Source: a virus
Virus record (IMG/VR): IMGVR_UViG_3300036945_000454
Span: 1 to 64,000 of that record
Strand: one strand, 5' to 3'
Length of the DNA: 64,000 nucleotides
How positions within the stretch are numbered: the first letter of the stretch is position 1; each line of letters begins with the position of its first letter. Shown piece by piece: positions 1-64,000 of the stretch. The notes under the pieces are model-generated. The model worked only from the letters and a program-made list of their open reading frames with translations. It was not told the DNA's origin and ran no database searches. The translations under genes and the position numbers were made by a program.

Positions 1-1
1 A

Positions 2-106
2 ATGGAGACTTTTGATTTATTGCGTAACGCAATGGACGATTCTGTCCTGTTTGATCATCGAACCATAATAGTGGCTTACGAGAAGTATTTCTCGAAGACA
101 ACATAA
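2..106 (+). CDS. Possible C-terminal end of a rightward gene
   Basis: An open frame runs from the window edge to a TAA and would encode 34 residues from the ATG at position 2. It may be the end of a longer gene that starts outside the window, or a short ORF by chance. It converges on the capsid operon, which ends at the hairpin at 203-222. The residues (acidic and hydrophobic mixed, ending EKYFSKTT) look protein-like but I recognise no family. Confidence 0.3.
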   Translation: METFDLLRNAMDDSVLFDHRTIIVAYEKYFSKTT

Positions 107-202
107 AGGTCATTGGGAATGATTTTCTTTTAAGGACATACATCTTGTCCTCGATAGTTAGCTTTGACATTTGATTATAATTTAATTTTTAAAAAGAAAT
201 AA

Positions 203-222
203 GGGGAGGATTTCTCCTCCCC
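203..222 (-). terminator. Rho-independent terminator of the capsid operon
   Basis: A perfect 8-bp stem, GGGGAGGA/TCCTCCCC, closes a 4-nt loop (GAAA on the minus strand). On the minus strand it is followed by TTATTTCTTTTT. It lies 10 nt after the capsid stop codon, so it very likely ends the leftward head-gene transcript. Confidence 0.85.
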
Positions 223-231
223 AATATTTTA

Positions 232-1647
232 CTAAGCTTCGAACAAGAAGAAGTTATTCGCACCAAGTGTACATAAAGCACGCTCAGATAAGAAGTTAAC
301 CTCCATTGCATCTAGATCGCTAGTTTGAGCACCACCAGCAGAACCTGTGATCCAAGTCTTGTAGCGACGATCTTCAGTCTCAGAAGCACGGTAACGAACG
401 TGTAAGAACGGACGTTTAGCGTTTTTGCCTAAGATTTGATCGTAAACTGTAGTAGAACCTGCAGGTACCAAGATACCGTTGATTGCTCCACCTACGATTC
501 CTCCACGAAGAGTTGCATCGTTCAAGTATTTCCAGTCAGTCTTGTAGAAGTCATAACCACGCTTGAAACCTTTGAAACCTAAGTTCAAAGCCATGTTCTC
601 ATCGTTGTTAAACAAACCGTAAGAAGTACCGTTAGTACCGTAAGAGTTCTGAGAAGCTAACATATCATCGATATCGAATGAGAAGTTACGGTTCAAGAAA
701 ATTACGTTCTCTTGGATAGAACCCTGCTTGTCAAGACGTTGGATGATTGAATCGAAATCTGACAAAGTAGATGGGTTACCACCTGACCATACGTTACCAC
801 GAGTAGCAACTGCATCAAATAAACCTTCAGTACCAGCAGCACCAGGTTGTACTTGAGAAGCAGCAACTGTCAAGTAAGCCAAAGCACCTGAACTAGCTTC
901 TGCAGGAACACCTTCAACCATTGACATCTCTAAGTAATCTTCGAAACGTAAACGAGTCTCGTGCTCAGATTTGATGTACCATAAGTATCCTGTAGCACCA
1001 TTCTCAGAAGTTACTTCAACCCATCCGATTTGAGCCATATCAGAACCAGATACTGAGTACTTGTCCTTGATGATGATAGGCTTGTTTTCGAAGAAGATGT
1101 CTTCTGATTCTAATGAACCAACCATTCCAGTAGATCCTTTAGTGAATTCAGAACCGTAAACGAAAGCAGTAGAAGCTGTAGAAGCTGCGATTGTTTGTCC
1201 ACCACCTGCGTAGTAAGCTACAGTAAATGTATCATTAGCAGAGTTTACTGCAGTAATAACAGCTTTGTCAGATGCAGAACCAGCGTTAGCTGATAAGAAT
1301 ACAGTTTGGTTAACACGGAAGTTAACAGTTACGTTAGAGTCGTTAACTGTCCAAGTAGCTGTGTCAGCTCCTGGAACTGCAGTTGTTGTTACGTTAACGT
1401 ACTTTGTGTGTAAACGTCCTTGCTCTGCCCACTTAATTAAGTCAGAGTTAGACGGCATCTCTGCTCCTACTAAACGTAAGAAAGATGCAATAGAGCGATT
1501 ACCATAACGCTCGAATTCTTTCTCGTAAGTATCTGGAAGATACTGATTCATGAAGTCGAAGTTGGTAATGTAGTTGGTAGGCAATGTTGCCTTTACCGCT
1601 GAGGGTTGTAATTGAAAACCCGGGGAAGCTTGAACTGATCCAGCCAT
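232..1647 (-). CDS. Major capsid protein, crAss-like
   Basis: The 471-aa product is the probable capsid subunit. It is the last gene of a terminase - portal - scaffold-like - capsid series, which is the usual position of the capsid gene in crAss-like phages. The N-terminal helix region (FMNQYLPDTYEKEFERYGN) and the later conserved-looking segment IWYIKSEHETRLRFEDYLE-like around residues 220-240 resemble crAss-like capsid proteins as I remember them. A Ser/Thr/Ala-rich beta segment at about 85-165 could be an insertion domain. The gene is followed directly by a strong terminator, fitting a highly expressed late gene. A structure or profile comparison was not possible here. Confidence 0.8.
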   Translation of the reverse strand: MAGSVQASPGFQLQPSAVKATLPTNYITNFDFMNQYLPDTYEKEFERYGNRSIASFLRLVGAEMPSNSDLIKWAEQGRLHTKYVNVTTTAVPGADTATWTVNDSNVTVNFRVNQTVFLSANAGSASDKAVITAVNSANDTFTVAYYAGGGQTIAASTASTAFVYGSEFTKGSTGMVGSLESEDIFFENKPIIIKDKYSVSGSDMAQIGWVEVTSENGATGYLWYIKSEHETRLRFEDYLEMSMVEGVPAEASSGALAYLTVAASQVQPGAAGTEGLFDAVATRGNVWSGGNPSTLSDFDSIIQRLDKQGSIQENVIFLNRNFSFDIDDMLASQNSYGTNGTSYGLFNNDENMALNLGFKGFKRGYDFYKTDWKYLNDATLRGGIVGGAINGILVPAGSTTVYDQILGKNAKRPFLHVRYRASETEDRRYKTWITGSAGGAQTSDLDAMEVNFLSERALCTLGANNFFLFEA

Positions 1648-1676
1648 TGTTTAAAAAATTAGTTTTGGTTTTAAAA

Positions 1677-2798
1677 TTATTTAATCCGGAGTCTATTACC
1701 GTGATCATTATCCAAAGCCGTTACCTTAAAACCTCCTTTATCAATTGGTTGTCCTGTTGTACGAACAGATCCCATGTCAATATTCTTGCTTTGTTTAGCA
1801 GATTGATCAATTGCATCAGATTTACCTTGTTCGTAAAAGAATTTTGCAAAAGAATCAGGGTTCATGGCTACAGCTATCGTCTTATGATAAGCTTTAGCAT
1901 CCTTGATATATCCTTTTTCATCGACAAAGTTGCCAAAGAATTTGGAGATATCCATTTGTTTGTTTTTTAAGTCCTCAGCATTCGATGGCTTCCAAGACAC
2001 ATCCTTATCTCCAATACCGAATTTGAAACCTTCAAATTCATTAGAGAATAATTCATTAGTCTTTTGCACAAAGAATTCAGATTTCTTTGATTGCTCCTGC
2101 TGTTGAGCAGAAGCGTTACTCATATATTCCTTATAAGATCTCAAAGCCTCTTGGTCTTCGGAAGAGACAGATGATATACCATTCGACTCGAGTGGTGCTC
2201 TGTACTTTTCTTTTTGTTCCTCGAAATACTTTGTTGCCTTAGTAAGTTCTTTTTTAAATGCAAGTTTTTTCTTTTTGATGTCACGTTCGTCATCTAAATC
2301 CTCATCGTACCCAAAACGATCTGACATTTCATATTGAATATCTTCATCGTCTAACTCTGGGCTTATCTCCTTAAGGTATGTAGCTAATAAACGCTCAGGC
2401 TTCTCGTTTGAGAAATCCTGGTTAACACGATAGAAGTCTTCTAGTCCACGACCTGTTTCTCTCTTGAAACGATAAAAAGCTTCAACGTCATCAGGAAGTA
2501 ATTCCTTCTGAGGCTCAACAGGTGTAAACAAATCATCTAAAGAGTTAGCCTCTCTATTATACTTGCTTTTCAAATATGAAAGAACGTCTTCATCGCCAAA
2601 TGATGACTGAGGAGTTGATTGCTCTTCTCCCGATCCTAATGCTGTGTCGGGTTCAGCAGATAGATCAACTTTAACTTCTTCAGATGTTTCGAACTGCTCG
2701 ACACCTGTTTTTTCCTCATGTACTTTAAGCAGAGTCTCTTCTACTTCTTGGACAGACTTCTCTTCAAAGTCTACCAGTTTTACTTGAAAATTTTCCAT
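1677..2798 (-). CDS. Acidic coiled-coil protein, probable scaffold
   Basis: This 373-aa protein lies between the portal and capsid genes, the classic place for a scaffolding or head-assembly protein. The N-terminal third is strongly acidic and low in complexity (runs of Glu and Ser, for example EVEETLLKVHEEKTGVEQ); the middle is rich in Lys and Glu and should form helices or coiled coils; the last 100 residues look more globular. Role is inferred from position and composition only. Confidence 0.6.
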   Translation of the reverse strand: MENFQVKLVDFEEKSVQEVEETLLKVHEEKTGVEQFETSEEVKVDLSAEPDTALGSGEEQSTPQSSFGDEDVLSYLKSKYNREANSLDDLFTPVEPQKELLPDDVEAFYRFKRETGRGLEDFYRVNQDFSNEKPERLLATYLKEISPELDDEDIQYEMSDRFGYDEDLDDERDIKKKKLAFKKELTKATKYFEEQKEKYRAPLESNGISSVSSEDQEALRSYKEYMSNASAQQQEQSKKSEFFVQKTNELFSNEFEGFKFGIGDKDVSWKPSNAEDLKNKQMDISKFFGNFVDEKGYIKDAKAYHKTIAVAMNPDSFAKFFYEQGKSDAIDQSAKQSKNIDMGSVRTTGQPIDKGGFKVTALDNDHGNRLRIK

Positions 2799-2837
2799 TA
2801 TTATTTAATTTAATTTGCACAAAAGTAGTAATAAATT

Positions 2838-5267
2838 TTATCTTGGATTAAACTGCTCTAAACTGAAGCCATCAAGTGAATCTTCCTCAGACTCAAAGCT
2901 CATTGCAGGTAAGTCTTTTTGACGTTGTTCAATCAATTTAGATTGCTGTGTTGCCTGTAACTTTGTTCTTTCATCCTTAGCTTTTTCTTTATCCATATCA
3001 AGCTGCTTAATCTTCTCAACCTCCATGCCTTTAAGTTGCATGTTGTAATTAAACTCAACGCTCATTAACTGCTCTTTAATTTGAGCCTCTGCCTGCATAC
3101 GCTGAATATCAAACTGCATCTGAGCTTGAGCCAATTGAGCCTTTGCCTGAGATTCTGCTTGTACTTTTTGTAATGCCGCTTGAGCAGATGCTTGAGATGA
3201 TTGAATGTTTCCTTGAGTTTGCATTTGTATTTTAGCTTGCTCATTCTTCATGTCATCTTGTTGCTTCTTCTTCCGCTTTAATTTAAGCAATTCGTTAGCT
3301 AACTTAAGATTCTTCATCTGACGAATATCAATAGCATCTTCTAGACTAATTTGATCCCGTTGCATAGCAACTTGGATATTAGCCTCTAACTGAGCCTTCT
3401 CTTCTTCATCAGGGGCAACCTCAATAAATACACCAAAATCGTGTAAGTACAAGTCTTTGATTTCATCTAATACACCAACTGCATATTTACCAATTTGCAT
3501 TACAAACTCTTCTTTAAAATCAGAGTACTCTAAAATGTCTGCAATTCGGCAAGATAGGGCTTCCGATAAACGCTTAGTAATAAACAAGCTGCCTTCTAAA
3601 ATATGACGAGTTGCTGTATTTGAATTAAGAGCCGCAAGTTTCTGTACACCTACCAATGCATCAGGGTTTGGAGTTGATGCATCTCTAGCTTCATTTAACC
3701 CGGTAACATCCCTGATCATTGATAGGTACTGATTGTATGCATTAATTAATGCAGTGATTTTTCCTTGTCCGCTATTACTATTAAGTTCTTGAATTGGTAT
3801 TCTGCCATTATTGAAATCTCCATCAACAGTTGAGCTTCTACCAATAACACTACCTGTTTGGAAGTATAATCGTAAAGCATCTTCTGGATTGTATGCAGCT
3901 CCTGTTCCCAAGTCAACTTCGTTAATACCATCGGCATCAATGTAAACACCATCAGGAACAACACGCTGTAATACTTGTTGTAGCTTCAAGTGTGTAAGTT
4001 GAATTAAGTCAGCAAAAGGAATCATTCTACGAGTCAATGACTCGATAACTCCTTTGTACATACGTGGAGCAACAGCAATATATTGAGGCAATGCATATTG
4101 AGATGCAGACTTAGGGCGAACCATGTTTTTAGCAAGTTCCCACTTAAGTAGGTAACTTGAGCCCATAACCATTACGCCTTCATACCAAACGTCAATACGT
4201 TTTTCAACACGCTCAAAACGCTCTTCCATTCCTTCCGGAACTTGGAAGTTCTGATCCTTCTCAATTACTTTTGATCCTCCGTTGTCGTTGTACTTCTTTT
4301 TGTAAACATACGTTTTGTCTGTTTTATAATTGAAATACATAAGAGTAACAACGTCACGATTGAATAAATCGCTACGATAAGGGCGAAGTACGCCATAGTA
4401 ATTATACCAAGCCGTACCAAGCTGCTGAATTTCTGCCAATTCTTCATTAGTAATATTTGGCTTAATTTTTATAAGTTCGCTAATAGGTACTTGCTTTACC
4501 TCGCCAAAGTAGAAACAATCATCAAATGTAGGTGACTCTGTATAACTATATACCATGTTAGCAGGGTCAACATACTCAACTCTTACTCCCGATCCAGGAA
4601 AGAAAGAATGCTTGACCATACCAATTCCAATAGTAGCAATGTCATAATCAAATCTTTTGCGTGTATCGCTATAATGGTTGACATCTAAAATTGTATTAAT
4701 AGCTTCTTCTTCAGCAATCTCAATAGCAGGCTTATATCTAAGTTGCATATAAAGATTTAACTCTTGCTCATTTTCAGGTAAATCTTGAGGAGGTACATTA
4801 AATGCATCAATGCCAAAATCTTTTTGAGTTTGCAGTAAAAAATCTTTTGAGACCATATCAGCCTCAACCATTTCTTGAAATTGAGTTCTTCTCTCCATTG
4901 ACATTGCATCTTGTGCATATGCCTTAACTTCAAATAAACGATCATTCATTCCGTTAACAACGATATCAACAAACTTTGGAATGATAGGTACAGGTGTCCA
5001 GTCTAAGTTAATATGCGACATATCGCCATCAACCTGGAATTGTTCTTTATATTTTGCAATTGATTGTTCACCACGAGCATATAACCTAATGCGATGAAAG
5101 TCAATCCATTGAGAATAGAAGCGACAGTTATTACCTGTCTTCGCAAACCATTCCCACATAATACTTTGTCCTACTTTTAATCCAAACTCCTGAGATGCTT
5201 TCTCTGCATCCGTAGCCAACTGTGTTGGGAAGTTGGTCGGATTAATCATTATTAAAGGGTCGTTCAT
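2838..5267 (-). CDS. Portal protein, crAss-like
   Basis: The 809-aa protein follows the terminase gene with a 4-nt ATGA overlap. Size and position match the long portal proteins (about 800 aa) of crAss-like phages. The first 550 residues look like the portal body (for example a RDVTGLNEARDAS segment near residue 520, a region typical of the portal family). From about residue 660 to 780 the protein is a Gln/Ala/Lys-rich helix (repeated QAKAQLAQAQMQ-type sequence), consistent with a long coiled C-terminal barrel or crown. Confidence 0.85.
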   Translation of the reverse strand: MNDPLIMINPTNFPTQLATDAEKASQEFGLKVGQSIMWEWFAKTGNNCRFYSQWIDFHRIRLYARGEQSIAKYKEQFQVDGDMSHINLDWTPVPIIPKFVDIVVNGMNDRLFEVKAYAQDAMSMERRTQFQEMVEADMVSKDFLLQTQKDFGIDAFNVPPQDLPENEQELNLYMQLRYKPAIEIAEEEAINTILDVNHYSDTRKRFDYDIATIGIGMVKHSFFPGSGVRVEYVDPANMVYSYTESPTFDDCFYFGEVKQVPISELIKIKPNITNEELAEIQQLGTAWYNYYGVLRPYRSDLFNRDVVTLMYFNYKTDKTYVYKKKYNDNGGSKVIEKDQNFQVPEGMEERFERVEKRIDVWYEGVMVMGSSYLLKWELAKNMVRPKSASQYALPQYIAVAPRMYKGVIESLTRRMIPFADLIQLTHLKLQQVLQRVVPDGVYIDADGINEVDLGTGAAYNPEDALRLYFQTGSVIGRSSTVDGDFNNGRIPIQELNSNSGQGKITALINAYNQYLSMIRDVTGLNEARDASTPNPDALVGVQKLAALNSNTATRHILEGSLFITKRLSEALSCRIADILEYSDFKEEFVMQIGKYAVGVLDEIKDLYLHDFGVFIEVAPDEEEKAQLEANIQVAMQRDQISLEDAIDIRQMKNLKLANELLKLKRKKKQQDDMKNEQAKIQMQTQGNIQSSQASAQAALQKVQAESQAKAQLAQAQMQFDIQRMQAEAQIKEQLMSVEFNYNMQLKGMEVEKIKQLDMDKEKAKDERTKLQATQQSKLIEQRQKDLPAMSFESEEDSLDGFSLEQFNPR

Positions 5268-7477
5268 ATATTTTTCAGTCTACTCGCTGAACCGCTGTTA
5301 TCGTATCTTGCAAATTTAATGCTAATTTTTGACTCTTTTTTCTCAGGCAGATAAATGTGTTTCTGATTAGCCATAATAGCCAAGCCAGAACTGATAGAAG
5401 CATCATACTTTGTTCTATCATTAACATTAAATTTAGACCAATCTTGGAGAGTTCTAGTGAAAGGCATATTGCCTATTTCGTCAGGATTCCTGTAGGTACC
5501 TTCTAGGTCATAGCCTACATACTTCTCAATGTAAGTACCAATTCCTGCAGCGTGTGCTTGTTTCATATCCTCGCTTGACGATGGTATGCCACCAATCTCA
5601 ATCTCAGTAAATGATAACTTGGCTTTATGCTTGTCAGGTCTGTTCATTGAAAACCCACGATAGCCTCTATTCTTAAAGTGATAAAGAAGACGGGCTTTGT
5701 TATTTTCCGCAAGTATTGGCATGCCATAAAAAACGCAAGCCATTAGCACCTCCTCAAAGAATATCTCAGCTGTCTGTGGACGAGCAATGTACTCTAAGAA
5801 GAATGCATTTGACGGAGCATTCGCCATATTGAACTTAGTAAGACCGTGAAGAGAGCCATTCGACCCACCAAAAGTAGCACCCGAAATATCATAAGGGTCA
5901 CATCCAAAGACCCCGATGTGTTCGTTGAGAGGATAACGTGTTCCATTTTTAGTTATAAACTTATTGCGTAATGCTATTTCAGGTATCCAAGATACTAAAA
6001 ATCTTCCTGCCTTATCAGGAGTCCAAACAACCTCTGTGTCTTTCTCTCCGTTTTTCCAATGAAAGAATCCACGAGTTAATACGTGATCCTGTATTAGGCC
6101 ATCATTGTAATCTATCTGCTGATAGATTTTAGTTAGGTTATAAATAGATGACTTGGTCTCATCACGGAATGCGTGAGACTCTGTTCTAGGGAACTGACGA
6201 TAGAATTCGTTAAGTGCATCCGGGTTGGACTTTAATGAGGACACCTCATTATTCCAATACTCAATAACACCTTGAGTTATCCATGTGCCTTCGGCCGACT
6301 TAACTGGTTTAGCAGGAGTCTCTAATACTGCGTGACCATATTCATCAATGTATCCCTCAAAGTTATACTCCATCGGAATAAAGAGCGAATAAAGACCCGA
6401 TAGAGTCTGACCATTCTTGTTTCTTTTTGTGACATCTGAGTCATGATATAGTCTTTTATAATTTTCTCCACCTTTGTCAAGCGAGTTGGATGTTGAACCC
6501 ATCATGCACTTACCAATAATCCTAGCACCTAAACGAAGACAAGTCTTACGAATACGCCAACCATTCTCGATGTTCATTGGCTTCTCTAACTTAGCAGCCT
6601 CGTCCTCAATTAGGAACCGAAGCTTCTCACCATCGTACGAGTTGTCTGCTGTATTACGCCAGTCAATCGATGTATCCAATCCGTCAATATCTTCGTCTTG
6701 CTCCTGATCCATGTTCTTGCGTGTAATCTTAGATGCAGGAACACGGAAAGCAAGTTCAGTCTTTGGTGTGGTCATACCATCACGCACAGGCTGAAAAAAG
6801 AATGGGTAGTTGTTAGCAATAGGCACAACCTTATCCGTAAACATTTTTTTCGCATCAGGTCCTGTTTTCGAAACCATCCCAATACGAGCATCTTTTGCTA
6901 ATGTAGCAATATCTACGGAAACAGAGGATGCCATAAAAGAAAAACCTGAACGTCTATTTTTTAGATAGCACATACCAAAGCACCTAGTGTCTGCTTTGCA
7001 AGCTTCAAAGAAAAGAAAGAATATTCTATTTGATTCACGGAAGTCAGGGTGTCCAACATCGGTCTTTGACCAAGTGAGATACATATAATGATGACCTGAG
7101 ATATAAGTCTTTACGCCTTTGTTGGTAAACCAATAGCCGTACTCTCTTCGATCAAACTCCTCCTCGATAAAATCTACCCATTGTGTTTTAAATGAATTGT
7201 CACGTCTATTCCAATCAAATATTGTTTTGATCCGAGATAATTCCTTTGGCAATATAATTGGTTCCCACTTGTCAGCCTTGTAAGATAATTTTTCGGGAGT
7301 CTTTGGTAATCCTACTCTAAGATTTTGAATATCGTATATATCACCCAAAGTTCCATCTTTAGATATAATGACAATATCAAACTCTGGATTATATCCATAC
7401 TCCCATTCTTTCTTGGCGTTCTTTTTGTCAAGTACTTTCTTGGGAACAACATTATCTATTATTTTATATAAACTCAT
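5264..7477 (-). CDS. terL: Terminase large subunit, crAss-like
   Basis: The 737-aa protein is the ATP-driven DNA packaging motor with a C-terminal headful nuclease. Residues 125-180 (HHYMYLTWSKTDVG, then CYLKNRRSGFS at 170-180) match the ATPase start of crAss-like terminases, whose Walker A is atypical. RFLIEDEAAK at 287-296 is the Walker B with catalytic Glu. GVFGCDPYD at 522-530 carries the first nuclease aspartate (D527). It overlaps the portal gene by 4 nt and the small upstream gene by 4 nt, showing a translationally coupled packaging operon. Confidence 0.92.
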   Translation of the reverse strand: MSLYKIIDNVVPKKVLDKKNAKKEWEYGYNPEFDIVIISKDGTLGDIYDIQNLRVGLPKTPEKLSYKADKWEPIILPKELSRIKTIFDWNRRDNSFKTQWVDFIEEEFDRREYGYWFTNKGVKTYISGHHYMYLTWSKTDVGHPDFRESNRIFFLFFEACKADTRCFGMCYLKNRRSGFSFMASSVSVDIATLAKDARIGMVSKTGPDAKKMFTDKVVPIANNYPFFFQPVRDGMTTPKTELAFRVPASKITRKNMDQEQDEDIDGLDTSIDWRNTADNSYDGEKLRFLIEDEAAKLEKPMNIENGWRIRKTCLRLGARIIGKCMMGSTSNSLDKGGENYKRLYHDSDVTKRNKNGQTLSGLYSLFIPMEYNFEGYIDEYGHAVLETPAKPVKSAEGTWITQGVIEYWNNEVSSLKSNPDALNEFYRQFPRTESHAFRDETKSSIYNLTKIYQQIDYNDGLIQDHVLTRGFFHWKNGEKDTEVVWTPDKAGRFLVSWIPEIALRNKFITKNGTRYPLNEHIGVFGCDPYDISGATFGGSNGSLHGLTKFNMANAPSNAFFLEYIARPQTAEIFFEEVLMACVFYGMPILAENNKARLLYHFKNRGYRGFSMNRPDKHKAKLSFTEIEIGGIPSSSEDMKQAHAAGIGTYIEKYVGYDLEGTYRNPDEIGNMPFTRTLQDWSKFNVNDRTKYDASISSGLAIMANQKHIYLPEKKESKISIKFARYDNSGSASRLKNI

Positions 7478-7755
7478 TTTGCTTTCGCTCTAGATTCAGC
7501 AAACCCACGATTAGTATTAACCTGATTATTAACAACACCATCAATGATGTTATTCTCTTCTTCTATACGCTTAAGAATCTCGAACGCATCCATGATGGCT
7601 AACTTTTTAGCCTGAGCTGCATTCTTAAGTTTATCTGCACTCAAGTCATCCTCAGCGTGCGTAACAATTCTTTCTTCAGCAACCTTAATTAACTCTTCAA
7701 CAGCTTTGTATCCGGAGTCAATGATTCGCTTTTTTAATTCTGTTATACGACTCAT
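7474..7755 (-). CDS. Candidate small terminase subunit
   Basis: A 93-aa, helix-rich, charged protein (ITELKKRIIDSGYKAVEELI at the N-terminus) encoded directly upstream of terL with a 4-nt overlap. Small terminase subunits are often at this place and are short helical DNA-binding proteins. I see no diagnostic motif, so the call rests on position and composition. Confidence 0.45.
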   Translation of the reverse strand: MSRITELKKRIIDSGYKAVEELIKVAEERIVTHAEDDLSADKLKNAAQAKKLAIMDAFEILKRIEEENNIIDGVVNNQVNTNRGFAESRAKAK

Positions 7756-8300
7756 AGTTTAATGGTTAGGTTCTTTGTGTACATCCTGTAAACCTTCTCT
7801 CCGTCAATCCAAAAAGGATACTCTGATTCAGGCTCAAAGATGACCATATCGCCCACTTTAAGACCAAGGTCTAGTACTTCATCGTTCGCATACTTTATCG
7901 TGCCAACAAGGGGCTTTTCTACATCAATGGTGGTGATGCCAGTATGGTCGTTATCAACAGGAGAAACAAACACATACCGGCCGATTCCTTTCCATGTATC
8001 ACACTCATGCTTATATGCGTATGGATCATCGATAAAAAATAAATCATCACGGAAATAATTCCACGATGACTTCTCACGACCACGCATATCGTAGTAATAC
8101 TTAAATGTGTTATGATGCACGATAACTATATCGCCAACTTGAACAGGCCCTTGGTAACCGATAGGAGTTTCAATTACAACAGCCTCACGAGTGGAGGCTT
8201 TGTAATCTTCCTTAGACGTAGATATAATGATGCCATTACGCTCATCATCATATCGCTTACCATCTTTTGGCTTTACGATAAAATAAAATGGAGACTTCAT
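7752..8300 (-). CDS. GroES-like fold protein, possible head-assembly co-chaperonin
   Basis: The 182-aa protein has two segments that read like GroES beta-barrel pieces: QVGDIVIVHHNTFKYYYDMR near residues 53-72, followed by an FFIDDP segment, and LGLKVGDMVIFEPESEYPF near 145-163, followed by DGEKVYRMYTKNLTI. The pattern 'xGDxVxF...(Y)xIDGxKxYRMxxKxI' is characteristic of GroES and of phage head co-chaperones such as T4 gp31. It sits in the packaging operon with 4-nt overlaps on both sides, which fits a role in capsid folding. The window also encodes GroES and GroEL at 21.4-23.8 kb. Function is inference. Confidence 0.55.
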   Translation of the reverse strand: MKSPFYFIVKPKDGKRYDDERNGIIISTSKEDYKASTREAVVIETPIGYQGPVQVGDIVIVHHNTFKYYYDMRGREKSSWNYFRDDLFFIDDPYAYKHECDTWKGIGRYVFVSPVDNDHTGITTIDVEKPLVGTIKYANDEVLDLGLKVGDMVIFEPESEYPFWIDGEKVYRMYTKNLTIKL

Positions 8301-8518
8301 TAGAACTCGATATTATACTCGAGGACAAATGGCGTGGTTGATGTAATTAATTTCCAAAGAACTATTTCAGCATTCTTCTCAATAAAAATACTAACCGAGC
8401 CATCATCCTTTTGTGTGATTAAATGAATACGATATGACTTATCAAGGACTTCCTGTCCATGAGTATAGTTCATAGCGTTCTTATAATCGGGGCCGATAGA
8501 TATCTTACGAATCAGCAT
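8300..8518 (-). CDS. Small hypothetical protein of the head operon
   Basis: A 72-aa protein without a recognised family (MLIRKISIGPDYKNAMNYT at the start). Beta-rich pattern, overlapping the next gene by one nt and the previous one by 14 nt, so it is part of the same leftward operon. Confidence 0.6.
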   Translation of the reverse strand: MLIRKISIGPDYKNAMNYTHGQEVLDKSYRIHLITQKDDGSVSIFIEKNAEIVLWKLITSTTPFVLEYNIEF

Positions 8519-8759
8519 TTTGTTCTTTGATTTCTCCAGTTACGGTGTCGATCAATACGTTGCCATATTTCTGATGCATTTCCTCCTGGATGTTATTTAA
8601 TTCTTCTGCGAATTTCTCAGCATTAAATAATACTGATTGCTTTTGAGTCTTTAATCGATTTAAAGAAATCTCAATATCAGCGATTGTTGTGCGTGCCTCA
8701 CGAAGACCTTTTGTCGTTTCGTTCAAGCGAGCTAATTCTTCTTCTTCTAATTTTTTCAT
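8505..8759 (-). CDS. Small coiled-coil protein, first gene of the head operon
   Basis: An 84-aa, Glu/Lys-rich helix protein with a heptad-like pattern (LEEEELARLNETTKGLREA) and a short C-terminal tail. It is the first gene behind the TAAATTTG box at 8783-8790 and starts the operon that continues to the capsid gene. No known family recognised. Confidence 0.65.
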   Translation of the reverse strand: MKKLEEEELARLNETTKGLREARTTIADIEISLNRLKTQKQSVLFNAEKFAEELNNIQEEMHQKYGNVLIDTVTGEIKEQNADS

Positions 8760-8782
8760 TGTTATTTTATTAAAGTAATATG

Positions 8783-8790
8783 CAAATTTA
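8783..8790 (-). promoter_or_regulatory. Bacteroidota-type -7 box for the head operon
   Basis: TAAATTTG on the minus strand matches TAnnTTTG. It lies 23 nt upstream of the first ATG of the head operon, in the 75-bp divergent spacer to the glycosyltransferase gene. No clear -33 TTTG was seen. Confidence 0.6.
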
Positions 8791-8834
8791 GCATTTTTCC
8801 TTTTATATTTACTGCTAATCTAATTAATTCAAAA

Positions 8835-10883
8835 ATGAAATCCAAGATTTTATACTTAGCCCCTCACTTATCGACAGGAGGGATGCCATCTTTTCTTCTC
8901 AAGCAGGTACAATTACTAAACAAAATGTACGACATACATGTAGTAGAATATCAGTTCTACACAGCTGATTTCGTAGTGCATCGTAATGCGATAAAAGAAA
9001 TACTTGGTAACAAAGTATATACTCTTGGTGATACCAAATCAGAACTACTTGACATAGTAGCAAATATTAAACCTGACATCATTCACCTACATGATGTGGC
9101 TGAGAGATTTGATCACGAGGTGATGTCTGAGTTATACACTCCAACAAGATCACACAGGATTATTGAGACTTGTCACGATGTATTTTTTAATCCGGATAAA
9201 GAAAGAAAGTTTCATCCTGATGCATATGCATTCTGCTCTAGTTATCATAAAGAGGTTACATTTAAGAATATGCCTACAAAGGTAAAGTATGTTATTGAAT
9301 TCCCTATCGATCCTAAACAATCCGAAAAACAAGAAGACACAAAGTATGTAGTTAATGTTGGGTTGTGGACACCAGGAAAGAATCAAGCTGAAGGAATTGA
9401 GATTGCGAGAAAGAATCCTGATTGGACATTTTATTTTATTGGTAATCAAGCTGGTAACTTCCAAGATTATTGGAAACCTTTAATGAATGATTTGCCACCA
9501 AATGTTAGAGTACTAGGAGAGCGTGATGATGTGGACTCATTTTTAAAGGAGGCTAACGTATTTATGTTTAATAGCACAATTGAATGTAATCCACTTGCAT
9601 TGCGTGAGGCTATTGCATACAACTTGCCAATCATTGCTCATAACCTACCGCAGTACCACGGAAGATATGCGGCTTACATACAACCAATCGATACAGACTT
9701 AAATACAATCAAGGCAAATTATGTGACTATTAAAGATCAGACATCTGATTTATTCAAAACAAAACTATCAAAGTTTTACACAAAAGTAATGGCAAGTGAT
9801 ATCGAAGATCAGGATGTTCAGATAATAGAACACAATGTTAACGGCCCTTATTTTGAGATAAAATCTGCTGTCAAATCTTGGTTCCACCTAGTATGGAAAA
9901 CAGGTACAGGTGAAACTGTTTATGAGAACACAATTCAGTCTAATTCGTGGGCTAGATTAAACAGACAATACTACGAGAATTGGTCGCTTGAAGTGTACGA
10001 GAAAGGAGAGAAGTTTTATGAAAAAACACTTAATTTAAAAGGAAAGCGTGTTTTGATTTGCATCGATAGTAAATCACTTGGAGATAATATTGCTTGGGCT
10101 CCGTATGCTTTAGAGTTTCAAAAGAAGCACGATTGCAAAGTTATTTTGTCCAGTTTTTTTGCAAATATACTGGACTATCCTGAGATAGAAATAGTAGAGC
10201 CTGGATCGAATGTTGAGAACATCCATGCACAATATAATATTGGTTGGTACTATGACTCAAACAAAGAGCCGGTACTTCCAAATACTATTCCATTACAACA
10301 AGCTGCTACTAATATTCTTGGATTAGAATTCGAAGAGATTAAGCCAAGGCTGAAATGGAAGTCAAGTAAAGGTAAATTATATTTAAAAAAGACAGTTACT
10401 ATTGCAACAAACTCAACAGCCGGGTGTAAGTTTTGGACCAAAGAAGGATGGCAAGGAGTTATTAATTACTTACACGAGAAAGGATACAAAGTTATTAATG
10501 TTTCCTTAGAAGAAAACCCATTTGACAATTGCGAACAGATTATTAATCACAACATAGAAGACACCATGGGATTAATAAACATGAGTGAATTCACCATTGC
10601 TTTAGGTAGTGGGATTTCGTGGTTATCTTGGGGGTTAGGCAAAAAAGTTATAATGATTGCAAACTTCTCTGAGCCATGGCATGAGTTTGTTAGTAACTGC
10701 ATAAGAATTACTGATAAGAGCCTATGCAATGGATGCTGGAACGACCCTGAAGAGAAGTTTGATAAAGGAGATTGGAACTGGTGTCCAGTCCATAAGGGGA
10801 CTGATAGAATGTTTGAATGTCAGACATCCATTACGGCACAAAAAGTAATAGATGCAATAAACAAGAAGATATTGATTCGCTAG
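8835..10883 (+). CDS. Two-domain glycosyltransferase (GT4-like plus GT9-like)
   Basis: The 682-aa protein has an N-terminal GT-B half (residues 1-310; APHLSTGGMPSFLLKQ is a typical nucleotide-sugar glycosyltransferase start, with the EAIAYNLPIIAHNLP segment of GT4 enzymes near 257-271) and a C-terminal half (about 405-680; VLICIDSKSLGDNIAWAPYA and ALGSGISWLSWGLGKKVIMI) that resembles heptosyltransferase-like GT9 enzymes. It is the only plus-strand gene between two leftward operons. A role in glycosylating virion proteins or host surface sugars is plausible. Its 3' end overlaps the convergent APS kinase gene by 53 nt. Confidence 0.8.
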   Translation: MKSKILYLAPHLSTGGMPSFLLKQVQLLNKMYDIHVVEYQFYTADFVVHRNAIKEILGNKVYTLGDTKSELLDIVANIKPDIIHLHDVAERFDHEVMSELYTPTRSHRIIETCHDVFFNPDKERKFHPDAYAFCSSYHKEVTFKNMPTKVKYVIEFPIDPKQSEKQEDTKYVVNVGLWTPGKNQAEGIEIARKNPDWTFYFIGNQAGNFQDYWKPLMNDLPPNVRVLGERDDVDSFLKEANVFMFNSTIECNPLALREAIAYNLPIIAHNLPQYHGRYAAYIQPIDTDLNTIKANYVTIKDQTSDLFKTKLSKFYTKVMASDIEDQDVQIIEHNVNGPYFEIKSAVKSWFHLVWKTGTGETVYENTIQSNSWARLNRQYYENWSLEVYEKGEKFYEKTLNLKGKRVLICIDSKSLGDNIAWAPYALEFQKKHDCKVILSSFFANILDYPEIEIVEPGSNVENIHAQYNIGWYYDSNKEPVLPNTIPLQQAATNILGLEFEEIKPRLKWKSSKGKLYLKKTVTIATNSTAGCKFWTKEGWQGVINYLHEKGYKVINVSLEENPFDNCEQIINHNIEDTMGLINMSEFTIALGSGISWLSWGLGKKVIMIANFSEPWHEFVSNCIRITDKSLCNGCWNDPEEKFDKGDWNWCPVHKGTDRMFECQTSITAQKVIDAINKKILIR

Positions 10884-11247
10884 TATTAATCTCTAAACAG
10901 TTTATTGGATCCTCAAAGTCCTCAACTTGTAGTTGGGGATTTTTTCTTTGCTCATCTGTTTTAAGCCAGCACCATTTGACATCGCTATGCAATGCATTTA
11001 AATAATCTCTAGCTTCTTGATAAGGATAAATTAAAGATAGTACAACGGTCTTTTCTCTACTAAGATAGTGGGCTATGTCACTAGCTCTGTTTAGATTTTT
11101 TAATCTACCTTCTCTACTATAATCCTTGTTATTAAATAATTCACGAAGATCATCTCCATCGATGTGATGATAATCTCTACGCTTTAATAATTCTTTAGCA
11201 AGTGTAGTCTTACCTGCCCCAGGTTGTCCGATCAAAGCTATTATCAT
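10831..11247 (-). CDS. APS kinase-like P-loop kinase
   Basis: The 138-aa product carries the APS kinase signature: P-loop GQPGAGKTT (residues 6-14), HIDGDDLRELF (27-37), DYSREGRLKNLNR (near 42-54), and LIYPYQEARD, equivalent to the FISPYxxxRD strand. APS kinase makes PAPS, the sulfate donor. It is shorter than usual (about 180-200 aa), ending soon after the lid region. I chose the internal ATG at 11247 because the upstream extension is a hydrophobic run with no counterpart in the family. It overlaps the upstream sulfotransferase gene by 38 nt, so the two are translated together. Confidence 0.75.
   Translation of the reverse strand: MIIALIGQPGAGKTTLAKELLKRRDYHHIDGDDLRELFNNKDYSREGRLKNLNRASDIAHYLSREKTVVLSLIYPYQEARDYLNALHSDVKWCWLKTDEQRKNPQLQVEDFEDPINCLEINTSESISSCLLHLLLFVP
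10920..10945 (+). terminator. Terminator of the glycosyltransferase gene, inside the convergent APS kinase gene
   Basis: CCTCAAC-TTGTA-GTTGGGG forms a 7-bp stem (one G-U) followed by ATTTTTTCTTT on the plus strand. It lies 37 nt after the glycosyltransferase stop codon, but within the coding sequence of the opposing APS kinase gene. Confidence 0.7.
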
Positions 11248-12061
11248 GAGTATAATTAAATTTATTAAAATACCAGTTATGCTTATTGTATATATAATTA
11301 CAAACATCTTTACCCAAAATATCTTCAGCACTAGAAGAAACTTTTTCTAATTTGCGTTGTATTTTATGGTCACCAAATGGTCCGTACAAAGAATCATCCT
11401 CTTGTGTAATCTGTTCGATATTATCAAAATCGTGTTGGTAATATGGTATATCAAAGAATTGATATATCTTACTCATCTCTAATGATGGATCATTACACAA
11501 GTCTTCGTATTTTAAGAAGTGAATATTATTGTTTAGGCCCATTCTAAAAACCTCACTAAGGCTATCCAATGAAACTCCTAAGGGCATAGTCTTTTCCCAA
11601 AGTTCAACACGCTTTTGTGTTGTCGTTCCTTCTAGGTTATGCCAATTAACTATAGGGTTATGCATCTCAGGATATTGACGATACTTCTTTTCAAGTGATG
11701 CAAATATATCACGCAAGTCTCTTACAATACAAATAATCTTTGGATTGTCTTGAATCTTATTTATAAACTCATAAGAAAGACCCCACCCTCGACATTTGTC
11801 TATCACATACTTTTTATCTGTAATTGGAGTATAAAAGTTTTCTATTCCTCCTCTACAGAAAGATAAGAAAGCTTTGTTCATTAAGTTTGCATCCTGTGCT
11901 AAAAATTCTCTAGATGTGCTATAAGTGAACTTTGCTGATTGAAGTAAATCAAATACGCCACTTGTTGGTGTGGCGTATATATCGGGATTTTGAGCCAAGA
12001 TATTTTGTAGAACAGTACTACCTGCTCTTGGCATTGAGCTCTGAAAAAAAAGTCTTTCCAT
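11210..12061 (-). CDS. PAPS-dependent sulfotransferase
   Basis: The 283-aa protein has the two hallmark cofactor motifs of the P-loop sulfotransferase family: the 5'-phosphosulfate loop SSMPRAGSTVLQN (residues 8-20) and the 3'-phosphate-binding segment IVRDLRDIFASLEKKY (about 114-129). It would transfer sulfate from PAPS to a sugar or protein hydroxyl. The adjacent APS kinase could supply PAPS, and the genes directly upstream encode collagen-like tail proteins, so the virion fibre or a host glycan is a candidate acceptor. The acceptor is not readable from sequence. Confidence 0.85.
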   Translation of the reverse strand: MERLFFQSSMPRAGSTVLQNILAQNPDIYATPTSGVFDLLQSAKFTYSTSREFLAQDANLMNKAFLSFCRGGIENFYTPITDKKYVIDKCRGWGLSYEFINKIQDNPKIICIVRDLRDIFASLEKKYRQYPEMHNPIVNWHNLEGTTTQKRVELWEKTMPLGVSLDSLSEVFRMGLNNNIHFLKYEDLCNDPSLEMSKIYQFFDIPYYQHDFDNIEQITQEDDSLYGPFGDHKIQRKLEKVSSSAEDILGKDVCNYIYNKHNWYFNKFNYTHDNSFDRTTWGR

Positions 12062-12070
12062 TGGATTTTA

Positions 12071-12403
12071 TTACCAAGGCAAAGGTTTAGTTATTGGGTC
12101 TTGGCTAGACAAAATTAAATCAATTCTATCATTTAACCTAGTATAAACACCTTCTGTAAATTCAGGTCCAAGAACTGTCTGACACCAACCAATAACAATC
12201 TCATTAGTTAAATCATCATATGCAATGTAATCTGTGCCTGATGATGGCTGTGGAAGAAATACATTAAAGTCTTTAGAATAAATTTTTATTCCATCCTTTT
12301 CAGCATTGACAATAAAATCTACATTATATACAACATTAAGCAATGAGTCAATATCAAGCAAAACTTGCATTTTTGTAACTGTCCAAGTATATATCGGATA
12401 CAT
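12071..12403 (-). CDS. Small tail-region protein, paralogue of the 105-aa protein at 13383
   Basis: A 110-aa protein beginning MYPIYTWTVTKMQVLLDID and ending with PLPW. The same layout (Y/W-T/S-W-V at the start, 'VVxxVxxxxxxxxDG' in the middle, PLPW at the end) is seen in the product of 13383-13700, so both belong to one family and probably bind to neighbouring tail parts. Exact function unknown. Confidence 0.65.
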   Translation of the reverse strand: MYPIYTWTVTKMQVLLDIDSLLNVVYNVDFIVNAEKDGIKIYSKDFNVFLPQPSSGTDYIAYDDLTNEIVIGWCQTVLGPEFTEGVYTRLNDRIDLILSSQDPITKPLPW

Positions 12404-12414
12404 ATTTTTATTTT

Positions 12415-12954
12415 TTAATTACCTACTGTTCTAACTGTAGAACTCCAGTTTGCACCGTTCATGTCAAATGAATTTGAGTTAACAACTACATCACCAGCTC
12501 CAGATCCATTACCTAATGAAGAGAATGCATATAAACCAAGTCCGTTAGTGTTTGTATTTGTTGGGAAATATACTGCCCCTTTGTCATAGTTACTAAACCC
12601 ACTATTAGCAATTGGACGCCAAAGAAAAGAACCTGATGCCCATCTACTTGATCCTACAATCTTAACACTTACAATGTATGTAGTATCAACACTTAAAATA
12701 CCAATAGGAACAACTCTAATACCTTGTGCACCTGCAGTATATCCTGTTCCCGAGTTAGTGTAAAATATGGTTGCTCCTGCACCATTTATACCTGATGTTC
12801 CTGAGGTACCATTGGCACCATTTACGCCTGACGTGCCATTAACACCTGACGTACCATTAATGCCAGATGTACCACTTGTACCACTAGTATTAGATGTAAT
12901 AGGGAATCCACTATCAGACAGTATGTTATTTGTTATTAAAGCTATATTGGGCAT
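12415..12954 (-). CDS. Short collagen-like tail protein
   Basis: The 179-aa protein has a collagen-like block near residues 23-62 (repeats of GTSG and GVNGTSG), followed by a beta-rich C-terminal domain of about 110 residues. Gly-Thr-Ser and Gly-X-Asn triplets are typical of phage fibre triple helices. It is smaller than the 1097-aa fibre nearby but has the same repeat type. Likely an accessory fibre or a knob on the tail. Confidence 0.75.
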   Translation of the reverse strand: MPNIALITNNILSDSGFPITSNTSGTSGTSGINGTSGVNGTSGVNGANGTSGTSGINGAGATIFYTNSGTGYTAGAQGIRVVPIGILSVDTTYIVSVKIVGSSRWASGSFLWRPIANSGFSNYDKGAVYFPTNTNTNGLGLYAFSSLGNGSGAGDVVVNSNSFDMNGANWSSTVRTVGN

Positions 12955-12965
12955 AGTAAATATTT

Positions 12966-13364
12966 TTATTCTTTCTTAAGCAACTTATCTAGTAAGATAG
13001 GCCAATATTCAGAAGTTTCAATGTTTAATAAATCTTGTAAATCAATATCAGGTACAGGTATTTCAACTTCAATAGATCCAATCTCATTTTGGCGATTTAA
13101 AAACTCTTGATAGTTTTCTCCTTTGATGACAATTTGATCACCTTCTTGCTCACCAAGTTCTTTATAAACCTCCATTAATTCGGCCTCCATTGACTCTAAT
13201 TCTTTTTTAAGTTTAGAGTTTAATTCGTTCTGAATTAAATACTTGACACGGATCGGTAGTTTGTTGGTAAGCAATCCACCTTCTCTTTCTTTTGTTGCTT
13301 GATCTACAATTTTTCCGTTTATTTCATTAAACAAAGCGGTTACTTCAAATAAATTTAATTTCAT
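12966..13364 (-). CDS. Hypothetical tail-region protein
   Basis: The 132-aa protein is predicted helical at the N-terminus (NLFEVTALFNEINGKIVDQA) with a long charged middle helix (LKKELESMEAELMEVYKELG) and an acidic C-terminus. It is embedded between the two collagen-like fibre genes and their small paralogous partners. It could be a fibre chaperone or adaptor, which is a guess from position. Confidence 0.6.
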   Translation of the reverse strand: MKLNLFEVTALFNEINGKIVDQATKEREGGLLTNKLPIRVKYLIQNELNSKLKKELESMEAELMEVYKELGEQEGDQIVIKGENYQEFLNRQNEIGSIEVEIPVPDIDLQDLLNIETSEYWPILLDKLLKKE

Positions 13365-13382
13365 GTTTTTATTGTTTTATTA

Positions 13383-13700
13383 TTATTCCCACGGCAAAGG
13401 TAATACAATGAGTGGAGGATTTTTTAGATTTTCAATATTTTCATTTAATTGAGCATCAATAGCCTCTACATCTAATCCTTGATCTAGCCAAGAATCTACT
13501 TGTTGCTCAGTCAAATCTGGGTAGGCTGTAAAATCTGTATCAGATGGAGTTGCACATCCCATGGCTCCATATATATCAGTAAAATAAGTTCCATCTGTTG
13601 CTGTTCTTCGGTAATGAACCGTAGTTACTACATCTGTTAATCCATCAATAGATGGGATTGTGTCAAGTTGACTAATCACCCAACTGTACGTTATTTCCAT
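13383..13700 (-). CDS. Small tail-region protein, paralogue of the 110-aa protein at 12071
   Basis: A 105-aa protein (MEITYSWVISQLDTIPSIDG at the start, VLPLPWE at the end) that matches the product of 12071-12403 in layout. It follows the large fibre gene directly. The pairing of one small family member with each collagen-like fibre suggests a common assembly role. Confidence 0.65.
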   Translation of the reverse strand: MEITYSWVISQLDTIPSIDGLTDVVTTVHYRRTATDGTYFTDIYGAMGCATPSDTDFTAYPDLTEQQVDSWLDQGLDVEAIDAQLNENIENLKNPPLIVLPLPWE

Positions 13701-13718
13701 ATTATTTGTTGTTTAAAA

Positions 13719-16700
13719 TCAAAGCATTGTTAGGGAATGCCAAGCGGCAGATGCGTATAAATATAAACCTATTGTTCCGTCAGTTTGGAATACTATTAAT
13801 CCCTCAGCTGGAGATGTTATTGCATTCTTTTGTGTACTTGTCATTCGAGGAGGCAAGAATCCTTGTGTAGTTGAATTAACTACAAGTCTTGCTGATGGTA
13901 TATCAGTAAATGTTCCTCCGTTTTGTAGGGTAAGGTTACCCGATGTAAACATATTTCCAAATGTTGTACTACCTTGGGGCTTAAAAACTATTCCAGTTGT
14001 TGCAAATAATTCTAAGCTACTACCAAAAACAATTTGAGTAGCTGCTTGGTCCCCTCTTATTGATGAATTTGCATTTTGGAATCTTATATTACCTGCAAGT
14101 CTTAAAGCAGTATTCGTTACCCCTGTAAACGCACCATTCGTAAATGTTGGAGCAATATCCAAACCTACTAACACATCATTATTCGCTGAAGCTACTAATG
14201 TTGGATTAATTAATTGCCCTCTTGCAATAGCTGATGATGCAGTTTCTGTTCCTCCAACGGTTAGTTTAGTTGAAGTGCCTAAAGTAGTTGAACCAATACC
14301 TGTATCTCCTGCTAAGTAGTTGGATGCAGTACCATCCATAAAGATGTTCCAACGGTTAGCACCTGATGCAATTTCGCCTTTAAATCCGTAATTATTTGTT
14401 GCTCCTATTAAATTAGATTCTGCTCTATAACCTACTTGATTGGTTATTGAAGAACCTGCCCCTATTGTACCTTGTGCTGCACTATAATGAAATAGCGAAC
14501 CTAATGTAAATGAAGCAGTTTGAGTATTTAAAATTGTTTTATATCCATTAGCACTTGCGGTAACATCTGAATTTATAGTTGAGCCAATTTGCATACCAAT
14601 GACACTTGTGCTACCTGTCAAGGCTTTACTAACTCGTATAATATAACCTGTTAGGGATGTACTACCAATACCCAAAGAACCAGCTAAGTAGTTATCAGCA
14701 GTACCTTGTGCATAAATATTAAATTTACCTGTTCCTGCCGATAAATTTAATTCTATACCTCTTGATAATGAAGTTCCAGTAAAATCATTTATTTGTATAC
14801 CTTTATAATTAGTGACATTATTTTGCGGAGTAAAATTCATTGAGATACCAGTATAGTTAGTATAACTATTGGTATTATTAAAAGGTCCAGCCCCTCCTAT
14901 TCTATATCCTGTCCAAGAACCAAAATTACCTGTTCCACCAGATTGAGATGTATATCCATCAGCACTTTGTGTTGCAGTTCCATTATTATTAAAAATTACA
15001 TTACAAACTAAATAACCATTAGCAGATGTAGTACTTCTATTAATTAAAACTCTTATATCATTAGCTGTAAATCCACCAAAAGTAAAAGCATCATCATTAA
15101 TATTCCAAGTGCTTCTATTAATAATACCCCACCCATTTGCACTTCCTGTAATATTGATTGTTTGTCCTAAAAATGTATTTCCAGTAGGCAAAACTTGTGT
15201 TAATGACCCACTAATAAATCCGTTGATTGCAGTATTAGAACCTAATGTAATTAACGTTCCTGTGTCTGTAATATTACTATCGCCAAGTGCTGTAATCGCT
15301 GTAAACTTAGGAATAGTATTAACAGTACCAATAACAACCGAACCGCCTGATGTTCCACTAGTTCCATTTATACCCGATGTTCCTGCTGATCCACTTGTTC
15401 CAGTAAGTCCCGAAGTACCACTTGTTCCAGTAAGTCCCGAAGTACCACTTGTTCCTGAAGTGCCTGCAACAACACCAATAGAAGTAATAACGTACGAATA
15501 ATCGCCATTCTCTGTATACCAAACTACAGTTCTATTTACGCCATCTAGGTTATTTAAATACAATTTTACTATAAATCTATCCGTAGGATCTATTACAGTT
15601 GTAGGAAATACAACATCAACTTCTGTTTCATATGGATTGCTGTCATTATATTGTATTTTCACATCAGAAGTCTGAATGATTGTACCATAACCTGTTCCTG
15701 AACTATTAGCTAACTCTAGTGTAACATATGTTTCAATATCTGCAGCCGAAGGGTTAATTTCGTAATATAACTGAAAACGCTGAACTCCAGAAGGTATTAA
15801 AGAAAAACCAAGTTCATCTGTTATAAACTGTTGAACTAAAACATTCTGTTGATTTCCAGTTAATGTCTTTGAAACAGTTTGTTGCGTTATCATTGTCGGA
15901 TTTTCCGATAAAATTTTATATCCGCTTACGTCACTTGACTGAGACTCATTAAAATAATAAGTTCTACCAGAAGATATTCCATTCTGTCCCGATGTTCCAC
16001 TTGATCCATTAACACCACTAGTTCCATTAACACCACTAGTACCATTTACACCACTAGTGCCACTCGAACCATTAAATCCTGATGTACCATTTGTTCCATT
16101 AATACCACTAGTTCCGCTTATTCCTGAAGAACCACTAGTACCTGTTGTACCTGATGTACCTGACGATCCATCACCACCACTTGCACCATCTAGGTTAATT
16201 GACCATGAACTGTATGTGCCCGATCCAACTGTACGAGTAGGTGCGGCAAATGTTAATAACCCCGTTCCAGAATCATAACTTATAACCTCGCACTCTTGTA
16301 AATTATTAGCGTTATAAACAATAATAATAGATTGAGCAGCTGTATATGACAATCCTGTTTGAGTTGTAATTGCACCTGCATTTCCTAATGTAAATGTTGT
16401 CGTAGATGTACCACGATATTTATCACCCGAATATCCACTAGTTCCTGCTGTTCCGCTTGTTCCTGTAGTACCTGAAGTGCCTGATGTTCCATTAGTTCCG
16501 GATACACCCTGAAAAAGACCAAAAGCAACAGGTGTGTTAGCTAAAATATTTCCTGTTGTCGCTTGCTGTAAATCAGTAGTTAAATAATAAAAATCACCAA
16601 CTAATGAAATATTTGTAATTTTATACAGACCATATGCACTAGGCGAATTAGGGATATGTATAAGAATAATTTTATTTATCCATTGCTCAGCAATAAAAGT

Positions 16701-17012
16701 TCCTGGAGTAGTATTAGCAAGAGTTAAGAAAGATACCTTTAAGATACCTTCTAATTGGTTAACATTAATATACGTGTTTGTATAACCAACTAAAGAGAAA
16801 GTTTTATCTGACTGAACAGTAGTTGTTGAATACGGAACAAAGTTCCAAGAGAACTGACCTGTGTCAATAGCACTTGAATTATTAAAGTAAGCAGCGACAG
16901 AGTCAGCTGTGAAGTTCTTTGTAGTTTTATATTCCGTATTCCAATCGGACCCAATCCACCGATCAGCACCGATTACATTGTTGTCTACTGGGTATGTACT
17001 AATTCTTGCCAT
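13719..17012 (-). CDS. Large collagen-like tail fibre
   Basis: The 1097-aa protein has an N-terminal domain (1-170) beginning ISTYPVDNNVIGADRWIGSD, three collagen-like stretches built from GTSG, GTTGTSG and GVNGTSG units (about 170-200, 277-350 and 508-555), beta-rich spacers between them, and a long Ser/Thr/Asn/Gly-rich shaft up to 1030. The C-terminus (EGLIVFQTDGTIGLYLYAS, then W) is the usual end of phage fibre tips. It is the probable host-contact fibre. The repeats are in the gene itself and give many near-identical 9-18-nt DNA units, which may allow length variation by recombination. Confidence 0.85.
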   Translation of the reverse strand: MARISTYPVDNNVIGADRWIGSDWNTEYKTTKNFTADSVAAYFNNSSAIDTGQFSWNFVPYSTTTVQSDKTFSLVGYTNTYINVNQLEGILKVSFLTLANTTPGTFIAEQWINKIILIHIPNSPSAYGLYKITNISLVGDFYYLTTDLQQATTGNILANTPVAFGLFQGVSGTNGTSGTSGTTGTSGTAGTSGYSGDKYRGTSTTTFTLGNAGAITTQTGLSYTAAQSIIIVYNANNLQECEVISYDSGTGLLTFAAPTRTVGSGTYSSWSINLDGASGGDGSSGTSGTTGTSGSSGISGTSGINGTNGTSGFNGSSGTSGVNGTSGVNGTSGVNGSSGTSGQNGISSGRTYYFNESQSSDVSGYKILSENPTMITQQTVSKTLTGNQQNVLVQQFITDELGFSLIPSGVQRFQLYYEINPSAADIETYVTLELANSSGTGYGTIIQTSDVKIQYNDSNPYETEVDVVFPTTVIDPTDRFIVKLYLNNLDGVNRTVVWYTENGDYSYVITSIGVVAGTSGTSGTSGLTGTSGTSGLTGTSGSAGTSGINGTSGTSGGSVVIGTVNTIPKFTAITALGDSNITDTGTLITLGSNTAINGFISGSLTQVLPTGNTFLGQTINITGSANGWGIINRSTWNINDDAFTFGGFTANDIRVLINRSTTSANGYLVCNVIFNNNGTATQSADGYTSQSGGTGNFGSWTGYRIGGAGPFNNTNSYTNYTGISMNFTPQNNVTNYKGIQINDFTGTSLSRGIELNLSAGTGKFNIYAQGTADNYLAGSLGIGSTSLTGYIIRVSKALTGSTSVIGMQIGSTINSDVTASANGYKTILNTQTASFTLGSLFHYSAAQGTIGAGSSITNQVGYRAESNLIGATNNYGFKGEIASGANRWNIFMDGTASNYLAGDTGIGSTTLGTSTKLTVGGTETASSAIARGQLINPTLVASANNDVLVGLDIAPTFTNGAFTGVTNTALRLAGNIRFQNANSSIRGDQAATQIVFGSSLELFATTGIVFKPQGSTTFGNMFTSGNLTLQNGGTFTDIPSARLVVNSTTQGFLPPRMTSTQKNAITSPAEGLIVFQTDGTIGLYLYASAAWHSLTML

Positions 17013-17030
17013 CGGCTTTCTGTTTGCTAG

Positions 17031-17480
17031 TTATTTTACAAAAATACTAACTTTCTCTCTAACATATAAAAATGAAAGAATACTCGTTATAGCCATAAAC
17101 CATATAGCCCATTTAGGAATTTCATTTGTACGTACAACTTTTTCTTTTTTATACGTATTCTTATCCATAGTCGATTTATACTTATCACGGTATACTGACT
17201 CAATAGAATCAATGTCAACTATGGCCTGAATCTTGCCTTGTGACGAGCGAACTACAACCTTTCCTTGTGGTACCCTTATCTTGCTGTAGAAAGTTGTTAG
17301 AATGCCAGAAGAATCGCACGGGTTATCGATAGTCAACGTGTCGTGTACCGATTGAAATTTTGTAATTGTTTTGTAGTCTATCAAAGTATCTGTTTTGACT
17401 ACTTCTTTGTAAAGCGTTACATTTTGTAACGGCTTGCAAGAGACTGCAAAGATTAATAGTAAAAAGATTAAATTTTTCAT
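17031..17480 (-). CDS. Candidate unimolecular spanin (u-spanin)
   Basis: The 149-aa protein starts with a lipoprotein signal (NLIFLLLIFAVSC, lipid Cys at 15) and ends with a transmembrane helix (IPKWAIWFMAITSILSFLYV, about 122-141). An outer-membrane lipid anchor plus an inner-membrane helix in one chain is the architecture of u-spanins, which fuse the two membranes at lysis. It directly follows the endolysin gene with a 4-nt overlap. The middle is beta-rich rather than coiled, as in T1 gp11-type u-spanins. Confidence 0.75.
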   Translation of the reverse strand: MKNLIFLLLIFAVSCKPLQNVTLYKEVVKTDTLIDYKTITKFQSVHDTLTIDNPCDSSGILTTFYSKIRVPQGKVVVRSSQGKIQAIVDIDSIESVYRDKYKSTMDKNTYKKEKVVRTNEIPKWAIWFMAITSILSFLYVREKVSIFVK

Positions 17481-17923
17481 TTATGTGTAATGTATTTAGT
17501 TGCCTTACCTTCTTTTATTGCATCCAATACTTGTTTGGCCTGCTTACCATCCGTGTTGTATGACACGTGTATCCAATCGTAACCAAACTCATTAATCAAC
17601 TGATCGAACTCTAAATTATTTTTGATAAAATCAAAAATCTCCATATTTTCCTTTCGATTTCCTTGATCTATATCAATCGCTTGGCCCTTTGTGTGCTGTG
17701 AGTTTTTTGCTCCACCTATTGCTGTATTTAGTTGCTTACTTCTATAGCCACTTGAGATACGAATAGGTTTATTAAAGTGTTTTCTAATTGGCTCAAATAT
17801 TTTATTAGCCAATTCAATTAAGTTTTCAGTATGCTCTGGGTTTGGCATGTTATTAATACCATTTCTTTTAGCATACTCAGATCTCGTCACTTCCACTAGA
17901 TCTAGATGTTCTGATAGTTTCAT
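17477..17923 (-). CDS. Endolysin, peptidase M15 family
   Basis: The 148-aa protein cleaves peptidoglycan peptides as a zinc DD-/LD-peptidase. The M15 zinc motif is complete: SQHTKGQAIDID (75-86; H77 and D84) and WIHVSY (117-122; H119), after ISSGYRSKQLN (56-66), which is the conserved substrate-loop start. It lies between the holin-like genes and the spanin. There is no signal peptide, so release needs the holin. Confidence 0.88.
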   Translation of the reverse strand: MKLSEHLDLVEVTRSEYAKRNGINNMPNPEHTENLIELANKIFEPIRKHFNKPIRISSGYRSKQLNTAIGGAKNSQHTKGQAIDIDQGNRKENMEIFDFIKNNLEFDQLINEFGYDWIHVSYNTDGKQAKQVLDAIKEGKATKYITHK

Positions 17924-18119
17924 TTTTTGAAAATTTAGATGCTGTTGCGTTGATTAGTGATCCTGATATAACAATAGCCATTAAATCCTGCAATCCATCA
18001 TTTGATGGATCAGATAAGAAAGCCCCAAAAACAACAAGAGACCCAATTATAGAAATGAGTCTCGTGTGTGAATATTCGCCTTTGTGTTTTAAGAAGTCAC
18101 TAATCTTGTACTTTGTCAT
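17877..18119 (-). CDS. Holin-like protein
   Basis: An 80-aa protein with two hydrophobic segments (RLISIIGSLVVFGAFLS about 20-36, and LMAIVISGSLINATA about 46-60) and charged ends. The last 47 nt overlap the endolysin start. The position directly upstream of the endolysin and the two helices support a holin role. I see no family signature. Confidence 0.65.
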   Translation of the reverse strand: MTKYKISDFLKHKGEYSHTRLISIIGSLVVFGAFLSDPSNDGLQDLMAIVISGSLINATASKFSKNETIRTSRSSGSDEI

Positions 18120-18273
18120 TTTTCTTTCCTTTTACCAACATTACCCATTTGGTAATCGTGTAACCAATGGTTACAGCCAACAAAATAACCTTGAACCATG
18201 ATTCAAGAGTTGAGAATGACAAGAGAAATGTCATAAAGTTTATTACGGCTATCTTCAAGTCTTCGTCAGTCAT
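18100..18273 (-). CDS. Small membrane protein of the lysis cassette
   Basis: A 57-aa ORF (start MTDEDLKIAVINFMTF) with two predicted membrane segments (about 9-24 and 28-46) and a basic C-terminus (VKGKKNDK). It overlaps the holin-like gene by 20 nt. It may be a second holin, a holin partner or an antiholin. The tight packing between 18274 and 17877 supports it as a real gene. Confidence 0.55.
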   Translation of the reverse strand: MTDEDLKIAVINFMTFLLSFSTLESWFKVILLAVTIGYTITKWVMLVKGKKNDKVQD

Positions 18274-18537
18274 TTACCAAAGAGCCACGATATTAGTAGC
18301 AGTCGTATCTGTTGAAAATACTTTTGTAACTTTTACTTGTAGTGTTGTACCTACTGGTACAGCAAAGAAAGTCACATCATCTCCTCCAATTGTTAGAACA
18401 CGTAGATTTCCTGCTCCTCCAATGTAAAGAATACATCCTTCGCCATCTGGACCACCTGAAACACTAGGGATAAGAGCTGTGTCTGATTTGGTAACAGTAG
18501 CTGCACGCCCAGATTGTGTATAGTTTAAAACTCCCAT
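18274..18537 (-). CDS. Small beta-rich virion-type protein
   Basis: An 87-aa protein (GVLNYTQSGRAATVTKSDTA at the start; GGDDVTFFAVPVGTTLQVKV in the second half). Small proteins with the GxDVTFxxVPxGTxLxVxVxxVxxTxT pattern are frequent in Bacteroidota phages next to head or tail genes and are thought to be surface or decoration proteins. The gene starts one nt upstream of the small membrane protein. Confidence 0.6.
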   Translation of the reverse strand: MGVLNYTQSGRAATVTKSDTALIPSVSGGPDGEGCILYIGGAGNLRVLTIGGDDVTFFAVPVGTTLQVKVTKVFSTDTTATNIVALW

Positions 18538-18538
18538 C

Positions 18539-18670
18539 TTATTTCTTTTTAGCCATTTTTTTCTTGCCAGGGATAACTCCTTTAGCTATTAAAACATCTT
18601 TTCCTGTAACCTTTCCATCTTTGTTCATGTCAGGAAACCCTTTACCACTTTTTTTAGCTTGCTTTTGCAT
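18539..18670 (-). CDS. 43-aa basic protein with an EF-hand-like loop
   Basis: The small ORF MQKQAKKSGKGFPDMNK... encodes DMNKDGKVTGKDVLIAKGV at residues 14-32, a single EF-hand or dockerin-type calcium loop (D-x-N-x-D-G-x-V), framed by poly-Lys ends. It is the first gene behind the TATCTTTG box at 18689-18696. Function unknown; calcium binding in or on the virion is a possibility. Confidence 0.6.
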   Translation of the reverse strand: MQKQAKKSGKGFPDMNKDGKVTGKDVLIAKGVIPGKKKMAKKK

Positions 18671-18688
18671 TTTTAGTTATTTATGTTA

Positions 18689-18696
18689 CAAAGATA
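18689..18696 (-). promoter_or_regulatory. -7 box upstream of the lysis cassette
   Basis: TATCTTTG on the minus strand (TAnnTTTG) lies 18 nt upstream of the 43-aa gene and directly after the stop codon of the preceding gene. It could start transcription of the 18670-to-17031 lysis segment. No good -33 box is visible. Confidence 0.5.
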
Positions 18697-18834
18697 TTAC
18701 TTTTTTTTCTCTTGCTTTTTAATCTTCTTCTCTTGCTTAAGCATTTCTTTAGTTGGCTTTTTGCCTGATCCTTTGCTCGCACGGATGTTATTCCACAAAG
18801 AGTTTTCTACGCCTAATTTATTTAACTTTTTCAT
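18697..18834 (-). CDS. Small Lys-rich protein
   Basis: A 45-aa protein starting MKKLNKLGVENSLWNNIRAS and ending in a Lys/Glu-rich tail (LKQEKKIKKQEKKK). I use the ATG at 18834, because the longer frame reads back into the upstream gene in another frame. Very basic; possibly packaged with the DNA. No known family. Confidence 0.6.
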   Translation of the reverse strand: MKKLNKLGVENSLWNNIRASKGSGKKPTKEMLKQEKKIKKQEKKK

Positions 18835-18835
18835 A

Positions 18836-19141
18836 TTATGATCCTTTAACCCATTTTTTAGATGGAGATGCTGTCTTGCTTGGAGACCACTTAACTTTAT
18901 CGGCCCAATAAGCTGCTGACATCTTGCCTTTTGAAATATTCTTTGCATGACGAGACTTAAAAGCCTCACGCTGACCAACAGTTTGATTAGTCTTTACACC
19001 TGCTTGACCAAAACGGATCAACTTAACTTGGTCTCCTTCTTTTGCAAGCACTACGTGTGACTTGCCACCTGACGTTTGGCGTTTAGGCTTGTTAACACCA
19101 GACAAACCATATCGGTCCAACATATTCTTAATATCAGCCAT
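18836..19141 (-). CDS. DUF5872-like basic protein
   Basis: The 101-aa protein contains VKLIRFGQAGVKTNQTVGQR (about 39-58) followed by EAFKSRHAKNISKGKMSAAYW. This 'IRFGxxGxK...R..F..RH......AxYW' pattern is that of a small protein found in many aquatic phages (DUF5872-type in memory). It is basic and encoded in a cluster of small basic proteins. A DNA-associated virion protein is a fair guess. Confidence 0.7.
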   Translation of the reverse strand: MADIKNMLDRYGLSGVNKPKRQTSGGKSHVVLAKEGDQVKLIRFGQAGVKTNQTVGQREAFKSRHAKNISKGKMSAAYWADKVKWSPSKTASPSKKWVKGS

Positions 19142-19422
19142 TACTTTTTCTTTTTAGTTCCACGAGCACGTACGTCACCAGCAGAATTACTTTTTGAGCC
19201 TCTATTTTTACTAGCAGACTCCTCCACAACTCGCCCGTTCTTTTTGTGGCTCATATCCTTGCCATCCTTGTCAGCATACTGCCCACGATCACGGTTGATT
19301 TTATTCAACTCGATACGCTTCTTTAACTGCTCAGGTCGCTTGTTATACTCAGCTTGATATTCTAAGCGTTTTTTGCGAGCATCCGGATTTGATGCGTAGT
19401 ATTGGGCTGTTTTACCTTTCAT
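19141..19422 (-). CDS. Small basic protein
   Basis: A 93-aa protein, Lys/Arg-rich throughout (KGKTAQYYASNPDARKKRLE at the start, ending GTKKKK). The N-terminal helical repeats of R-x-x-Y resemble small phage proteins common beside head genes. Shares one nt with the downstream gene start. Function unknown. Confidence 0.65.
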   Translation of the reverse strand: MKGKTAQYYASNPDARKKRLEYQAEYNKRPEQLKKRIELNKINRDRGQYADKDGKDMSHKKNGRVVEESASKNRGSKSNSAGDVRARGTKKKK

Positions 19423-19594
19423 TAATTTTATCTTGATAATATTGATCTTTTGGCGAATTAAACGGAAAAAGATCGTTCAGCTTTTGTTGGCGTTCTGCAC
19501 ATCCACAATTACCATTAGGGAATGCGGCATCTACAACTTTCTTAATGCCGGTAGCCTCAGTTACCTTTGCAACCAAATCTCCTAAGCCTTCCAT
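19412..19594 (-). CDS. 60-aa protein with CGCAERQQKLN motif
   Basis: The short protein carries NGNCGCAERQQKLNDLFPF (27-45), a motif seen in small proteins of aquatic phages encoded near structural genes. The Cys-Gly-Cys could bind metal or form a disulfide. It overlaps the next gene by 11 nt. Confidence 0.65.
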   Translation of the reverse strand: MEGLGDLVAKVTEATGIKKVVDAAFPNGNCGCAERQQKLNDLFPFNSPKDQYYQDKINER

Positions 19595-19595
19595 A

Positions 19596-19736
19596 TTAAC
19601 GCATTTTTTTAGCCATCTTTTTAGTAGCCACTTGCTTTACCAAGTCAACCATTTTAGATGCTGCGACAATCTTGCTAATGCCCATCATCTGAGGAGGCAT
19701 CTTACGTGTCATTGGTGTATTTTCTTGCTTTCCCAT
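19596..19736 (-). CDS. 46-aa basic protein
   Basis: The ORF begins MGKQENTPMTRKMPPQMMGI and ends with a Lys-rich helix (VATKKMAKKMR). It fills the gap between its neighbours, sharing one nt with the upstream gene stop and one nt apart from the downstream gene. No known family. Confidence 0.55.
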   Translation of the reverse strand: MGKQENTPMTRKMPPQMMGISKIVAASKMVDLVKQVATKKMAKKMR

Positions 19737-20101
19737 TATTTAAATAGTTCTGATATCTTGTTAGTAATTGTACTGATAATTCCGTCAGATGAAGGAAGTG
19801 GTTTGTCACGGCCTGCTGTTGCTTTATCTGCTAATGCTCTAAATCTTACAGCTTTTGCTGAATCGGCAGATGCTTGTTTTTTAAATTTATCGGCAATTTT
19901 TAGTCTATCATTACCGCTTAAGGTGCTACCAAAATTATCTACCAAAACTTGTACGTTACCCTTCCCATTTCTAACAGCACCTTGCCCCATACTTTTTTGT
20001 TCATATGCGGTTTGTTTTTTTCTATTAGATAAATCCATTAACGAATCAGCCATTTGGCGAATTCGTGATACTGGTACCTTTGCTGCTTTTTGCTTTCCCA
20101 T
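19736..20101 (-). CDS. Small basic protein with C-terminal GRDKPLPS motif
   Basis: A 121-aa protein (MGKQKAAKVPVSRIRQMADS at the start). Near the C-terminus it has KATAGRDKPLPSSDGI. The products of 20206-20454 and 20467-20889 have corresponding motifs (KGRDIPLPPTEF and VRDSSIPLAPTQF), so the three probably share a C-terminal binding element. Function unknown. Confidence 0.65.
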   Translation of the reverse strand: MGKQKAAKVPVSRIRQMADSLMDLSNRKKQTAYEQKSMGQGAVRNGKGNVQVLVDNFGSTLSGNDRLKIADKFKKQASADSAKAVRFRALADKATAGRDKPLPSSDGIISTITNKISELFK

Positions 20102-20205
20102 TATTTCTTAGTTATTTTCTTAACATTCCCTTTTAAAAACTTCATCGCCCCATCTAAAGATTTTTTAGACTCAAACTTTGCAGCTTTCTTTATAATCTTC
20201 TTCAT
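20101..20205 (-). CDS. 34-aa Lys-rich peptide
   Basis: The ORF MKKIIKKAAKFESKKSLDG... has 35 codons and abuts both neighbouring genes: its ATG lies directly behind the upstream stop codon and its stop overlaps the next start by one nt. Roughly one residue in three is Lys. Too short for a family call. Confidence 0.5.
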   Translation of the reverse strand: MKKIIKKAAKFESKKSLDGAMKFLKGNVKKITKK

Positions 20206-20454
20206 CTAGCTATTAAACTCAGTTGGAGGCAATGGAATATCACGGCCTTTTGTTGCTTTATTTATTGCGGTAATCGCTTTGTCTCTGTAACGAGTAGCAT
20301 TTGATCCCTGAACATCAGATAGTTTAAAGTATCCATCAGCTGCTCTACTAAAACCTGCCTTATCTAATATAGAACTATATGCTTTATTTGCCTTAGAGGT
20401 TTTCTCTAGATTGTTAGCATATTTCCACAATTTTTTAGCATTTACTTTTGCCAT
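20206..20454 (-). CDS. Small basic protein with C-terminal GRDIPLPPTEF motif
   Basis: The 82-aa protein is helical and basic (AKVNAKKLWKYANNLEKTSK at the start). It ends ATKGRDIPLPPTEFNS, matching the 121-aa and 140-aa neighbours. The central part (AADGYFKLSDVQGSNATRYR) is weakly like the SADSAKAVRFRALADKA part of the 121-aa protein, suggesting gene duplication. Confidence 0.65.
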   Translation of the reverse strand: MAKVNAKKLWKYANNLEKTSKANKAYSSILDKAGFSRAADGYFKLSDVQGSNATRYRDKAITAINKATKGRDIPLPPTEFNS

Positions 20455-20466
20455 AATTATAAATTT

Positions 20467-20889
20467 TTAGTCTGGGAATTGAGTTGGTGCTAAAGGAATA
20501 GAAGAGTCACGAACTGTGGCTTTCTTATTAAGATCACCAGAAAAACTGCGTCCCCAAGCCTCCATAGCTCCTGCATTATAAGATGGAGAATTATACCAAT
20601 TACCTGCAGATGAATTCATGTTAGCTCTTCCTTCTTTTTTATATTTACCAATACTTTCACGAAAACCTTTATTATACGATAATGTGTCAGATTTAGTCAT
20701 TTTCTTTTTACCTGATTCGTACTTTGCTTCACCCATATGTGAATAATCAGGTTTATCACCAACTAATTCAGAAGATACTCGTTTACGAGCAACATTTGTG
20801 CTATCTTTTTTAGCAGTAGTAGGTTTATCTACTTTTTTTGTAGATATGTATTTGGCAGCAGCTTTTGCTAATTCACTTTTAGTTGGCAT
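20467..20889 (-). CDS. Small basic protein, first gene of the late fibre/lysis operon
   Basis: The 140-aa protein starts MPTKSELAKAAAKYISTKKV and ends DSSIPLAPTQFPD. I take the ATG at 20889; the longer frame starts with TTG inside the putative promoter region. The box at 20912-20919 is 22 nt upstream. Middle part is Lys/Ser/Tyr-rich and probably disordered. Confidence 0.65.
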   Translation of the reverse strand: MPTKSELAKAAAKYISTKKVDKPTTAKKDSTNVARKRVSSELVGDKPDYSHMGEAKYESGKKKMTKSDTLSYNKGFRESIGKYKKEGRANMNSSAGNWYNSPSYNAGAMEAWGRSFSGDLNKKATVRDSSIPLAPTQFPD

Positions 20890-20911
20890 ATTAGTATTAT
20901 TAAAAATCAAA

Positions 20912-20919
20912 CAAAGATA
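20912..20919 (-). promoter_or_regulatory. -7 box for the leftward small-protein operon
   Basis: TATCTTTG (TAnnTTTG) on the minus strand, 22 nt from the ATG at 20889. It is back to back with the plus-strand TAAATTTG at 20921-20928, one base apart. Confidence 0.6.
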
Positions 20920-20920
20920 G

Positions 20921-20928
20921 TAAATTTG
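20921..20928 (+). promoter_or_regulatory. -7 box for the winged-helix gene
   Basis: TAAATTTG on the plus strand, 15 nt before the ATG at 20944. Two polymerases could not use this and the neighbouring leftward box at the same time, so the pair is a natural switch point. Confidence 0.6.
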
Positions 20929-20943
20929 TTAAAATAAAATCAA

Positions 20944-21426
20944 ATGAAAACATACATGGTACCAAAAGTGTACCGCCCAAAGAAATACCCACCCGTTACA
21001 CGCATGGCAATTGAGCACGACTTCCTAAAATACATAGGGCTCGTGCAGAAATATGTCCTACGCCACTACGGACTATCGGCCCCTTACTTCCAAATGCTCT
21101 GTTTTCTGCACTCAGAAGGCATATTTAACGTAAAGTCCATCGAGAAGTACAACCAAATCCTCGGATTTGCCCCAAAAAAGCGTAAAGATATGATTGACAT
21201 GGGTCTCATCAGCCTTTTTAGACCAGGATCGTACCGAACTGTGCCCATGTATGAGCTTTCTGCCAAAGGTAGAGCCATTATGCGTGATGTTTACGCTAGA
21301 CTTTTAGGAGAAAAGCCAATTACAGAAATAAAAAGGCCCACTAAGTACTCCGAACGTCAGTTCAATAGAGTAGCAAAGAGGGCCAATGAGGATTTTAAAG
21401 CACAACAACAACGTCCTGAACTCTGA
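20944..21426 (+). CDS. Winged-helix candidate transcription regulator
   Basis: The 160-aa protein is the only rightward gene among the leftward late operons. Residues 25-115 read like a MarR-type winged helix (YFQMLCFLHSEGIFNVKSIE, then KRKDMIDMGLISLF and a wing RTVPMYELSAKGRAIM). 'YELSxKGRxI' is the common end of MarR-like domains. The C-terminal 40 residues are basic. It is divergently transcribed from the small-protein operon and its 3' end overlaps groES by 32 nt on the opposite strand. It might control late transcription; inference. Confidence 0.65.
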   Translation: MKTYMVPKVYRPKKYPPVTRMAIEHDFLKYIGLVQKYVLRHYGLSAPYFQMLCFLHSEGIFNVKSIEKYNQILGFAPKKRKDMIDMGLISLFRPGSYRTVPMYELSAKGRAIMRDVYARLLGEKPITEIKRPTKYSERQFNRVAKRANEDFKAQQQRPEL

Positions 21427-21652
21427 TGACCGTGTACATGTCATCGTTTACTCGGATCCCGTGACCTGCCGCTTTATCAAAATAGATAAAGTTACCTGGC
21501 ATGATCCCTTCGACCGCATTGCCAACGGCTGCCACAGTTGCCTTCTTGTATCGTAGCTCTTTTGTGTCAGATGCTGACATCAATAGACCCCCCTTTGTTT
21601 TTGTCTCCTCCTCTTGAGGGACAATGAGGATATTTTGGCCAATTATTTTCAT
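21395..21652 (-). CDS. groES: Co-chaperonin GroES
   Basis: The 85-aa protein is a shortened GroES: NILIVPQEEETKTKGGLLM at the N-terminus (the mobile loop region KTKGGLLM), then VAAVGNAVEGIMPGNFIYFD and YTVIRVQDVVVVL at the C-terminus. It caps the GroEL ring. It is encoded in the same leftward unit as groEL, separated from it by an HNH nuclease gene. The HNH stop overlaps its start by 4 nt (ATGA). Confidence 0.9.
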   Translation of the reverse strand: MKIIGQNILIVPQEEETKTKGGLLMSASDTKELRYKKATVAAVGNAVEGIMPGNFIYFDKAAGHGIRVNDDMYTVIRVQDVVVVL

Positions 21653-22152
21653 ACGTATTTGTTTTTTATATTATTATTTAATTCAAAATTTATCCTTGCT
21701 TGATATGCTTTTTCTTCAGTTTCATGAAAACCTAAATGTTTCTTTTTATTATTAAAAAAAATACATGAAGACCACTTTCTATTAGCTTTAAAATAAGAGA
21801 CACCTACATATTTGCTAGAGTGTTTTGATTTATAACTTCTGTGTGAATGATTTTCAATATGTGACACCCATTCAAGATTTTCAACTTTATTATCTGATGT
21901 TATTTTATTTATATGATTTACTTGATTTTGATATTCTTCTTTATTTAAAAATGCTGTAGCAACAATTCTATGAACTAGGTATTTTTTTTGATTTGAAAAG
22001 TTATCACACAAAACAACCCTTTCATATTTGCCTAAATTTTTATTACAAGGCTTTAGAAATGCTTCTTTTTTTCTTTTTAAACTCTTTACTCTTCCTAGAT
22101 TACTTATTTCATATAAGCCTTCATAGTCCTTAATTGGTTTCCAGATTTCCAT
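21649..22152 (-). CDS. NUMOD4-HNH-AP2-like homing nuclease (copy C)
   Basis: The 167-aa protein has an N-terminal NUMOD4 motif (EIWKPIKDYEGLYEISNLGR), an HNH domain (HRIVATAFLNKEEYQNQVNH near 62-81, then NLEWVSHIENHSH), and an AP2-like C-terminal DNA-binding part (SKYVGVSYFKANRKWSSCIF, KKHLGFHETEEKAYQA). It lies between groEL and groES and its end (NKYV, then TGA) overlaps the groES ATG. It is preceded by a structured RNA and a TAnnTTTG box. Confidence 0.9.
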   Translation of the reverse strand: MEIWKPIKDYEGLYEISNLGRVKSLKRKKEAFLKPCNKNLGKYERVVLCDNFSNQKKYLVHRIVATAFLNKEEYQNQVNHINKITSDNKVENLEWVSHIENHSHRSYKSKHSSKYVGVSYFKANRKWSSCIFFNNKKKHLGFHETEEKAYQARINFELNNNIKNKYV

Positions 22153-22159
22153 AAAACAA

Positions 22160-22242
22160 AACCCCCAACGATTGCAGCGAAGGGGGCGGTCAAGTTTCCT
22201 TGATAATCCGAATTAGTAAGCTGCAATATTACCAACTCGGAT
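22160..22242 (-). ncRNA. Structured leader RNA of HNH copy C (kissing-loop pseudoknot)
   Basis: On the minus strand, a 14-bp hairpin (ATCCGAGTTGGTAA / TTACTAATTCGGAT, two G-U pairs, 22242-22206) has a 9-nt loop TATTGCAGC. A second hairpin TCAAG-GAAA-CTTGA has a GNRA tetraloop (22202-22189). A third, CCCCC...GGGGG (22186-22162), has GCTGCAAT in its loop, which is exactly complementary to ATTGCAGC of the first loop. The third stem is followed by TTTTGTTTT and the HNH ATG. All by eye; no energy calculation. Confidence 0.7.
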
Positions 22243-22251
22243 TTGTATATG

Positions 22252-22259
22252 CAAATATA
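22252..22259 (-). promoter_or_regulatory. -7 box of HNH cassette C
   Basis: TATATTTG (TAnnTTTG) on the minus strand, 9 nt upstream of the first hairpin of the structured RNA, so that transcription would begin about at the base of that hairpin. Located between the groEL stop codon and the RNA. Confidence 0.6.
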
Positions 22260-22275
22260 ATTAATATAAATTAAA

Positions 22276-23814
22276 TTATGCCCTAATATTAGTAATAACT
22301 GTATCAGTAGAAAGTAATGTAGTTGCTACGCTGACCGCATTTCGCACGGCCTCCTTTGTCACCTTTGTCGGGTCGATTATCCCACTCTCCATCATGTTAG
22401 CCATCTCCATGCTCACCACGTTGACACCCACCCCTTTGCCACATGACTTTATAATATTATTGTCACCACCAGCATTCTCAATGATCTTAGCCATTGGTGA
22501 GTTTAATGCGTTGCATAAAATGCTCGCACCTTTCTTGACCGTCTGAACATCTCTCGCCACGTCCTTTAGTGCCACGCCACCACCTGGCAGGATGCCCTCC
22601 TCTAGTGCAGCTCTGACAGCACACACCGCATCGTCCACCCTGTCCTTCTTCTCCTTCTGCTCAATGTCTGACTGAGCCCCAACGTATATCACCGCTACGC
22701 CACCACCTAAATTAGCAATTCGCTCCTTCAGGAACTCCTTCTCCACGCCATTGCCCTCCACGTTTAATTGCTCTTGTAGCTCTGCCGTACGCTCATCCAC
22801 CAAGCCACCCGGCTCACGAATTAATGTAGTGAACCGCCCACTAATTACTTTCTTGGCACGACCTAGGTCATCGATGCTCACCATCGCTAAGTTGTCACCT
22901 GTCTGCTCACTAAAATACTTAGCCCCAACAGATGTCGCTATGTCCTGCATCAACTGATGCTTTTTGTAGCCAAACTGCGGTGGCATAATTGTGCACACTT
23001 TAAGCTTCGCCTTAATCTTATTTGCGTTTAGCGTGTTCAAAGCATTCTCCTCAAGCTCTCCAATAATTAATAGTGACCTATTGCCCTCTAATATAAACTC
23101 AAGGATTGGGAAGATGTCATTAATATGACTAATAGGTTGGTCAGTCACCAAGATGTATGGATCGTCAAGCACGCACTCTTGCTTCTTATGGTCAGTCACA
23201 AAATACTTGCTAGTGAACCCCCTGTCTATCTTCATACCACTAATAATATCTGAGTATGTCAACGCATCCTTTGACGGCTCAACTGTCACCACACCCGTCA
23301 GCCCCACCTTACTGTACGCATCAGCAATTATTGCCCCCGTGTCCGTGTCACCATTAGCAGAGATTGTAGCAACTGAGTTTAACTTGTCATCAGTAATCTC
23401 GACCGACATCTCGTCAAGTTTAGCCAGCACCTCAACACTCGCATCCTGGATATCTCTTAGCACCTGCGTTAAGTTATCGCTCGGCTCAATCTGAGCCATG
23501 GCCTCATGGATGATCGCCTGTGCCAGCACCATACTTGTCGTTGTCCCATCGCCTGCAGAGTTAGCCGTCTTCTCCGATGCCTCTCGCATGATCATAACCG
23601 CCAGGTTCTCAGCCGGGTCCATTAAGTTAATTGACTTGGCCAATGTAACTCCATCCTTCGTTACGGTGATACCACCAACATGTTGCTCTGATTCAATTAA
23701 AGCAGTTCTTCCTCTAGCACCAAGAGTAGATCCTACTGCATTAGCAATTTTATCTACACCAGAAATTAACTTTCTTCTACCTTCTTCACCAAAAATAATT
23801 TCTTTGACAATCAT
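22276..23814 (-). CDS. groEL: Chaperonin GroEL
   Basis: The 512-aa protein is a full group I chaperonin, slightly shorter than the usual 540-550. The ATP site is intact: DPAENLAVMIMREASEKTA and AGDGTTTSMVLAQAI at about 66-105, and GILPGGGVALKD near 403-414. The apical and intermediate domains read normally. The Gly-Gly-Met tail found in bacterial GroEL is missing (ends TVITNIRA). It would help fold capsid proteins that host GroEL does not handle. The start overlaps the upstream HNH stop by 4 nt. GroEL is uncommon in phages. Confidence 0.95.
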   Translation of the reverse strand: MIVKEIIFGEEGRRKLISGVDKIANAVGSTLGARGRTALIESEQHVGGITVTKDGVTLAKSINLMDPAENLAVMIMREASEKTANSAGDGTTTSMVLAQAIIHEAMAQIEPSDNLTQVLRDIQDASVEVLAKLDEMSVEITDDKLNSVATISANGDTDTGAIIADAYSKVGLTGVVTVEPSKDALTYSDIISGMKIDRGFTSKYFVTDHKKQECVLDDPYILVTDQPISHINDIFPILEFILEGNRSLLIIGELEENALNTLNANKIKAKLKVCTIMPPQFGYKKHQLMQDIATSVGAKYFSEQTGDNLAMVSIDDLGRAKKVISGRFTTLIREPGGLVDERTAELQEQLNVEGNGVEKEFLKERIANLGGGVAVIYVGAQSDIEQKEKKDRVDDAVCAVRAALEEGILPGGGVALKDVARDVQTVKKGASILCNALNSPMAKIIENAGGDNNIIKSCGKGVGVNVVSMEMANMMESGIIDPTKVTKEAVRNAVSVATTLLSTDTVITNIRA

Positions 23815-24332
23815 ATGTATTTATTTAAAATGTTATTTAATTCAAAATATTTTTTTCTTGCTTCGTATGCTTCTTCGGGAGTCTTATGATATCCTAAAAA
23901 AACTTTTTTACCATCAACATGAGCGTGTGCTAAATATTTATCATATTTTTTCAGCTTGAACACTCCAACTGGCGTGCCAGTATTAACACCTCTGTAATAA
24001 TGGCATGAATTTTCACGTGAAGATACCCATTCCAAATTGCTTATGCAATTATTTAATTTGTTTCCATCAATGTGATTTACAACTCTTTTGTTTTCCGGAT
24101 TAGGTAAAAATGATTTTGCTACTATTCTATGCAAAGGAATTGTTTTCTTAATCTTGTTTTTACTAAGCAAAACAGAATGATATCCATCTCTTTTTAGATG
24201 AAACTTATTAAACTTTTCCTTAACATTTCTTTGACTATTCTCAACAGGTCTGCTGAGACTTTTAATTCGGCCCATATTACTAACCTCGTAGTAAGCTTCG
24301 TAGCCTTCAATTGGCAACCATAATTCTTGCAT
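23811..24332 (-). CDS. NUMOD4-HNH-AP2-like homing nuclease (copy B)
   Basis: The 173-aa protein has NUMOD4 (QELWLPIEGYEAYYEVSNMG), HNH (PLHRIVAKSFLPNPENKRVV, then NHIDGNKLNNCISNLEW) and an AP2-like end (PVGVFKLKKYDKYLAHAHVD, FLGYHKTPEEAYEA). I take the ATG at 24332; the longer frame starts at a TTG within stem P2 of the leader RNA. Its stop (ATATGA) overlaps the groEL ATG by 4 nt, so it sits exactly at the 5' end of groEL. Confidence 0.9.
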   Translation of the reverse strand: MQELWLPIEGYEAYYEVSNMGRIKSLSRPVENSQRNVKEKFNKFHLKRDGYHSVLLSKNKIKKTIPLHRIVAKSFLPNPENKRVVNHIDGNKLNNCISNLEWVSSRENSCHYYRGVNTGTPVGVFKLKKYDKYLAHAHVDGKKVFLGYHKTPEEAYEARKKYFELNNILNKYI

Positions 24333-24341
24333 AAAAAAATA

Positions 24342-24411
24342 CCTCAGCAATCCGAGGTGGAAGACTCTTCATGCCGAGGCTTTACTTTAAGTTCTTGTTT
24401 GCAGCTTCCAC
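24342..24411 (-). ncRNA. Pseudoknot leader RNA of HNH copy B
   Basis: On the minus strand: P1 5' GTGGAAG (24411-24405), linker with AAACAAGAACTTAAA, P2 5' CCTCGGCA (24379-24372), TGAAGAGT, P1 3' CTTCCAC (24363-24357), CTCGGAT, P2 3' TGCTGAGG (24349-24342), then TATTTTTTT and the ATG. The stem strands alternate P1-P2-P1-P2, which is an H-type pseudoknot. The loops match copy A nearly base for base while both stems differ by compensating changes. Confidence 0.8.
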
Positions 24412-24420
24412 TCTGCGTTA

Positions 24421-24428
24421 CAAAGATA
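24421..24428 (-). promoter_or_regulatory. -7 box of HNH cassette B
   Basis: TATCTTTG (TAnnTTTG) on the minus strand, 9 nt before the first stem of the leader RNA. Transcription would start within a few bases of P1. Confidence 0.6.
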
Positions 24429-24467
24429 ATAATTTCATTTTAGTCTTACAGCTTCTATGCCAAACAA

Positions 24468-24782
24468 CTATTGTTCGTCAAACTCCGTGTCATAACCAAA
24501 GTGAGCAAGGATTAACTTCTTTATCATACTTGGACTCGGACCAAAAAAACTAAAGCTACCCGATAACCCATTCTTAGAGTTCTCCCATTCACGACATTGA
24601 ATTGTTGTCTTACTCTCATATGGATTTTCTCCAGTAAGAACAATATCATCAATATACTTCATTAACTCTTGAGAGCATTGTAGCAAATCACATTGCTCGA
24701 ACATCATGTGCTCAGTATCGTGACCTTCCTGTGAAATGTTGACCCTGATTAACTTTTTGGGTCTTGAAAAATAAGGCTTCAT
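24468..24782 (-). CDS. Hypothetical 104-aa protein
   Basis: The protein begins MKPYFSRPKKLIRVNISQEG and ends HFGYDTEFDEQ. It has two Cys close together (EQCDLLQCSQEL) and a mixed alpha/beta pattern. No family recognised. It is the first gene of the unit that continues into the HNH-groEL-HNH-groES genes and has its own -7 box at 24806-24813. Confidence 0.65.
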   Translation of the reverse strand: MKPYFSRPKKLIRVNISQEGHDTEHMMFEQCDLLQCSQELMKYIDDIVLTGENPYESKTTIQCREWENSKNGLSGSFSFFGPSPSMIKKLILAHFGYDTEFDEQ

Positions 24783-24805
24783 ATTATATTTATTTATTGT
24801 TTGTA

Positions 24806-24813
24806 CAAATATA
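24806..24813 (-). promoter_or_regulatory. -7 box for the 104-aa gene and chaperonin unit
   Basis: TATATTTG on the minus strand, 23 nt upstream of the ATG at 24782. TTTTTG lies just upstream (24814-24821 region), closer than a normal -33 box. Confidence 0.55.
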
Positions 24814-24844
24814 ACAAAAACAATCTAAATATACAACATGCAGA

Positions 24845-25075
24845 CATGCAAACTTTTTTGCCGTATTACTACTATATATAAATTATTATTGGGTGGTTAA
24901 ATAGTTTTTTGCTTTTTTCCTTTATATTTTCTACATTTTGTACATTAAAGAAATAAATATAGTTATAACTAACTATAAATCAATAAGTTAAGTAGTTTGT
25001 ATAAATAGACTTTTGTACATTTTTTGTACACTAAATCTACACAATAGTGTACGAAAGTCTAAATGTACACAAAAA
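24845..25075. repeat. Direct repeat R1 (TGTACA-bearing, pair with 35011-35210)
   Basis: This AT-rich intergenic block shares, in the same order, CATGCAAA, CTATATATAAATTA, TACATTTTGTACA, TAAAGAA, ATAAATA, AATCAAT-AGTTA and TTTTGTACA-TTTTTGTACACTAAA with the region at 35011-35210. TGTACA palindromes are at 24939, 25014, 25025 and 25064. It fills most of the gap between the 104-aa gene and the 49-aa gene. Origin iterons or regulator sites are the natural hypotheses. Confidence 0.75.
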
Positions 25076-25099
25076 AAGACCTGGCATAAAGCCAAGTCC
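25072..25099 (-). terminator. Terminator after the 49-aa gene
   Basis: On the minus strand GACTTGGC-TTTAT-GCCAGGTC (one mismatch in an 8-bp stem) is followed by TTTTTTT. It lies 28 nt after the stop of the leftward 49-aa gene. Confidence 0.65.
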
Positions 25100-25127
25100 T
25101 CTTAAAACAACAAGAAAAGTGTAAGAA

Positions 25128-25277
25128 TTATTTCTTCTTCATCTTAGGGAACACACCCTTTTTCTCCATCTTCTCTACCTTCTTACCCTCCATTTTCTCA
25201 TGCTTTTTCATAGCAGCCTTAGAAGCGTACTTCTCTTTACCACCGTACTCTGATACCATTTTCTTAGCCATTGCCAT
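25128..25277 (-). CDS. Small Lys-rich protein
   Basis: A 49-aa protein, starting MAMAKKMVSEYGGKEKYASK and ending FPKMKKK, with roughly one Lys in three residues. I prefer the ATG at 25277, 23 nt behind the -7 box at 25301-25308; the longer reading frame would start upstream of that promoter. Similar 'MVSEYGGKEKYxSKxxMxKHE' peptides occur in other Bacteroidota phages as I recall. Function unknown. Confidence 0.65.
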   Translation of the reverse strand: MAMAKKMVSEYGGKEKYASKAAMKKHEKMEGKKVEKMEKKGVFPKMKKK

Positions 25278-25300
25278 ATTCGTGTTTTTAAATTGTTTAG

Positions 25301-25308
25301 CAAAGTTA
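25301..25308 (-). promoter_or_regulatory. -7 box of the 49-aa gene
   Basis: TAACTTTG (TAnnTTTG) on the minus strand, 23 nt before the chosen ATG. Confidence 0.55.
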
Positions 25309-25358
25309 AAAATTTTGTTAGAAATATAGGGGTGTTGGGTATCCCCATCAAAATACAC

Positions 25359-25993
25359 CGGCGGCCCCGATCCCGAAACCGATCGATCTTGACCTGGGGG
25401 GGTCTGATTTGGAAAAATTGCTGTGGACTTTTTGGCTTTTTCTTATTTAGCCATTTGGCTAATTAGCCTACTTGCTAATTAGATGCTTGACTAACTATCT
25501 ATATATTACGTTTAGGCATTTGGCTAATTAACTAATAAACCGATCCAATTAGTTTATACTTTTGCCGATCCAATATGCTACAGATCTACAGCCGTTTCCA
25601 TTACAAAAATCCGATCCGATCTACAGCTAATTTTTTGATCCGATCCGATCAACAAAAAACCAAAAATATTTGGCGTTAAAACGCTCGAGGTTTACGGCTT
25701 GCAATCCCTTAATTTTTTCTACTTTTTCAATCCTTTTTTCCTTTTTTCCCATGATCACAAAAAAAGTTTTCAACATATTTTTATTGTATTTTTCCTAGAT
25801 TTTTACGGCCAAAACAGCCCTGGCTTTCTTGAATCGCAATTTTTTTTAGTACAAAATCAAGATATTCCAGTACAAGTGCATATTTTTTTTTAACATTTTT
25901 TATACAAAATATTTGCACAATTAAAAACGATCCTATAGTATTGCATATCGATTAACAAAACGAAAAACATTTTAACCTTTAAAAAATACGATC
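25359..25993. other. Divergent control region with short direct repeats
   Basis: This 635-bp gap separates the leftward late genes from the rightward early genes and shows no convincing ORF. It holds CATTTGGCTAATTA twice (25452, 25517), CCGATCCAAT twice (25540, 25565), ATCTACAGC twice (25584, 25619) and ATCCGATCCGATC twice (25609, 25638), followed by a pyrimidine-rich stretch (25700-25800). The first 40 bases are GC-rich against an AT-rich background. An origin or early promoter region is likely; no clean TAnnTTTG box was found for the plus strand. Confidence 0.6.
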
Positions 25994-26281
25994 ATGCAAA
26001 CAGCAATTAAAAACAAAATTAACGAAATCAATTCATTGATCCCTTTAGTAGATCAATTAGAAAGCTTTGTATATACATATGCGGGCGGTACGTGGCCTTA
26101 TATGATTGATATCAACCCGATCCAAATAGACGGGGACAAAGTAATTATAACAGCTAAAGCGATCGGCAAAAATGATTTTATATCGGATCAATCCTATAGC
26201 ACTAAAGACTATTTTAGTTTAGATGAATTAAAATACGATCTAGCTACAATATTAAAAGCATTTAAAAAAGCATTAAAATAA
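25994..26281 (+). CDS. Small acidic hypothetical protein, first early gene
   Basis: A 95-aa protein (QTAIKNKINEINSLIPLVDQ at the start; ends LKAFKKALK). Beta strands in the middle (PIQIDGDKVIITAKAIGKND) between helices. It is the first gene of the rightward module and is preceded by the leader AACCTTTAAAAAATACGATC, which recurs before later genes. No family recognised. Confidence 0.7.
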   Translation: MQTAIKNKINEINSLIPLVDQLESFVYTYAGGTWPYMIDINPIQIDGDKVIITAKAIGKNDFISDQSYSTKDYFSLDELKYDLATILKAFKKALK

Positions 26282-26306
26282 TTTTCAACCTTAAAATATT
26301 ACTATC

Positions 26307-27023
26307 ATGTCAAACACAAAATTAATCTCTAAAGGATCAAATAACGCTAAAACAGTTAAAAACAGTTTAGAAACCCATATTTTGTATATGCTACCATATA
26401 ATCAAAATTCAAAAGGGATCAATATTTGCACAAAAGCCTCAAAAGGCTGTATTAAAGGCTGTTTAGTTAATGCGGGCCTAGCTTCCGTATATGCTACGAT
26501 TAATGAAGCTAGATCGCGTAGAACTGAATTATATATTACAGATCGTACGGCATTTTGTGCAAAAATTTATCATGAATTGTTTTTATTAAACAAAAAAGCA
26601 ATTAAGAAAAACGGCAAAATTGAAGTGCGTTTAAATGGAACGTCCGATCTAGATTTTATTGCGATCATTAAAAACAGATTAGGCAAAGATATTTTGGTAG
26701 ATTTTCCTAGCTTAATTTTTTACGACTATACAAAAGTTTTGGGCAAAGTAATGAAGTACAAAGGGCAAAATTATGTCCTAACATTTAGCCGATCGGAAAC
26801 AAACGAGGCCGATTGCAAAAAAGCTTTGTCTGTTGGTGCAAATGTTTCAGTCGTATTTGATCACAAAAAACCAATGCCTAAAACCTATCTAGGTGCTGAA
26901 GTAATTGACGGCGACAAAGCCGACGATCTTATGCTTGAATTATCGGGAAAAATCCTAGGCTTAAAAGCTAAAGGCACAAATGCGAAAGCTGATACAAGTG
27001 GCTTTGTAGTTAGAAATTATTAA
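26307..27023 (+). CDS. Gp88-family protein (Cys-rich)
   Basis: The 238-aa protein resembles phage and plasmid 'gene product 88' proteins: an N-terminal KLISKGSNNAKTVKNS, LPYNQNSKGINICTKASKG, then CIKGCLVNAGLASV (the 'C...C..GC..ACL..AG' core), ARSRRTELYITDRTAF, and VRLNGTSDLDF. The three clustered Cys probably bind metal. Molecular role is unknown to me. Leader CAACCTTAAAATATTACTATC lies before the ATG. Confidence 0.7.
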   Translation: MSNTKLISKGSNNAKTVKNSLETHILYMLPYNQNSKGINICTKASKGCIKGCLVNAGLASVYATINEARSRRTELYITDRTAFCAKIYHELFLLNKKAIKKNGKIEVRLNGTSDLDFIAIIKNRLGKDILVDFPSLIFYDYTKVLGKVMKYKGQNYVLTFSRSETNEADCKKALSVGANVSVVFDHKKPMPKTYLGAEVIDGDKADDLMLELSGKILGLKAKGTNAKADTSGFVVRNY

Positions 27024-27047
27024 TCAACCTTTTAAAAATAAACGATC

Positions 27048-27266
27048 ATGCAAAATTACATCTTACAAGAAAATGTTTTAACTGATAACATACTAATGCT
27101 ATGCGATCAAAACGAAATATTCAAAGGCCGATACATAGCCATATTAAAAGAGTATAGATATGCCACGCCATGGACTGATAAGGAAACAATAAAGCGATTT
27201 AGAAAACGTGAAACGCTGTATAAATACTTAAATAAAAATTATCCTAAAATTGAAATATTTAATTAA
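27048..27266 (+). CDS. Hypothetical 72-aa protein
   Basis: Starts MQNYILQENVLTDNILMLCD; rich in Tyr, Lys and Glu; ends NYPKIEIFN. Mixed alpha/beta pattern, no family recognised. Preceded by the recurring leader CAACCTTTTAAAAATAAACGATC and followed by another CAACCTT copy. Confidence 0.6.
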   Translation: MQNYILQENVLTDNILMLCDQNEIFKGRYIAILKEYRYATPWTDKETIKRFRKRETLYKYLNKNYPKIEIFN

Positions 27267-27283
27267 TCAACCTTTCAGCCCTC

Positions 27284-27307
27284 GAGCCGTGGCAATAATA
27301 ACGGCTC
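27284..27307 (+). promoter_or_regulatory. Stem-loop just upstream of the 184-aa gene
   Basis: GAGCCGT-GGCAATAATA-ACGGCTC is a perfect 7-bp stem with a 10-nt loop, followed by AATTTTAAAATGG, so the ATG at 27317 is 9 nt behind it. It could be an intrinsic terminator/attenuator or a translational control hairpin. GC-rich stem contrasts with the AT-rich surroundings. Confidence 0.6.
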
Positions 27308-27316
27308 AATTTTAAA

Positions 27317-27871
27317 ATGGAAAATTCAAATAACATTACAATTGATTTGCGTGAATTATCTAATGATATTTTAAACAGCGGATTTTTAACAGATGACAAA
27401 TTACAAAGTGAGTGTGATTATAAAGGATGGGAATTTGGAAGTGATCGGCATACAGATGCAAGCTATTTTGTTGATCCTAGAACGGGTCTAGAATTATATT
27501 GCTCGCCATGCTTCGAAAATGATTGGGGTACGATCTACTTTAGTGTAAATGATATTTACGGAAATGGTGGATTTGGCGATATCCTAGGCGAAGTGATCGA
27601 AGTAGATATCAAGCCCTATTTTGGGGACATTGAAAAACAGCGTGAAATTTGGCGGAAACAAGTTTATGAGATCATTGATAATATAGAAACGCTGATACCT
27701 ACATATAGCGATATTGTTGCAGAACATAAGGTAAGCGAAATGGTTTATCAGATTTACGAAAATAAAGAATTTGTCGAAACAATGAAAAACGACAAAGCTA
27801 CATATGAGCGGATCGAATATCTAAAGGAGTGCTTGATCGCTGAATTTAAAAAGGTAAAAAATAAAAAATAG
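27317..27871 (+). CDS. Hypothetical 184-aa acidic protein
   Basis: The middle segment TGLELYCSPCFENDWGTIYF and the product of 28069-28461 (GDLKLWASPQFEGEENLVDV) align in pattern, so the two are likely paralogues. The C-terminal half is helical and charged. No known family. Confidence 0.65.
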   Translation: MENSNNITIDLRELSNDILNSGFLTDDKLQSECDYKGWEFGSDRHTDASYFVDPRTGLELYCSPCFENDWGTIYFSVNDIYGNGGFGDILGEVIEVDIKPYFGDIEKQREIWRKQVYEIIDNIETLIPTYSDIVAEHKVSEMVYQIYENKEFVETMKNDKATYERIEYLKECLIAEFKKVKNKK

Positions 27872-27887
27872 GCAAATACTGGAAATT

Positions 27888-28067
27888 ATGAAAAACGAAA
27901 ATTTGAGTAAAATTCATGCGAAATTTCTACGGCATATATTAAATGCTACGGCTATAGGTGTAGATAATTTTATAGATGTGGTAGATAATTTTACCGACTG
28001 CTTTGCAGATGAATTCGGATGTGATCCGATTGAACTAAAAAAATACTTAATAAATAAATTCAAATAA
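27888..28067 (+). CDS. Small 59-aa hypothetical protein
   Basis: The ORF begins MKNENLSKIHAKFLRHILNA and ends KKYLINKFK. It has alternating helices and an acidic middle (DNFIDVVDNFTD). It fills the space between its neighbours and its stop is 1 nt before the next ATG, which supports it as a gene. Confidence 0.55.
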   Translation: MKNENLSKIHAKFLRHILNATAIGVDNFIDVVDNFTDCFADEFGCDPIELKKYLINKFK

Positions 28068-28068
28068 A

Positions 28069-28461
28069 ATGGGAAAGTATATTAATTACAAAAATGTAGA
28101 TTTTGGAATTACTAAAATAGGAAATTTCAATCTAGAAAGGGACATCCAAACGGGTGCTATATGTTGGTCAAATGGTGATCTTAAATTGTGGGCATCACCT
28201 CAATTTGAGGGCGAAGAAAATTTGGTAGATGTGCAGATCCAATATTTTGACGATAACGGAACGGAATATAATTCTGATGGGGATTTTTTCGAATTAAGGA
28301 ATGAGTGTGACTTTGATGCACAAAAGCTTCAATACATTTATGTGATCACTAAATTTCTGTGGATCTTAGACAGCATCGAATTTTATACGGAATACCATAA
28401 AAATATGGATGGTGCGATAAGTAAAAAAGAGTGGGATCAAATTGTAAATAAATTAATATGA
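28069..28461 (+). CDS. Hypothetical 130-aa protein
   Basis: Starts MGKYINYKNVDFGITKIGNF. Contains GDLKLWASPQFEGEENLVDV, related in pattern to the 184-aa protein. Ends in a helix (KKEWDQIVNKLI). Overlaps the following membrane protein gene by 4 nt. Confidence 0.65.
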   Translation: MGKYINYKNVDFGITKIGNFNLERDIQTGAICWSNGDLKLWASPQFEGEENLVDVQIQYFDDNGTEYNSDGDFFELRNECDFDAQKLQYIYVITKFLWILDSIEFYTEYHKNMDGAISKKEWDQIVNKLI

Positions 28462-28616
28462 AAAGATCGATCGCAAATTTAGTGGCTATTTTAATGTTGT
28501 TCATTGAAGTAGATCGGCCAAACGGATTTTGGACATATTTATCTGTAGGCATATTATTAATAAACTTTATTCATTTTTTAAAACTAGAATTCAGCCATGA
28601 GCAAAAAAATAATTAA
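28458..28616 (+). CDS. Small membrane protein (52 aa)
   Basis: MKRSIANLVAILMLFIEVDR, then a second hydrophobic stretch WTYLSVGILLINFIHFLK (about 24-41): two probable membrane helices. The start overlaps the preceding stop (ATGA) and the end overlaps the next gene by 20 nt, as is usual in a compact early operon. Confidence 0.55.
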   Translation: MKRSIANLVAILMLFIEVDRPNGFWTYLSVGILLINFIHFLKLEFSHEQKNN

Positions 28617-28806
28617 GGCGGGCTATTACTCGCTTCATATCATAACCTCAATTAGTGGTGTGATCATTATAAAAGTATACAATCGGGAGACAAATGAGCA
28701 GATTGAAAATTCAATTTTTACGGAAGTTAGCGATAGCCTTGAAATTTATCTAGGGCAGTATACAAGTAAAGTAGAACCAATTTTAAACTATTTAAACCAA
28801 AATTAA
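28597..28806 (+). CDS. Hypothetical 69-aa protein
   Basis: Starts MSKKIIKAGYYSLHIITSIS. Beta-rich (GVIIIKVYNRETNEQIEN). Overlaps the membrane protein gene and is one nt from the next gene. No family recognised. Confidence 0.6.
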   Translation: MSKKIIKAGYYSLHIITSISGVIIIKVYNRETNEQIENSIFTEVSDSLEIYLGQYTSKVEPILNYLNQN

Positions 28807-28807
28807 G

Positions 28808-29317
28808 ATGGAAAATTTAACCCAAAACCAAAACCAAATTATTTCAAATTTAGTAAAAGAGTTTGCGAAAATTAATGATCATTCAATTGGATCAGCTGAT
28901 AATATCTTTGCTCATTTATGTGATGAGGTAAATAAAGATGAAATTCGTATTCGAGAAATAGGTGCAAGTAATATTGCGATCAGAGAGGCAATGAATTTGC
29001 AAATAGCCGATGATAATAAGAAGTATGGCGATATGCTTCGTGAAATTGGGCTTGAAATTTTGCCGTATAAAGAGTGGGATAATTTTTTCCAAATAAGACA
29101 TCAAAACGGAAGTTGTGTAGGAAATGGCTATTACGATGGGAATGCACTTTATTGGGGATATGAAATTCATACTGAATATCAAACCATATTAGGGAGTAGC
29201 TATTTAAAATTAAAATGTTTTAAAGTAGTTTATAGAGGGGCTACTTATAACAATGTAAGCGAAGTATTTGATGAGTATACATTCAAAAGAGATTTAAAAA
29301 CTTTATTATCAAAATAA
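28808..29317 (+). CDS. Hypothetical 169-aa protein
   Basis: The first 90 residues are helical (NQIISNLVKEFAKINDHSIG); the second part is aromatic and beta-rich (FFQIRHQNGSCVGNGYYDGN). No family recognised. Confidence 0.65.
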   Translation: MENLTQNQNQIISNLVKEFAKINDHSIGSADNIFAHLCDEVNKDEIRIREIGASNIAIREAMNLQIADDNKKYGDMLREIGLEILPYKEWDNFFQIRHQNGSCVGNGYYDGNALYWGYEIHTEYQTILGSSYLKLKCFKVVYRGATYNNVSEVFDEYTFKRDLKTLLSK

Positions 29318-29334
29318 TTTAAACCAAAAATAAA

Positions 29335-29676
29335 ATGGGATTTCATTCATTCATAACTAACGACACCAATAAAAGCGTGTCAAATGTACACTCGGTTCGT
29401 GGATCGTTCGATGTGTACCTAAAAGATAACCAAGGCAATGTGTGGCATGAGCCATTGTACGATGGCTACGGAAAGTTTGATGACAAAGACTTTTATGAGT
29501 TGCTTGCTGAAATGAACGGCCTTGGATCAGATCGAAGTGCGGGTATTTATTTGGCACATTCTACTGAAAATAGATCTGACATTATTTGGCCAAACATTGA
29601 TGAAGATCCAAGTATTGAATGGCGAAATGAAGAGCCAAAGCAATGTGATGAACAAGGATTTTTTTACGGATATTAA
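29335..29676 (+). CDS. Conserved phage protein of 113 aa
   Basis: Starts MGFHSFITNDTNKSVSNVHS and continues with DVYLKDNQGNVWHEPLYDGY and DFYELLAEMNG. I recall this 'GFHSFxTxDTNxSxxNxHS...GNVWxExxYxGYGxF..KDxYELLAEMN' pattern as a protein of unknown function shared by many aquatic and T4-like phages. No catalytic motif is evident. Confidence 0.75.
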   Translation: MGFHSFITNDTNKSVSNVHSVRGSFDVYLKDNQGNVWHEPLYDGYGKFDDKDFYELLAEMNGLGSDRSAGIYLAHSTENRSDIIWPNIDEDPSIEWRNEEPKQCDEQGFFYGY

Positions 29677-29689
29677 AATAAAATTTAAA

Positions 29690-30370
29690 ATGGCAAAAGT
29701 ATTAATAGCTTGCGAGGAAAGTCAAGCGATAACAAAAGAGTTTAGGGCCTTAGGTCATGAGGCATTTAGTTGCGACATATTGCCATGCTCGGGAGGACAT
29801 CCCGAGTGGCATATACAAGGCGATGTATTTGGTGTGATTGATCAGAACTGGGATCTTATGATCGCTCACCCACCTTGCACATTTTTATCGTCTAGTGGTG
29901 CTTCTTGGTACTACCATCCCGACGATAAGCACTTGCCGACAATTGAGCGTAGACCTCACCCACGATATCCAAATCGTGATTGTGAACGGCAGTCAGCGAT
30001 TGAGTTTGTGATAAAACTTTATGAGTCAAATATTCCTCGGATCGCAATTGAAAATCCGATTGGATCATTGTCAACTGCATGGCGTAAACCCGATCAGATT
30101 ATTCAGCCTTGGATGTTTGGTGATTCAGCCAATAAGTCTACTTGCTTGTGGCTTAAAAATCTACCATTGATCACGCCTACAGATATTGTTGACAAAGGCG
30201 AATTTTTTGAATGGATTGATGGTAAGAGTGGGAAGGTAAAGCGACAGCCGATGTGGTATTACAAGGCTTTAAGTCAAGCCAAAACTCCTGCAGAGCGTAG
30301 AACTTTGAGAAGCAAAACATTCCAAGGCATGGCCAAGGCGATCGCAAATCAATGGAGCAAGGTCTTGTAA
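29690..30370 (+). CDS. DNA cytosine methyltransferase-like protein
   Basis: The 226-aa protein (start MAKVLIACEESQAITKEFRA) has a Rossmann start, a HPPCTFLSSSGASW segment (about 60-73) equivalent to the PC motif IV of C5 methyltransferases, and AIENPIG (118-124), equivalent to ENV motif VI. It is half the length of true C5 enzymes and lacks an evident target-recognition domain. I take the ATG at 29690, since the longer frame overlaps the previous gene in another frame. It may methylate or only bind DNA, or act on nucleotides. Confidence 0.7.
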   Translation: MAKVLIACEESQAITKEFRALGHEAFSCDILPCSGGHPEWHIQGDVFGVIDQNWDLMIAHPPCTFLSSSGASWYYHPDDKHLPTIERRPHPRYPNRDCERQSAIEFVIKLYESNIPRIAIENPIGSLSTAWRKPDQIIQPWMFGDSANKSTCLWLKNLPLITPTDIVDKGEFFEWIDGKSGKVKRQPMWYYKALSQAKTPAERRTLRSKTFQGMAKAIANQWSKVL

Positions 30371-30419
30371 ATGCGAGATTATTCAACTAACTTTCAACCC
30401 AATTTAAACAACCTTAAAA

Positions 30420-30827
30420 ATGAATAAAGAAGAATTCTTAATCGATTGTGGTAATTTTATCATCAATGAGATTCGATGTGGCCACATTAAAGAGTATCGT
30501 GATGAGTCTATTTGCGATGCGATTTCAGACTTTTGTGTTGACTACTCCGACAAACATAACTACAGTTATCGTAAGCTTTGCTTATTGGCTGAGGACAAAT
30601 TAAACTTTCGTGAATTCCAGAATGAGTTTGTTCAGGAGGTAGAATTTAATATCGTGTATGCACCACAAAAATGGCACGACAATTTAGAGTTTCAATTATC
30701 AATCGCTAAACAAAAATTATATGAGACAAGCCCTCGAACCTTTTCGCAACTTAATTCTTTCGGGCAAAAAGAAGGGAAAACTTATACTGCCATTGAGCAA
30801 CTGGAGTCAACTACAGCTAAGCTTTGA
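30420..30827 (+). CDS. Hypothetical 135-aa protein
   Basis: Starts MNKEEFLIDCGNFIINEIRC, helical and acidic in the first 90 residues. Preceded by the AACAACCTTAAAAATG leader. The end overlaps the following frame by 107 nt, so one of the two may have a different extent. Confidence 0.6.
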   Translation: MNKEEFLIDCGNFIINEIRCGHIKEYRDESICDAISDFCVDYSDKHNYSYRKLCLLAEDKLNFREFQNEFVQEVEFNIVYAPQKWHDNLEFQLSIAKQKLYETSPRTFSQLNSFGQKEGKTYTAIEQLESTTAKL

Positions 30828-30966
30828 TCGTGACCCGATCACAAAGAAGTATATGTTGCAAGCATACGAGAATGCCACATGGCTATTCACGGCATACGAG
30901 AATGAGAGTTCTCGATTGGTAAAAGACTTTGACGATCTAATGAGCAATTACTTATGTATAGACTAA
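30721..30966 (+). CDS. Hypothetical 81-aa protein, start uncertain
   Basis: The part from about residue 38 (DPITKKYMLQAYENATWLFT) reads like a real helical protein. The first third overlaps the previous gene; an internal ATG at 30852 could be the true start (38 residues). The stop overlaps the next start (TAATG). Confidence 0.45.
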   Translation: MRQALEPFRNLILSGKKKGKLILPLSNWSQLQLSFDRDPITKKYMLQAYENATWLFTAYENESSRLVKDFDDLMSNYLCID

Positions 30967-31097
30967 TGAATTTATCTTTTGCTTTGATATTTGGTACAAT
31001 AATTTGTGCTGATAGTAACTTGATATGGGCAAGTATATCATTTTTAATTGCTAGTATTTTAATATTAATCTTAATTTATCATGGGAGAAAAAAATAG
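30966..31097 (+). CDS. Tiny membrane protein (43 aa)
   Basis: MNLSFALIFGTIICADSNLI, then WASISFLIASILILILIYHG and a basic tail: two hydrophobic helices. First of three overlapping membrane ORFs (30966-31256) joined by start-stop overlaps. Confidence 0.55.
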   Translation: MNLSFALIFGTIICADSNLIWASISFLIASILILILIYHGRKK

Positions 31098-31176
31098 AAT
31101 TATGTTGGCCGTAGGGATATGGTTGGTATTGAGTGTACTTGTTTTTTGTTTGGCACATTTTATTTATAAGGTATGA
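31081..31176 (+). CDS. Tiny membrane protein (31 aa)
   Basis: MGEKNRIMLAVGIWLVLSVL... is one hydrophobic helix with a positively charged N-terminus. It overlaps the 43-aa ORF by 17 nt and the 27-aa ORF by 4 nt. Confidence 0.5.
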   Translation: MGEKNRIMLAVGIWLVLSVLVFCLAHFIYKV

Positions 31177-31256
31177 GCGATAAGCAAGCTGGTGGCGTGT
31201 TCACCTTAATAACATGGGTAGTTTTTATTTTATTAGTAATAATCTTTTGCAGATGA
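31173..31256 (+). CDS. Tiny membrane protein (27 aa)
   Basis: MSDKQAGGVFTLITWVVFIL... is one membrane helix ending in FCR. The ATGA overlap with the following DnaA-like gene (ATG at 31253) supports translation of this short frame. Confidence 0.5.
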   Translation: MSDKQAGGVFTLITWVVFILLVIIFCR

Positions 31257-31615
31257 TAACAAATGTAGAGTTGATCGATGAGATCGCAAAGAAAATCATA
31301 TATCGCCATCGTATCAAGAAGCTTGATATGTTTAGGAATACTAAAGTGTTCCCGGTAGTGAACGCTCGCCACCACTTTTATTACCTGTGCAAGGATGCAG
31401 GTATAAAGGTGTGCGAGATTCAGAGGTACTGCGAGAGGTATGGGTATCCCATAGATCACGCATCGGTTTTGTATGGAATTAAAAAATTTAAATCAAATGA
31501 GAAAAATGTTGCTAATTATAACAAGCTTGGGGGTATTATTAATCGTGATTGGCTCGAAGCCAGGCTCGACAAAACCCTCACTAAGAATCGTGAGAGTGAA
31601 CCCGAATTGGGATGA
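31253..31615 (+). CDS. Protein with DnaA C-terminal-like helix-turn-helix
   Basis: The 120-aa protein (chosen start MITNVELIDEIAKKIIYRHR) contains ARHHFYYLCKDAGIKVCEI followed by DHASVLYGIKKF. This reads like DnaA domain IV (the 'RDHTTVLHAxRK' DNA-binding helix). In replication initiators this binds DnaA boxes, but there is no ATPase here. It could direct DnaA-like binding at the phage origin or compete with host DnaA. Inference. Confidence 0.6.
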   Translation: MITNVELIDEIAKKIIYRHRIKKLDMFRNTKVFPVVNARHHFYYLCKDAGIKVCEIQRYCERYGYPIDHASVLYGIKKFKSNEKNVANYNKLGGIINRDWLEARLDKTLTKNRESEPELG

Positions 31616-31712
31616 GTCGTTTGACTCTACCTATGTGGATCGATTGGGAATAATTAATTATACTAAAACTAAAGCGTCTTATGAATCGGAGTTACATCGC
31701 CACGGCTACTAA
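31497..31712 (+). CDS. Small protein with N-terminal signal anchor
   Basis: From the ATG at 31497 the 71-aa product reads MRKMLLIITSLGVLLIVIGS, a typical signal or anchor, then a polar exported part. It overlaps the DnaA-like gene by 119 nt. It is part of a run of small membrane and export ORFs. Confidence 0.5.
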   Translation: MRKMLLIITSLGVLLIVIGSKPGSTKPSLRIVRVNPNWDESFDSTYVDRLGIINYTKTKASYESELHRHGY

Positions 31713-31812
31713 CCTTTTATTTTTTATTACCTCGGCCATCGTGGCAGTTGTATTTATAATGCCATTAGTATTATTGGCATCAATCTTTATAATTCCAAAA
31801 TATGAGAATTAG
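31681..31812 (+). CDS. Tiny membrane protein (43 aa)
   Basis: MNRSYIATATNLLFFITSAI followed by a second hydrophobic block VVFIMPLVLLASIFIIPK. Two membrane helices in 43 residues. Overlaps both neighbours by 11-32 nt. Confidence 0.5.
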   Translation: MNRSYIATATNLLFFITSAIVAVVFIMPLVLLASIFIIPKYEN

Positions 31813-31945
31813 CATAATGATTTTGTTTATCGCAGTTGGCTTGTTGTCATGCGACCGTGGTTGCTACATGAAACCCGACAAGAAGTCTAAGGACACTAAG
31901 CACTACATACATCGTAGGTATCCAACTTATAAACCTTATAAATAA
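31802..31945 (+). CDS. Small lipoprotein (47 aa)
   Basis: MRISIMILFIAVGLLSCDRG has a lipobox LLSC with Cys16; the rest is basic and Tyr-rich. The start and stop overlap neighbouring genes by 11 and 1 nt. Its size and anchor recall Rz1-type outer-membrane spanin parts or small exclusion lipoproteins; a role is not readable. Confidence 0.6.
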   Translation: MRISIMILFIAVGLLSCDRGCYMKPDKKSKDTKHYIHRRYPTYKPYK

Positions 31946-32391
31946 TGGGGATAACGATTAGAGAGAATGTATTAGACTGCCCACATTGTGGCCACAAGTC
32001 GGACCTAGACTATGCGATTAACATTTTTGATCGTACCGAGGATGAGCAAGAGAGAGCCAACGGCAAGTGTGATGGGTGCGAGCGAAGGCTCGTGTTCAGG
32101 CGAACGGCTAAAGGCTTTATCAAAGTGTACAAGGCCAAGTCAACCGATCCTGAGTATGGTGAGGAGAGGGTCCGGTCTGGGTTCATCGAGCACAGGCTTG
32201 ACTGCCCTAAGTGTGGAATCACTAACAACGCAGATGACTTGGATAAGTTGTTCAGCAGGTCTAAAAACATTGATTGTATACTCACACAATGTGATGGGTG
32301 TAACGACAAGTTAATTGTCAGGCGAAACGCCAACGGGTTTTATAATTTGTATGTGTATTACTATAACTATAACGTAAAAAAAAGAAGATGA
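31945..32391 (+). CDS. Duplicated zinc-ribbon protein
   Basis: The 148-aa protein has two similar halves: CPHCGHKSDLDYAINIFDR ... CDGCERRLVFRRTAKGFIK and CPKCGITNNADDLDKLFSR ... CDGCNDKLIVRRNANGFYN. Each half has two CxxC pairs about 35-40 residues apart and so makes one zinc site. Probably nucleic-acid or protein binding. Confidence 0.75.
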   Translation: MGITIRENVLDCPHCGHKSDLDYAINIFDRTEDEQERANGKCDGCERRLVFRRTAKGFIKVYKAKSTDPEYGEERVRSGFIEHRLDCPKCGITNNADDLDKLFSRSKNIDCILTQCDGCNDKLIVRRNANGFYNLYVYYYNYNVKKRR

Positions 32392-32570
32392 CAGGCTCAA
32401 AGAACCAAGCACAAAAGCTAGTTGATGACATCATGTTTTGTACATCATTACAGCACCTTGATGAAGTAAAAGCGGTGGCTAAATTATTCATCAAAGAGAT
32501 TAAGTTGAATTGTGTTGATTCAGCATTACCATTTTGGAACGAAACCGAAAAACAATTAGACAGATTATGA
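32388..32570 (+). CDS. Small hypothetical protein (60 aa)
   Basis: MTGSKNQAQKLVDDIMFCTS is helical; the whole protein seems an all-alpha short domain. Overlaps its neighbours by 4 nt each (ATGA). Confidence 0.6.
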   Translation: MTGSKNQAQKLVDDIMFCTSLQHLDEVKAVAKLFIKEIKLNCVDSALPFWNETEKQLDRL

Positions 32571-32881
32571 CACAAGAAGAATTTAATCGAACAGTTAATT
32601 ATCTAATGGAATCAGGCGATGAAATTAGATCGGCCAAGCAACCTGAGTACACGCTTGAGAATGTGGATGTGCTTAATAATTTTAAGCAGTCAGCCATCAG
32701 AGCTGGCGTGTCACCTATGCAGGTGTGGTCAATATTTTTTGACAAGCAATTGTCTAGCATTCAGGCTCACATTAAGAATCCAAACTTAGTCCAGGCCGAA
32801 CCTTTAGATAGCCGATGGGCTGATTTATACAATTATTTATTACTTGGTTTTGCACTATATAAAGAAGGTGTTGAACAATAA
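32567..32881 (+). CDS. Hypothetical 104-aa protein
   Basis: I use the ATG at 32567 (MTQEEFNRTVNYLMESGDEI), which overlaps the preceding stop. All-alpha pattern with a VSPMQVWSIFFDKQLSSIQA segment. Last gene before the strong promoter at 32893-32922. Confidence 0.65.
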   Translation: MTQEEFNRTVNYLMESGDEIRSAKQPEYTLENVDVLNNFKQSAIRAGVSPMQVWSIFFDKQLSSIQAHIKNPNLVQAEPLDSRWADLYNYLLLGFALYKEGVEQ

Positions 32882-32892
32882 AAAGAACTTTG

Positions 32893-32922
32893 TTGTATAT
32901 GTGAAATTTACTTTTATCTTTG
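32893..32922 (+). promoter_or_regulatory. Promoter of the recombination/replication genes
   Basis: TTG (32893-32895), a 19-nt spacer and TATCTTTG (32915-32922) match the Bacteroidota TTTG-N19-TAnnTTTG rule well. It is 24 nt upstream of the SAK3-like gene. This is the best complete promoter I found in the window. Confidence 0.75.
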
Positions 32923-32946
32923 TCGAACATTTAATCCAATTTATTT

Positions 32947-33546
32947 ATGTCAAACAAATCAGTATTCGAGCAACTCAGCTCGCTCAACCTCTCGTCTAAA
33001 ACGGAAAAGAGAGGCAACCTAACTTACCTTTCTTGGGCTCACGCCTGGGCCGAATGCAAGAAGTTATTCCCGGATATGACTCGCACAGTTTATGAGAGTG
33101 ATACCTACATGAACTACTTCACGGATGGCTCAACTGCGTGGGTCAAAGTTGGCGTGACCATTCAGGGTCAAGAGCATATTGACTACTTGCCTGTGATGGA
33201 TATGCGTAATCAATCGGTGCCATTGGCTAACATCACATCGATGCAAGTCAATAAGACTATCCAACGATCTACGGTGAAGGCTTTGGCCTTACACGGCTTG
33301 GCGTTAAACATCTACGCTAAGGAGGACTTCCCATCTGAATCAGATTCAAGTATGCAACCTGTGAAGGCTCAGCCTAAGGCTACATCTAAGGTGGCGTTGG
33401 TAGAAGGCGATGCTAATTGGCAGAAGGTGTCCAATTTTGTGATTGACAATATGGGACTAAGCACTGATGAGGTGATCAAAAAGTTGTCAGTTAAGTACGA
33501 CATCTCAGAGGCAACAAAGAAAGCAATCACTAAACTACGCAAGTAA
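32947..33546 (+). CDS. Single-strand annealing protein, SAK3/DUF1071-like
   Basis: The 199-aa protein has the family pattern: NLTYLSWAHAWAECKKLFPD (24-43), the VTIQGQEHIDYLPVMDMRN segment (68-86), and KALALHGLALNIYAKEDFPS (near 111-130). These proteins anneal complementary single strands in phage recombination. It is grouped with an exonuclease and an SSB, the standard recombination trio. Confidence 0.82.
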   Translation: MSNKSVFEQLSSLNLSSKTEKRGNLTYLSWAHAWAECKKLFPDMTRTVYESDTYMNYFTDGSTAWVKVGVTIQGQEHIDYLPVMDMRNQSVPLANITSMQVNKTIQRSTVKALALHGLALNIYAKEDFPSESDSSMQPVKAQPKATSKVALVEGDANWQKVSNFVIDNMGLSTDEVIKKLSVKYDISEATKKAITKLRK

Positions 33547-33959
33547 TGAAACAGATATTTAAAGCAGGTGATAAAGTCTTTGATATTAGATATGGATGGG
33601 GATTGGTTGTTAGCGTTAATATGCTAACTGATTATTGGCCAGTTGAAGTTTTATTTGATGGCAAAGAAGAATTACTTGAGGAGTATACTTTTGATGGTAG
33701 GGCTTATATTAATTACGAACCTATCCTATCCTTCACCGAATACACACTTGAAGGATTCTCACAAGAACGCCTTGAAGAATTACCAAAGAAGGGTGATATT
33801 GTTTGGGTAAGGGATGTTTTTCCAAGTGAATGGATAATTGGATATTTTTTCAAGAAAGAAGGAGATAATTATTTCAGTTCACCGCATCCAAAACCAACTG
33901 GATGGACATATTCAGGTATTGAAATCAGAACAACTAACCCTTACAAAAATGAGCAATAA
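33546..33959 (+). CDS. Conserved hypothetical protein (137 aa)
   Basis: MKQIFKAGDKVFDIRYGWGL and FTEYTLEGFSQERLEELPKK are typical of a small barrel-like protein frequent in Bacteroidota phages. The N-terminal half looks like an SH3-type fold. It overlaps the exonuclease gene by 11 nt. Role unknown. Confidence 0.7.
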   Translation: MKQIFKAGDKVFDIRYGWGLVVSVNMLTDYWPVEVLFDGKEELLEEYTFDGRAYINYEPILSFTEYTLEGFSQERLEELPKKGDIVWVRDVFPSEWIIGYFFKKEGDNYFSSPHPKPTGWTYSGIEIRTTNPYKNEQ

Positions 33960-34683
33960 CATTATCGAAACCCTACGCAACGACACCGAGTATTACTCGG
34001 GTGTTGGCAAGAACTACTTATCGAACTCAGACATTGGTGCCTTGTTATACAATCCGATGCAGTTTGGTAAGGACAAAGAAAAGACTCCGGCTATGCTTGC
34101 TGGGTCTTATTTCCACGCATCAATCTTGGAGCCTGAGAAGGTGGTTAACTTTCCCAAGGTAGAGGCATCGACACGCACGACTAACATCTACAAGGAGGCT
34201 ATCGCAGCACATGGTGTGGATATGTTAATGCTTCAGAAGGAGGCAGATGACATCGATCGAATGGTCAAGGCTTTGCTTGGTAACTTCACGTTCTACGACA
34301 TGATTCGTGATGCTGATAACGAGTACGAGGTACCGGCTATTGGTGAGATTGGTGGCGTGCAATGGAAAGGCAAGTCGGATATAGTCGGTAGCGAATTACT
34401 GATTGACCTGAAGACAACTGGAAATCTAGATGACTTCAAGTTCTCAGCACGCAAATATAATTATGACAGTCAGGCGTACATCTACAATCAATTGTTCGGT
34501 AAGCCTATGGTATTCATAGCTGTTGAAAAAGAAACCTGTCGGACAGGTCTATTTGAATGTTCAGATGAGTTTATGGATCGTGGCAGGGAGAAAGTGTACA
34601 AGGCCATCGAGGTCTATCAAAAGTTCTTCGGGGCAAATGCTACCGATGACATCACTCAGTTTTTTACAACTCAAATTTTATAA
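33949..34683 (+). CDS. PD-(D/E)XK exonuclease, RecE/YqaJ-like
   Basis: The 244-aa protein (start MSNNIIETLRNDTEYYSGVG) contains LSNSDIGALLYNPMQFGKDK, LAGSYFHASILEPEKVV, the nuclease core KGKSDIVGSELLIDLKTT (near 142-159, D...D-x-K), and SQAYIYNQ (QxxxY-type motif). It should digest DNA ends to give tails for the annealing protein encoded two genes upstream. I use the ATG at 33949. Confidence 0.82.
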   Translation: MSNNIIETLRNDTEYYSGVGKNYLSNSDIGALLYNPMQFGKDKEKTPAMLAGSYFHASILEPEKVVNFPKVEASTRTTNIYKEAIAAHGVDMLMLQKEADDIDRMVKALLGNFTFYDMIRDADNEYEVPAIGEIGGVQWKGKSDIVGSELLIDLKTTGNLDDFKFSARKYNYDSQAYIYNQLFGKPMVFIAVEKETCRTGLFECSDEFMDRGREKVYKAIEVYQKFFGANATDDITQFFTTQIL

Positions 34684-34696
34684 ACAAAAAACAATT

Positions 34697-35008
34697 ATGG
34701 CACAATTAATTTCAGCATCTATTGATGTATCAAAAATCTCCAAGGACAAGTTAGTTAAAGGAGCAAAGGGTAACTACCTTAACATTACTATCTCGGTTAA
34801 CGATGAGATCGATCAGTATGGCAACCAAGTAGGTATCTACGAGTCACAGTCTAAGGAGGATCGTGAGGCTAAGGAGAAGAAGAACTACCTTGGTAATGGC
34901 AAGATTGCTTGGACATCTGAAGGTGGCTCAACTGCACCTAAGCAAGCACCTGCTAAGCCTGCAGCACAAGCACCTGTAGTTGAAGAGGGCGAAGACCTTC
35001 CGTTCTAG
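34697..35008 (+). CDS. Single-stranded DNA-binding protein-like
   Basis: The 103-aa protein (start MAQLISASIDVSKISKDKLV) is shorter than bacterial SSB. It ends VVEEGEDLPF, the acidic tip through which SSB proteins recruit partners, after a Pro/Ala-rich linker (APKQAPAKPAAQAPV). The N-terminal part would be a minimal OB-like fold. Confidence 0.72.
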   Translation: MAQLISASIDVSKISKDKLVKGAKGNYLNITISVNDEIDQYGNQVGIYESQSKEDREAKEKKNYLGNGKIAWTSEGGSTAPKQAPAKPAAQAPVVEEGEDLPF

Positions 35009-35010
35009 TC

Positions 35011-35210
35011 CATGCAAAGATGTACAAAATAGGAGGGACTTACGTCTATATATAAATTACTATCCTACTAGTAAATTTATTTTTTCCGTTTTTCTCTCTT
35101 ATTTTATACATTTTGTACACTAAAGAATATAAATAACTAATAATCAATTAGTTATCTATACCAACTTTAATTTATTTTGTACACTTTTTGTACACTAAAA
35201 TGTACAAAAT
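35011..35210. repeat. Direct repeat R2 (TGTACA-bearing, pair with 24845-25075)
   Basis: This noncoding block between the SSB and primase genes repeats R1 in the same orientation: CATGCAAA, CTATATATAAATTA, TACATTTTGTACACTAAAGAA, TAATCAATTAGTTA and TTTTGTACACTTTTTGTACACTAAA (given in parts). TGTACA occurs at 35021, 35114, 35178, 35189 and 35201. No TAnnTTTG box is apparent. Confidence 0.75.
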
Positions 35211-35243
35211 AATAAATAATCCAATTGACCTTAGAATAATACA

Positions 35244-37616
35244 ATGGAAGTTACAATATTTAGAAACGTAAAAGATACTTCTGTTCCTTTCCACAAAAAT
35301 GTGATTGACATTCTTGTTCGCATCAAGGATGGTAAGTCAAAGGACCTTGTTCGCAAGATCAGGTTGGAGAAGGACAAGGAGATGAGGAATAAACTCAAGT
35401 TAGAGTTGCCTGCGATTTGTTTCTCAGGTACATTCTCCAAGCGTGATGACGGCTCATTGCTTAAGCATAGTGGGCTTATTTGTTTAGACTTTGATAATTT
35501 CCCTAGCCACGCAGAGATGTTGGCTAAGAAAGAGGAATTGTCAGCTGACCAATATACATACTCAGTATTTGTTTCCCCATCAGGTAATGGCCTGAAGGTA
35601 TTGGTTAAGATACCTGAGAATCCTGACAAGCACAAGGCATACTTCAATGCACTTGAGCTGTACTACAATTGCCCTGAATTTGATAAGACATCTAAGAATA
35701 TCTCACGGGTGTGCTATGAGTCTTATGACCCGACAATCTTTGTCAACGTAAACTCCCACATTTGGAATCAGATTGAGGAGGGTGAGATAGATCACGTGAC
35801 CAAGGACCAACGTCCTACTATTCCTATTGACGATGAGGATGAGATTATCGCTCGCCTTGCTAAGTGGTGGGAGAGTAAGTACGGCTTCGTTAGTGGCTCC
35901 AGGAACAACAATCTTTTCATCTTGGCATCAGCGTTCAATCAGTACGGAGTAACTAAGTCAGAGGCGATGTTTCGCTTTGCAGGATTTGTGTCTGAGGACT
36001 TTCGCCAGTCAGAGGTCAAGTCAATTGTGGAGTCGGCATACAAGCTAACTGATCAACACGCAACCAAGTACTTCGAGGACACGCAAAGGGTTGGCGAGGT
36101 AAAGGTGCAGTTAAATCGTGGTGTGCCAAAAAAAGAAATCCGTTCTCAATTGAAAGCCTCCGGGATGGAGGACGGAGCTATTGATTCAGTCTTAACAAAG
36201 ATTGAAGAGGAGGAGAGTAAGAATATATTCTGGACCAAGAGTGATAAGGGTGTGGTGACATTGGTGCACTACGATCTTAAGAGATTCTTGGAAGAGCATG
36301 GGTATCGCAAGTATGTGCCTGAGGGTAACAAAGGATTTATCTTTGTTCGGATCAATCAGAACTTAATTGAGATGTGTACTGAGGATGACATAAAAGACTT
36401 TGTGCTTAACCATATCCTTACAAACTTTCAAGACCTGAGTGTTTATAATTACTTCGCTGACAAGACTCGGTTCTTTCGTGAGGACTTCCTGTCGATGCTC
36501 GACTCGGTTAATATTTACTTTGTCGAGGACACAAAAGATGAGGCTTACCTGTACTACAAAAATGGTGTGGTGAAGGTCACAAAAGATGCAACTGTTCTAT
36601 TAAATTATGAGGACCTCGGTGGATACATTTGGGCTGACCAAGTGATCCAACGGGACTTCATTTTCTGCCCATCTGATGATTGTGATTACAAGCAGTTTAT
36701 ACGCAACATCGGTGGCAATGATGACAAACGCATCGCATCGATTGAGTCAACGATTGGATTTTTGTTGCACGCATTTAAGAATGGTGGGTATTGCCCGGCT
36801 GTTATTATTAATGATGAGGTGATATCTGAGAACCCTGAGGGCGGTACCGGTAAGGGCTTGTTCATGAACGGTGTTAGTCGGATGAAGAAGTTGGTGACCA
36901 TTGATGGTAAGTCATTCTCTTTTGACAAGTCATTCTCCTATCAATTAGTAACTACTGACACCCAAGTGCTAGTGTTCGATGACGTGAAGAAGAACTTTGA
37001 CTTTGAGCGATTGTTCTCAGTTATTACTGAGGGTATCACGATCGAGCGTAAGAACAAGGATGCTATTAAGATTCCATTCCATAAGTCACCCAAGGTTGTT
37101 ATCACAACCAACTATGCTATTCAGGGTAAGGGTAACTCATTCGAGAGACGTAAGTGGGAGATGGAGTTTAAGCAGTTCTACACCAAAGACTTCACGCCAC
37201 AGGATGAGTTTGGTAGGTTACTATTCAACGATTGGGGTGCTGATGATTGGTGTGCGTTTGATAACTACATGATGAAGTTACTTCAGAGTTATTTGCATAC
37301 AGGTTTGGTACGTTGTGAGTTTGTTAACCTTAAGGAGCGTAAGTTCAGGGCTGAGACCAACTCTGAGTTTGTTGAGTGGATCGCTGAGTTTGGTGCATCG
37401 GTTGTGCCGTTCAACGAGAAGTTCAGACCTGACAAGGCGTTCGATAAGTTTATCATAGACAACAACGGGATGTTTAGAATGCTTTCCAAGCAACGATTTA
37501 ACTCGTGGCTACGCACGTATGCTCTGCATAAGACAAAAAATAACCCCGAAGAGGGGCGTGATGCAGCTGGAAAATGGATGTTAATTCAATACAAAGAACA
37601 ATTAGAATTATTATAA
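35244..37616 (+). CDS. VirE_N-type primase fused to SF3-like helicase
   Basis: The 790-aa protein starts with a VirE_N (BT4734-like) primase region (about 1-190; GLICLDFDNFPSHAEMLAKK and YSVFVSPSGNGLKVLVKIPE). A PriCT-type helical part follows (190-310). The last half is a D5/SF3-like helicase: Walker A EGGTGKGLFMNG (about 530-541), Walker B TQVLVFDDV (about 572-580), and KVVITTNYAIQGKG (sensor; 616-629). It should prime and unwind at the phage origin. It lies directly behind repeat R2, suggesting R2 is its control region or an origin. Confidence 0.85.
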   Translation: MEVTIFRNVKDTSVPFHKNVIDILVRIKDGKSKDLVRKIRLEKDKEMRNKLKLELPAICFSGTFSKRDDGSLLKHSGLICLDFDNFPSHAEMLAKKEELSADQYTYSVFVSPSGNGLKVLVKIPENPDKHKAYFNALELYYNCPEFDKTSKNISRVCYESYDPTIFVNVNSHIWNQIEEGEIDHVTKDQRPTIPIDDEDEIIARLAKWWESKYGFVSGSRNNNLFILASAFNQYGVTKSEAMFRFAGFVSEDFRQSEVKSIVESAYKLTDQHATKYFEDTQRVGEVKVQLNRGVPKKEIRSQLKASGMEDGAIDSVLTKIEEEESKNIFWTKSDKGVVTLVHYDLKRFLEEHGYRKYVPEGNKGFIFVRINQNLIEMCTEDDIKDFVLNHILTNFQDLSVYNYFADKTRFFREDFLSMLDSVNIYFVEDTKDEAYLYYKNGVVKVTKDATVLLNYEDLGGYIWADQVIQRDFIFCPSDDCDYKQFIRNIGGNDDKRIASIESTIGFLLHAFKNGGYCPAVIINDEVISENPEGGTGKGLFMNGVSRMKKLVTIDGKSFSFDKSFSYQLVTTDTQVLVFDDVKKNFDFERLFSVITEGITIERKNKDAIKIPFHKSPKVVITTNYAIQGKGNSFERRKWEMEFKQFYTKDFTPQDEFGRLLFNDWGADDWCAFDNYMMKLLQSYLHTGLVRCEFVNLKERKFRAETNSEFVEWIAEFGASVVPFNEKFRPDKAFDKFIIDNNGMFRMLSKQRFNSWLRTYALHKTKNNPEEGRDAAGKWMLIQYKEQLELL

Positions 37617-37617
37617 A

Positions 37618-37845
37618 ATGAAACTATATACAGAAGACGAAGTAAGAAGAGTTATCAAGATTGCTTTTTGGCAAGATTTTGAGAATGGTACCACCGAAGA
37701 TGATATAATAGGTTTTGCTCATTCAATAAATTTGCCAAGTGAGGAGGAGATAAATAAAGAAAGTGATGAACGTTGGGTGCCTATTGCTTTTAGAGTAGCT
37801 GTCAAATGGGTAATAGAACATATTAAACAACAGGTTATATCCTGA
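37618..37845 (+). CDS. Small acidic hypothetical protein (75 aa)
   Basis: MKLYTEDEVRRVIKIAFWQD, acidic in the middle and helical at the end. It follows the primase with one nt spacing. No family recognised. Confidence 0.6.
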   Translation: MKLYTEDEVRRVIKIAFWQDFENGTTEDDIIGFAHSINLPSEEEINKESDERWVPIAFRVAVKWVIEHIKQQVIS

Positions 37846-37856
37846 TTTATTAATGG

Positions 37857-37903
37857 ATATTACCTTACTTTTTTGTATATTTGTTAAAAAAATAAGGTAA
37901 TAT
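37857..37903 (+). promoter_or_regulatory. 11-bp inverted repeat around the promoter of the GIY-YIG-HTH gene
   Basis: ATATTACCTTA (37857-37867) and TAAGGTAATAT (37893-37903) are perfect complements and frame the TATATTTG box at 37876-37883. The right arm runs into the start codon (37902). A dimeric HTH protein bound here would block transcription; a transcript hairpin is also possible. Confidence 0.7.
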
Positions 37904-38393
37904 GATATATTTTATTAAACACACAGATTTTATAAAGATTGGCTATACTGACGATATATATAGACGATTTAGTCAGTTGCAGGTAAGTTCTCCAAAAAAG
38001 CTAGAAGTTCTTGGTTTAGTTGAAGGGACTTTTGAAGATGAAAAAAAATACCATAAACAATTTAATGAATTTTATAGTCACGGAGAATGGTTCTATTATT
38101 CTCAAGAACTTAATGATTGCATTTCTATGTTAAATAAAGATTTAATGTGGAAGTATGGTTATGAAAAAAACGAATTTAATGTTTTGGGATTAATTAAATC
38201 TTGCAGATTAGAACAAAATTTATCTTTGGCAGAGCTTGGAGAAAGACTAGGAATTACAGCCCAATCAGTAAAAGAAATGGAAACAAGGGAGATTCACGGT
38301 CAAATATCAATTGGTAATTTGATAAAAGCATTATCTAATCTAGGATATAAATATGAGTCTAGGGCAGTTAAACAACAAGACAATGGAAAATAA
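37902..38393 (+). CDS. GIY-YIG (T5orf172-like) nuclease domain fused to an HTH
   Basis: The 163-aa protein has an N-terminal GIY-YIG-like part: MIYFIKHTDFIKIGYTDDIY (Y...IKIGYT), RRFSQLQVSSPKKLEVLG, FEDEKKYHKQFNEFYSHGEW. From about 100 it is an XRE-type HTH: LIKSCRLEQNLSLAELGERL and GITAQSVKEMETRE. This combination suggests an autoregulated DNA-cutting or DNA-tethering factor. The IR at 37857-37903 is the likely binding site. Confidence 0.82.
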   Translation: MIYFIKHTDFIKIGYTDDIYRRFSQLQVSSPKKLEVLGLVEGTFEDEKKYHKQFNEFYSHGEWFYYSQELNDCISMLNKDLMWKYGYEKNEFNVLGLIKSCRLEQNLSLAELGERLGITAQSVKEMETREIHGQISIGNLIKALSNLGYKYESRAVKQQDNGK

Positions 38394-38613
38394 ATCAGAT
38401 AAGCCTGAGTTGTATAGCATTCAGGCAACATTCACCCAAGAAGGTAGCTGTATTGATGGAGGATTCGAAGAGATCGTTATCCAACTAAGAGCTGACTTGG
38501 GTTTGGATTATATGAAAAGCGGATTCTTTACAATTAAAACTGAATCTTGGTCAGTAGATAGCGTTCAAGAGTTAGAAGAATTATTTAATAGACTTAAAAA
38601 AACGATACAATAA
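38383..38613 (+). CDS. Small hypothetical protein (76 aa)
   Basis: I use MENKSDKPELYSIQATFTQE at 38383; the longer frame overlaps the HTH gene. Mixed alpha/beta, no family recognised. Confidence 0.6.
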   Translation: MENKSDKPELYSIQATFTQEGSCIDGGFEEIVIQLRADLGLDYMKSGFFTIKTESWSVDSVQELEELFNRLKKTIQ

Positions 38614-38622
38614 ATAAACAAT

Positions 38623-39261
38623 ATGCCATACTTAAATCATAATATACCAACGATTACTTGTCTCATTAAGAATGAGTTCTTGTTTAATCAAATTAAGGGT
38701 CACGGAGAGTTTACTTTGTGTGACGTGCACTCAGTAGCATCAATGGAGAAGAGGGTGCCATTGTTCGAGGCTTTCTTAGAGAATGGTGTCAATTGGACAA
38801 GAAGGCCCATCAACGCATTCTGCTGGAAGCAAGATGCTGAGGAGATACCGCTAACCGAGTATATGTATTGGGACTGCTTTAGTTCATACGTTGACGTTCA
38901 GGTGCGAGCTCGTATGTCAGGTCTTAGGGCTGACCTGCTATCAATATCAGGCGTAAAGAGACAAGGCTTTTATTTGTTCACCCTTGATTGGGCATTTGAG
39001 AATAAGGGTATGCTAGACACTAACTTCTCTGAGACACCTGAGCACAAGTGTGGTCATCTGTTTAAGATGGATAATGGTAACTTCTTTATCTATCCCAACA
39101 ACAGAATCATTTGGATGGACAATGCTTGGACATACAATCGCATCAAAGGCAATCCTGGTTATCAGATTGACATGACAGTTTATTCGATTGAGAATAAAAC
39201 TAATTATGAGACTGATTATAATTACTTCACGGAATTTAAAAAAGAAGAAGATGGCAAGTAG
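38623..39261 (+). CDS. Hypothetical 212-aa protein
   Basis: Aromatic-rich, with blocks such as PINAFCWKQDAEEIPLTEYM and PNNRIIWMDNAWTYNRIKGN. No family recognised. Nested between replication and recombination genes, so a DNA-related role is likely but not shown. Confidence 0.65.
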   Translation: MPYLNHNIPTITCLIKNEFLFNQIKGHGEFTLCDVHSVASMEKRVPLFEAFLENGVNWTRRPINAFCWKQDAEEIPLTEYMYWDCFSSYVDVQVRARMSGLRADLLSISGVKRQGFYLFTLDWAFENKGMLDTNFSETPEHKCGHLFKMDNGNFFIYPNNRIIWMDNAWTYNRIKGNPGYQIDMTVYSIENKTNYETDYNYFTEFKKEEDGK

Positions 39262-39538
39262 AATAACACAATCCTTTATCGATAGGGTTCGGAAGTATTT
39301 GCGAGACAATGACCTTCCATTTATTAACGTGAATGATTCCAAGAATATTATGGTTCTCAGGTCAGCAGGATCGTATCATTATTTAGTTATCCAATTTTTT
39401 AATATGCCTGAGGAGTGGATGTATGATCGCAGACATTTTAAGATTAAGACGGCTTATGCCTTAGACTACAAACAATTAACTAACGCTATAGAAAGATACC
39501 TTGATGGAACTAAGAGATTACCAAAAGAAAATAGTTAA
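39251..39538 (+). CDS. Small hypothetical protein (95 aa)
   Basis: MASRITQSFIDRVRKYLRDN, basic at the start, mixed alpha/beta. Overlaps the preceding gene by 11 nt and the helicase gene by 35 nt. No family recognised. Confidence 0.6.
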   Translation: MASRITQSFIDRVRKYLRDNDLPFINVNDSKNIMVLRSAGSYHYLVIQFFNMPEEWMYDRRHFKIKTAYALDYKQLTNAIERYLDGTKRLPKENS

Positions 39539-40736
39539 ACAAGGGCTTGGCATTATTAGCCAACAAGGTTTACTATATCTTGCTATGGAGGTGAGAACAG
39601 GTAAGACCCTGACATCATTGGCTATATGCGATGAGTTAAAATGTAAGGATGTTTTGTTTATCACTAAACTTAAGGTTGTGCCAGGTATACATAAGGATCA
39701 TCAGATGCTTGGCTCTCAATTTAAACTTACATGTTTAAATTATGAGTCATTACATAAACTTGAAGGTTTAAACTTTGATGTTATTATCTGCGATGAGGCT
39801 CACACTTTAGGGGCATTCCCTAAACCTAGCAAGCGTGCTAAACAGGTCAAAGACTTAGTCAAGAAGTATAAGTCAAAAGTTATATTCTTATCAGGCACTC
39901 CTACCCCGGAGTCGCATAGTCAGATATACCATCAACTTTATGTGCATCCTAACAATCCTTTTAAAGAGCATATAAACTTTTACCGGTGGGCTAATGACTA
40001 TGTCAAGCTAAAGATTAAGTATATCGGTGCCATGAAGGTCAATGATTATTCAGGTGCATTGAAGGATAAGATTACAGCTAAGGTTGATCCGTTGATGATT
40101 ACATACACGCAAGAGGCTGCAGGATTTGAGTCAAAGATAAACGAAATTGTTTACACGATTCCAATGGCAGCTTCGACCTATGCACTATGCGAAAGACTAA
40201 AGAAGGACTTAGTCATTCAGGGTAAGGACGATGTGATCCTGGCTGACACAGGTGCAAAACTTATGAATAAGTTGCATCAGATGTATAGCGGAACTATTAT
40301 CCTTGAGTCAGGTAAAAGACAGATACTCGATGACTCAAAGGCTCAGTTTATTATTAACACTTTCCGTGGTAAGAAGATTGGCATCTTCTATAAGTTTAAG
40401 GCTGAATGGGATTTGCTTAAGGATGTTTATGAAGATAAGCTGACTGATGATCTTGAGGTATTTAATTCTACTGATAAGAACATAGCCCTACAAATTGTTT
40501 CCGGCAGGGAAGGTGTTAGTCTTAAAAATGCAGATGCTTTAGTGTATTTTAATATTGATTATAGTGCAACTAGTTATTGGCAGAGTCGAGATAGAATGAC
40601 TACTATTGATCGTAAATTCAATAATGTATACTGGATATTCTCTAAAGGAGGTATTGAGAAAAAAATTTATGAAACAGTTTTAAATAAAAAATCTTACACA
40701 CTTGATTATTTTAAAAAAGATTTTATAAATTTGTAA
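39504..40736 (+). CDS. SF2 (SNF2-like) DNA helicase
   Basis: The 410-aa protein has the SF2 motifs: Q-like LRDYQKKIVKQG (3-14), Walker A EVRTGKTLTSLAI (29-41), DEAH (ICDEAHTLGAF, about 95-105), motif III LSGTPTPES, and C-terminal LQIVSGREGVSLKNADALVY and QSRDRM (motif VI). This is the size of phage SNF2-type helicases that act in recombination or replication restart. I start at the ATG (39504), one codon behind a TTG. Confidence 0.85.
   Translation: MELRDYQKKIVKQGLGIISQQGLLYLAMEVRTGKTLTSLAICDELKCKDVLFITKLKVVPGIHKDHQMLGSQFKLTCLNYESLHKLEGLNFDVIICDEAHTLGAFPKPSKRAKQVKDLVKKYKSKVIFLSGTPTPESHSQIYHQLYVHPNNPFKEHINFYRWANDYVKLKIKYIGAMKVNDYSGALKDKITAKVDPLMITYTQEAAGFESKINEIVYTIPMAASTYALCERLKKDLVIQGKDDVILADTGAKLMNKLHQMYSGTIILESGKRQILDDSKAQFIINTFRGKKIGIFYKFKAEWDLLKDVYEDKLTDDLEVFNSTDKNIALQIVSGREGVSLKNADALVYFNIDYSATSYWQSRDRMTTIDRKFNNVYWIFSKGGIEKKIYETVLNKKSYTLDYFKKDFINL
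40726..40733 (+). promoter_or_regulatory. -7 box of HNH cassette A
   Basis: TAAATTTG (TAnnTTTG) within the last codons of the helicase, with TTG at 40702-40704 (21-nt spacer). It is 12 nt before stem P1 of the leader RNA. Confidence 0.6.
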
Positions 40737-40745
40737 TGAATCGGA

Positions 40746-40814
40746 GTCGCAGCCGAAACAAGAACTTAAAAAAAGATTCCCGACATGAAGAGACTGCGAC
40801 CTCAGATTGTCGGG
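40746..40814 (+). ncRNA. Pseudoknot leader RNA of HNH copy A
   Basis: P1 5' GTCGCAG (40746-40752), linker with AAACAAGAACTTAAA, P2 5' CCCGACA (40779-40785), TGAAGAGA, P1 3' CTGCGAC (40794-40800), CTCAGAT, P2 3' TGTCGGG (40808-40814), then TTTTCT and the ATG at 40826. Both stems are perfect 7-bp helices and their strands alternate (H-type pseudoknot). Same loops as in copy B, different stem sequences. Confidence 0.82.
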
Positions 40815-40825
40815 TTTTCTAATTT

Positions 40826-41323
40826 ATGGAAGAGATTATTTTAATTGACATCATTGGATATGAAGGCTTATATATGGCAAGGAATGATGGAAAAATCATT
40901 AACAAAAATACAGGGAGAATTCTAAAGCCATCTATTACTAACGGATATGAAAGACTCTCATTGTACAAAAACAAAAAACCTAAAAATTTTTTAGTTCATA
41001 GATTGATTGCAGAAAGCTTTATGGGTAAGCTAAAAGATAAAGAAATTATCAATCATATAAATGGCAATAAATTAGACAACAATTATACGAATCTTGAAAT
41101 ATGTTCGCATTTAGAAAATAGTTGTCATGCTTCAAAGTTTAAAACCAAATCAAGCAAATATATAGGCGTTTGTTTTGACAAAGGTGAAAATAAGTGGGTG
41201 GCACAAATAAATATAGGTAGAATCAATAAAAAATTAGGTAGGTTTGAAAATGAAATTGATGCATATTTGTGTCGATTTAATTACGAAAAAGATAATAACA
41301 TAAAAAATAAATATTTATGTTAG
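40826..41323 (+). CDS. NUMOD4-HNH-AP2-like homing nuclease (copy A)
   Basis: The 165-aa protein has NUMOD4 (IDIIGYEGLYMARNDGKIIN), HNH (LVHRLIAESFMGKLKDKEII, then NHINGNKLDNNYTNLEICS), and AP2-like SKYIGVCFDKGENKWVAQIN plus KLGRFENEIDAY. It ends NKYLC and overlaps the VRR-NUC gene start by 7 nt. Same cassette layout as the copies near groEL, groES and the ring protein. Confidence 0.9.
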   Translation: MEEIILIDIIGYEGLYMARNDGKIINKNTGRILKPSITNGYERLSLYKNKKPKNFLVHRLIAESFMGKLKDKEIINHINGNKLDNNYTNLEICSHLENSCHASKFKTKSSKYIGVCFDKGENKWVAQINIGRINKKLGRFENEIDAYLCRFNYEKDNNIKNKYLC

Positions 41324-41571
41324 AGTCTAAAAGAAAAGCAAAGGTTAGAAACAAGTTGAAAAAAGAAGGATATTTCGTTGTTCAACTAATAAAGACTTCG
41401 CCCAATGGAATGCCTGATACAATGGCACTCAAGGGTGGCAAACTAATGTTTATCGAAATGAAACAGCCCCATGGGATTGTTTCACCATTGCAAAGGGTTA
41501 CGCATAAGATGCTTAAAGACCAAGGGTTTGAAGTAAAGATATGGACAGACTATAATATAGACTATGAATAA
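41317..41571 (+). CDS. VRR-NUC nuclease
   Basis: The 84-aa protein is a minimal VRR-NUC domain of the PD-(D/E)XK fold: KVRNKLKKEGYFVVQLIKT, NGMPDTMALKGGKLMFIEMK (D, E-x-K active site), and SPLQRVTHKMLKDQGFEV. Such proteins act as structure-specific nucleases or Holliday-junction cutters in phages. HNH copy A is inserted exactly at its start codon. Confidence 0.85.
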   Translation: MLESKRKAKVRNKLKKEGYFVVQLIKTSPNGMPDTMALKGGKLMFIEMKQPHGIVSPLQRVTHKMLKDQGFEVKIWTDYNIDYE

Positions 41572-41944
41572 CGAAATAGGAATGAAGTTCTTAGAGGAGA
41601 CAGAGTTAGTAGCTATCCCTTCTAGTTTATTTAAATGGATTGAATCGTTCGATGATGATAAGATGGACCAAATTATGGATGCGTTAATTCACTTTGACAA
41701 TCCGTTTGAAGAAGAGACCACCATTGTATTTGCTACTATAGGTAATGATCCCGAGTATTATATGATGGAGGTTGGCCGTGGGTCAATTGAGATTGATGAT
41801 GTGGGTGGCGAAAGAGATATGCTTGTTATTGATACACTATCTAAGATTGAAATTGATGAATTCCTAGATAATGTTATAGCTGGGAATAAAATTGTAAACA
41901 ATCAAGAATTAAAAAGAATTTTACTTAACTATAGCTTATTATGA
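41564..41944 (+). CDS. Hypothetical acidic protein (126 aa)
   Basis: MNNEIGMKFLEETELVAIPS, strongly acidic (many Asp and Glu), with the beta-rich ETTIVFATIGNDPEYYMMEV. No family recognised. Overlaps VRR-NUC by 8 nt. Confidence 0.6.
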   Translation: MNNEIGMKFLEETELVAIPSSLFKWIESFDDDKMDQIMDALIHFDNPFEEETTIVFATIGNDPEYYMMEVGRGSIEIDDVGGERDMLVIDTLSKIEIDEFLDNVIAGNKIVNNQELKRILLNYSLL

Positions 41945-41957
41945 AAACTGAAAAATT

Positions 41958-42311
41958 ATGTTAACCAAAACTGAGAAAGAAAAGTCGCTTATGTTCCTAG
42001 CATTACTTCAGGTAACATATGAGATGGCCGATGACCTTGACTTCAAGGCTCGACCATTTGATAAGCCTATTATCAAAGAGAGAACGTGGGAGCTTACACG
42101 CACAATAAATAAGCAGATATCTAAGATACTCCCTATGGAGGACTGCGATAAGCCAGATTGGGACAACGCTGTCAATCAGCACGTTGAGGCCGCTGAGAGA
42201 ATGATGGAGTTCTTTAAGATTGGACTAAAGCTACAGGAGTTAGATCCGGTTAAGGTACAAGGATTCGACACGCAACTAAATATTCTACTTAAAACCTACG
42301 AAATAGAATGA
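41958..42311 (+). CDS. Hypothetical all-alpha protein (117 aa)
   Basis: MLTKTEKEKSLMFLALLQVT and AAERMMEFFKIGLKLQELDP: helices throughout. No family recognised. Overlaps the next gene by 4 nt. Confidence 0.65.
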   Translation: MLTKTEKEKSLMFLALLQVTYEMADDLDFKARPFDKPIIKERTWELTRTINKQISKILPMEDCDKPDWDNAVNQHVEAAERMMEFFKIGLKLQELDPVKVQGFDTQLNILLKTYEIE

Positions 42312-42592
42312 TCGGTAAAAAAGAAATAGAAGAGCAGGATCTGATAGACCTTGGCTTCAAGTTAGTAGTAGTTAGCAAGGAGGAGCATGGAGGAGAGAAC
42401 GACTTTTATTACTACGTTATTAATCTGTTTGATGGCGATGGGCCATGCTTAATCTCTAATGCTAATGATGAGGTTATTAATTCTAAATGGAAGGTAGAGT
42501 TATTTGACTATGACAGGTTCTACTTTGATGACGTTAAATCATTAACTGAGTTTATGCTCTCTGCTAAAAATGTCAAAACGAAAAAAGAATAG
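42308..42592 (+). CDS. Hypothetical acidic protein (94 aa)
   Basis: MIGKKEIEEQDLIDLGFKLV and GENDFYYYVINLFDGDGPCL suggest a small alpha/beta domain. Its 3' end overlaps the 46-aa ORF by 23 nt. Confidence 0.6.
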   Translation: MIGKKEIEEQDLIDLGFKLVVVSKEEHGGENDFYYYVINLFDGDGPCLISNANDEVINSKWKVELFDYDRFYFDDVKSLTEFMLSAKNVKTKKE

Positions 42593-42710
42593 TATTTACT
42601 TTCGTGTAGTTCACGAGAATGGGTACGTGACTGAGTTCGATATACTAACTGACGGCATGAGCATTGATAAGATAATTGAGACGTTAGATTTTATAGTAAG
42701 CATTCAGTAA
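42570..42710 (+). CDS. Small 46-aa hypothetical protein
   Basis: MSKRKKNSIYFRVVHENGYV, then FDILTDGMSIDKIIETLDF. A basic start, then beta and helix. The overlap with the preceding gene and the sensible composition support it. No family recognised. Confidence 0.5.
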   Translation: MSKRKKNSIYFRVVHENGYVTEFDILTDGMSIDKIIETLDFIVSIQ

Positions 42711-42830
42711 AAAGTCCCCCGAAATCTTTGAGATGTACTGGGCTGACAGCTGGAAAGACAGCATTTTTTACCCTAACTTTATAACAAATAATGATGTAAA
42801 TTACCCTCACTACGTTACACTTTTCAAGTT

Positions 42831-42855
42831 AATGGTGGAAAATTCCGCCATTTTT
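42831..42855 (+). terminator. Terminator after the 42-kb early genes
   Basis: AATGGTGG-AAAATT-CCGCCATT is an 8-bp stem (one G-U) followed by TTT. It lies 120 nt behind the stop of the 46-aa gene. Confidence 0.6.
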
Positions 42856-42963
42856 ATACCTTAATGAGTATTAAAAGTTACAAAAATTACAAGTTTTGAT
42901 ATTAAAAGCATACAACCTATTGTTTTATTTATTAAATTTATCTGGGTTAAATGCGATTAGTTA

Positions 42964-43003
42964 GGGGGACTGGTTTTTTCGTTTGCAGTCTCCCTATTTT
43001 TTT
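42964..43003 (+). terminator. Hairpin with U-run before the 69-aa gene
   Basis: GGGGGACTG pairs with CAGTCTCCC (9 bp, one G-U) across a 13-nt U-rich loop, followed by TATTTTTTT. It ends 6 nt before the ATG at 43009. As it lies directly in front of a gene it may act as an attenuator. Confidence 0.6.
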
Positions 43004-43008
43004 AGCTA

Positions 43009-43218
43009 ATGAAAGATAAAGAACATATAGATTTTACAAATAAAACAATGAGTTTCATCAACAAACTGACTGATGAAATTTATGAATCTCTAATCGACAA
43101 AGAGTACGAGGATCTCTACGACTCTACCCAAATCCTAATCGAATATTTAACCAAACTCCAAAATGACAGATTACATCAAGTACGCTCTAGAGTTGTACCA
43201 AGAAGGGACATTATCTAA
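43009..43218 (+). CDS. Small helical protein (69 aa)
   Basis: MKDKEHIDFTNKTMSFINKL, all-alpha and charged. Its end overlaps the metallophosphoesterase gene by 56 nt. No family recognised. Confidence 0.55.
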   Translation: MKDKEHIDFTNKTMSFINKLTDEIYESLIDKEYEDLYDSTQILIEYLTKLQNDRLHQVRSRVVPRRDII

Positions 43219-44359
43219 AGCCCAAATCGCAAGAGAGGTCAAAGTTAAATTCAACCTTGATTCAGACATTGAAACTTTACGTAAAAGAATATCAAGAAAA
43301 ATTATTGAATCAGAGCACTCTGGATTAAAAGATGAGTGTGATACAATCGGAGCCCCGATCACAGGCGTAACACGTTATTGGGTTAAAACGAAAACCCATT
43401 CAACATTAGTTGACATCCCCAAAGAAGAGTACGCAAAATCAATTTTAGATGCGGTTAGTGACATCGTCAGCAACTATAATCCTGATAAGCTACGTTCTAT
43501 CACAAAATTTAAAACAGACTCTCCTGTGTCAATTAAAGCGACCGTGTCAGATATGCACGTTGGCTTAGAACCTAACCCGGGCGGTACATCACTATTTGCA
43601 TATGAGTATAATGAGGCCATTTTTAAACAAAACCTTGATAAAGTATTTAACTCTATCTGTAAGGAACATGATAATCATGGAAGATTTGATATACTTGTTA
43701 TTGATGATCTTGGCGATGGTCTTGACGGTTGGAACGGCCATACTACTCGAGGCGGTCATCCTTTAGATCAAAATATGTCAAATGAAGAAATGTTTAGAGT
43801 TTTTGTTGAAGGCAAACTCGCTCTTATCGAGAATTGCATACGAGCTGGTATTGCTAATGAGGTTATTGTTCGCAATGTAGCAAATGACAATCACAGCGGA
43901 TCGTTCGCATCGATTGCGAATATGACGATACAGATGCTACTTAATCGTACGTATTCACAGGAAGACGTTAAATTCCACATCCTTAACCGGTTCATGGAGC
44001 ACTTCCAATATGGTGACCACACGTTTATATTAACGCACGGCAAGGATGCAAAGCACATGTTCAAAGGCTTGCCTTATAACTTAAACGACAAGGCTACGTC
44101 ATTCATTAATGATTATATCGATCATTATAACATTAACACAAAATACATCCACGTCGAGAAGGGTGACCTGCATAGAATTGGTTATGATAGGACAAAGAAA
44201 TTTGACTACCGAAACTACATGACCTTTGCTCCTCCATCTGCCTGGGTATCTCATAATTTTGGGGACTGCTATAGTGGATATTCTATTCAGACTATTCCAA
44301 AATTTAGCGGAGAGATATCCCATACTGATTATTATTTTGATTTAAAAAAGAAATTGTAA
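43163..44359 (+). CDS. Calcineurin-like metallophosphoesterase with N-terminal HTH
   Basis: The 398-aa protein begins with an HTH-like segment (YQEGTLSKAQIAREVKVKFN, about 13-32). The phosphoesterase motifs follow: TVSDMHVGLEP (D-x-H, about 131-141), LVIDDLGDGLDGWNG (GD motif), VANDNHSGSFAS (N-H motif) and FILTHGKDAKHMF (GH-type motif). Such proteins are SbcD-like nucleases or phosphodiesterases. Substrate unknown. Confidence 0.78.
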   Translation: MTDYIKYALELYQEGTLSKAQIAREVKVKFNLDSDIETLRKRISRKIIESEHSGLKDECDTIGAPITGVTRYWVKTKTHSTLVDIPKEEYAKSILDAVSDIVSNYNPDKLRSITKFKTDSPVSIKATVSDMHVGLEPNPGGTSLFAYEYNEAIFKQNLDKVFNSICKEHDNHGRFDILVIDDLGDGLDGWNGHTTRGGHPLDQNMSNEEMFRVFVEGKLALIENCIRAGIANEVIVRNVANDNHSGSFASIANMTIQMLLNRTYSQEDVKFHILNRFMEHFQYGDHTFILTHGKDAKHMFKGLPYNLNDKATSFINDYIDHYNINTKYIHVEKGDLHRIGYDRTKKFDYRNYMTFAPPSAWVSHNFGDCYSGYSIQTIPKFSGEISHTDYYFDLKKKL

Positions 44360-44368
44360 ATTTGTAAT

Positions 44369-44587
44369 ATGAAAACAAGAATAGGACATCTGAATTACAT
44401 CAACAACAAAAATAAGAAATCCTCTGAGTTAGAGAATTATCATTTTGTGTGGGTGAAAAGCTTAGTATCAGGAGAAAACATCCCATTGATGCTATCTAAT
44501 GTTGAATTGAACAATGCTATCGTTCGTGCTGATAAAAACAAGGAGGATATTATTGAGCAAAGTTTTATCTCTAAATTAATAGATTAG
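44369..44587 (+). CDS. Small hypothetical protein (72 aa)
   Basis: MKTRIGHLNYINNKNKKSSE; mixed alpha/beta. TAAATTTG (44357-44364) lies 4 nt before the ATG, overlapping the upstream stop codon, which might give a nearly leaderless transcript. Last rightward gene of the module. Confidence 0.55.
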   Translation: MKTRIGHLNYINNKNKKSSELENYHFVWVKSLVSGENIPLMLSNVELNNAIVRADKNKEDIIEQSFISKLID

Positions 44588-44635
44588 TAGATTGTATTTT
44601 TCATAATAGGTTTAAGGTTGATAATTAATTAAAAA

Positions 44636-44652
44636 GGGGACTTCTGGTCCCC
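44636..44652. terminator. Bidirectional terminator between the convergent modules
   Basis: AAAAA-GGGGAC-TTCTG-GTCCCC-ATTTTT: 6-bp GC-rich stem with A-run on one side and U-run on the other, so it works on both strands. It lies between the last early gene and the end of the 2262-aa gene. Confidence 0.85.
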
Positions 44653-44661
44653 ATTTTTATT

Positions 44662-47600
44662 TTAGAATCTAGTCTTTCTTTTAGTACTATCTTTCTTGGC
44701 TTTTGCATCCTCTTTGGCCTTTATGTTTACAGCCTTGACGATATTGTTTGATATAGTTAAGAATTCACGTGGAGCAATATTCATTGCCACCATAGCTCTA
44801 GGAATCAGAGATTGCTTAAGAACTTTCTTTTGTTCGTCTGAATATTCAAATGTGTTGCCATACTTATCTGTGAACGATCCATCAAAAGCCTCGTCAGCAC
44901 GATAGCCCATATCAAGAATTGCCTCGATACCAACACTAGGCACACCTCCAACGATGTCACCAACTACCTGGGTAACAGGTAACTCATCTTTTGCAAAGAA
45001 TCTAAATGGTTGATCCATTTTCTCTTTTAGGGCTTCAGCTTTCTTATCTACAACAGGAGCACCAAAAGCTTTTTTTCTTCTTTTAGCCTTGCGACCAAAC
45101 AAATTTTTCTCTTGTTTTTCTTCTTCTTTCTTAGCCTTTAATTGTTCTTTCGGAGATCCACCCTGGACATAATCCATTAGGTTATTTAATCCAATCAAAG
45201 TAACATATTCAAGCTGATTAGGAATTGGTGCTACAAATTCAAATATGCTTTTACCTACAAATATAGAGTCAGTCCATTTCTCACTAGCAGATTTTGATCG
45301 CATAAATGGCATAGCTTTAGCGATTGCATCCAAGATGCCATCTGTCTTCTCTTCTTCCGGCTTTTCGTATCCCAAGGCATAATATGCTGCACTTAACAAT
45401 AACCCTCCTATCAAGGCTTGAATAGTTTGAAATGTATAGGCTTCAATAAGTCCAGCTGTTAAAGATTGAACGGCTTTAACTTTCTCTTGGGCACTAGATG
45501 TTTTAGAAGTAAGCAACGTAATGTTCCTGTTGTTCTTGTCTTTTAAGTTAAACTGGTAAGAAGCAAAAGGGAAAAATAACTGACGGATGATTTTAGTCGT
45601 AGCATCTTTAGATGCTAGTAACTTACCACCCAATTCGGATATGTTCATATTCTGCTGATCCTGTACCATAAACTCAGCATAGTCAGCTGCCTCCTCGTTA
45701 ATCTCGTGATTTTTCCAATCAAAGTTTGTCATATCAACACCCATTGATTTTAGTTTACTTCTGTAGTATCCAAGCCATGCTATGTTAGCAACAGTAACGT
45801 CAGGGTCCTTTAAGAACTTCTCAATATACTTATCACCCAAATAAGATAAAGCTTCGGTAAATTTACCAACCTTTCCTTTATTTGCTCGCTCAATTAATTT
45901 CTCAGCGAAGTCAATAGATGTTTGAGATTCAGCACCACGTAATGAAATTCCATAGCCTGATTTATCTAAAAATTCCATAGCATCCTTATCAAAAAAGTCA
46001 GCAAAACTCATACCAAAACTACCTAGGTCATCAATCATATTGATGGCAGTATTAGCTATCATTGGTATAGATTGCTTAGGTGCTGATGACAATGATCCTA
46101 ATCCAATACGAGTACCATATTTACTTAGTGAAGTAACAACCTTATTAACTATCTTAGCTTCTTTAGATGAGTATGTGTCTTGACGTTCACGCAATGCGTT
46201 GATGTTAAAGTTTAAACGCTTAAGCACCATTTGTCTGTCATCAAAGTCAGGGAATATTTCTATAAATGACTCAGAGTTTGTGTATCCCATAAACTGCTGA
46301 ACAAAAGGAGTAGTTCTTACATCAACAAGTGTTTTCTCTAAAGCAGAAATGTTATTAAAGTCAAAGTCATAGTCTCTAACACGATTTACTTCTTTTGTTT
46401 TATCATTTTTAGGTAACCCGTCAATCTTTTGGTTCTTCTTTAATGTACCTACCTTCTCTGTGCTAACAACGTCAAATGCCATTTTAAATGCACCTTTTAC
46501 AAGCAAGTCATCAGAAACATTTTCCATTAACTTCTCGTACATATCAGGTACGTAATTAGCATCTTCATCCAATACTATATTGTAGTAATCAGCAGCCATT
46601 CTTTTAAACTCAGGATAATATTTTCTCCACATATCCTGTACTTCTCCTACTGCAGCTTGATTAATAGGATCGATATTCTTCTTAACATCATTGATATCTT
46701 TAGCATCCTTAATCTTCTGATAAATAGAATCATATAAATCTGCCTTATCAATTAATTCTTGCTTACCAGTTTTGCGAAGAGCTTCTATAGTTAATTTTAA
46801 CTGCTTCATCTTACGATCAAATTCTTTCTTAACTTGCTCAGGAGTTCCGTTTAGAATCGTTCTAGATAAGTCAGCAAAAATACCACGCTCAAATATATTC
46901 AATGCAGACTTAAAATCCATTCCGTTAGGCTTTGATCCATCAAACTTGTCAGAATATTTTTTAGCAAAGTCGTTAGCAATTTTCTTGCCCTCAACAAATC
47001 CACGAACAATACCTGCAAAACCAGAATTCTTTAAGAATTTAATTCCTGTGTATGTGCTACGGAATAAACCTGCAATTAATGAATCTGTCTTTGAAATATA
47101 AATTGCTTCTAAATTATTGTACAAATCACCTACAGATGCAATGCCACCTAGTATGTTGCCAATTAATCCTTTGTTAGTTATTTTCTTTAAATAAGCTAAT
47201 CTACCAATTAGTCCATAAGACAATGGCCGAGCCTTCATTCCTCCTTCAGCGTCCTTTGCTGAATTAGTATTACCAGTATACGTTTGCAATATAGCACCCA
47301 TTCTACTAGTTGTACCGTTGACAATAAAGTTTTCTAAAGATTCTACAGCACGTAATTGTTGCTCTAAAGGAAGAGCTTCAATATCCATATTTATAAAATC
47401 ATTAATCATTTTAAAATCAACATCCTGCTCATCATATTCACCTTCCTCAAGCATCTCTTTTGCTGTCTGTGCAAATCCGGCAAAAGCTTCTTTGGTATAC
47501 TCTCTAACTATATCTGACTTTGTTGAGTCTGCTGAGTTTGGATTATTTTCTACAGAATTAATGTAATCATTGATTTCATCAAATGACATATCACCTGAGA

Positions 47601-50600
47601 TTAATCCTGCATCTACTAGATATTGATATTCATCTAATAGCATATTTTTATTAATCTCATCTTGCTTTGCATTTTGTTCAGCTGCATATGCATTAATGTT
47701 AGCCAATACAGCAGCACGCTTTCCTAATGCCTTGCCATCTTTAACCTGTACATTCCGTATAGCATCAAATATTTCTGTTGCATAATCCATGTACTCGTCA
47801 AGATCTTCAAGCATTTTAGGGTCAAGCTTTAAGAAGTTACGGACAGCCTGTTCAACTTCGGCAATTTCTTTACCTGTCTTTAAAGTCTTACGTAATCTAC
47901 CTCTTAATTTTTGAGCCTCAAGTACTTGTTCTGCATATGCTGCGTTATTAAGAACTTTTCTTGCACTTGCCAAGAATTTCTCACGCACAGTTGGGTTCAT
48001 TAAATTCTTTGCCATGCCATTAAGCAACAATCTTACTTGGGCAGGCTTAAGTTTATTCTTAACTCCCATTGCTTTTATTGTAGCAACAACAGACTTAATT
48101 TGATCCTGTACAGCCTTAGCACCTAACTTAGATCCTTTCTCCATAGACTTAAGCATACGACCCAAAGCATCAAGTTCTTTGATTGCAATTTTACCTTCAG
48201 ATGCTTGTAAGATTCCAGTAATCTTATCAATCATTTTCTTCTTATTCTCAGCCGTATCAAGCTTACCCTCCATAGCACGGAAAATAGCTTTTTGATCAGC
48301 AGGGGATAGGGCACCTTGCACATTATTTTTAATGTATGTAGCAACTAACTTTCTTGCTGCTTCAGCAAAATCGTAAGCAGTCTTAGCTGCTTTAGCTTGA
48401 AGTTTAAGTTGCCCCTTTAAAGATGCCATCTCATCTACTGTAACTTTCTTAGATTTAATTCCAAGTATTTTTTTTGCAGATGGTGATTTTTTTTGTTTGG
48501 TTACTTTAGCAGTTACTTGAGGTTCTGTTTTTAAAGATTTTTTAGCATCAAGAACTAATATATTTTTAATTCCAGATTTTAATGTTTTTTGATCAATATC
48601 AGTATACTCAACTGCTTCAAATCCCCTCTCTTTTAATAAATTAAAAACTCTATTAATGTCTTCCTCAGAAAATGCCTCGTCAAATCTAGGGTCTATTAGT
48701 TCAAAGAAGTTTCCATCTGAGTCTAACCCTAATTCTTCCATTATAGCGAAAGCATCTTCTTCACTAGCTATTTTATTTTTGTCTAAAAAGAATTTTGACA
48801 CTTCTCCACCAGACATCTTTGCATACTCGTTCGCTTGACTAGCATCTTCTGATACATATAAAGGTCTACCTTCTTCTAATGAAGGCAAATCTCCACCATG
48901 AAATACTTCAATTGTTTCAGTAGGTCTTACTACTTCTTCGGTAGGCTCAACAACTTCAGTCGGTCCTTCGGCTGTAGTTTCTCCAGTTCCTGTTTGAGTT
49001 GTTGTAGTTTCTGTAGCCTGGTTGATGGCATTGTCGATTTGCTCGTCTGTTGCATTATTCTCAAAATTTTGTAGTGTATATTGATAAGCAATAGACTCAG
49101 CACGCTTACCTCTAAAGTAACGGCTTTGCCCATTCTCGGTTTCTAATCTTACTGATTTAACATTGCCATCTTCGTCAAATGTAATCGCATCCATAGGAGC
49201 ATCGGCAACATTGACATATTTCTTTCCTGCAACCTCGATCGATCCATCTTCGCCAATCTCAATAGGTATCGGGGCTTTGGGTTCTATTCCAAAGTCCTTA
49301 AGATCCGATTCGCTTAAGTCAGAAATGTTTCCAAGTTCTACAATCTCTTCTCCTGACTCAAATAATACTTGTCCATTGTCATCAACAAAAAGGTTACCCT
49401 CATTGCCACGCATAGTAAATGTATTATCGGCATCTAAGGCTTGTCCTATTTTTTCGACTTTACCTTCTTGGGTAGGGACTTGAGGTTCTGCTTGGGGTTC
49501 TCCTTCCGCCACTTGGAGGCCACCTCCGGCTTCTGGCTGTACAGGTACTTCACTTGTTGTTTGCTTTTGAATGGCATCTCTTTGTTGTTTTAATGGTTCA
49601 AATTCTTGTTTAAGTTTTTGAAATAATAATTTCTTGGCATCGTCTGTTAAATTAGGATCGTTCTTAATTGCTTCAGCACGTGTTCTTATTTCATCAATTT
49701 TATCATCAATATTAAATAAATCCCGAGCCTCTTCTTCAGTCAATCCTTCGATTGTATCATCATACTTAGTAGCAATTTGAGCATACTCTGCTTCTAGGTC
49801 GCTTAACTTTTCGTCAATAACTTCATTAACAATAGGGTCATTATCATCTGCTTTTTGCGTAGACAAATCCTGTACTGTATCTCTAATCTCCTCAAGTCTC
49901 TTCTTGTCCTCAGCCGTGATTAATGCACCAGTCAATAAGTTCTTTCCTGCAGCTGATTGTTTTACTTTTTTAAATGAACTAGAAATAGCACCAGCACCTG
50001 CTGTTAATCCTCCACCAATTGTACCTCCAATTAAATAACTTTCACCAATTTTACGAGCAAGCTTTACAAGATCAATCGGTTCTCCTTTGTTAATCTTATC
50101 TTGAGTCTCTTGAAATAATGTAGTTAATCCTTCAGAAATACCTTCTTCATTAAAGTCTTTTGCGATTTCCTTAAATAGACTTTCTGTTAAATCCTTAGTA
50201 GCTTTTGGGTTGCCAAAAATCTTAGCACCTGCTCTTTTTAAAATCTCATTTGTCTTGCCCTCAAAGAAAGCTTCAGCCCCACCATGAATTGCAGATGTTA
50301 AGGCATATCCAAGTCCAGCTTTACCATCCTCGTCTATGTCTTCCATTCTTTTACTAGCGGCAGATGTAACACCCATAAGGAACAATCCCCCGGGCATCAT
50401 GCCCTGTGCCATATATGGTATGGCATCTGCTAATCCAGAAGTAGCTCTACGAATAACATTACCTGCATTCTCTAAAGATGGCTTAGATGCGAACTTGGCA
50501 ATATCGTCAAACGTATCGCCTTCTTGCTCAATAGTTTTTTCAAGAATTTTTTCTGATAAATTATTCCAATAGTCATAGGCTATTTGTGATCCTCTATAAC

Positions 50601-51450
50601 CAGGATTGGCATTGCCCAATACAATATTTCTAACTTCTTGTTTTGCCGCAGCAGGTAGCTTATTAAACTCGTCTGTTTTTCCGTAAGATGCTAGTTGTAC
50701 ATCTAGTGCTAAATTGGTTGCATATGCAGGAAGAGCATCAAAAGCTGCAATTGTTTTTGCACCTGCTGATTTCAATCTATTCCAAACATTTTCTAATTCA
50801 CCAATTGTTGCATTCTTATCTTTAATAGTTTGAGATACAACAGCATCGCTTTTTTCTAATGCATCTTTTTGAAACTTAAATGCATCCAAGCGAGCATTAA
50901 GTTTTTCTTGATCCTTTATTAATTGTTTTTGTTTTGTTATTAAGTTAGGATTACTTTTATCAGCATCATATTCAGCATTAAATTGATTAATACTTTGCTC
51001 AAATTTTATTCTATCTTTTTCTAATTTACTCGCAGAATAATTTAAATCTTTTGCTTGAGTTTGTTGTAACTCACGTTGACGATTGACATTAGTTGAAATG
51101 TCTGTATCAAGATTCTTCCATCCTTTATTTAGTACGTCAAATCTACCTGCAACATCTAACCCTTGTTTGGTCTTAGATGGTTGCAACAAAGTCCCCTCAC
51201 TTTGAGTGACAGGCTTTGCTACTTCTTTCTTTTTAGTTGGTGCGGCTGATAATGATGCCGAAGGTCCAGTTACTACTTGACCGCTTAAAACCGAAGAAGG
51301 CTTCGTAGTTTTTGAAGTAGATGGTAAAGCCGTAGGAATTTTTTTTTTTACAGGTTCGCCAAAATCAGGTAATTCATCTAATGTAGCCATCTCAAAATCA
51401 GGTAATTCATCCAATGTTGCTACTTTCTGTTTAATAGGTTGTTTTTCCAT
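44662..51450 (-). CDS. 2262-aa polyvalent protein (probable injected virion protein)
   Basis: The longest gene of the window. The N-terminus has a near-perfect repeat (ATLDELPDFE, ATLDELPDFG) and a disordered, Lys/Thr/Ser-rich part; a coiled region follows (100-220). Residues about 843-965 resemble an ADP-ribosyltransferase domain of phage polyvalent proteins: EVFHGGDL (846-853), YVSEDASQANEYA, FELIDPRFDEAF, RGFEAVEYTDIDQKTLKSGI. The C-terminal third is helical with a hydrophobic pair near 1995-2030 (FQTIQALIGGLLLSAAYYAL) like LPD38-type ends. It is encoded beside internal virion proteins, so ejection into the host with the DNA is likely. Confidence 0.75.
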   Translation of the reverse strand: MEKQPIKQKVATLDELPDFEMATLDELPDFGEPVKKKIPTALPSTSKTTKPSSVLSGQVVTGPSASLSAAPTKKKEVAKPVTQSEGTLLQPSKTKQGLDVAGRFDVLNKGWKNLDTDISTNVNRQRELQQTQAKDLNYSASKLEKDRIKFEQSINQFNAEYDADKSNPNLITKQKQLIKDQEKLNARLDAFKFQKDALEKSDAVVSQTIKDKNATIGELENVWNRLKSAGAKTIAAFDALPAYATNLALDVQLASYGKTDEFNKLPAAAKQEVRNIVLGNANPGYRGSQIAYDYWNNLSEKILEKTIEQEGDTFDDIAKFASKPSLENAGNVIRRATSGLADAIPYMAQGMMPGGLFLMGVTSAASKRMEDIDEDGKAGLGYALTSAIHGGAEAFFEGKTNEILKRAGAKIFGNPKATKDLTESLFKEIAKDFNEEGISEGLTTLFQETQDKINKGEPIDLVKLARKIGESYLIGGTIGGGLTAGAGAISSSFKKVKQSAAGKNLLTGALITAEDKKRLEEIRDTVQDLSTQKADDNDPIVNEVIDEKLSDLEAEYAQIATKYDDTIEGLTEEEARDLFNIDDKIDEIRTRAEAIKNDPNLTDDAKKLLFQKLKQEFEPLKQQRDAIQKQTTSEVPVQPEAGGGLQVAEGEPQAEPQVPTQEGKVEKIGQALDADNTFTMRGNEGNLFVDDNGQVLFESGEEIVELGNISDLSESDLKDFGIEPKAPIPIEIGEDGSIEVAGKKYVNVADAPMDAITFDEDGNVKSVRLETENGQSRYFRGKRAESIAYQYTLQNFENNATDEQIDNAINQATETTTTQTGTGETTAEGPTEVVEPTEEVVRPTETIEVFHGGDLPSLEEGRPLYVSEDASQANEYAKMSGGEVSKFFLDKNKIASEEDAFAIMEELGLDSDGNFFELIDPRFDEAFSEEDINRVFNLLKERGFEAVEYTDIDQKTLKSGIKNILVLDAKKSLKTEPQVTAKVTKQKKSPSAKKILGIKSKKVTVDEMASLKGQLKLQAKAAKTAYDFAEAARKLVATYIKNNVQGALSPADQKAIFRAMEGKLDTAENKKKMIDKITGILQASEGKIAIKELDALGRMLKSMEKGSKLGAKAVQDQIKSVVATIKAMGVKNKLKPAQVRLLLNGMAKNLMNPTVREKFLASARKVLNNAAYAEQVLEAQKLRGRLRKTLKTGKEIAEVEQAVRNFLKLDPKMLEDLDEYMDYATEIFDAIRNVQVKDGKALGKRAAVLANINAYAAEQNAKQDEINKNMLLDEYQYLVDAGLISGDMSFDEINDYINSVENNPNSADSTKSDIVREYTKEAFAGFAQTAKEMLEEGEYDEQDVDFKMINDFINMDIEALPLEQQLRAVESLENFIVNGTTSRMGAILQTYTGNTNSAKDAEGGMKARPLSYGLIGRLAYLKKITNKGLIGNILGGIASVGDLYNNLEAIYISKTDSLIAGLFRSTYTGIKFLKNSGFAGIVRGFVEGKKIANDFAKKYSDKFDGSKPNGMDFKSALNIFERGIFADLSRTILNGTPEQVKKEFDRKMKQLKLTIEALRKTGKQELIDKADLYDSIYQKIKDAKDINDVKKNIDPINQAAVGEVQDMWRKYYPEFKRMAADYYNIVLDEDANYVPDMYEKLMENVSDDLLVKGAFKMAFDVVSTEKVGTLKKNQKIDGLPKNDKTKEVNRVRDYDFDFNNISALEKTLVDVRTTPFVQQFMGYTNSESFIEIFPDFDDRQMVLKRLNFNINALRERQDTYSSKEAKIVNKVVTSLSKYGTRIGLGSLSSAPKQSIPMIANTAINMIDDLGSFGMSFADFFDKDAMEFLDKSGYGISLRGAESQTSIDFAEKLIERANKGKVGKFTEALSYLGDKYIEKFLKDPDVTVANIAWLGYYRSKLKSMGVDMTNFDWKNHEINEEAADYAEFMVQDQQNMNISELGGKLLASKDATTKIIRQLFFPFASYQFNLKDKNNRNITLLTSKTSSAQEKVKAVQSLTAGLIEAYTFQTIQALIGGLLLSAAYYALGYEKPEEEKTDGILDAIAKAMPFMRSKSASEKWTDSIFVGKSIFEFVAPIPNQLEYVTLIGLNNLMDYVQGGSPKEQLKAKKEEEKQEKNLFGRKAKRRKKAFGAPVVDKKAEALKEKMDQPFRFFAKDELPVTQVVGDIVGGVPSVGIEAILDMGYRADEAFDGSFTDKYGNTFEYSDEQKKVLKQSLIPRAMVAMNIAPREFLTISNNIVKAVNIKAKEDAKAKKDSTKRKTRF

Positions 51451-51453
51451 GTT

Positions 51454-53073
51454 TTACTTTCCTTCTACTTTAAATTTACCACCTGATTCAAGTTGTTTTA
51501 TATATGCATCAATTTTTGACTGAGTTGCATCTTTACCCAACTTTTGTTTTATCGTATTTAATGAAACTATTTTAACATCACCACTTTGTTTAGGAGCTAG
51601 CTTTGCTTGAGGTACTGCTTTTGATATAGGAGCTGGTGCAGGAGCTTTCCCTCGCTGACTAGTATACCCCATTGCACCTTGACTAAGTTGTTGATATTTT
51701 CCCCACTCAGCTCTAGATGATAATGCATCTCCACCTCCTAATATTGAGTATAATTCTTGAGGTGACTTCACACTCAAGACTACTGCGTATGGTGAGTTTG
51801 CATCAGCCTTATCAATTACATCAACGCCACCATTTTTATTTTTTCTTAGTGTAGCGGCTGGAGTTAAAGCCCCACTTGTACCAAAACCTACCCCCATATC
51901 ATAAGCCGCATTTAATATATCTCTTTTATATTGAGTATTATCTCCTCGCAATGCAATATCATCCATTATCTCCATGACCTGATCTCCTTTTGCCAATATA
52001 GTTTCTTCTCCTTGAGTATATTTCTCAGGTCTATTAGATCTACCACCTCCAGATGACCTTGGTGTTTTAGGTGCAAATGGTTTAGTTAATGACTCTTTAC
52101 CACCTACGCCTACCTCAATCTGGTTACGAACAAAATCTTTCGCTACCTTCTCCTGTGCTTCAGTCAAAATTGGCTCAGCAATACCATTCTTTCGCTGTAC
52201 CTGGATTAATTTATCTACAGGTGTACCTTTTGATATTAACTCTTTTTTCTGAGCCTCAGACTCAAAGAATTGATAGTCTCCAACATAGTCAGTTAAAATG
52301 CTAGTTGTTGACCGAGGAGTAGCAGTTACCGCATTTATTTGAGCATCAAGTGCCGATTTAAATGCAGGGTTATTTCTTGCTGACTCATCAACCTCAATAA
52401 CACCATTGCCTAAATTTTTAGCAACACCTACCTTTTCTAAACGCTTTAAGAAAGGGTCAATTTGATCATCTAAATTAACTTTTAAATCTACCAAATTCCC
52501 TGGATTAATCATAGCGGATGGGCTATAAACATCATTGGGTGATGCAATCTTTCCTGTAGCAGGATCGATATTTGTACGATATACACGACCTGTCTGTGGA
52601 TTAACCATTATCTTGGCTGTCTTCAAATCACCTAACTTAGCAAAGTTTAATGAGTTGTATTGGCCAAGGCCAGACATCTTGCCTTCTGTGATAAGTTTTT
52701 GGCTTTCTCCAATAGTAGCTCCAAATCCTTTAACAGCTTTATTTAAACTAGACCAATCAGACATAGCTGTATTTTTATACAGTTTATAATCAGCCATAGT
52801 AATAGCACCCTTCTTAAGCAAATCGTATTGAGTCTTAATGCCATTACGCACCTCGTCTACACCTTTATAAATAAACTCATTTAGATCCTGGTCCGTTGTC
52901 TGTTCGTACTCACCAATCTTAGAAAACGATTCTGCATAGTCATCGTCAATCTTTTCTTTTTCCTCTTTTCTTTTTTGAGTTTCCTTATCAATTTGGTCTA
53001 AGAGGTTACTACCAATCTTACCCCAATCAGTTGGGGGATATTGATTACCTATATATCCTGCAAATTCTGCCAT
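51454..53073 (-). CDS. Internal virion protein-like, 539 aa
   Basis: The first 100 residues are charged and coiled (LLDQIDKETQKRKEEKEKID); the rest is mixed with a Pro/Ala-rich linker near 475-505. It lies between the polyvalent protein gene and the 279-aa Gln-rich protein. This position in crAss-like phages holds capsid-internal 'cargo' proteins. Family not identified. Confidence 0.6.
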   Translation of the reverse strand: MAEFAGYIGNQYPPTDWGKIGSNLLDQIDKETQKRKEEKEKIDDDYAESFSKIGEYEQTTDQDLNEFIYKGVDEVRNGIKTQYDLLKKGAITMADYKLYKNTAMSDWSSLNKAVKGFGATIGESQKLITEGKMSGLGQYNSLNFAKLGDLKTAKIMVNPQTGRVYRTNIDPATGKIASPNDVYSPSAMINPGNLVDLKVNLDDQIDPFLKRLEKVGVAKNLGNGVIEVDESARNNPAFKSALDAQINAVTATPRSTTSILTDYVGDYQFFESEAQKKELISKGTPVDKLIQVQRKNGIAEPILTEAQEKVAKDFVRNQIEVGVGGKESLTKPFAPKTPRSSGGGRSNRPEKYTQGEETILAKGDQVMEIMDDIALRGDNTQYKRDILNAAYDMGVGFGTSGALTPAATLRKNKNGGVDVIDKADANSPYAVVLSVKSPQELYSILGGGDALSSRAEWGKYQQLSQGAMGYTSQRGKAPAPAPISKAVPQAKLAPKQSGDVKIVSLNTIKQKLGKDATQSKIDAYIKQLESGGKFKVEGK

Positions 53074-53083
53074 TCGTTATAAA

Positions 53084-53923
53084 TTAATAAGGTGCATTTT
53101 GAATCCATTGATTGTTATAAGGATCCCATGTATATTGTGAGTCAAAATTTTCTTGTGGTGCCCTGAGACCAGCTAATTGACTTGCCTCGTATTGCGATTG
53201 AGCTCCACGTAAACCTGTCATGTAATTTGCTTGTAATTGGGGAGCTGCACTAGTGGCAGGTACGTTAGGTCTCATTGATGCAATTTGAGGAGCAAATGCT
53301 TTTTGTGCATTTACAGCTGCTTGTTGTGGAGTAACTGTTCCATTGGAGTTTAATCCTTTATTAGTATCTGTATCATACAATGGTGACCCCTTTAATGATG
53401 CCAAAGCAAATTGACCACCTATTTGCCCTAACCCGGCAATACCTGCCTGAGTCATACCTTCAGCTTGTGCTGATCTTGTTTGTGCACCTTGTAATCTAGC
53501 AGATGCTAAAGCCCCTTCACGCTGTGCTCTATTCTGCTCAATTTGTTGTGCATTTTGAGCCAACATAGCATCTCTTTGATATTGCATTTCATCAACTTGT
53601 CCTGCTAATTGCAAATCTTGTGCACGTGATTGTTGCTCAAGTGCAGTTAGTCCACCTAAAACTGTGGCAGCTCCACCTTCCTGTAGACCTTGAAGTTGTT
53701 GTGCTTGTCTAGCTTGAATATTTTGTTGTGCTAACTCAGTACCTAAAGTGGGAACTTGAAGGCTTTTGAATTTATCTGCTTCCTGAATACGTGCTAATTG
53801 ATTAGCTGCGGTTGTTGCAGCTTGATCCGCTTGTGACTTTGCATTAGCACCTTGGATAATTTGACTTGCAGATCCTGCCGCAGATATACCTAAACCAATT
53901 GCCGTTGCTGTTGCTATTGCCAT
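53084..53923 (-). CDS. Gln/Ala-rich internal virion protein
   Basis: The 279-aa protein has an Ala/Gly-rich, weakly hydrophobic N-terminus (ATATAIGLGISAAGSASQII) and a long Gln/Ala/Arg helix (about 30-165; DEMQYQRDAMLAQNAQQIEQ). Ala-rich helix proteins with a hydrophobic N-terminus are typical of podovirus ejection proteins (T7 gp14, P22 gp7-like). Position between the tail and cargo genes agrees. Confidence 0.65.
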   Translation of the reverse strand: MAIATATAIGLGISAAGSASQIIQGANAKSQADQAATTAANQLARIQEADKFKSLQVPTLGTELAQQNIQARQAQQLQGLQEGGAATVLGGLTALEQQSRAQDLQLAGQVDEMQYQRDAMLAQNAQQIEQNRAQREGALASARLQGAQTRSAQAEGMTQAGIAGLGQIGGQFALASLKGSPLYDTDTNKGLNSNGTVTPQQAAVNAQKAFAPQIASMRPNVPATSAAPQLQANYMTGLRGAQSQYEASQLAGLRAPQENFDSQYTWDPYNNQWIQNAPY

Positions 53924-53924
53924 A

Positions 53925-54332
53925 TTATAAAAATTTTATCATCTCTGTTGCACCTTCTTGTGTTTTAACAAACCCACAATTTTGGTACTTATTAATCAAA
54001 TTTTGATGTGAAACGCTAGTAAATATAACTTTATACCCTGCATTCTCACAAGATTTTGACAAAGAATTTATCAAGTATTCTATAGCTTGATTGCGATCCT
54101 TATCCTTGTATTCTTTATTGGAAACAATAAACTCACACCAAGCAATATTAGAATTAGTAAAATATGCAAATCCTGCACAAATATCTATTTCTCCTTTGGA
54201 TACCATAAATCCACCTGTACCATTTAATGGTAACGATTCTTTAGGAGGTGCCATCCATTTCCAATCACTCCACCATTTAACTAGCGTGTTATCATAGTCG
54301 CTGTCGTTTAGCAACCTAATATTAAATTCCAT
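53925..54332 (-). CDS. GNAT-like acetyltransferase
   Basis: The 135-aa protein has the GNAT layout: an N-terminal RLLNDSDYDNTLVKWW, beta strands (GGFMVSKGEIDICAGFAYFT), a basic helix region (EYKDKDRNQAIEYLINSLSK) as in the acetyl-CoA pocket, and the VSHQNLINKYQNCGFVKT end (N...Y...GF). Similar small acetyltransferases are common next to phage structural genes. Target unknown. Confidence 0.72.
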   Translation of the reverse strand: MEFNIRLLNDSDYDNTLVKWWSDWKWMAPPKESLPLNGTGGFMVSKGEIDICAGFAYFTNSNIAWCEFIVSNKEYKDKDRNQAIEYLINSLSKSCENAGYKVIFTSVSHQNLINKYQNCGFVKTQEGATEMIKFL

Positions 54333-54349
54333 TTACAAAGATAGTTATA

Positions 54350-55075
54350 TTAAGAATATGATTTGAATACCTCTGAGCTAACCATAAACATTTCTGTGTA
54401 GGCTGTGTCTGAGTTTGTAAACTCTACTTCTAAGTATGTTCCTCGTGTTGGAGTTGATTCTGCAATACTACTTTTTACATACAATATAAAGCTACCATTT
54501 GCAGGTGCAACACCTGTTTGGTTTATTGTAATCGAGTTATAGGTATGGCTAGTTACAACGCCAGCAAAGGTTAGTGTATTACCATTCATCCAAAAAACTC
54601 TATCTCCAACGCTTACTATAAAGCCAATATTGAAATTAAAGTTCAATACACTTGATGCATACAAAGTAACATTACCTACGCCTTGGGCTGAAATAAATGA
54701 CAAGTCATTGTCATTAGCATTTCTTCTTATGTAAGCATAGAAGGTACCCTCTTTTAAAGCATAGTAATCAGCATTAACATAACCAGAACCCTGATCACTT
54801 GTAACAATAGTACTCCACGCTGTAGTGGAGTTAGTTGCGATAGTTTTAAATTGTTTTGTTTGAGAAGGTTCATTGTTGAATATGGTTGTTATTTTAGATG
54901 GATATAATGTACCGTAATAGCTATTTCTAACTTGATTAGCATTATGCTTATACAAATTACCATCTTTAAAGGTATAAAGATTATTGTTCATTGACACCAT
55001 CCAGTCAGGATAATATGAATGGTACGAAGTCCATCCATTTTGATTTGGTGAATATGTAATAGTATAGTTAGCCAT
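54350..55075 (-). CDS. Beta-rich virion protein (241 aa)
   Basis: Rich in Thr, Asn, Ser and Tyr with strand-like spacing (ANYTITYSPNQNGWTSYHSY; GVAPANGSFILYVKSSIAES). Looks like a tail or fibre protein. TAAATTTG (55083-55090) is 7 nt before the ATG and overlaps the stop codon of the preceding glycosyltransferase gene. Confidence 0.6.
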   Translation of the reverse strand: MANYTITYSPNQNGWTSYHSYYPDWMVSMNNNLYTFKDGNLYKHNANQVRNSYYGTLYPSKITTIFNNEPSQTKQFKTIATNSTTAWSTIVTSDQGSGYVNADYYALKEGTFYAYIRRNANDNDLSFISAQGVGNVTLYASSVLNFNFNIGFIVSVGDRVFWMNGNTLTFAGVVTSHTYNSITINQTGVAPANGSFILYVKSSIAESTPTRGTYLEVEFTNSDTAYTEMFMVSSEVFKSYS

Positions 55076-55087
55076 ATATTTACAAAT

Positions 55088-56842
55088 TTACATATTATCT
55101 TTTAATAAATGCATTGAAATATATTTTTCAAATAAATGATTATTAAAGATATTTTTATTGTTTATAAAGAAGTCGTAATACTTTGAATACTCACGCTCAA
55201 GATCACTATTGCTTATTGGAGTTAATGGACCGGTAGCATAATCTGTACAATTTAACTTATGATTATCAAAGTTATTAACATCATCAATGTGACCACTTTG
55301 CTTATGACCGCCAATCTCTTGCGGATCAGACCAATTAAAACAATATGATGGCACGTAGTATGTATCTTGCTCATTAAGTTGACCTTCTGAGGCTAACTTC
55401 ATGTACCACGATAATCCTTCGTATCCTGTTATATCATTTCTAAATCCAATCTCCCGGATCCTGTCCATCTTAACAATAACAGATGCTTCCATTACATTCT
55501 TAGATATCTCAAGATGATTGATGTTTGCATAGAAACTTTTCTCTGGCTTCCAAGCATCTTTGTTATTTAGAATTATTCCATTTACGGCCTGCTCCATATG
55601 CCAAGGCAAATAGATGTCATCGTCATCAGCAAGCATAAAGTAATCACCTGTAGCATATACAATTGCATCTCTGCATATATCACCTCTATTAGTGTATGGC
55701 TTACTTGTAATAAAGTCTATGTTATTATTTACTACAACTATTGTTGGGTCTTCTATACCTAAAATGTATGGATGATCGACATCCGTATTAAATATAATTA
55801 GTTCCTTGTTCTTGTGTGTTTGTGCGTGATACTGTGCAACAATTCTTCTTACGCAATTAAACCTTCCGTAGGTCGTGCATATAAAAGATACTTTATCTTC
55901 CGATTTATTATTTATCATAGGTGATTTTGATCCAGCTTCTTGAACTTGCAACCAATAGTAATAGGATGCTTTGCTTTGGTTTATTTTTAAATCTTCTTTG
56001 TATGGCAATTTAGATAAATAGTCTGTCTTAAAAAATAGCCCATCATTGCTACTTAGCACACCTGAGTTGTGTAAGATGCAATACTTATCTACATCGCTAA
56101 TTGGATTGGTACTCCACCCAAAATCTAATCTACTATCTACCTTTGTCTCATGGCCATGTAGCCACGAATTCCAAAGTATAGCCCACATACCTGCCGTCCA
56201 TTTTTGTATTGGGTAGTCATGGTCATTCTTTTGTATATGCAGGTGTTCAGTAGCACAGAAATGATTGTACAGTTTAAGAGAGTCTTTTTCTACCTTATCC
56301 CAAAATTCAGGCGTAGTATTCTTTACGATATATTGTGCACCGCCTGAGTTAGAGTTCATTAACTTAGGTATCAACTTATCAATACCTATAATGTCACACA
56401 TTTCCTCGTATACATGATTTCCTTTTTGCTGGATGTAATTATAGTTTATGTAGCTATTTGTGTCGCTCATATACCAAATGTCATCATCAACCATACTAGA
56501 AAACTCTACTCTTTTTGTGAACACGATATCGCTATCATGCAAGAATAATGCCGTATTGGTTAAATCATTTGACTCAACATACTTCTTAAGTAGGTAAAAA
56601 TAAACACCAGGCAGATATGATTTATCTTCCCGGGTATCATTGTAGAAAAAGAAATTTACATTACTATAGTGATTTCTTAATGTAACCCAATCGCTTGAGA
56701 TGTTGTCATCTGTAATAGAAAGAAGTATGTCTATGTTACTTGGATGTACACCGTTTTTTAGGAAATTATTAATTACTGTCTCAACCTGCCATATGTAAAA
56801 AGTGGTGGCAGGTTGAGCACAAACAAACTTCAATCTTCTCAT
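55088..56842 (-). CDS. Two-domain glycosyltransferase (GT-A type)
   Basis: The 584-aa protein has an N-terminal GT-A-like domain (1-290; ALFLHDSDIVFTKRV with the D-x-D-like HDSD) and a C-terminal GT2 domain (about 307-580; VSFICTTYGRFNCVRRIV and YFMLADDDDIYLPWHMEQAV). It lies between the 1665-aa tail protein and a beta-rich virion protein. It may decorate tail proteins; the second glycosyltransferase is at 8.8-10.9 kb. Confidence 0.8.
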   Translation of the reverse strand: MRRLKFVCAQPATTFYIWQVETVINNFLKNGVHPSNIDILLSITDDNISSDWVTLRNHYSNVNFFFYNDTREDKSYLPGVYFYLLKKYVESNDLTNTALFLHDSDIVFTKRVEFSSMVDDDIWYMSDTNSYINYNYIQQKGNHVYEEMCDIIGIDKLIPKLMNSNSGGAQYIVKNTTPEFWDKVEKDSLKLYNHFCATEHLHIQKNDHDYPIQKWTAGMWAILWNSWLHGHETKVDSRLDFGWSTNPISDVDKYCILHNSGVLSSNDGLFFKTDYLSKLPYKEDLKINQSKASYYYWLQVQEAGSKSPMINNKSEDKVSFICTTYGRFNCVRRIVAQYHAQTHKNKELIIFNTDVDHPYILGIEDPTIVVVNNNIDFITSKPYTNRGDICRDAIVYATGDYFMLADDDDIYLPWHMEQAVNGIILNNKDAWKPEKSFYANINHLEISKNVMEASVIVKMDRIREIGFRNDITGYEGLSWYMKLASEGQLNEQDTYYVPSYCFNWSDPQEIGGHKQSGHIDDVNNFDNHKLNCTDYATGPLTPISNSDLEREYSKYYDFFINNKNIFNNHLFEKYISMHLLKDNM

Positions 56843-56856
56843 TATTATATTTCATT

Positions 56857-59800
56857 TTATGTACAAGATGTTATTGGTCCATCTATTATTATTCCGTCAG
56901 GAGAGAATGGGAAAGTACCATCTGCTACACAAAACTGAGGTGATGTAAATGGATCAATAAATACAGATGTTTCAGTCGAGCTTCCGCATGGAACAAAATA
57001 AACAACTCCTCCAATTCCTGTATCATCTGTAAACTCATACAAACTACAAGTCACAGGAGGCACCGTAGTTGTTGGTGCTATCGTAGTAGTTGGTGCTATC
57101 GTAGTAGTCGGTGCAACTGTAGTCGTAGGAGTTATACACGAGATTGATATACCTGGTGTACTTGTTCCATTGCCTAAGCTATCTCTAACAGCTACTGTAT
57201 ACGTACCATTGCCTAATCCTATCAACTGATTACTAGCAGGGTAGTTATACCAGATACCCGGTGTTGGTTGTATGCTAAACTGATAACCTGTACCTGTTCC
57301 TCCTGATATACCTGTAATTGTAATTACACCTGTACCTTCTCCACCTGCACATGATGTTGCATATGTGAAACTAACAGGAGATAGCGTAGTTGTTGGAGCT
57401 GGTGTAGTTGGTAGTGTTGTAGTCGCAGGACATCCAACAAAACCTGTACCAACCATAGCAACTTGACTTCCACCCGGATTAGAGTATAACTCTTCTTGTA
57501 CTACGAAGAATGCCCCACCAAATGTTAGTCTATCATTAATAGTAAACGATCCGATTGTTCTCTGAGTTGTGTATACAGTTGATCCATCAACACAAGCCGT
57601 TGTTCTATACCATACAGGCTGTAAAGTAGTTGTTGGAGGAATCGTTGTCGTTGGTGCTATTGTGGTAGTAGGCACAGAGCAATTTATTACTATTCCTGTG
57701 ATACTTGATCCGTTACCTAAGCTATCTCTAACAGCCACATTGTATGTGTTGTTTGCTAACCCTGTCAATTGATTTGTAGCAGGGTAATCATACCATACAC
57801 CTGGAGTAGGCTGTAAGCTATACTGATAGCCTGTGCCAGTTCCACCCGTAATGCTCGTAATTGTAATTATTCCCGTACCAGCACCACCTGCACATGACGT
57901 AGTATATGTAAATGTTACAGGAGCCAATGTCGTAGTAGGTGCTACCGTAGTAGTCGTAGCAGGACATCCTGTTAAACCTGTGCTTGTCATGGCAATTAAT
58001 GGTCCTCCAGGAAGAATGTATAATTCCTCTTGTACCACAAAGAATGATCCACCAAATGTTAATCTATCATTAACCGCAAATGTCCCAATAGTTCTCTGTG
58101 TTGTAAACACAGTTGCTCCATCAATGCAAGAAGTTGTTCTGTACCATACAGGTTGCAACGTGGTAGTTGGTCCAATAGTAGTAGTTGGCCCAATAGTAGT
58201 AGTTGGTGCTATAGTAGTAGTTGGAGCTATTGTAGTTGTTGGCAATGAACTAGATTGCGTAAACGTAACATTATGTGAATTACCTGAACATCCATTAACT
58301 GCAACAACAACACTTCTTGTTACACCTGCATTAGCTGTAGCACTAAAATTAATAAGTTTGCTAGTGTTGCCATACAATGTATCTAATGTAAGCCAATCAT
58401 TAGTAGGCACATTTATATACCACTCGTTATTAGATTCAATGCTGAATGCAAATTGATTATTTATAGCCACACTAGAAAAACTTACAGCATCTTCTGATAC
58501 TTCAAATAAACAATAATTTACTTTAGTGTCATTGTTAGCCAATACATAATGCTCAAAATAAGGATCAAACATACCTAACTTTTGAGTAGAAGTATTAAGG
58601 TTAGCCTTAAACCAGTTCTTCATACCATTAGATGATATTTCAAACAATCCATTTTCAGCTAATTGTAATACAGCTCCACGTCTAGTATCAGTAAAATACA
58701 AGTTATTGCCCCAAATAGCAAAGCTTTCAGGATTCTCACTAATACCATATTCGCCAACATATGCTATTTGAGTTCCAAGAACTTCTGGTATCGAAGCAAT
58801 AGTTCCCCCACCTACAGAATCACTTAATAAGTTTTTGCCGTAAAGAACTTTAGTTACTTTATTTTCTTGAAATACAACTAAATCTGTATCACGTGCATAC
58901 AACTTTTGAATAGATCCAAAGAATCTATCTAAGTATTTAAAGTTGCCTAGTGACAAGTTAAACTCATTAAGTCTATTGATGGCTGTAGTCTGCTGATACA
59001 CGCCACTATATGTCAACGCTTGAACAAGTGTTTGCTCGGCAAATCCTTCAATGGTTGAGTTAGCACGTGGGCTAAAGTCCATTCTAGCCGCATTAAAGTC
59101 ATCTCTTATTCTAAAGCTTTCTACACCATTACTCCAAGCAAATGCATTAAAGTCATAGTTAGTGTAAAGTAAATTATCTTCTTTCTTTAAATATGCAATA
59201 CCATTTTGTCCAGCGACACCAGGTCCTGGTAGTATTTGATTTTGCCCATTTGTATAATGATTGTTATTTATAATTGGATAAGTATTAGTTAACTCATAAT
59301 AAATATCTTGATTTGTATCAGTAGGGACTGTTTCAAATAAAATAGGCTCTTCAGATTGAGTAAAATTAAATGTTACAGAAATTGTTGATGATCCACTATT
59401 TCTGTAGCCATTTATATACATATATATAGGGTAATTTAAAGCAGGACCAGAAATAGTTCCACCTTGCGAAACAGTATATATAGTATTATTGCCACTAGTA
59501 CCAGGTACAATTGACAAATTAAATCCTCTCCTAAATGTAACAGGTGCGGCAAATACATTTGTTGTCTGATAAAATTGTATCCACTTTAAATACACACCAT
59601 CTTCAATAAACCATTCTTCTATATTTACATATTCATTTGTTGATACAAATGTTTGAATAGATTCGGTGTTTCCGTTTTCAGGTTCTTTTATTTTAAATGT
59701 TAAAATAGCACCTGCTTTTATTGGTCGATCCTCTGTGTAAGCACCATTTACATTCCAATCCGTGTTCATTAGCAAAGTTGCTGGAATACTATTTGATATG

Positions 59801-61854
59801 GAATAATTAAATCCACCAAATATATTGTAACTAGCATTTGCAACTATTACTCCATTTCTGCAATTGATAACCCAATAGTCACCAACATTTAAATTTGACA
59901 CAGACGTAAATTTAAATTTAAATGAATATGGATTAGTTGTACTAGGAGCAGTATAACTAATAGTTACATCAGTACCAACAACAATTGTTTGATTGCTAAG
60001 TATTTGAGTTTTGGGTCTTCCGTTCTCAATAACATATACTCTGTATTTATTAGTAGCCCCTACAGAATCTATTTCTACATAAAACCTAGAATCATTGTCT
60101 CCTGAATAAATATTACTATCAGTTACTTCTAGTGCTGAAGCAGTCCCTATTCCATAAAATATAGCTTTTTCTGCTACATTAAACTTATTTGAAACAGGTT
60201 GATAACTAACAGCAGCAGAACCAAAATTATATCTATTGTAAACATATACATTTGGTAATGCAGATTCATCTAATTTTACTTTAAAATAAACACCAGCTGG
60301 CTGACCTTGATTATTCGAATTAAGAAAATTTGCAGATTTAGATTGAATATCTAATACTTTTATTTGAACGCTACTATTACTTCCAATATTCTTTAAATAC
60401 AAATATGATCCAATAGATATCTTATCAACGTCAGGTTGATTAATTAAAAACCATTTAAATTGACCCTCTGAAAAATAAGTTAATGGAAATACATTATAAT
60501 ATTCCTGCTTATTTTGTTTTAAAACAAAACGATAATAAGTAGCAAATGCAGGAGGTGCATAACTCTTATCTATTGTTACCACTAAACCATTTGAGTAGTT
60601 AGCTCTATTTGCTGGAACAAAAGTTGTATTAGTATTTAGCGTTGGAACAATAACGGTAGTTGAACGACCGTAATTATCTAAGTAAACAATACCAACTTCG
60701 TAGTCACGATTACTTTTAAATGTGGCATGAGGCAAGTTATCGGTAATTTGACTTCCATCAAATGATAATGAAAATTTAGGATTAATTGGCTGACCTGCAT
60801 AGTCTACCAAATTAAAGAATTGAGTATAGTTACCATAAACTAATCTACTTCCAATTAGGTCTTGAGACTTTGCCTTTAAAGGCACATTATCAAATAGTCT
60901 ATTTATTTGATCGGCAGGAAGTACGGTGTATACTTTATTATTTTGAAATCTAAAAGTCTTATCTTGATTGTCTCCAAATCCATTAGCCTTTTTATTAATA
61001 TTATCAATTACATATGCATTTGTGCTTAATGTATCAATAAATATTAATTGAACCTCTTTCACATTTTTCTCACCTGTATTGTATTTTATATCTACAGCAT
61101 TCTTACTATTGACCATTGATATATTCTCAGATACACCATAGTCATAAGCAAAAGGCTTTGGCAAAAAAGCTACAGGAGAAAATGGGGATAATGAACTATA
61201 TTCATCATCAATATACTTGTATCTATATGAGAAGTATAAAAACTTGTTCTCTAAGTTGTTTGGATTAGGATCAACTACAGATGGAAATGATATCTTAGGT
61301 GATGAAAGAGGAGGCTTGACAATAACATTAATATCTGCTTCTGTTACCGTAGCAAAGTTATTAATAGCATAGTTCTTACATCTTTCAATGTTTATCTTTC
61401 TTGGAGGATTGTAATTATCAGTCCAAAATAATAAACCATTAATGTAGTTAATTCCTGTTACGTAAAATGACTTATTGAAATTAAGTAACGATGGTGTCGT
61501 TGGCGTAGTTTTAGTAGCTTTTAATACGACAGTAGTTAAATTTAATGTTTCATTGTATTCAAATATGGCATCTGCATTATCTCCAGCTACTAACCAATAA
61601 ATTAAATTTGATTCATCGTATGCTAATGATCCTATACACTTGGCATTTGTTAGCCCTAAAGAGCTATTCATCAATCTATTACCTAGATAGTTTTGTACAG
61701 AACCATTGTTAGATCCTTCAGTAGAAATAAATTGTCCATCTGAATCTCCAACAATAATATTTAATGCATCACGATATTGACCATCAGGGAGAAAATGAGG
61801 ATCTAAATCCTTGTTCATTATCCCCTGTAGGAAATTTCTTTGTAATTCTGCCAT
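56857..61854 (-). CDS. Tail stabilisation protein with BACON-like and SprB-like domains
   Basis: The 1665-aa protein starts (ELQRNFLQGIMNKDLDPHFL, then PDGQYRDALN) like the P22-gp10-like stabilisation proteins of crAss-like phages; the first 1130 residues form that region. At about 1136-1201 is a BACON-like domain (NVPTNDWLTLDTLYGNTSKL and TRSVVVAVNGCSGNSHNVTF). Then follow Thr/Pro linkers (TTTIAPTTTIGPTTT), a pair of tandem modules of about 178 aa each, and a C-terminal domain. Each module includes an SprB-repeat-like part (GTGYQYSLQPTPGVWYDYPA ... YNVAVRDSLGNG). It likely forms the tail needle/adsorption hub. Confidence 0.82.
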   Translation of the reverse strand: MAELQRNFLQGIMNKDLDPHFLPDGQYRDALNIIVGDSDGQFISTEGSNNGSVQNYLGNRLMNSSLGLTNAKCIGSLAYDESNLIYWLVAGDNADAIFEYNETLNLTTVVLKATKTTPTTPSLLNFNKSFYVTGINYINGLLFWTDNYNPPRKINIERCKNYAINNFATVTEADINVIVKPPLSSPKISFPSVVDPNPNNLENKFLYFSYRYKYIDDEYSSLSPFSPVAFLPKPFAYDYGVSENISMVNSKNAVDIKYNTGEKNVKEVQLIFIDTLSTNAYVIDNINKKANGFGDNQDKTFRFQNNKVYTVLPADQINRLFDNVPLKAKSQDLIGSRLVYGNYTQFFNLVDYAGQPINPKFSLSFDGSQITDNLPHATFKSNRDYEVGIVYLDNYGRSTTVIVPTLNTNTTFVPANRANYSNGLVVTIDKSYAPPAFATYYRFVLKQNKQEYYNVFPLTYFSEGQFKWFLINQPDVDKISIGSYLYLKNIGSNSSVQIKVLDIQSKSANFLNSNNQGQPAGVYFKVKLDESALPNVYVYNRYNFGSAAVSYQPVSNKFNVAEKAIFYGIGTASALEVTDSNIYSGDNDSRFYVEIDSVGATNKYRVYVIENGRPKTQILSNQTIVVGTDVTISYTAPSTTNPYSFKFKFTSVSNLNVGDYWVINCRNGVIVANASYNIFGGFNYSISNSIPATLLMNTDWNVNGAYTEDRPIKAGAILTFKIKEPENGNTESIQTFVSTNEYVNIEEWFIEDGVYLKWIQFYQTTNVFAAPVTFRRGFNLSIVPGTSGNNTIYTVSQGGTISGPALNYPIYMYINGYRNSGSSTISVTFNFTQSEEPILFETVPTDTNQDIYYELTNTYPIINNNHYTNGQNQILPGPGVAGQNGIAYLKKEDNLLYTNYDFNAFAWSNGVESFRIRDDFNAARMDFSPRANSTIEGFAEQTLVQALTYSGVYQQTTAINRLNEFNLSLGNFKYLDRFFGSIQKLYARDTDLVVFQENKVTKVLYGKNLLSDSVGGGTIASIPEVLGTQIAYVGEYGISENPESFAIWGNNLYFTDTRRGAVLQLAENGLFEISSNGMKNWFKANLNTSTQKLGMFDPYFEHYVLANNDTKVNYCLFEVSEDAVSFSSVAINNQFAFSIESNNEWYINVPTNDWLTLDTLYGNTSKLINFSATANAGVTRSVVVAVNGCSGNSHNVTFTQSSSLPTTTIAPTTTIAPTTTIGPTTTIGPTTTLQPVWYRTTSCIDGATVFTTQRTIGTFAVNDRLTFGGSFFVVQEELYILPGGPLIAMTSTGLTGCPATTTTVAPTTTLAPVTFTYTTSCAGGAGTGIITITSITGGTGTGYQYSLQPTPGVWYDYPATNQLTGLANNTYNVAVRDSLGNGSSITGIVINCSVPTTTIAPTTTIPPTTTLQPVWYRTTACVDGSTVYTTQRTIGSFTINDRLTFGGAFFVVQEELYSNPGGSQVAMVGTGFVGCPATTTLPTTPAPTTTLSPVSFTYATSCAGGEGTGVITITGISGGTGTGYQFSIQPTPGIWYNYPASNQLIGLGNGTYTVAVRDSLGNGTSTPGISISCITPTTTVAPTTTIAPTTTIAPTTTVPPVTCSLYEFTDDTGIGGVVYFVPCGSSTETSVFIDPFTSPQFCVADGTFPFSPDGIIIDGPITSCT

Positions 61855-62751
61855 TTATTTTATCCACTTAGATTGGCCTCTCATGTTCATTAACAAGCGA
61901 CCAGGATGTAAATTACTTAATCTAATTTTAGCGTTTCTCCAATTAGAGGTTTTTTCTTTACGAGCTCTATTAATAATATACTCAGGTTGATTAGCTTTTG
62001 TATTTAAGATAGCCCATTTAATATAAGAGTATAAATACTCTTCAGCTAATTTAGGTACAGGGATTTGCTCATCAGTTAATCCATATAAGCCATCAGAGAT
62101 ATACTCTACTACAACTGATTGACGATGCACACCTGTGCTGAAGTTAATTACGCCTTCTGTCTTATTGATAGTAAACGTGGGGTTGGCTGTAGCAGCTTCA
62201 GTATTCAATCCGTAATACTGACCTCCTGGATAATTAAAATACCACAATCCATCCAAATACCAACCCCATTGGTCGTTCTGTTCACAGTAACATTGATCCA
62301 ATCCATCCAAACGAGATGCATCTAATTTAGATGTAACAATTAATGCGTTACCATCTTCATCAAATGTAATAGCATAAGTATCGTCCTGCAAAAATTCTAC
62401 CGCTGAGTTTGCTTGCAAGTTCTCATGCATAGGATATAATATACCTCCACAGAATAATGATATGCGAACCCAGTTAACATAATCAGGAGGCAATACAAAC
62501 TTAAGGTCATCACCAACTTCTAATTGCAAAGCATTAACAACACGATTTCCATCGTACTGCAATTCTTGCAATCCACGCTTGGCATGAAATAAGATTTTAT
62601 ATCGATTGACGTTATTAAGCAAATCGCCATCGTCCATGTACATTAATTGGAAATTGTTAACAATCTCATTTAACGTAACATTTTGATATGTCCCCCAGTT
62701 TTTATCTTTTGGGGTGACCCCGTCATTGGTGTAATATTCTTCTTGAGTCAT
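61855..62751 (-). CDS. Ring/tail-tube-like protein
   Basis: The 298-aa protein is of the size and position of crAss-like ring or tail adaptor proteins. LFHAKRGLQELQYDGNRVVN (48-67) and DDLKFVLPPDYVNWVRISLF are typical of the family as I know it. The start overlaps the preceding gene stop (TAATGAC). Function: adaptor between portal and tail. Confidence 0.75.
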   Translation of the reverse strand: MTQEEYYTNDGVTPKDKNWGTYQNVTLNEIVNNFQLMYMDDGDLLNNVNRYKILFHAKRGLQELQYDGNRVVNALQLEVGDDLKFVLPPDYVNWVRISLFCGGILYPMHENLQANSAVEFLQDDTYAITFDEDGNALIVTSKLDASRLDGLDQCYCEQNDQWGWYLDGLWYFNYPGGQYYGLNTEAATANPTFTINKTEGVINFSTGVHRQSVVVEYISDGLYGLTDEQIPVPKLAEEYLYSYIKWAILNTKANQPEYIINRARKEKTSNWRNAKIRLSNLHPGRLLMNMRGQSKWIK

Positions 62752-63443
62752 TATTGAGCCCTTTGATCCATGTACATTTCTTCTTGCTTGGCATTAGCCA
62801 CAACCTCTTGTTCCCGAATACTTGTTCCTGCATATTCGCATATTTTAACAACTAGCTTCGGAAAGTCTTGCCCGGTTAATTCAAAGTCTTGATAATCGTT
62901 AGCACTTTGATTAAACAATGGACTACCGTTCACAACTGTATACGTCCACTTAGGATCGTATGGATACCGAACATAATATGTTTCAACATTGTTAACTATC
63001 GTCAACGGGTAAATAGTTATGCTATCTCCTTGCATAACATATGCAGGGTATAATGTATTTGGTGCTGTTAAGTTTGATTGCAATAATTTATATACATTGC
63101 GTTGGTCAACGTGCTCAACTTCTTTTGAGTTATAATACAAAGCATTAAGCAAAAACCAATCAGTTGGCATTGCAAAAGTCTGACTTCCTGAACTGTAAGT
63201 CAATGGTACGTTTTTGGAAAAATAGTCAATGGTTTGATCCAATTGCTTTGTGATATCAGAATACCCAGATGTTTCTTGACCTTTAAAATCAGAAAGTTTT
63301 GAATTCTTGAAATCAATAAAGTATTGATTGAAGATTTCTAACTGAGCTTGCTTGGCAAACGAGTTGAATTCTTCTGGAGTTATATATCCATTATTATCCT
63401 TGTTAATAATAGACATCACAGTATTGCGGACAGAATTAATCAT
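62751..63443 (-). CDS. Tail adaptor/ring-like protein (P22 gp4/T7 gp11-type)
   Basis: The 230-aa protein (VRNTVMSIINKDNNGYITPE, then LPTDWFLLNALYYNSKEVEH-type segment, and YYVRYPYDPKWTY) matches the pattern of podovirus tail tubular or ring A proteins: an N-terminal helix pair, then a 'PxDxxxLxxxxY' beta section. HNH copy D is inserted directly upstream; its stop overlaps the ATG by 4 nt. Confidence 0.72.
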   Translation of the reverse strand: MINSVRNTVMSIINKDNNGYITPEEFNSFAKQAQLEIFNQYFIDFKNSKLSDFKGQETSGYSDITKQLDQTIDYFSKNVPLTYSSGSQTFAMPTDWFLLNALYYNSKEVEHVDQRNVYKLLQSNLTAPNTLYPAYVMQGDSITIYPLTIVNNVETYYVRYPYDPKWTYTVVNGSPLFNQSANDYQDFELTGQDFPKLVVKICEYAGTSIREQEVVANAKQEEMYMDQRAQ

Positions 63444-63943
63444 TGTATGTATTTATTTTCAATACCTTCATTATGCAAAAATAAGCATAATTTTCGGTAT
63501 GCTTTTTCTTCGTCATCAAAGATTCCAATATACTTTTGTTTGCCATTAATATATACTTGAGCCCTCCATTTATGGTGTCCTTTATCCCATGTTACATTAG
63601 GATATTTGCTGCTTTTTTTATACATAAGGCTTCGATGTGAATAATTCTCTCTAAATGAAACTATTTCTAAATTAGATAAATTATTATTCAACTTATTGCC
63701 ATCAATGTGATTTACAGACATGCCTTTATGTTTGCCCCAGAAACTTTCAGAAACAATCTTGTGGACCTTTTTAGCTAATCTGATGTAATTTTTACACAAT
63801 TGTAAATAAAGATATCCATCGTTTGTTTTTCTTGGCTTTAATACCCTTTTATTAAATTTAGATATATTTCTTATTCTACCCAAATTGCTTACTTCATGTG
63901 TTTCCTCATACCCTAATACAGGAACCCATAATTCATTTTCCAT
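63440..63943 (-). CDS. NUMOD4-HNH-AP2-like homing nuclease (copy D)
   Basis: The 167-aa protein (I use MENELWVPVLGYEETHEVSN at 63943; the longer frame would run into the leader RNA) has NUMOD4, HNH (KIVSESFWGKHKGMSVNHID, then GNKLNNNLSNLEIVSFRENY) and AP2-like SKYPNVTWDKGHHKWRAQVY with QKYIGIFDDEEKAYRK. It sits exactly at the 5' end of the ring-protein gene. Confidence 0.9.
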   Translation of the reverse strand: MENELWVPVLGYEETHEVSNLGRIRNISKFNKRVLKPRKTNDGYLYLQLCKNYIRLAKKVHKIVSESFWGKHKGMSVNHIDGNKLNNNLSNLEIVSFRENYSHRSLMYKKSSKYPNVTWDKGHHKWRAQVYINGKQKYIGIFDDEEKAYRKLCLFLHNEGIENKYIQ

Positions 63944-63954
63944 AATAAAAATAG

Positions 63955-64000
63955 GTCTTACTAAATCCACCGCATCTCACCTCGGTTTCATTAATAAGAC
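63955..64000 (-). ncRNA. 3' half of the leader RNA of HNH copy D (cut by the window edge)
   Basis: On the minus strand P2 5' GTCTTATT (64000-63993), then AATGAAAC, a segment for P1 3', GGAT, and P2 3' AGTAAGAC (63962-63955), followed by CTATTTTT and the ATG. TGAA after P2 5' and GGAT before P2 3' agree with copies A and B. The 5' half with P1 lies beyond position 64000. Confidence 0.6.

Follow-up and report, generated by a model that had tools for sequence, protein, structure and literature searches.

RNA hairpins repress the T4-phage homing endonucleases I-TevI, I-TevII, I-TevIII, segB, and Aeh1 mobE, and the seg/mob cassettes use the promoters of upstream host genes while their ORFs carry a promoter for the next gene (PMC2988022). 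Such embedded promoters are known in T4 segG and others (PMC2988022). In the LoaP/dfn leader, a promoter, an RNA hairpin, and an intrinsic terminator lie in the 5′ leader before an operon, with the dfn hairpin and terminator being separate and, as described, not kissing (PMC12691694). The T4/T2 gene 32 leader is a pseudoknotted phage leader with an AU-rich start region ahead of a DNA-replication gene; its pseudoknot serves translational autoregulation, is located 67 nt upstream of the start codon, and has no terminator-like end (PMC3014915). Finally, in the AbiF RNA (RCd22) and type III toxin-antitoxin RNAs, a phage noncoding RNA lies directly upstream of a protein gene and binds the protein that it precedes (PMC12373285). 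We focus here on a family of phage RNAs with likenesses to each of these systems. As with the T4 homing endonucleases, a structured leader stands directly ahead of the nuclease gene, and promoter use is seemingly alike at one of the sites described below (site D). Unlike the T4 hairpins, which are single and hide the Shine-Dalgarno sequence, the RNA comprises kissing hairpins with a terminator-like U-run and no Shine-Dalgarno sequence, and it precedes non-nuclease genes too.

The window analyzed is a stretch of 64,000 nucleotides, the first part of a virus record of 64,787 bases whose last 787 bases were used to complete copy D. A Pfam search identified four genes with NUMOD4 and HNH_3 domains at the positions given by the original prediction, and no fifth NUMOD4-HNH gene elsewhere in the 64,787-base genome. 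The earlier label of NUMOD4-HNH-AP2-like genes thus applies to all four for NUMOD4 and HNH_3, but AP2 is clear by Pfam in copy D only. Each gene was found, as predicted, behind a structured RNA, a U-run, and then the ATG, and the TAnnTTTG box proposed to precede the RNA is present in the three fully visible copies; copy D, once completed, has TATCTTTG. All copies (A–D) share the order of promoter box, folded RNA, T-rich run, and ATG:

40726–40733, plus strand: copy A promoter −7 box TAAATTTG, within the 3′ end of the upstream helicase ORF (sequence)
40741–40756, plus strand: copy A hairpin H1, whose loop GTCGCAG (40746–40752) is the kissing segment (architecture scan, covariance alignment, folding)
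40757–40778, plus strand: copy A A-rich linker AACAAGAACTTAAAAAAAGATT (sequence)
40779–40814, plus strand: copy A hairpin H2, with a 7-bp outer stem, UGA/GAU internal loop, 3-bp inner helix, and loop CTGCGAC (40794–40800) (architecture scan, covariance alignment, folding)
40815–40825, plus strand: copy A U-run, from H2 to the ATG (sequence)
40826–41323, plus strand: copy A NUMOD4-HNH homing endonuclease ORF, 165 aa (Pfam HNH_3 5e-14, NUMOD4 2e-7)
24421–24428, minus strand: copy B promoter box TATCTTTG (TTTGTAAC is common to copy B and the empty sites)
24341–24416, minus strand: copy B RNA, with H1 at 24416–24401, H2 at 24380–24341, and kissing pair GTGGAAG/CTTCCAC (architecture scan)
23811–24332, minus strand: copy B NUMOD4-HNH ORF, 173 aa, ending at the groEL start (Pfam)
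22252–22259, minus strand: copy C promoter box TATATTTG, cassette-borne (missing from empty sites; kept in L390, L460, and L010)
22161–22243, minus strand: copy C RNA, with H1 at 22243–22205, H2 at 22187–22161, and kissing pair ATTGCAGC/GCTGCAAT (architecture scan, folding)
21649–22152, minus strand: copy C NUMOD4-HNH ORF, 167 aa, with groEL on one side and a groES-like gene on the other (Pfam)
64053–64046 and 64039–64015, minus strand, just past the window end: copy D promoter TATCTTTG and H1, respectively (rest of the genome)
63954–64000, minus strand: copy D hairpin H2, inside the window (kissing pair CATCTCAC/GTGAGATG)
63440–63943, minus strand: copy D NUMOD4-HNH-AP2 ORF, 167 aa, ending at the start of a 230-aa gene (Pfam)

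Within this phage, the RNA was found with HNH genes only. The phage also encodes a GroEL-like chaperonin (22276–23814) and apparently a GroES-like protein (21395–21652), and its groEL gene is flanked on both sides by homing endonuclease genes.

In copy A, the RNA is laid out as TCGG-AGTCGCAG-CCGA, the linker, and CCCGACA-UGAAGAGA-CUGCGAC-CUCAGAU-UGUCGGG, followed by UUUU. The loop of H1, which the promoter-box position places at the 5′ end of the transcript, pairs with the apical loop of H2 over 7–8 bp, so that GTCGCAG (40746–40752) faces CTGCGAC (40794–40800) in copy A. The kissing sequences are all different (GTCGCAG in A, GTGGAAG in B, ATTGCAGC in C, and CATCTCAC in D), and each is complementary to its own partner. 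From these sequences, the predicted fold is two hairpins with kissing loops, with H2 being terminator-like. The RNA had originally been described as a pseudoknot; the long-range helix is real, but that description is incomplete because the 5′ strand of the helix is itself the H1 loop. Inspection of the segment between H2 and the ATG in copies A–D found no Shine-Dalgarno sequence, and hence no T4-type hairpin sequestering a ribosome-binding site. In several relatives (L073, L182, L196, L225, L188, L114, and L214), AGUA/GAAA replaces UGA/GAU in the H2 internal loop and resembles the bacterial loop E (sarcin-ricin) motif.

Scanned blindly for this architecture on both strands, the window yielded copies A, B, and C at ranks 1–3. 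Minimum-energy folding yielded nested helices in A, B, and D (z of −1.6, −1.7, and −2.0) and a very stable structure in C (z of −4.9); with z only −1.6 to −2.0, energy alone is no proof for A, B, or D. This folding, to which the kissing pairs were not supplied, recovered H1 and H2 with a common internal loop in these three copies. Nuclease relatives were then gathered from viral contigs and genomes, affording 290 distinct NUMOD4-HNH gene starts. At an architecture score of at least 23, the structure lies upstream of 60 of the 290 starts versus 0 of 1450 shuffled upstream regions; it also precedes 18 of 1218 other genes, several of which are true members ahead of other phage genes. TAnnTTTG occupies the expected place in 62 of 77 scanner-found relatives. 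Weak scanner matches in L348, L366, and L367 fall inside a coding gene and were dismissed as chance.

A covariance-model alignment of eight members displayed standard pairs throughout the four helices, with 15 of 20 pairs compensated, a result matched by 0 of 500 shuffles, and the covariation spans the kissing sequence, the stems, and the inner helix. Since H1, H2, and the kissing pairing had been selection criteria of the scanner, leaving the inner helix alone free, tests without those criteria were run. Two DNA patterns taken from the H2 loop, with no demand for H1, a stem, a U-run, or a promoter, retrieved about 150 relatives from viral contigs. A matching H1, U-run, and TAnnTTTG accompany nearly all of these; kinship among the matches inflates such raw counts, whereas the variety of compensated pairs is independent of kinship. 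The first pattern, TGANRAGNCNNCNACCTYNGAT, covers part of the H2 loop only and matched 84 loci, 58 of which possess an H2 stem and an upstream H1 loop holding the exact 7-nt complement; the other 26 are nearly all chance matches, with a good H2 stem lacking H1 in only two. Among the 49 distinct RNAs of this type (type 1), the U-run (at least 4 T in the first 6 bases) is present in all 49 and TAnnTTTG in 44, compared with 14 of 456 control windows (3%). Their inner helix is GAG/CTC in 34 and AAG/CTT in 15, with mixed pairs in none, and the spacing from H2 to the ATG is 8–13 nt (10–13 nt in 38 of 46).

The second pattern, derived from copy D, defines type 2 and gave 106 distinct matches, of which 96 carry the exact 8-nt H1 complement (79 in full and 17 with a weak stem base). 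Within the 79, the inner helix is paired in 77 through some 20 different combinations, a U-run follows in 76, and TAnnTTTG precedes in 72; spacing to the ATG is variable, at about 18–27 nt. On this sequence evidence, the RNA family is well supported and is treated as established, bearing out the view that the RNA is real and not a chance hairpin and that it is conserved outside this genome. An exact pattern from the A/B linker matched no viral contig, and covariance searches of about 820 bacterial genomes, in which 11–150 candidates were scored per genome, returned no match, a negative that carries no weight at that depth.

Comparison with relatives reveals how the cassettes sit in their targets. 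Site D is empty in about 60 relatives, where promoter TATCTTTG is followed almost directly by the ATG of the 230-aa gene, and the RNA is found in none of these empty sites. Where the site is filled (in the window, L011/L361, L325, L337, L370–L372, and L374), the RNA and the HNH gene lie exactly between that promoter and that ATG; in L368, the HNH gene is at the site and the contig begins there. The RNA and HNH gene were thus gained together at site D, which makes the RNA part of the mobile unit. At site B, the groEL promoter of empty relatives is followed by a short leader without the RNA, and filled sites retain TTTGTAAC and then continue with the RNA. Site C is empty in L392, in which the groEL stop overlaps the next ATG and the RNA is absent, and filled sites have gained a promoter along with the RNA. 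Site A lacks the cassette in L576 and L581, where the helicase stop adjoins the ATG of a VRR-NUC gene. By these comparisons, the cassette uses the pre-existing promoter of the target gene at D and B and brings its own at C. A mobile unit running from promoter through RNA and U-run to HNH gene had been proposed; the RNA is indeed gained with the HNH gene at D and absent from the empty B, C, and D sites, but the promoter is not necessarily in the unit. An HNH or GIY-YIG gene combined with empty sites in relatives characterizes free-standing (intronless) homing endonuclease cassettes, and both features are present here; the four HNH units are accordingly classed by sequence as cassettes of this kind, with cleavage of the empty allele predicted.

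Three decayed cassettes at site D (L338, L339, and L342) have nearly lost the HNH gene and keep its last bases, with TATTTTTG, beside the homologue of the 230-aa gene; their original promoter has decayed. TATTTTTG is also conserved in intact D-type genes. This pattern suggests that TATTTTTG at the HNH 3′ end is an embedded promoter for the displaced 230-aa gene, a putative case of promoter capture. The idea that HNH 3′ ends generally carry an embedded promoter was rejected, as TATTTTTG is clear in D-type genes only and, by inspection, imperfect in A, B, and C. Separately, the copy B site upstream of groEL in L404–L406 holds a type-1 RNA with an unrelated 162-aa ORFan that has no Pfam or PHROG match, apparently another type of cargo.

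The joint movement of RNA and HNH gene would fit an RNA that serves the nuclease as its dedicated partner or guide, as in IscB with its omega RNA (HEARO), whose mobile unit likewise has an RNA ahead of the HNH gene. The HEARO/IscB omega RNA is longer, and its protein is different from the NUMOD4-HNH proteins considered here. The genes behind the RNA argue strongly against such a partnership, which had been put forward speculatively, and we regard it as very improbable. The 49 distinct type 1 RNAs are followed by NUMOD4-HNH genes (23), GIY-YIG genes (7), helicases (7), others (9), or no called gene (3), the others comprising, by inspection or PHROG label, ORFans, replication initiators, one antirepressor-like gene, and a different kind of HNH gene. 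GIY-YIG and HNH genes can stand behind nearly identical RNAs, whose alignment scores reach up to 88% of full length. Most type 2 copies are ahead of non-nuclease genes: only 5 precede NUMOD4-HNH genes, 33 precede a single cluster of DUF6291-like replication genes, and further ones precede small ORFans, a helicase, and a ParB-like protein. Conversely, 230 of the 290 NUMOD4-HNH genes lack the RNA, and on the HNH tree it is gained or lost 42 times, versus 54 if random. The RNA is therefore neither specific to HNH genes nor tied to a nuclease gene alone in the manner of IscB.

Replication genes recur behind the RNA, with labels based on remote PHROG matches. Exactly one type 2 copy was found in each of 25 phage records, and type 2 copies lie mostly ahead of replication genes. 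Among five cultured phages examined, four have one strong promoter-linked scanner match each, ahead of replication genes: the RNA precedes a replication protein gene in Polaribacter phage P12002L, lies 13 nt before gp54 in Flavobacterium phage FCL-2 (replication-initiation PHROG 428, 4.7e-32), and precedes genes with weaker primosomal-protein matches in Flavobacterium phage 11b and Cellulophaga phage phi10:1. The scanner found no RNA in Riemerella phage GRNRAP2 and no match in 15 shuffled genomes. From these gene contexts, the RNA often appears to lead replication operons in Bacteroidota phages. In L044 (2423–2510 and about 3400–3498) and L087 (about 2360–2486), from phages with TATAAT-type promoters, similar kissing hairpins were observed ahead of HNH genes and, in L044, ahead of a replisome-organiser gene; from these two contigs, the kissing architecture may extend past Bacteroidota phages.

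A promoter, a compact fold, and a terminator-like end would together constitute a complete small-RNA gene, in a layout like that of noncoding RNA-gene pairs such as RCd22-abiF (PMC12373285). The product could then be a trans-acting or stable RNA, either a phage sRNA or an RNA antitoxin-like molecule as in AbiF/RCd22, with the downstream gene expressed by leak-through only. We consider this improbable: the downstream genes vary widely (nucleases, helicases, initiators, ORFans) and yet the ATG is always close, which indicates that position matters in cis. The AbiF and type III RNAs, moreover, bind the protein that they precede, whereas here the protein differs between loci.

Slightly better than even, in our estimation, is the proposal that the RNA acts in cis as a 5′ leader by which transcription into the following gene is attenuated, and that homing cassettes have borrowed it. 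The TAnnTTTG box ends a few bases upstream of H1, so transcripts should start at H1. No promoter lies between H2 and the ATG, and every transcript, whether from the promoter ahead of H1 or from farther upstream, must therefore cross H2 and the U-run. The arrangement of promoter, structured leader, terminator-like hairpin, and gene, with no room for a second promoter, is that of an attenuator leader. H2 has the GC-rich stem and U-run of an intrinsic terminator (GC fraction of 0.91 in the first 3 bp and 0.31 in the rest) without its short loop of 3–8 nt, the apical part being 22–30 nt with the inner helix, and a simple terminator scan did not call H2, as its loop exceeds 8 nt. RNA polymerase would mostly halt at the U-run and release a leader of about 85 nt. 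A plain terminator needs no H1, conserved internal loop, or linker, and the conservation of these elements suggests that read-through is set by folding: the kissing interaction and internal loop would determine its frequency, probably by means of a protein or ligand that binds the leader. The leader would in most phages gate a replication-initiation operon, and a homing cassette with its own copy could place its nuclease directly behind a host-gene promoter without over-expression. The best analogy is the LoaP/dfn leader, in logic and not in ancestry. Against attenuation, neither an alternative, antiterminating fold nor a factor acting in trans was identified; attenuation still fits better than a small terminated RNA.

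The fixed type 1 spacing of 10–13 nt between H2 and the ATG fits translational control as well, in which the kissing structure beside the AU-rich start region would bind a phage protein or itself hinder ribosomes, with the U-run being mainly an unstructured stretch on which ribosomes land. A precedent is the leader of T4 gene 32 (PMC3014915), and a third copy of the kissing sequence occurs just before the ATG in 7 of 77 relatives versus 0.4 expected (L022, L202, L214, L183/L171, and L195), which could offer the H2 loop the start region as an alternative pairing partner. The third copy, between the U-run and the ATG, covaries with the other two (GTGCAG, GAGCAG, GGGCAG). As a general switch it was discarded, being confined to few loci and to none in type 2. 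In type 2 the spacing is longer and varies, third copies occur in 0 of 75, and translational control does not require a GC clamp with a U-run; we hold this explanation to be unlikely, albeit worth weighing. Less probable again is a 5′ stabiliser, whereby a paired 5′ end and compact fold would shield the mRNA from decay: H1 almost always begins at the transcription start or close to it, but the GC clamp with its U-run, the conserved internal loop, and the linker would be left unexplained.

A search with 4227 Rfam models produced no hit above the gathering threshold in the window and, across nine RNA loci, no relevant match up to E=5, including no HEARO, in line with the initial impression that no named RNA family has these loops. 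No intron remnant, riboswitch, or tRNA-like element of Rfam or ARAGORN was matched. Among open-licence papers, none was found that describes the family, although a member without a name may be listed in one of the large motif catalogues (for example PMC8040213). Leaders that attenuate, and homing endonucleases under hairpin control, are already known; a kissing-hairpin leader family common to replication operons and homing cassettes is a new variation on them.

Beyond attenuation as such, a more tentative possibility is that the family constitutes a new signal-sensing RNA switch class, found widely among Bacteroidota phages, which gates their replication operon and which homing endonucleases captured as a portable safety catch. 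Here, the kissing pair and the conserved noncanonical internal loop (UGA/GAU or the AGUA/GAA loop E-like form) would bind a protein or small molecule and thereby decide between termination and read-through. The family heads the replication operons of many Bacteroidota phages, cultured ones included, in which the timing of expression is little known, and its single copy per cultured phage makes its function directly testable. It also shows a way for a homing endonuclease to enter between a promoter and its gene, by bringing along an attenuator-like leader and, in the site D cassette, apparently also a promoter in its own 3′ end for the displaced gene.
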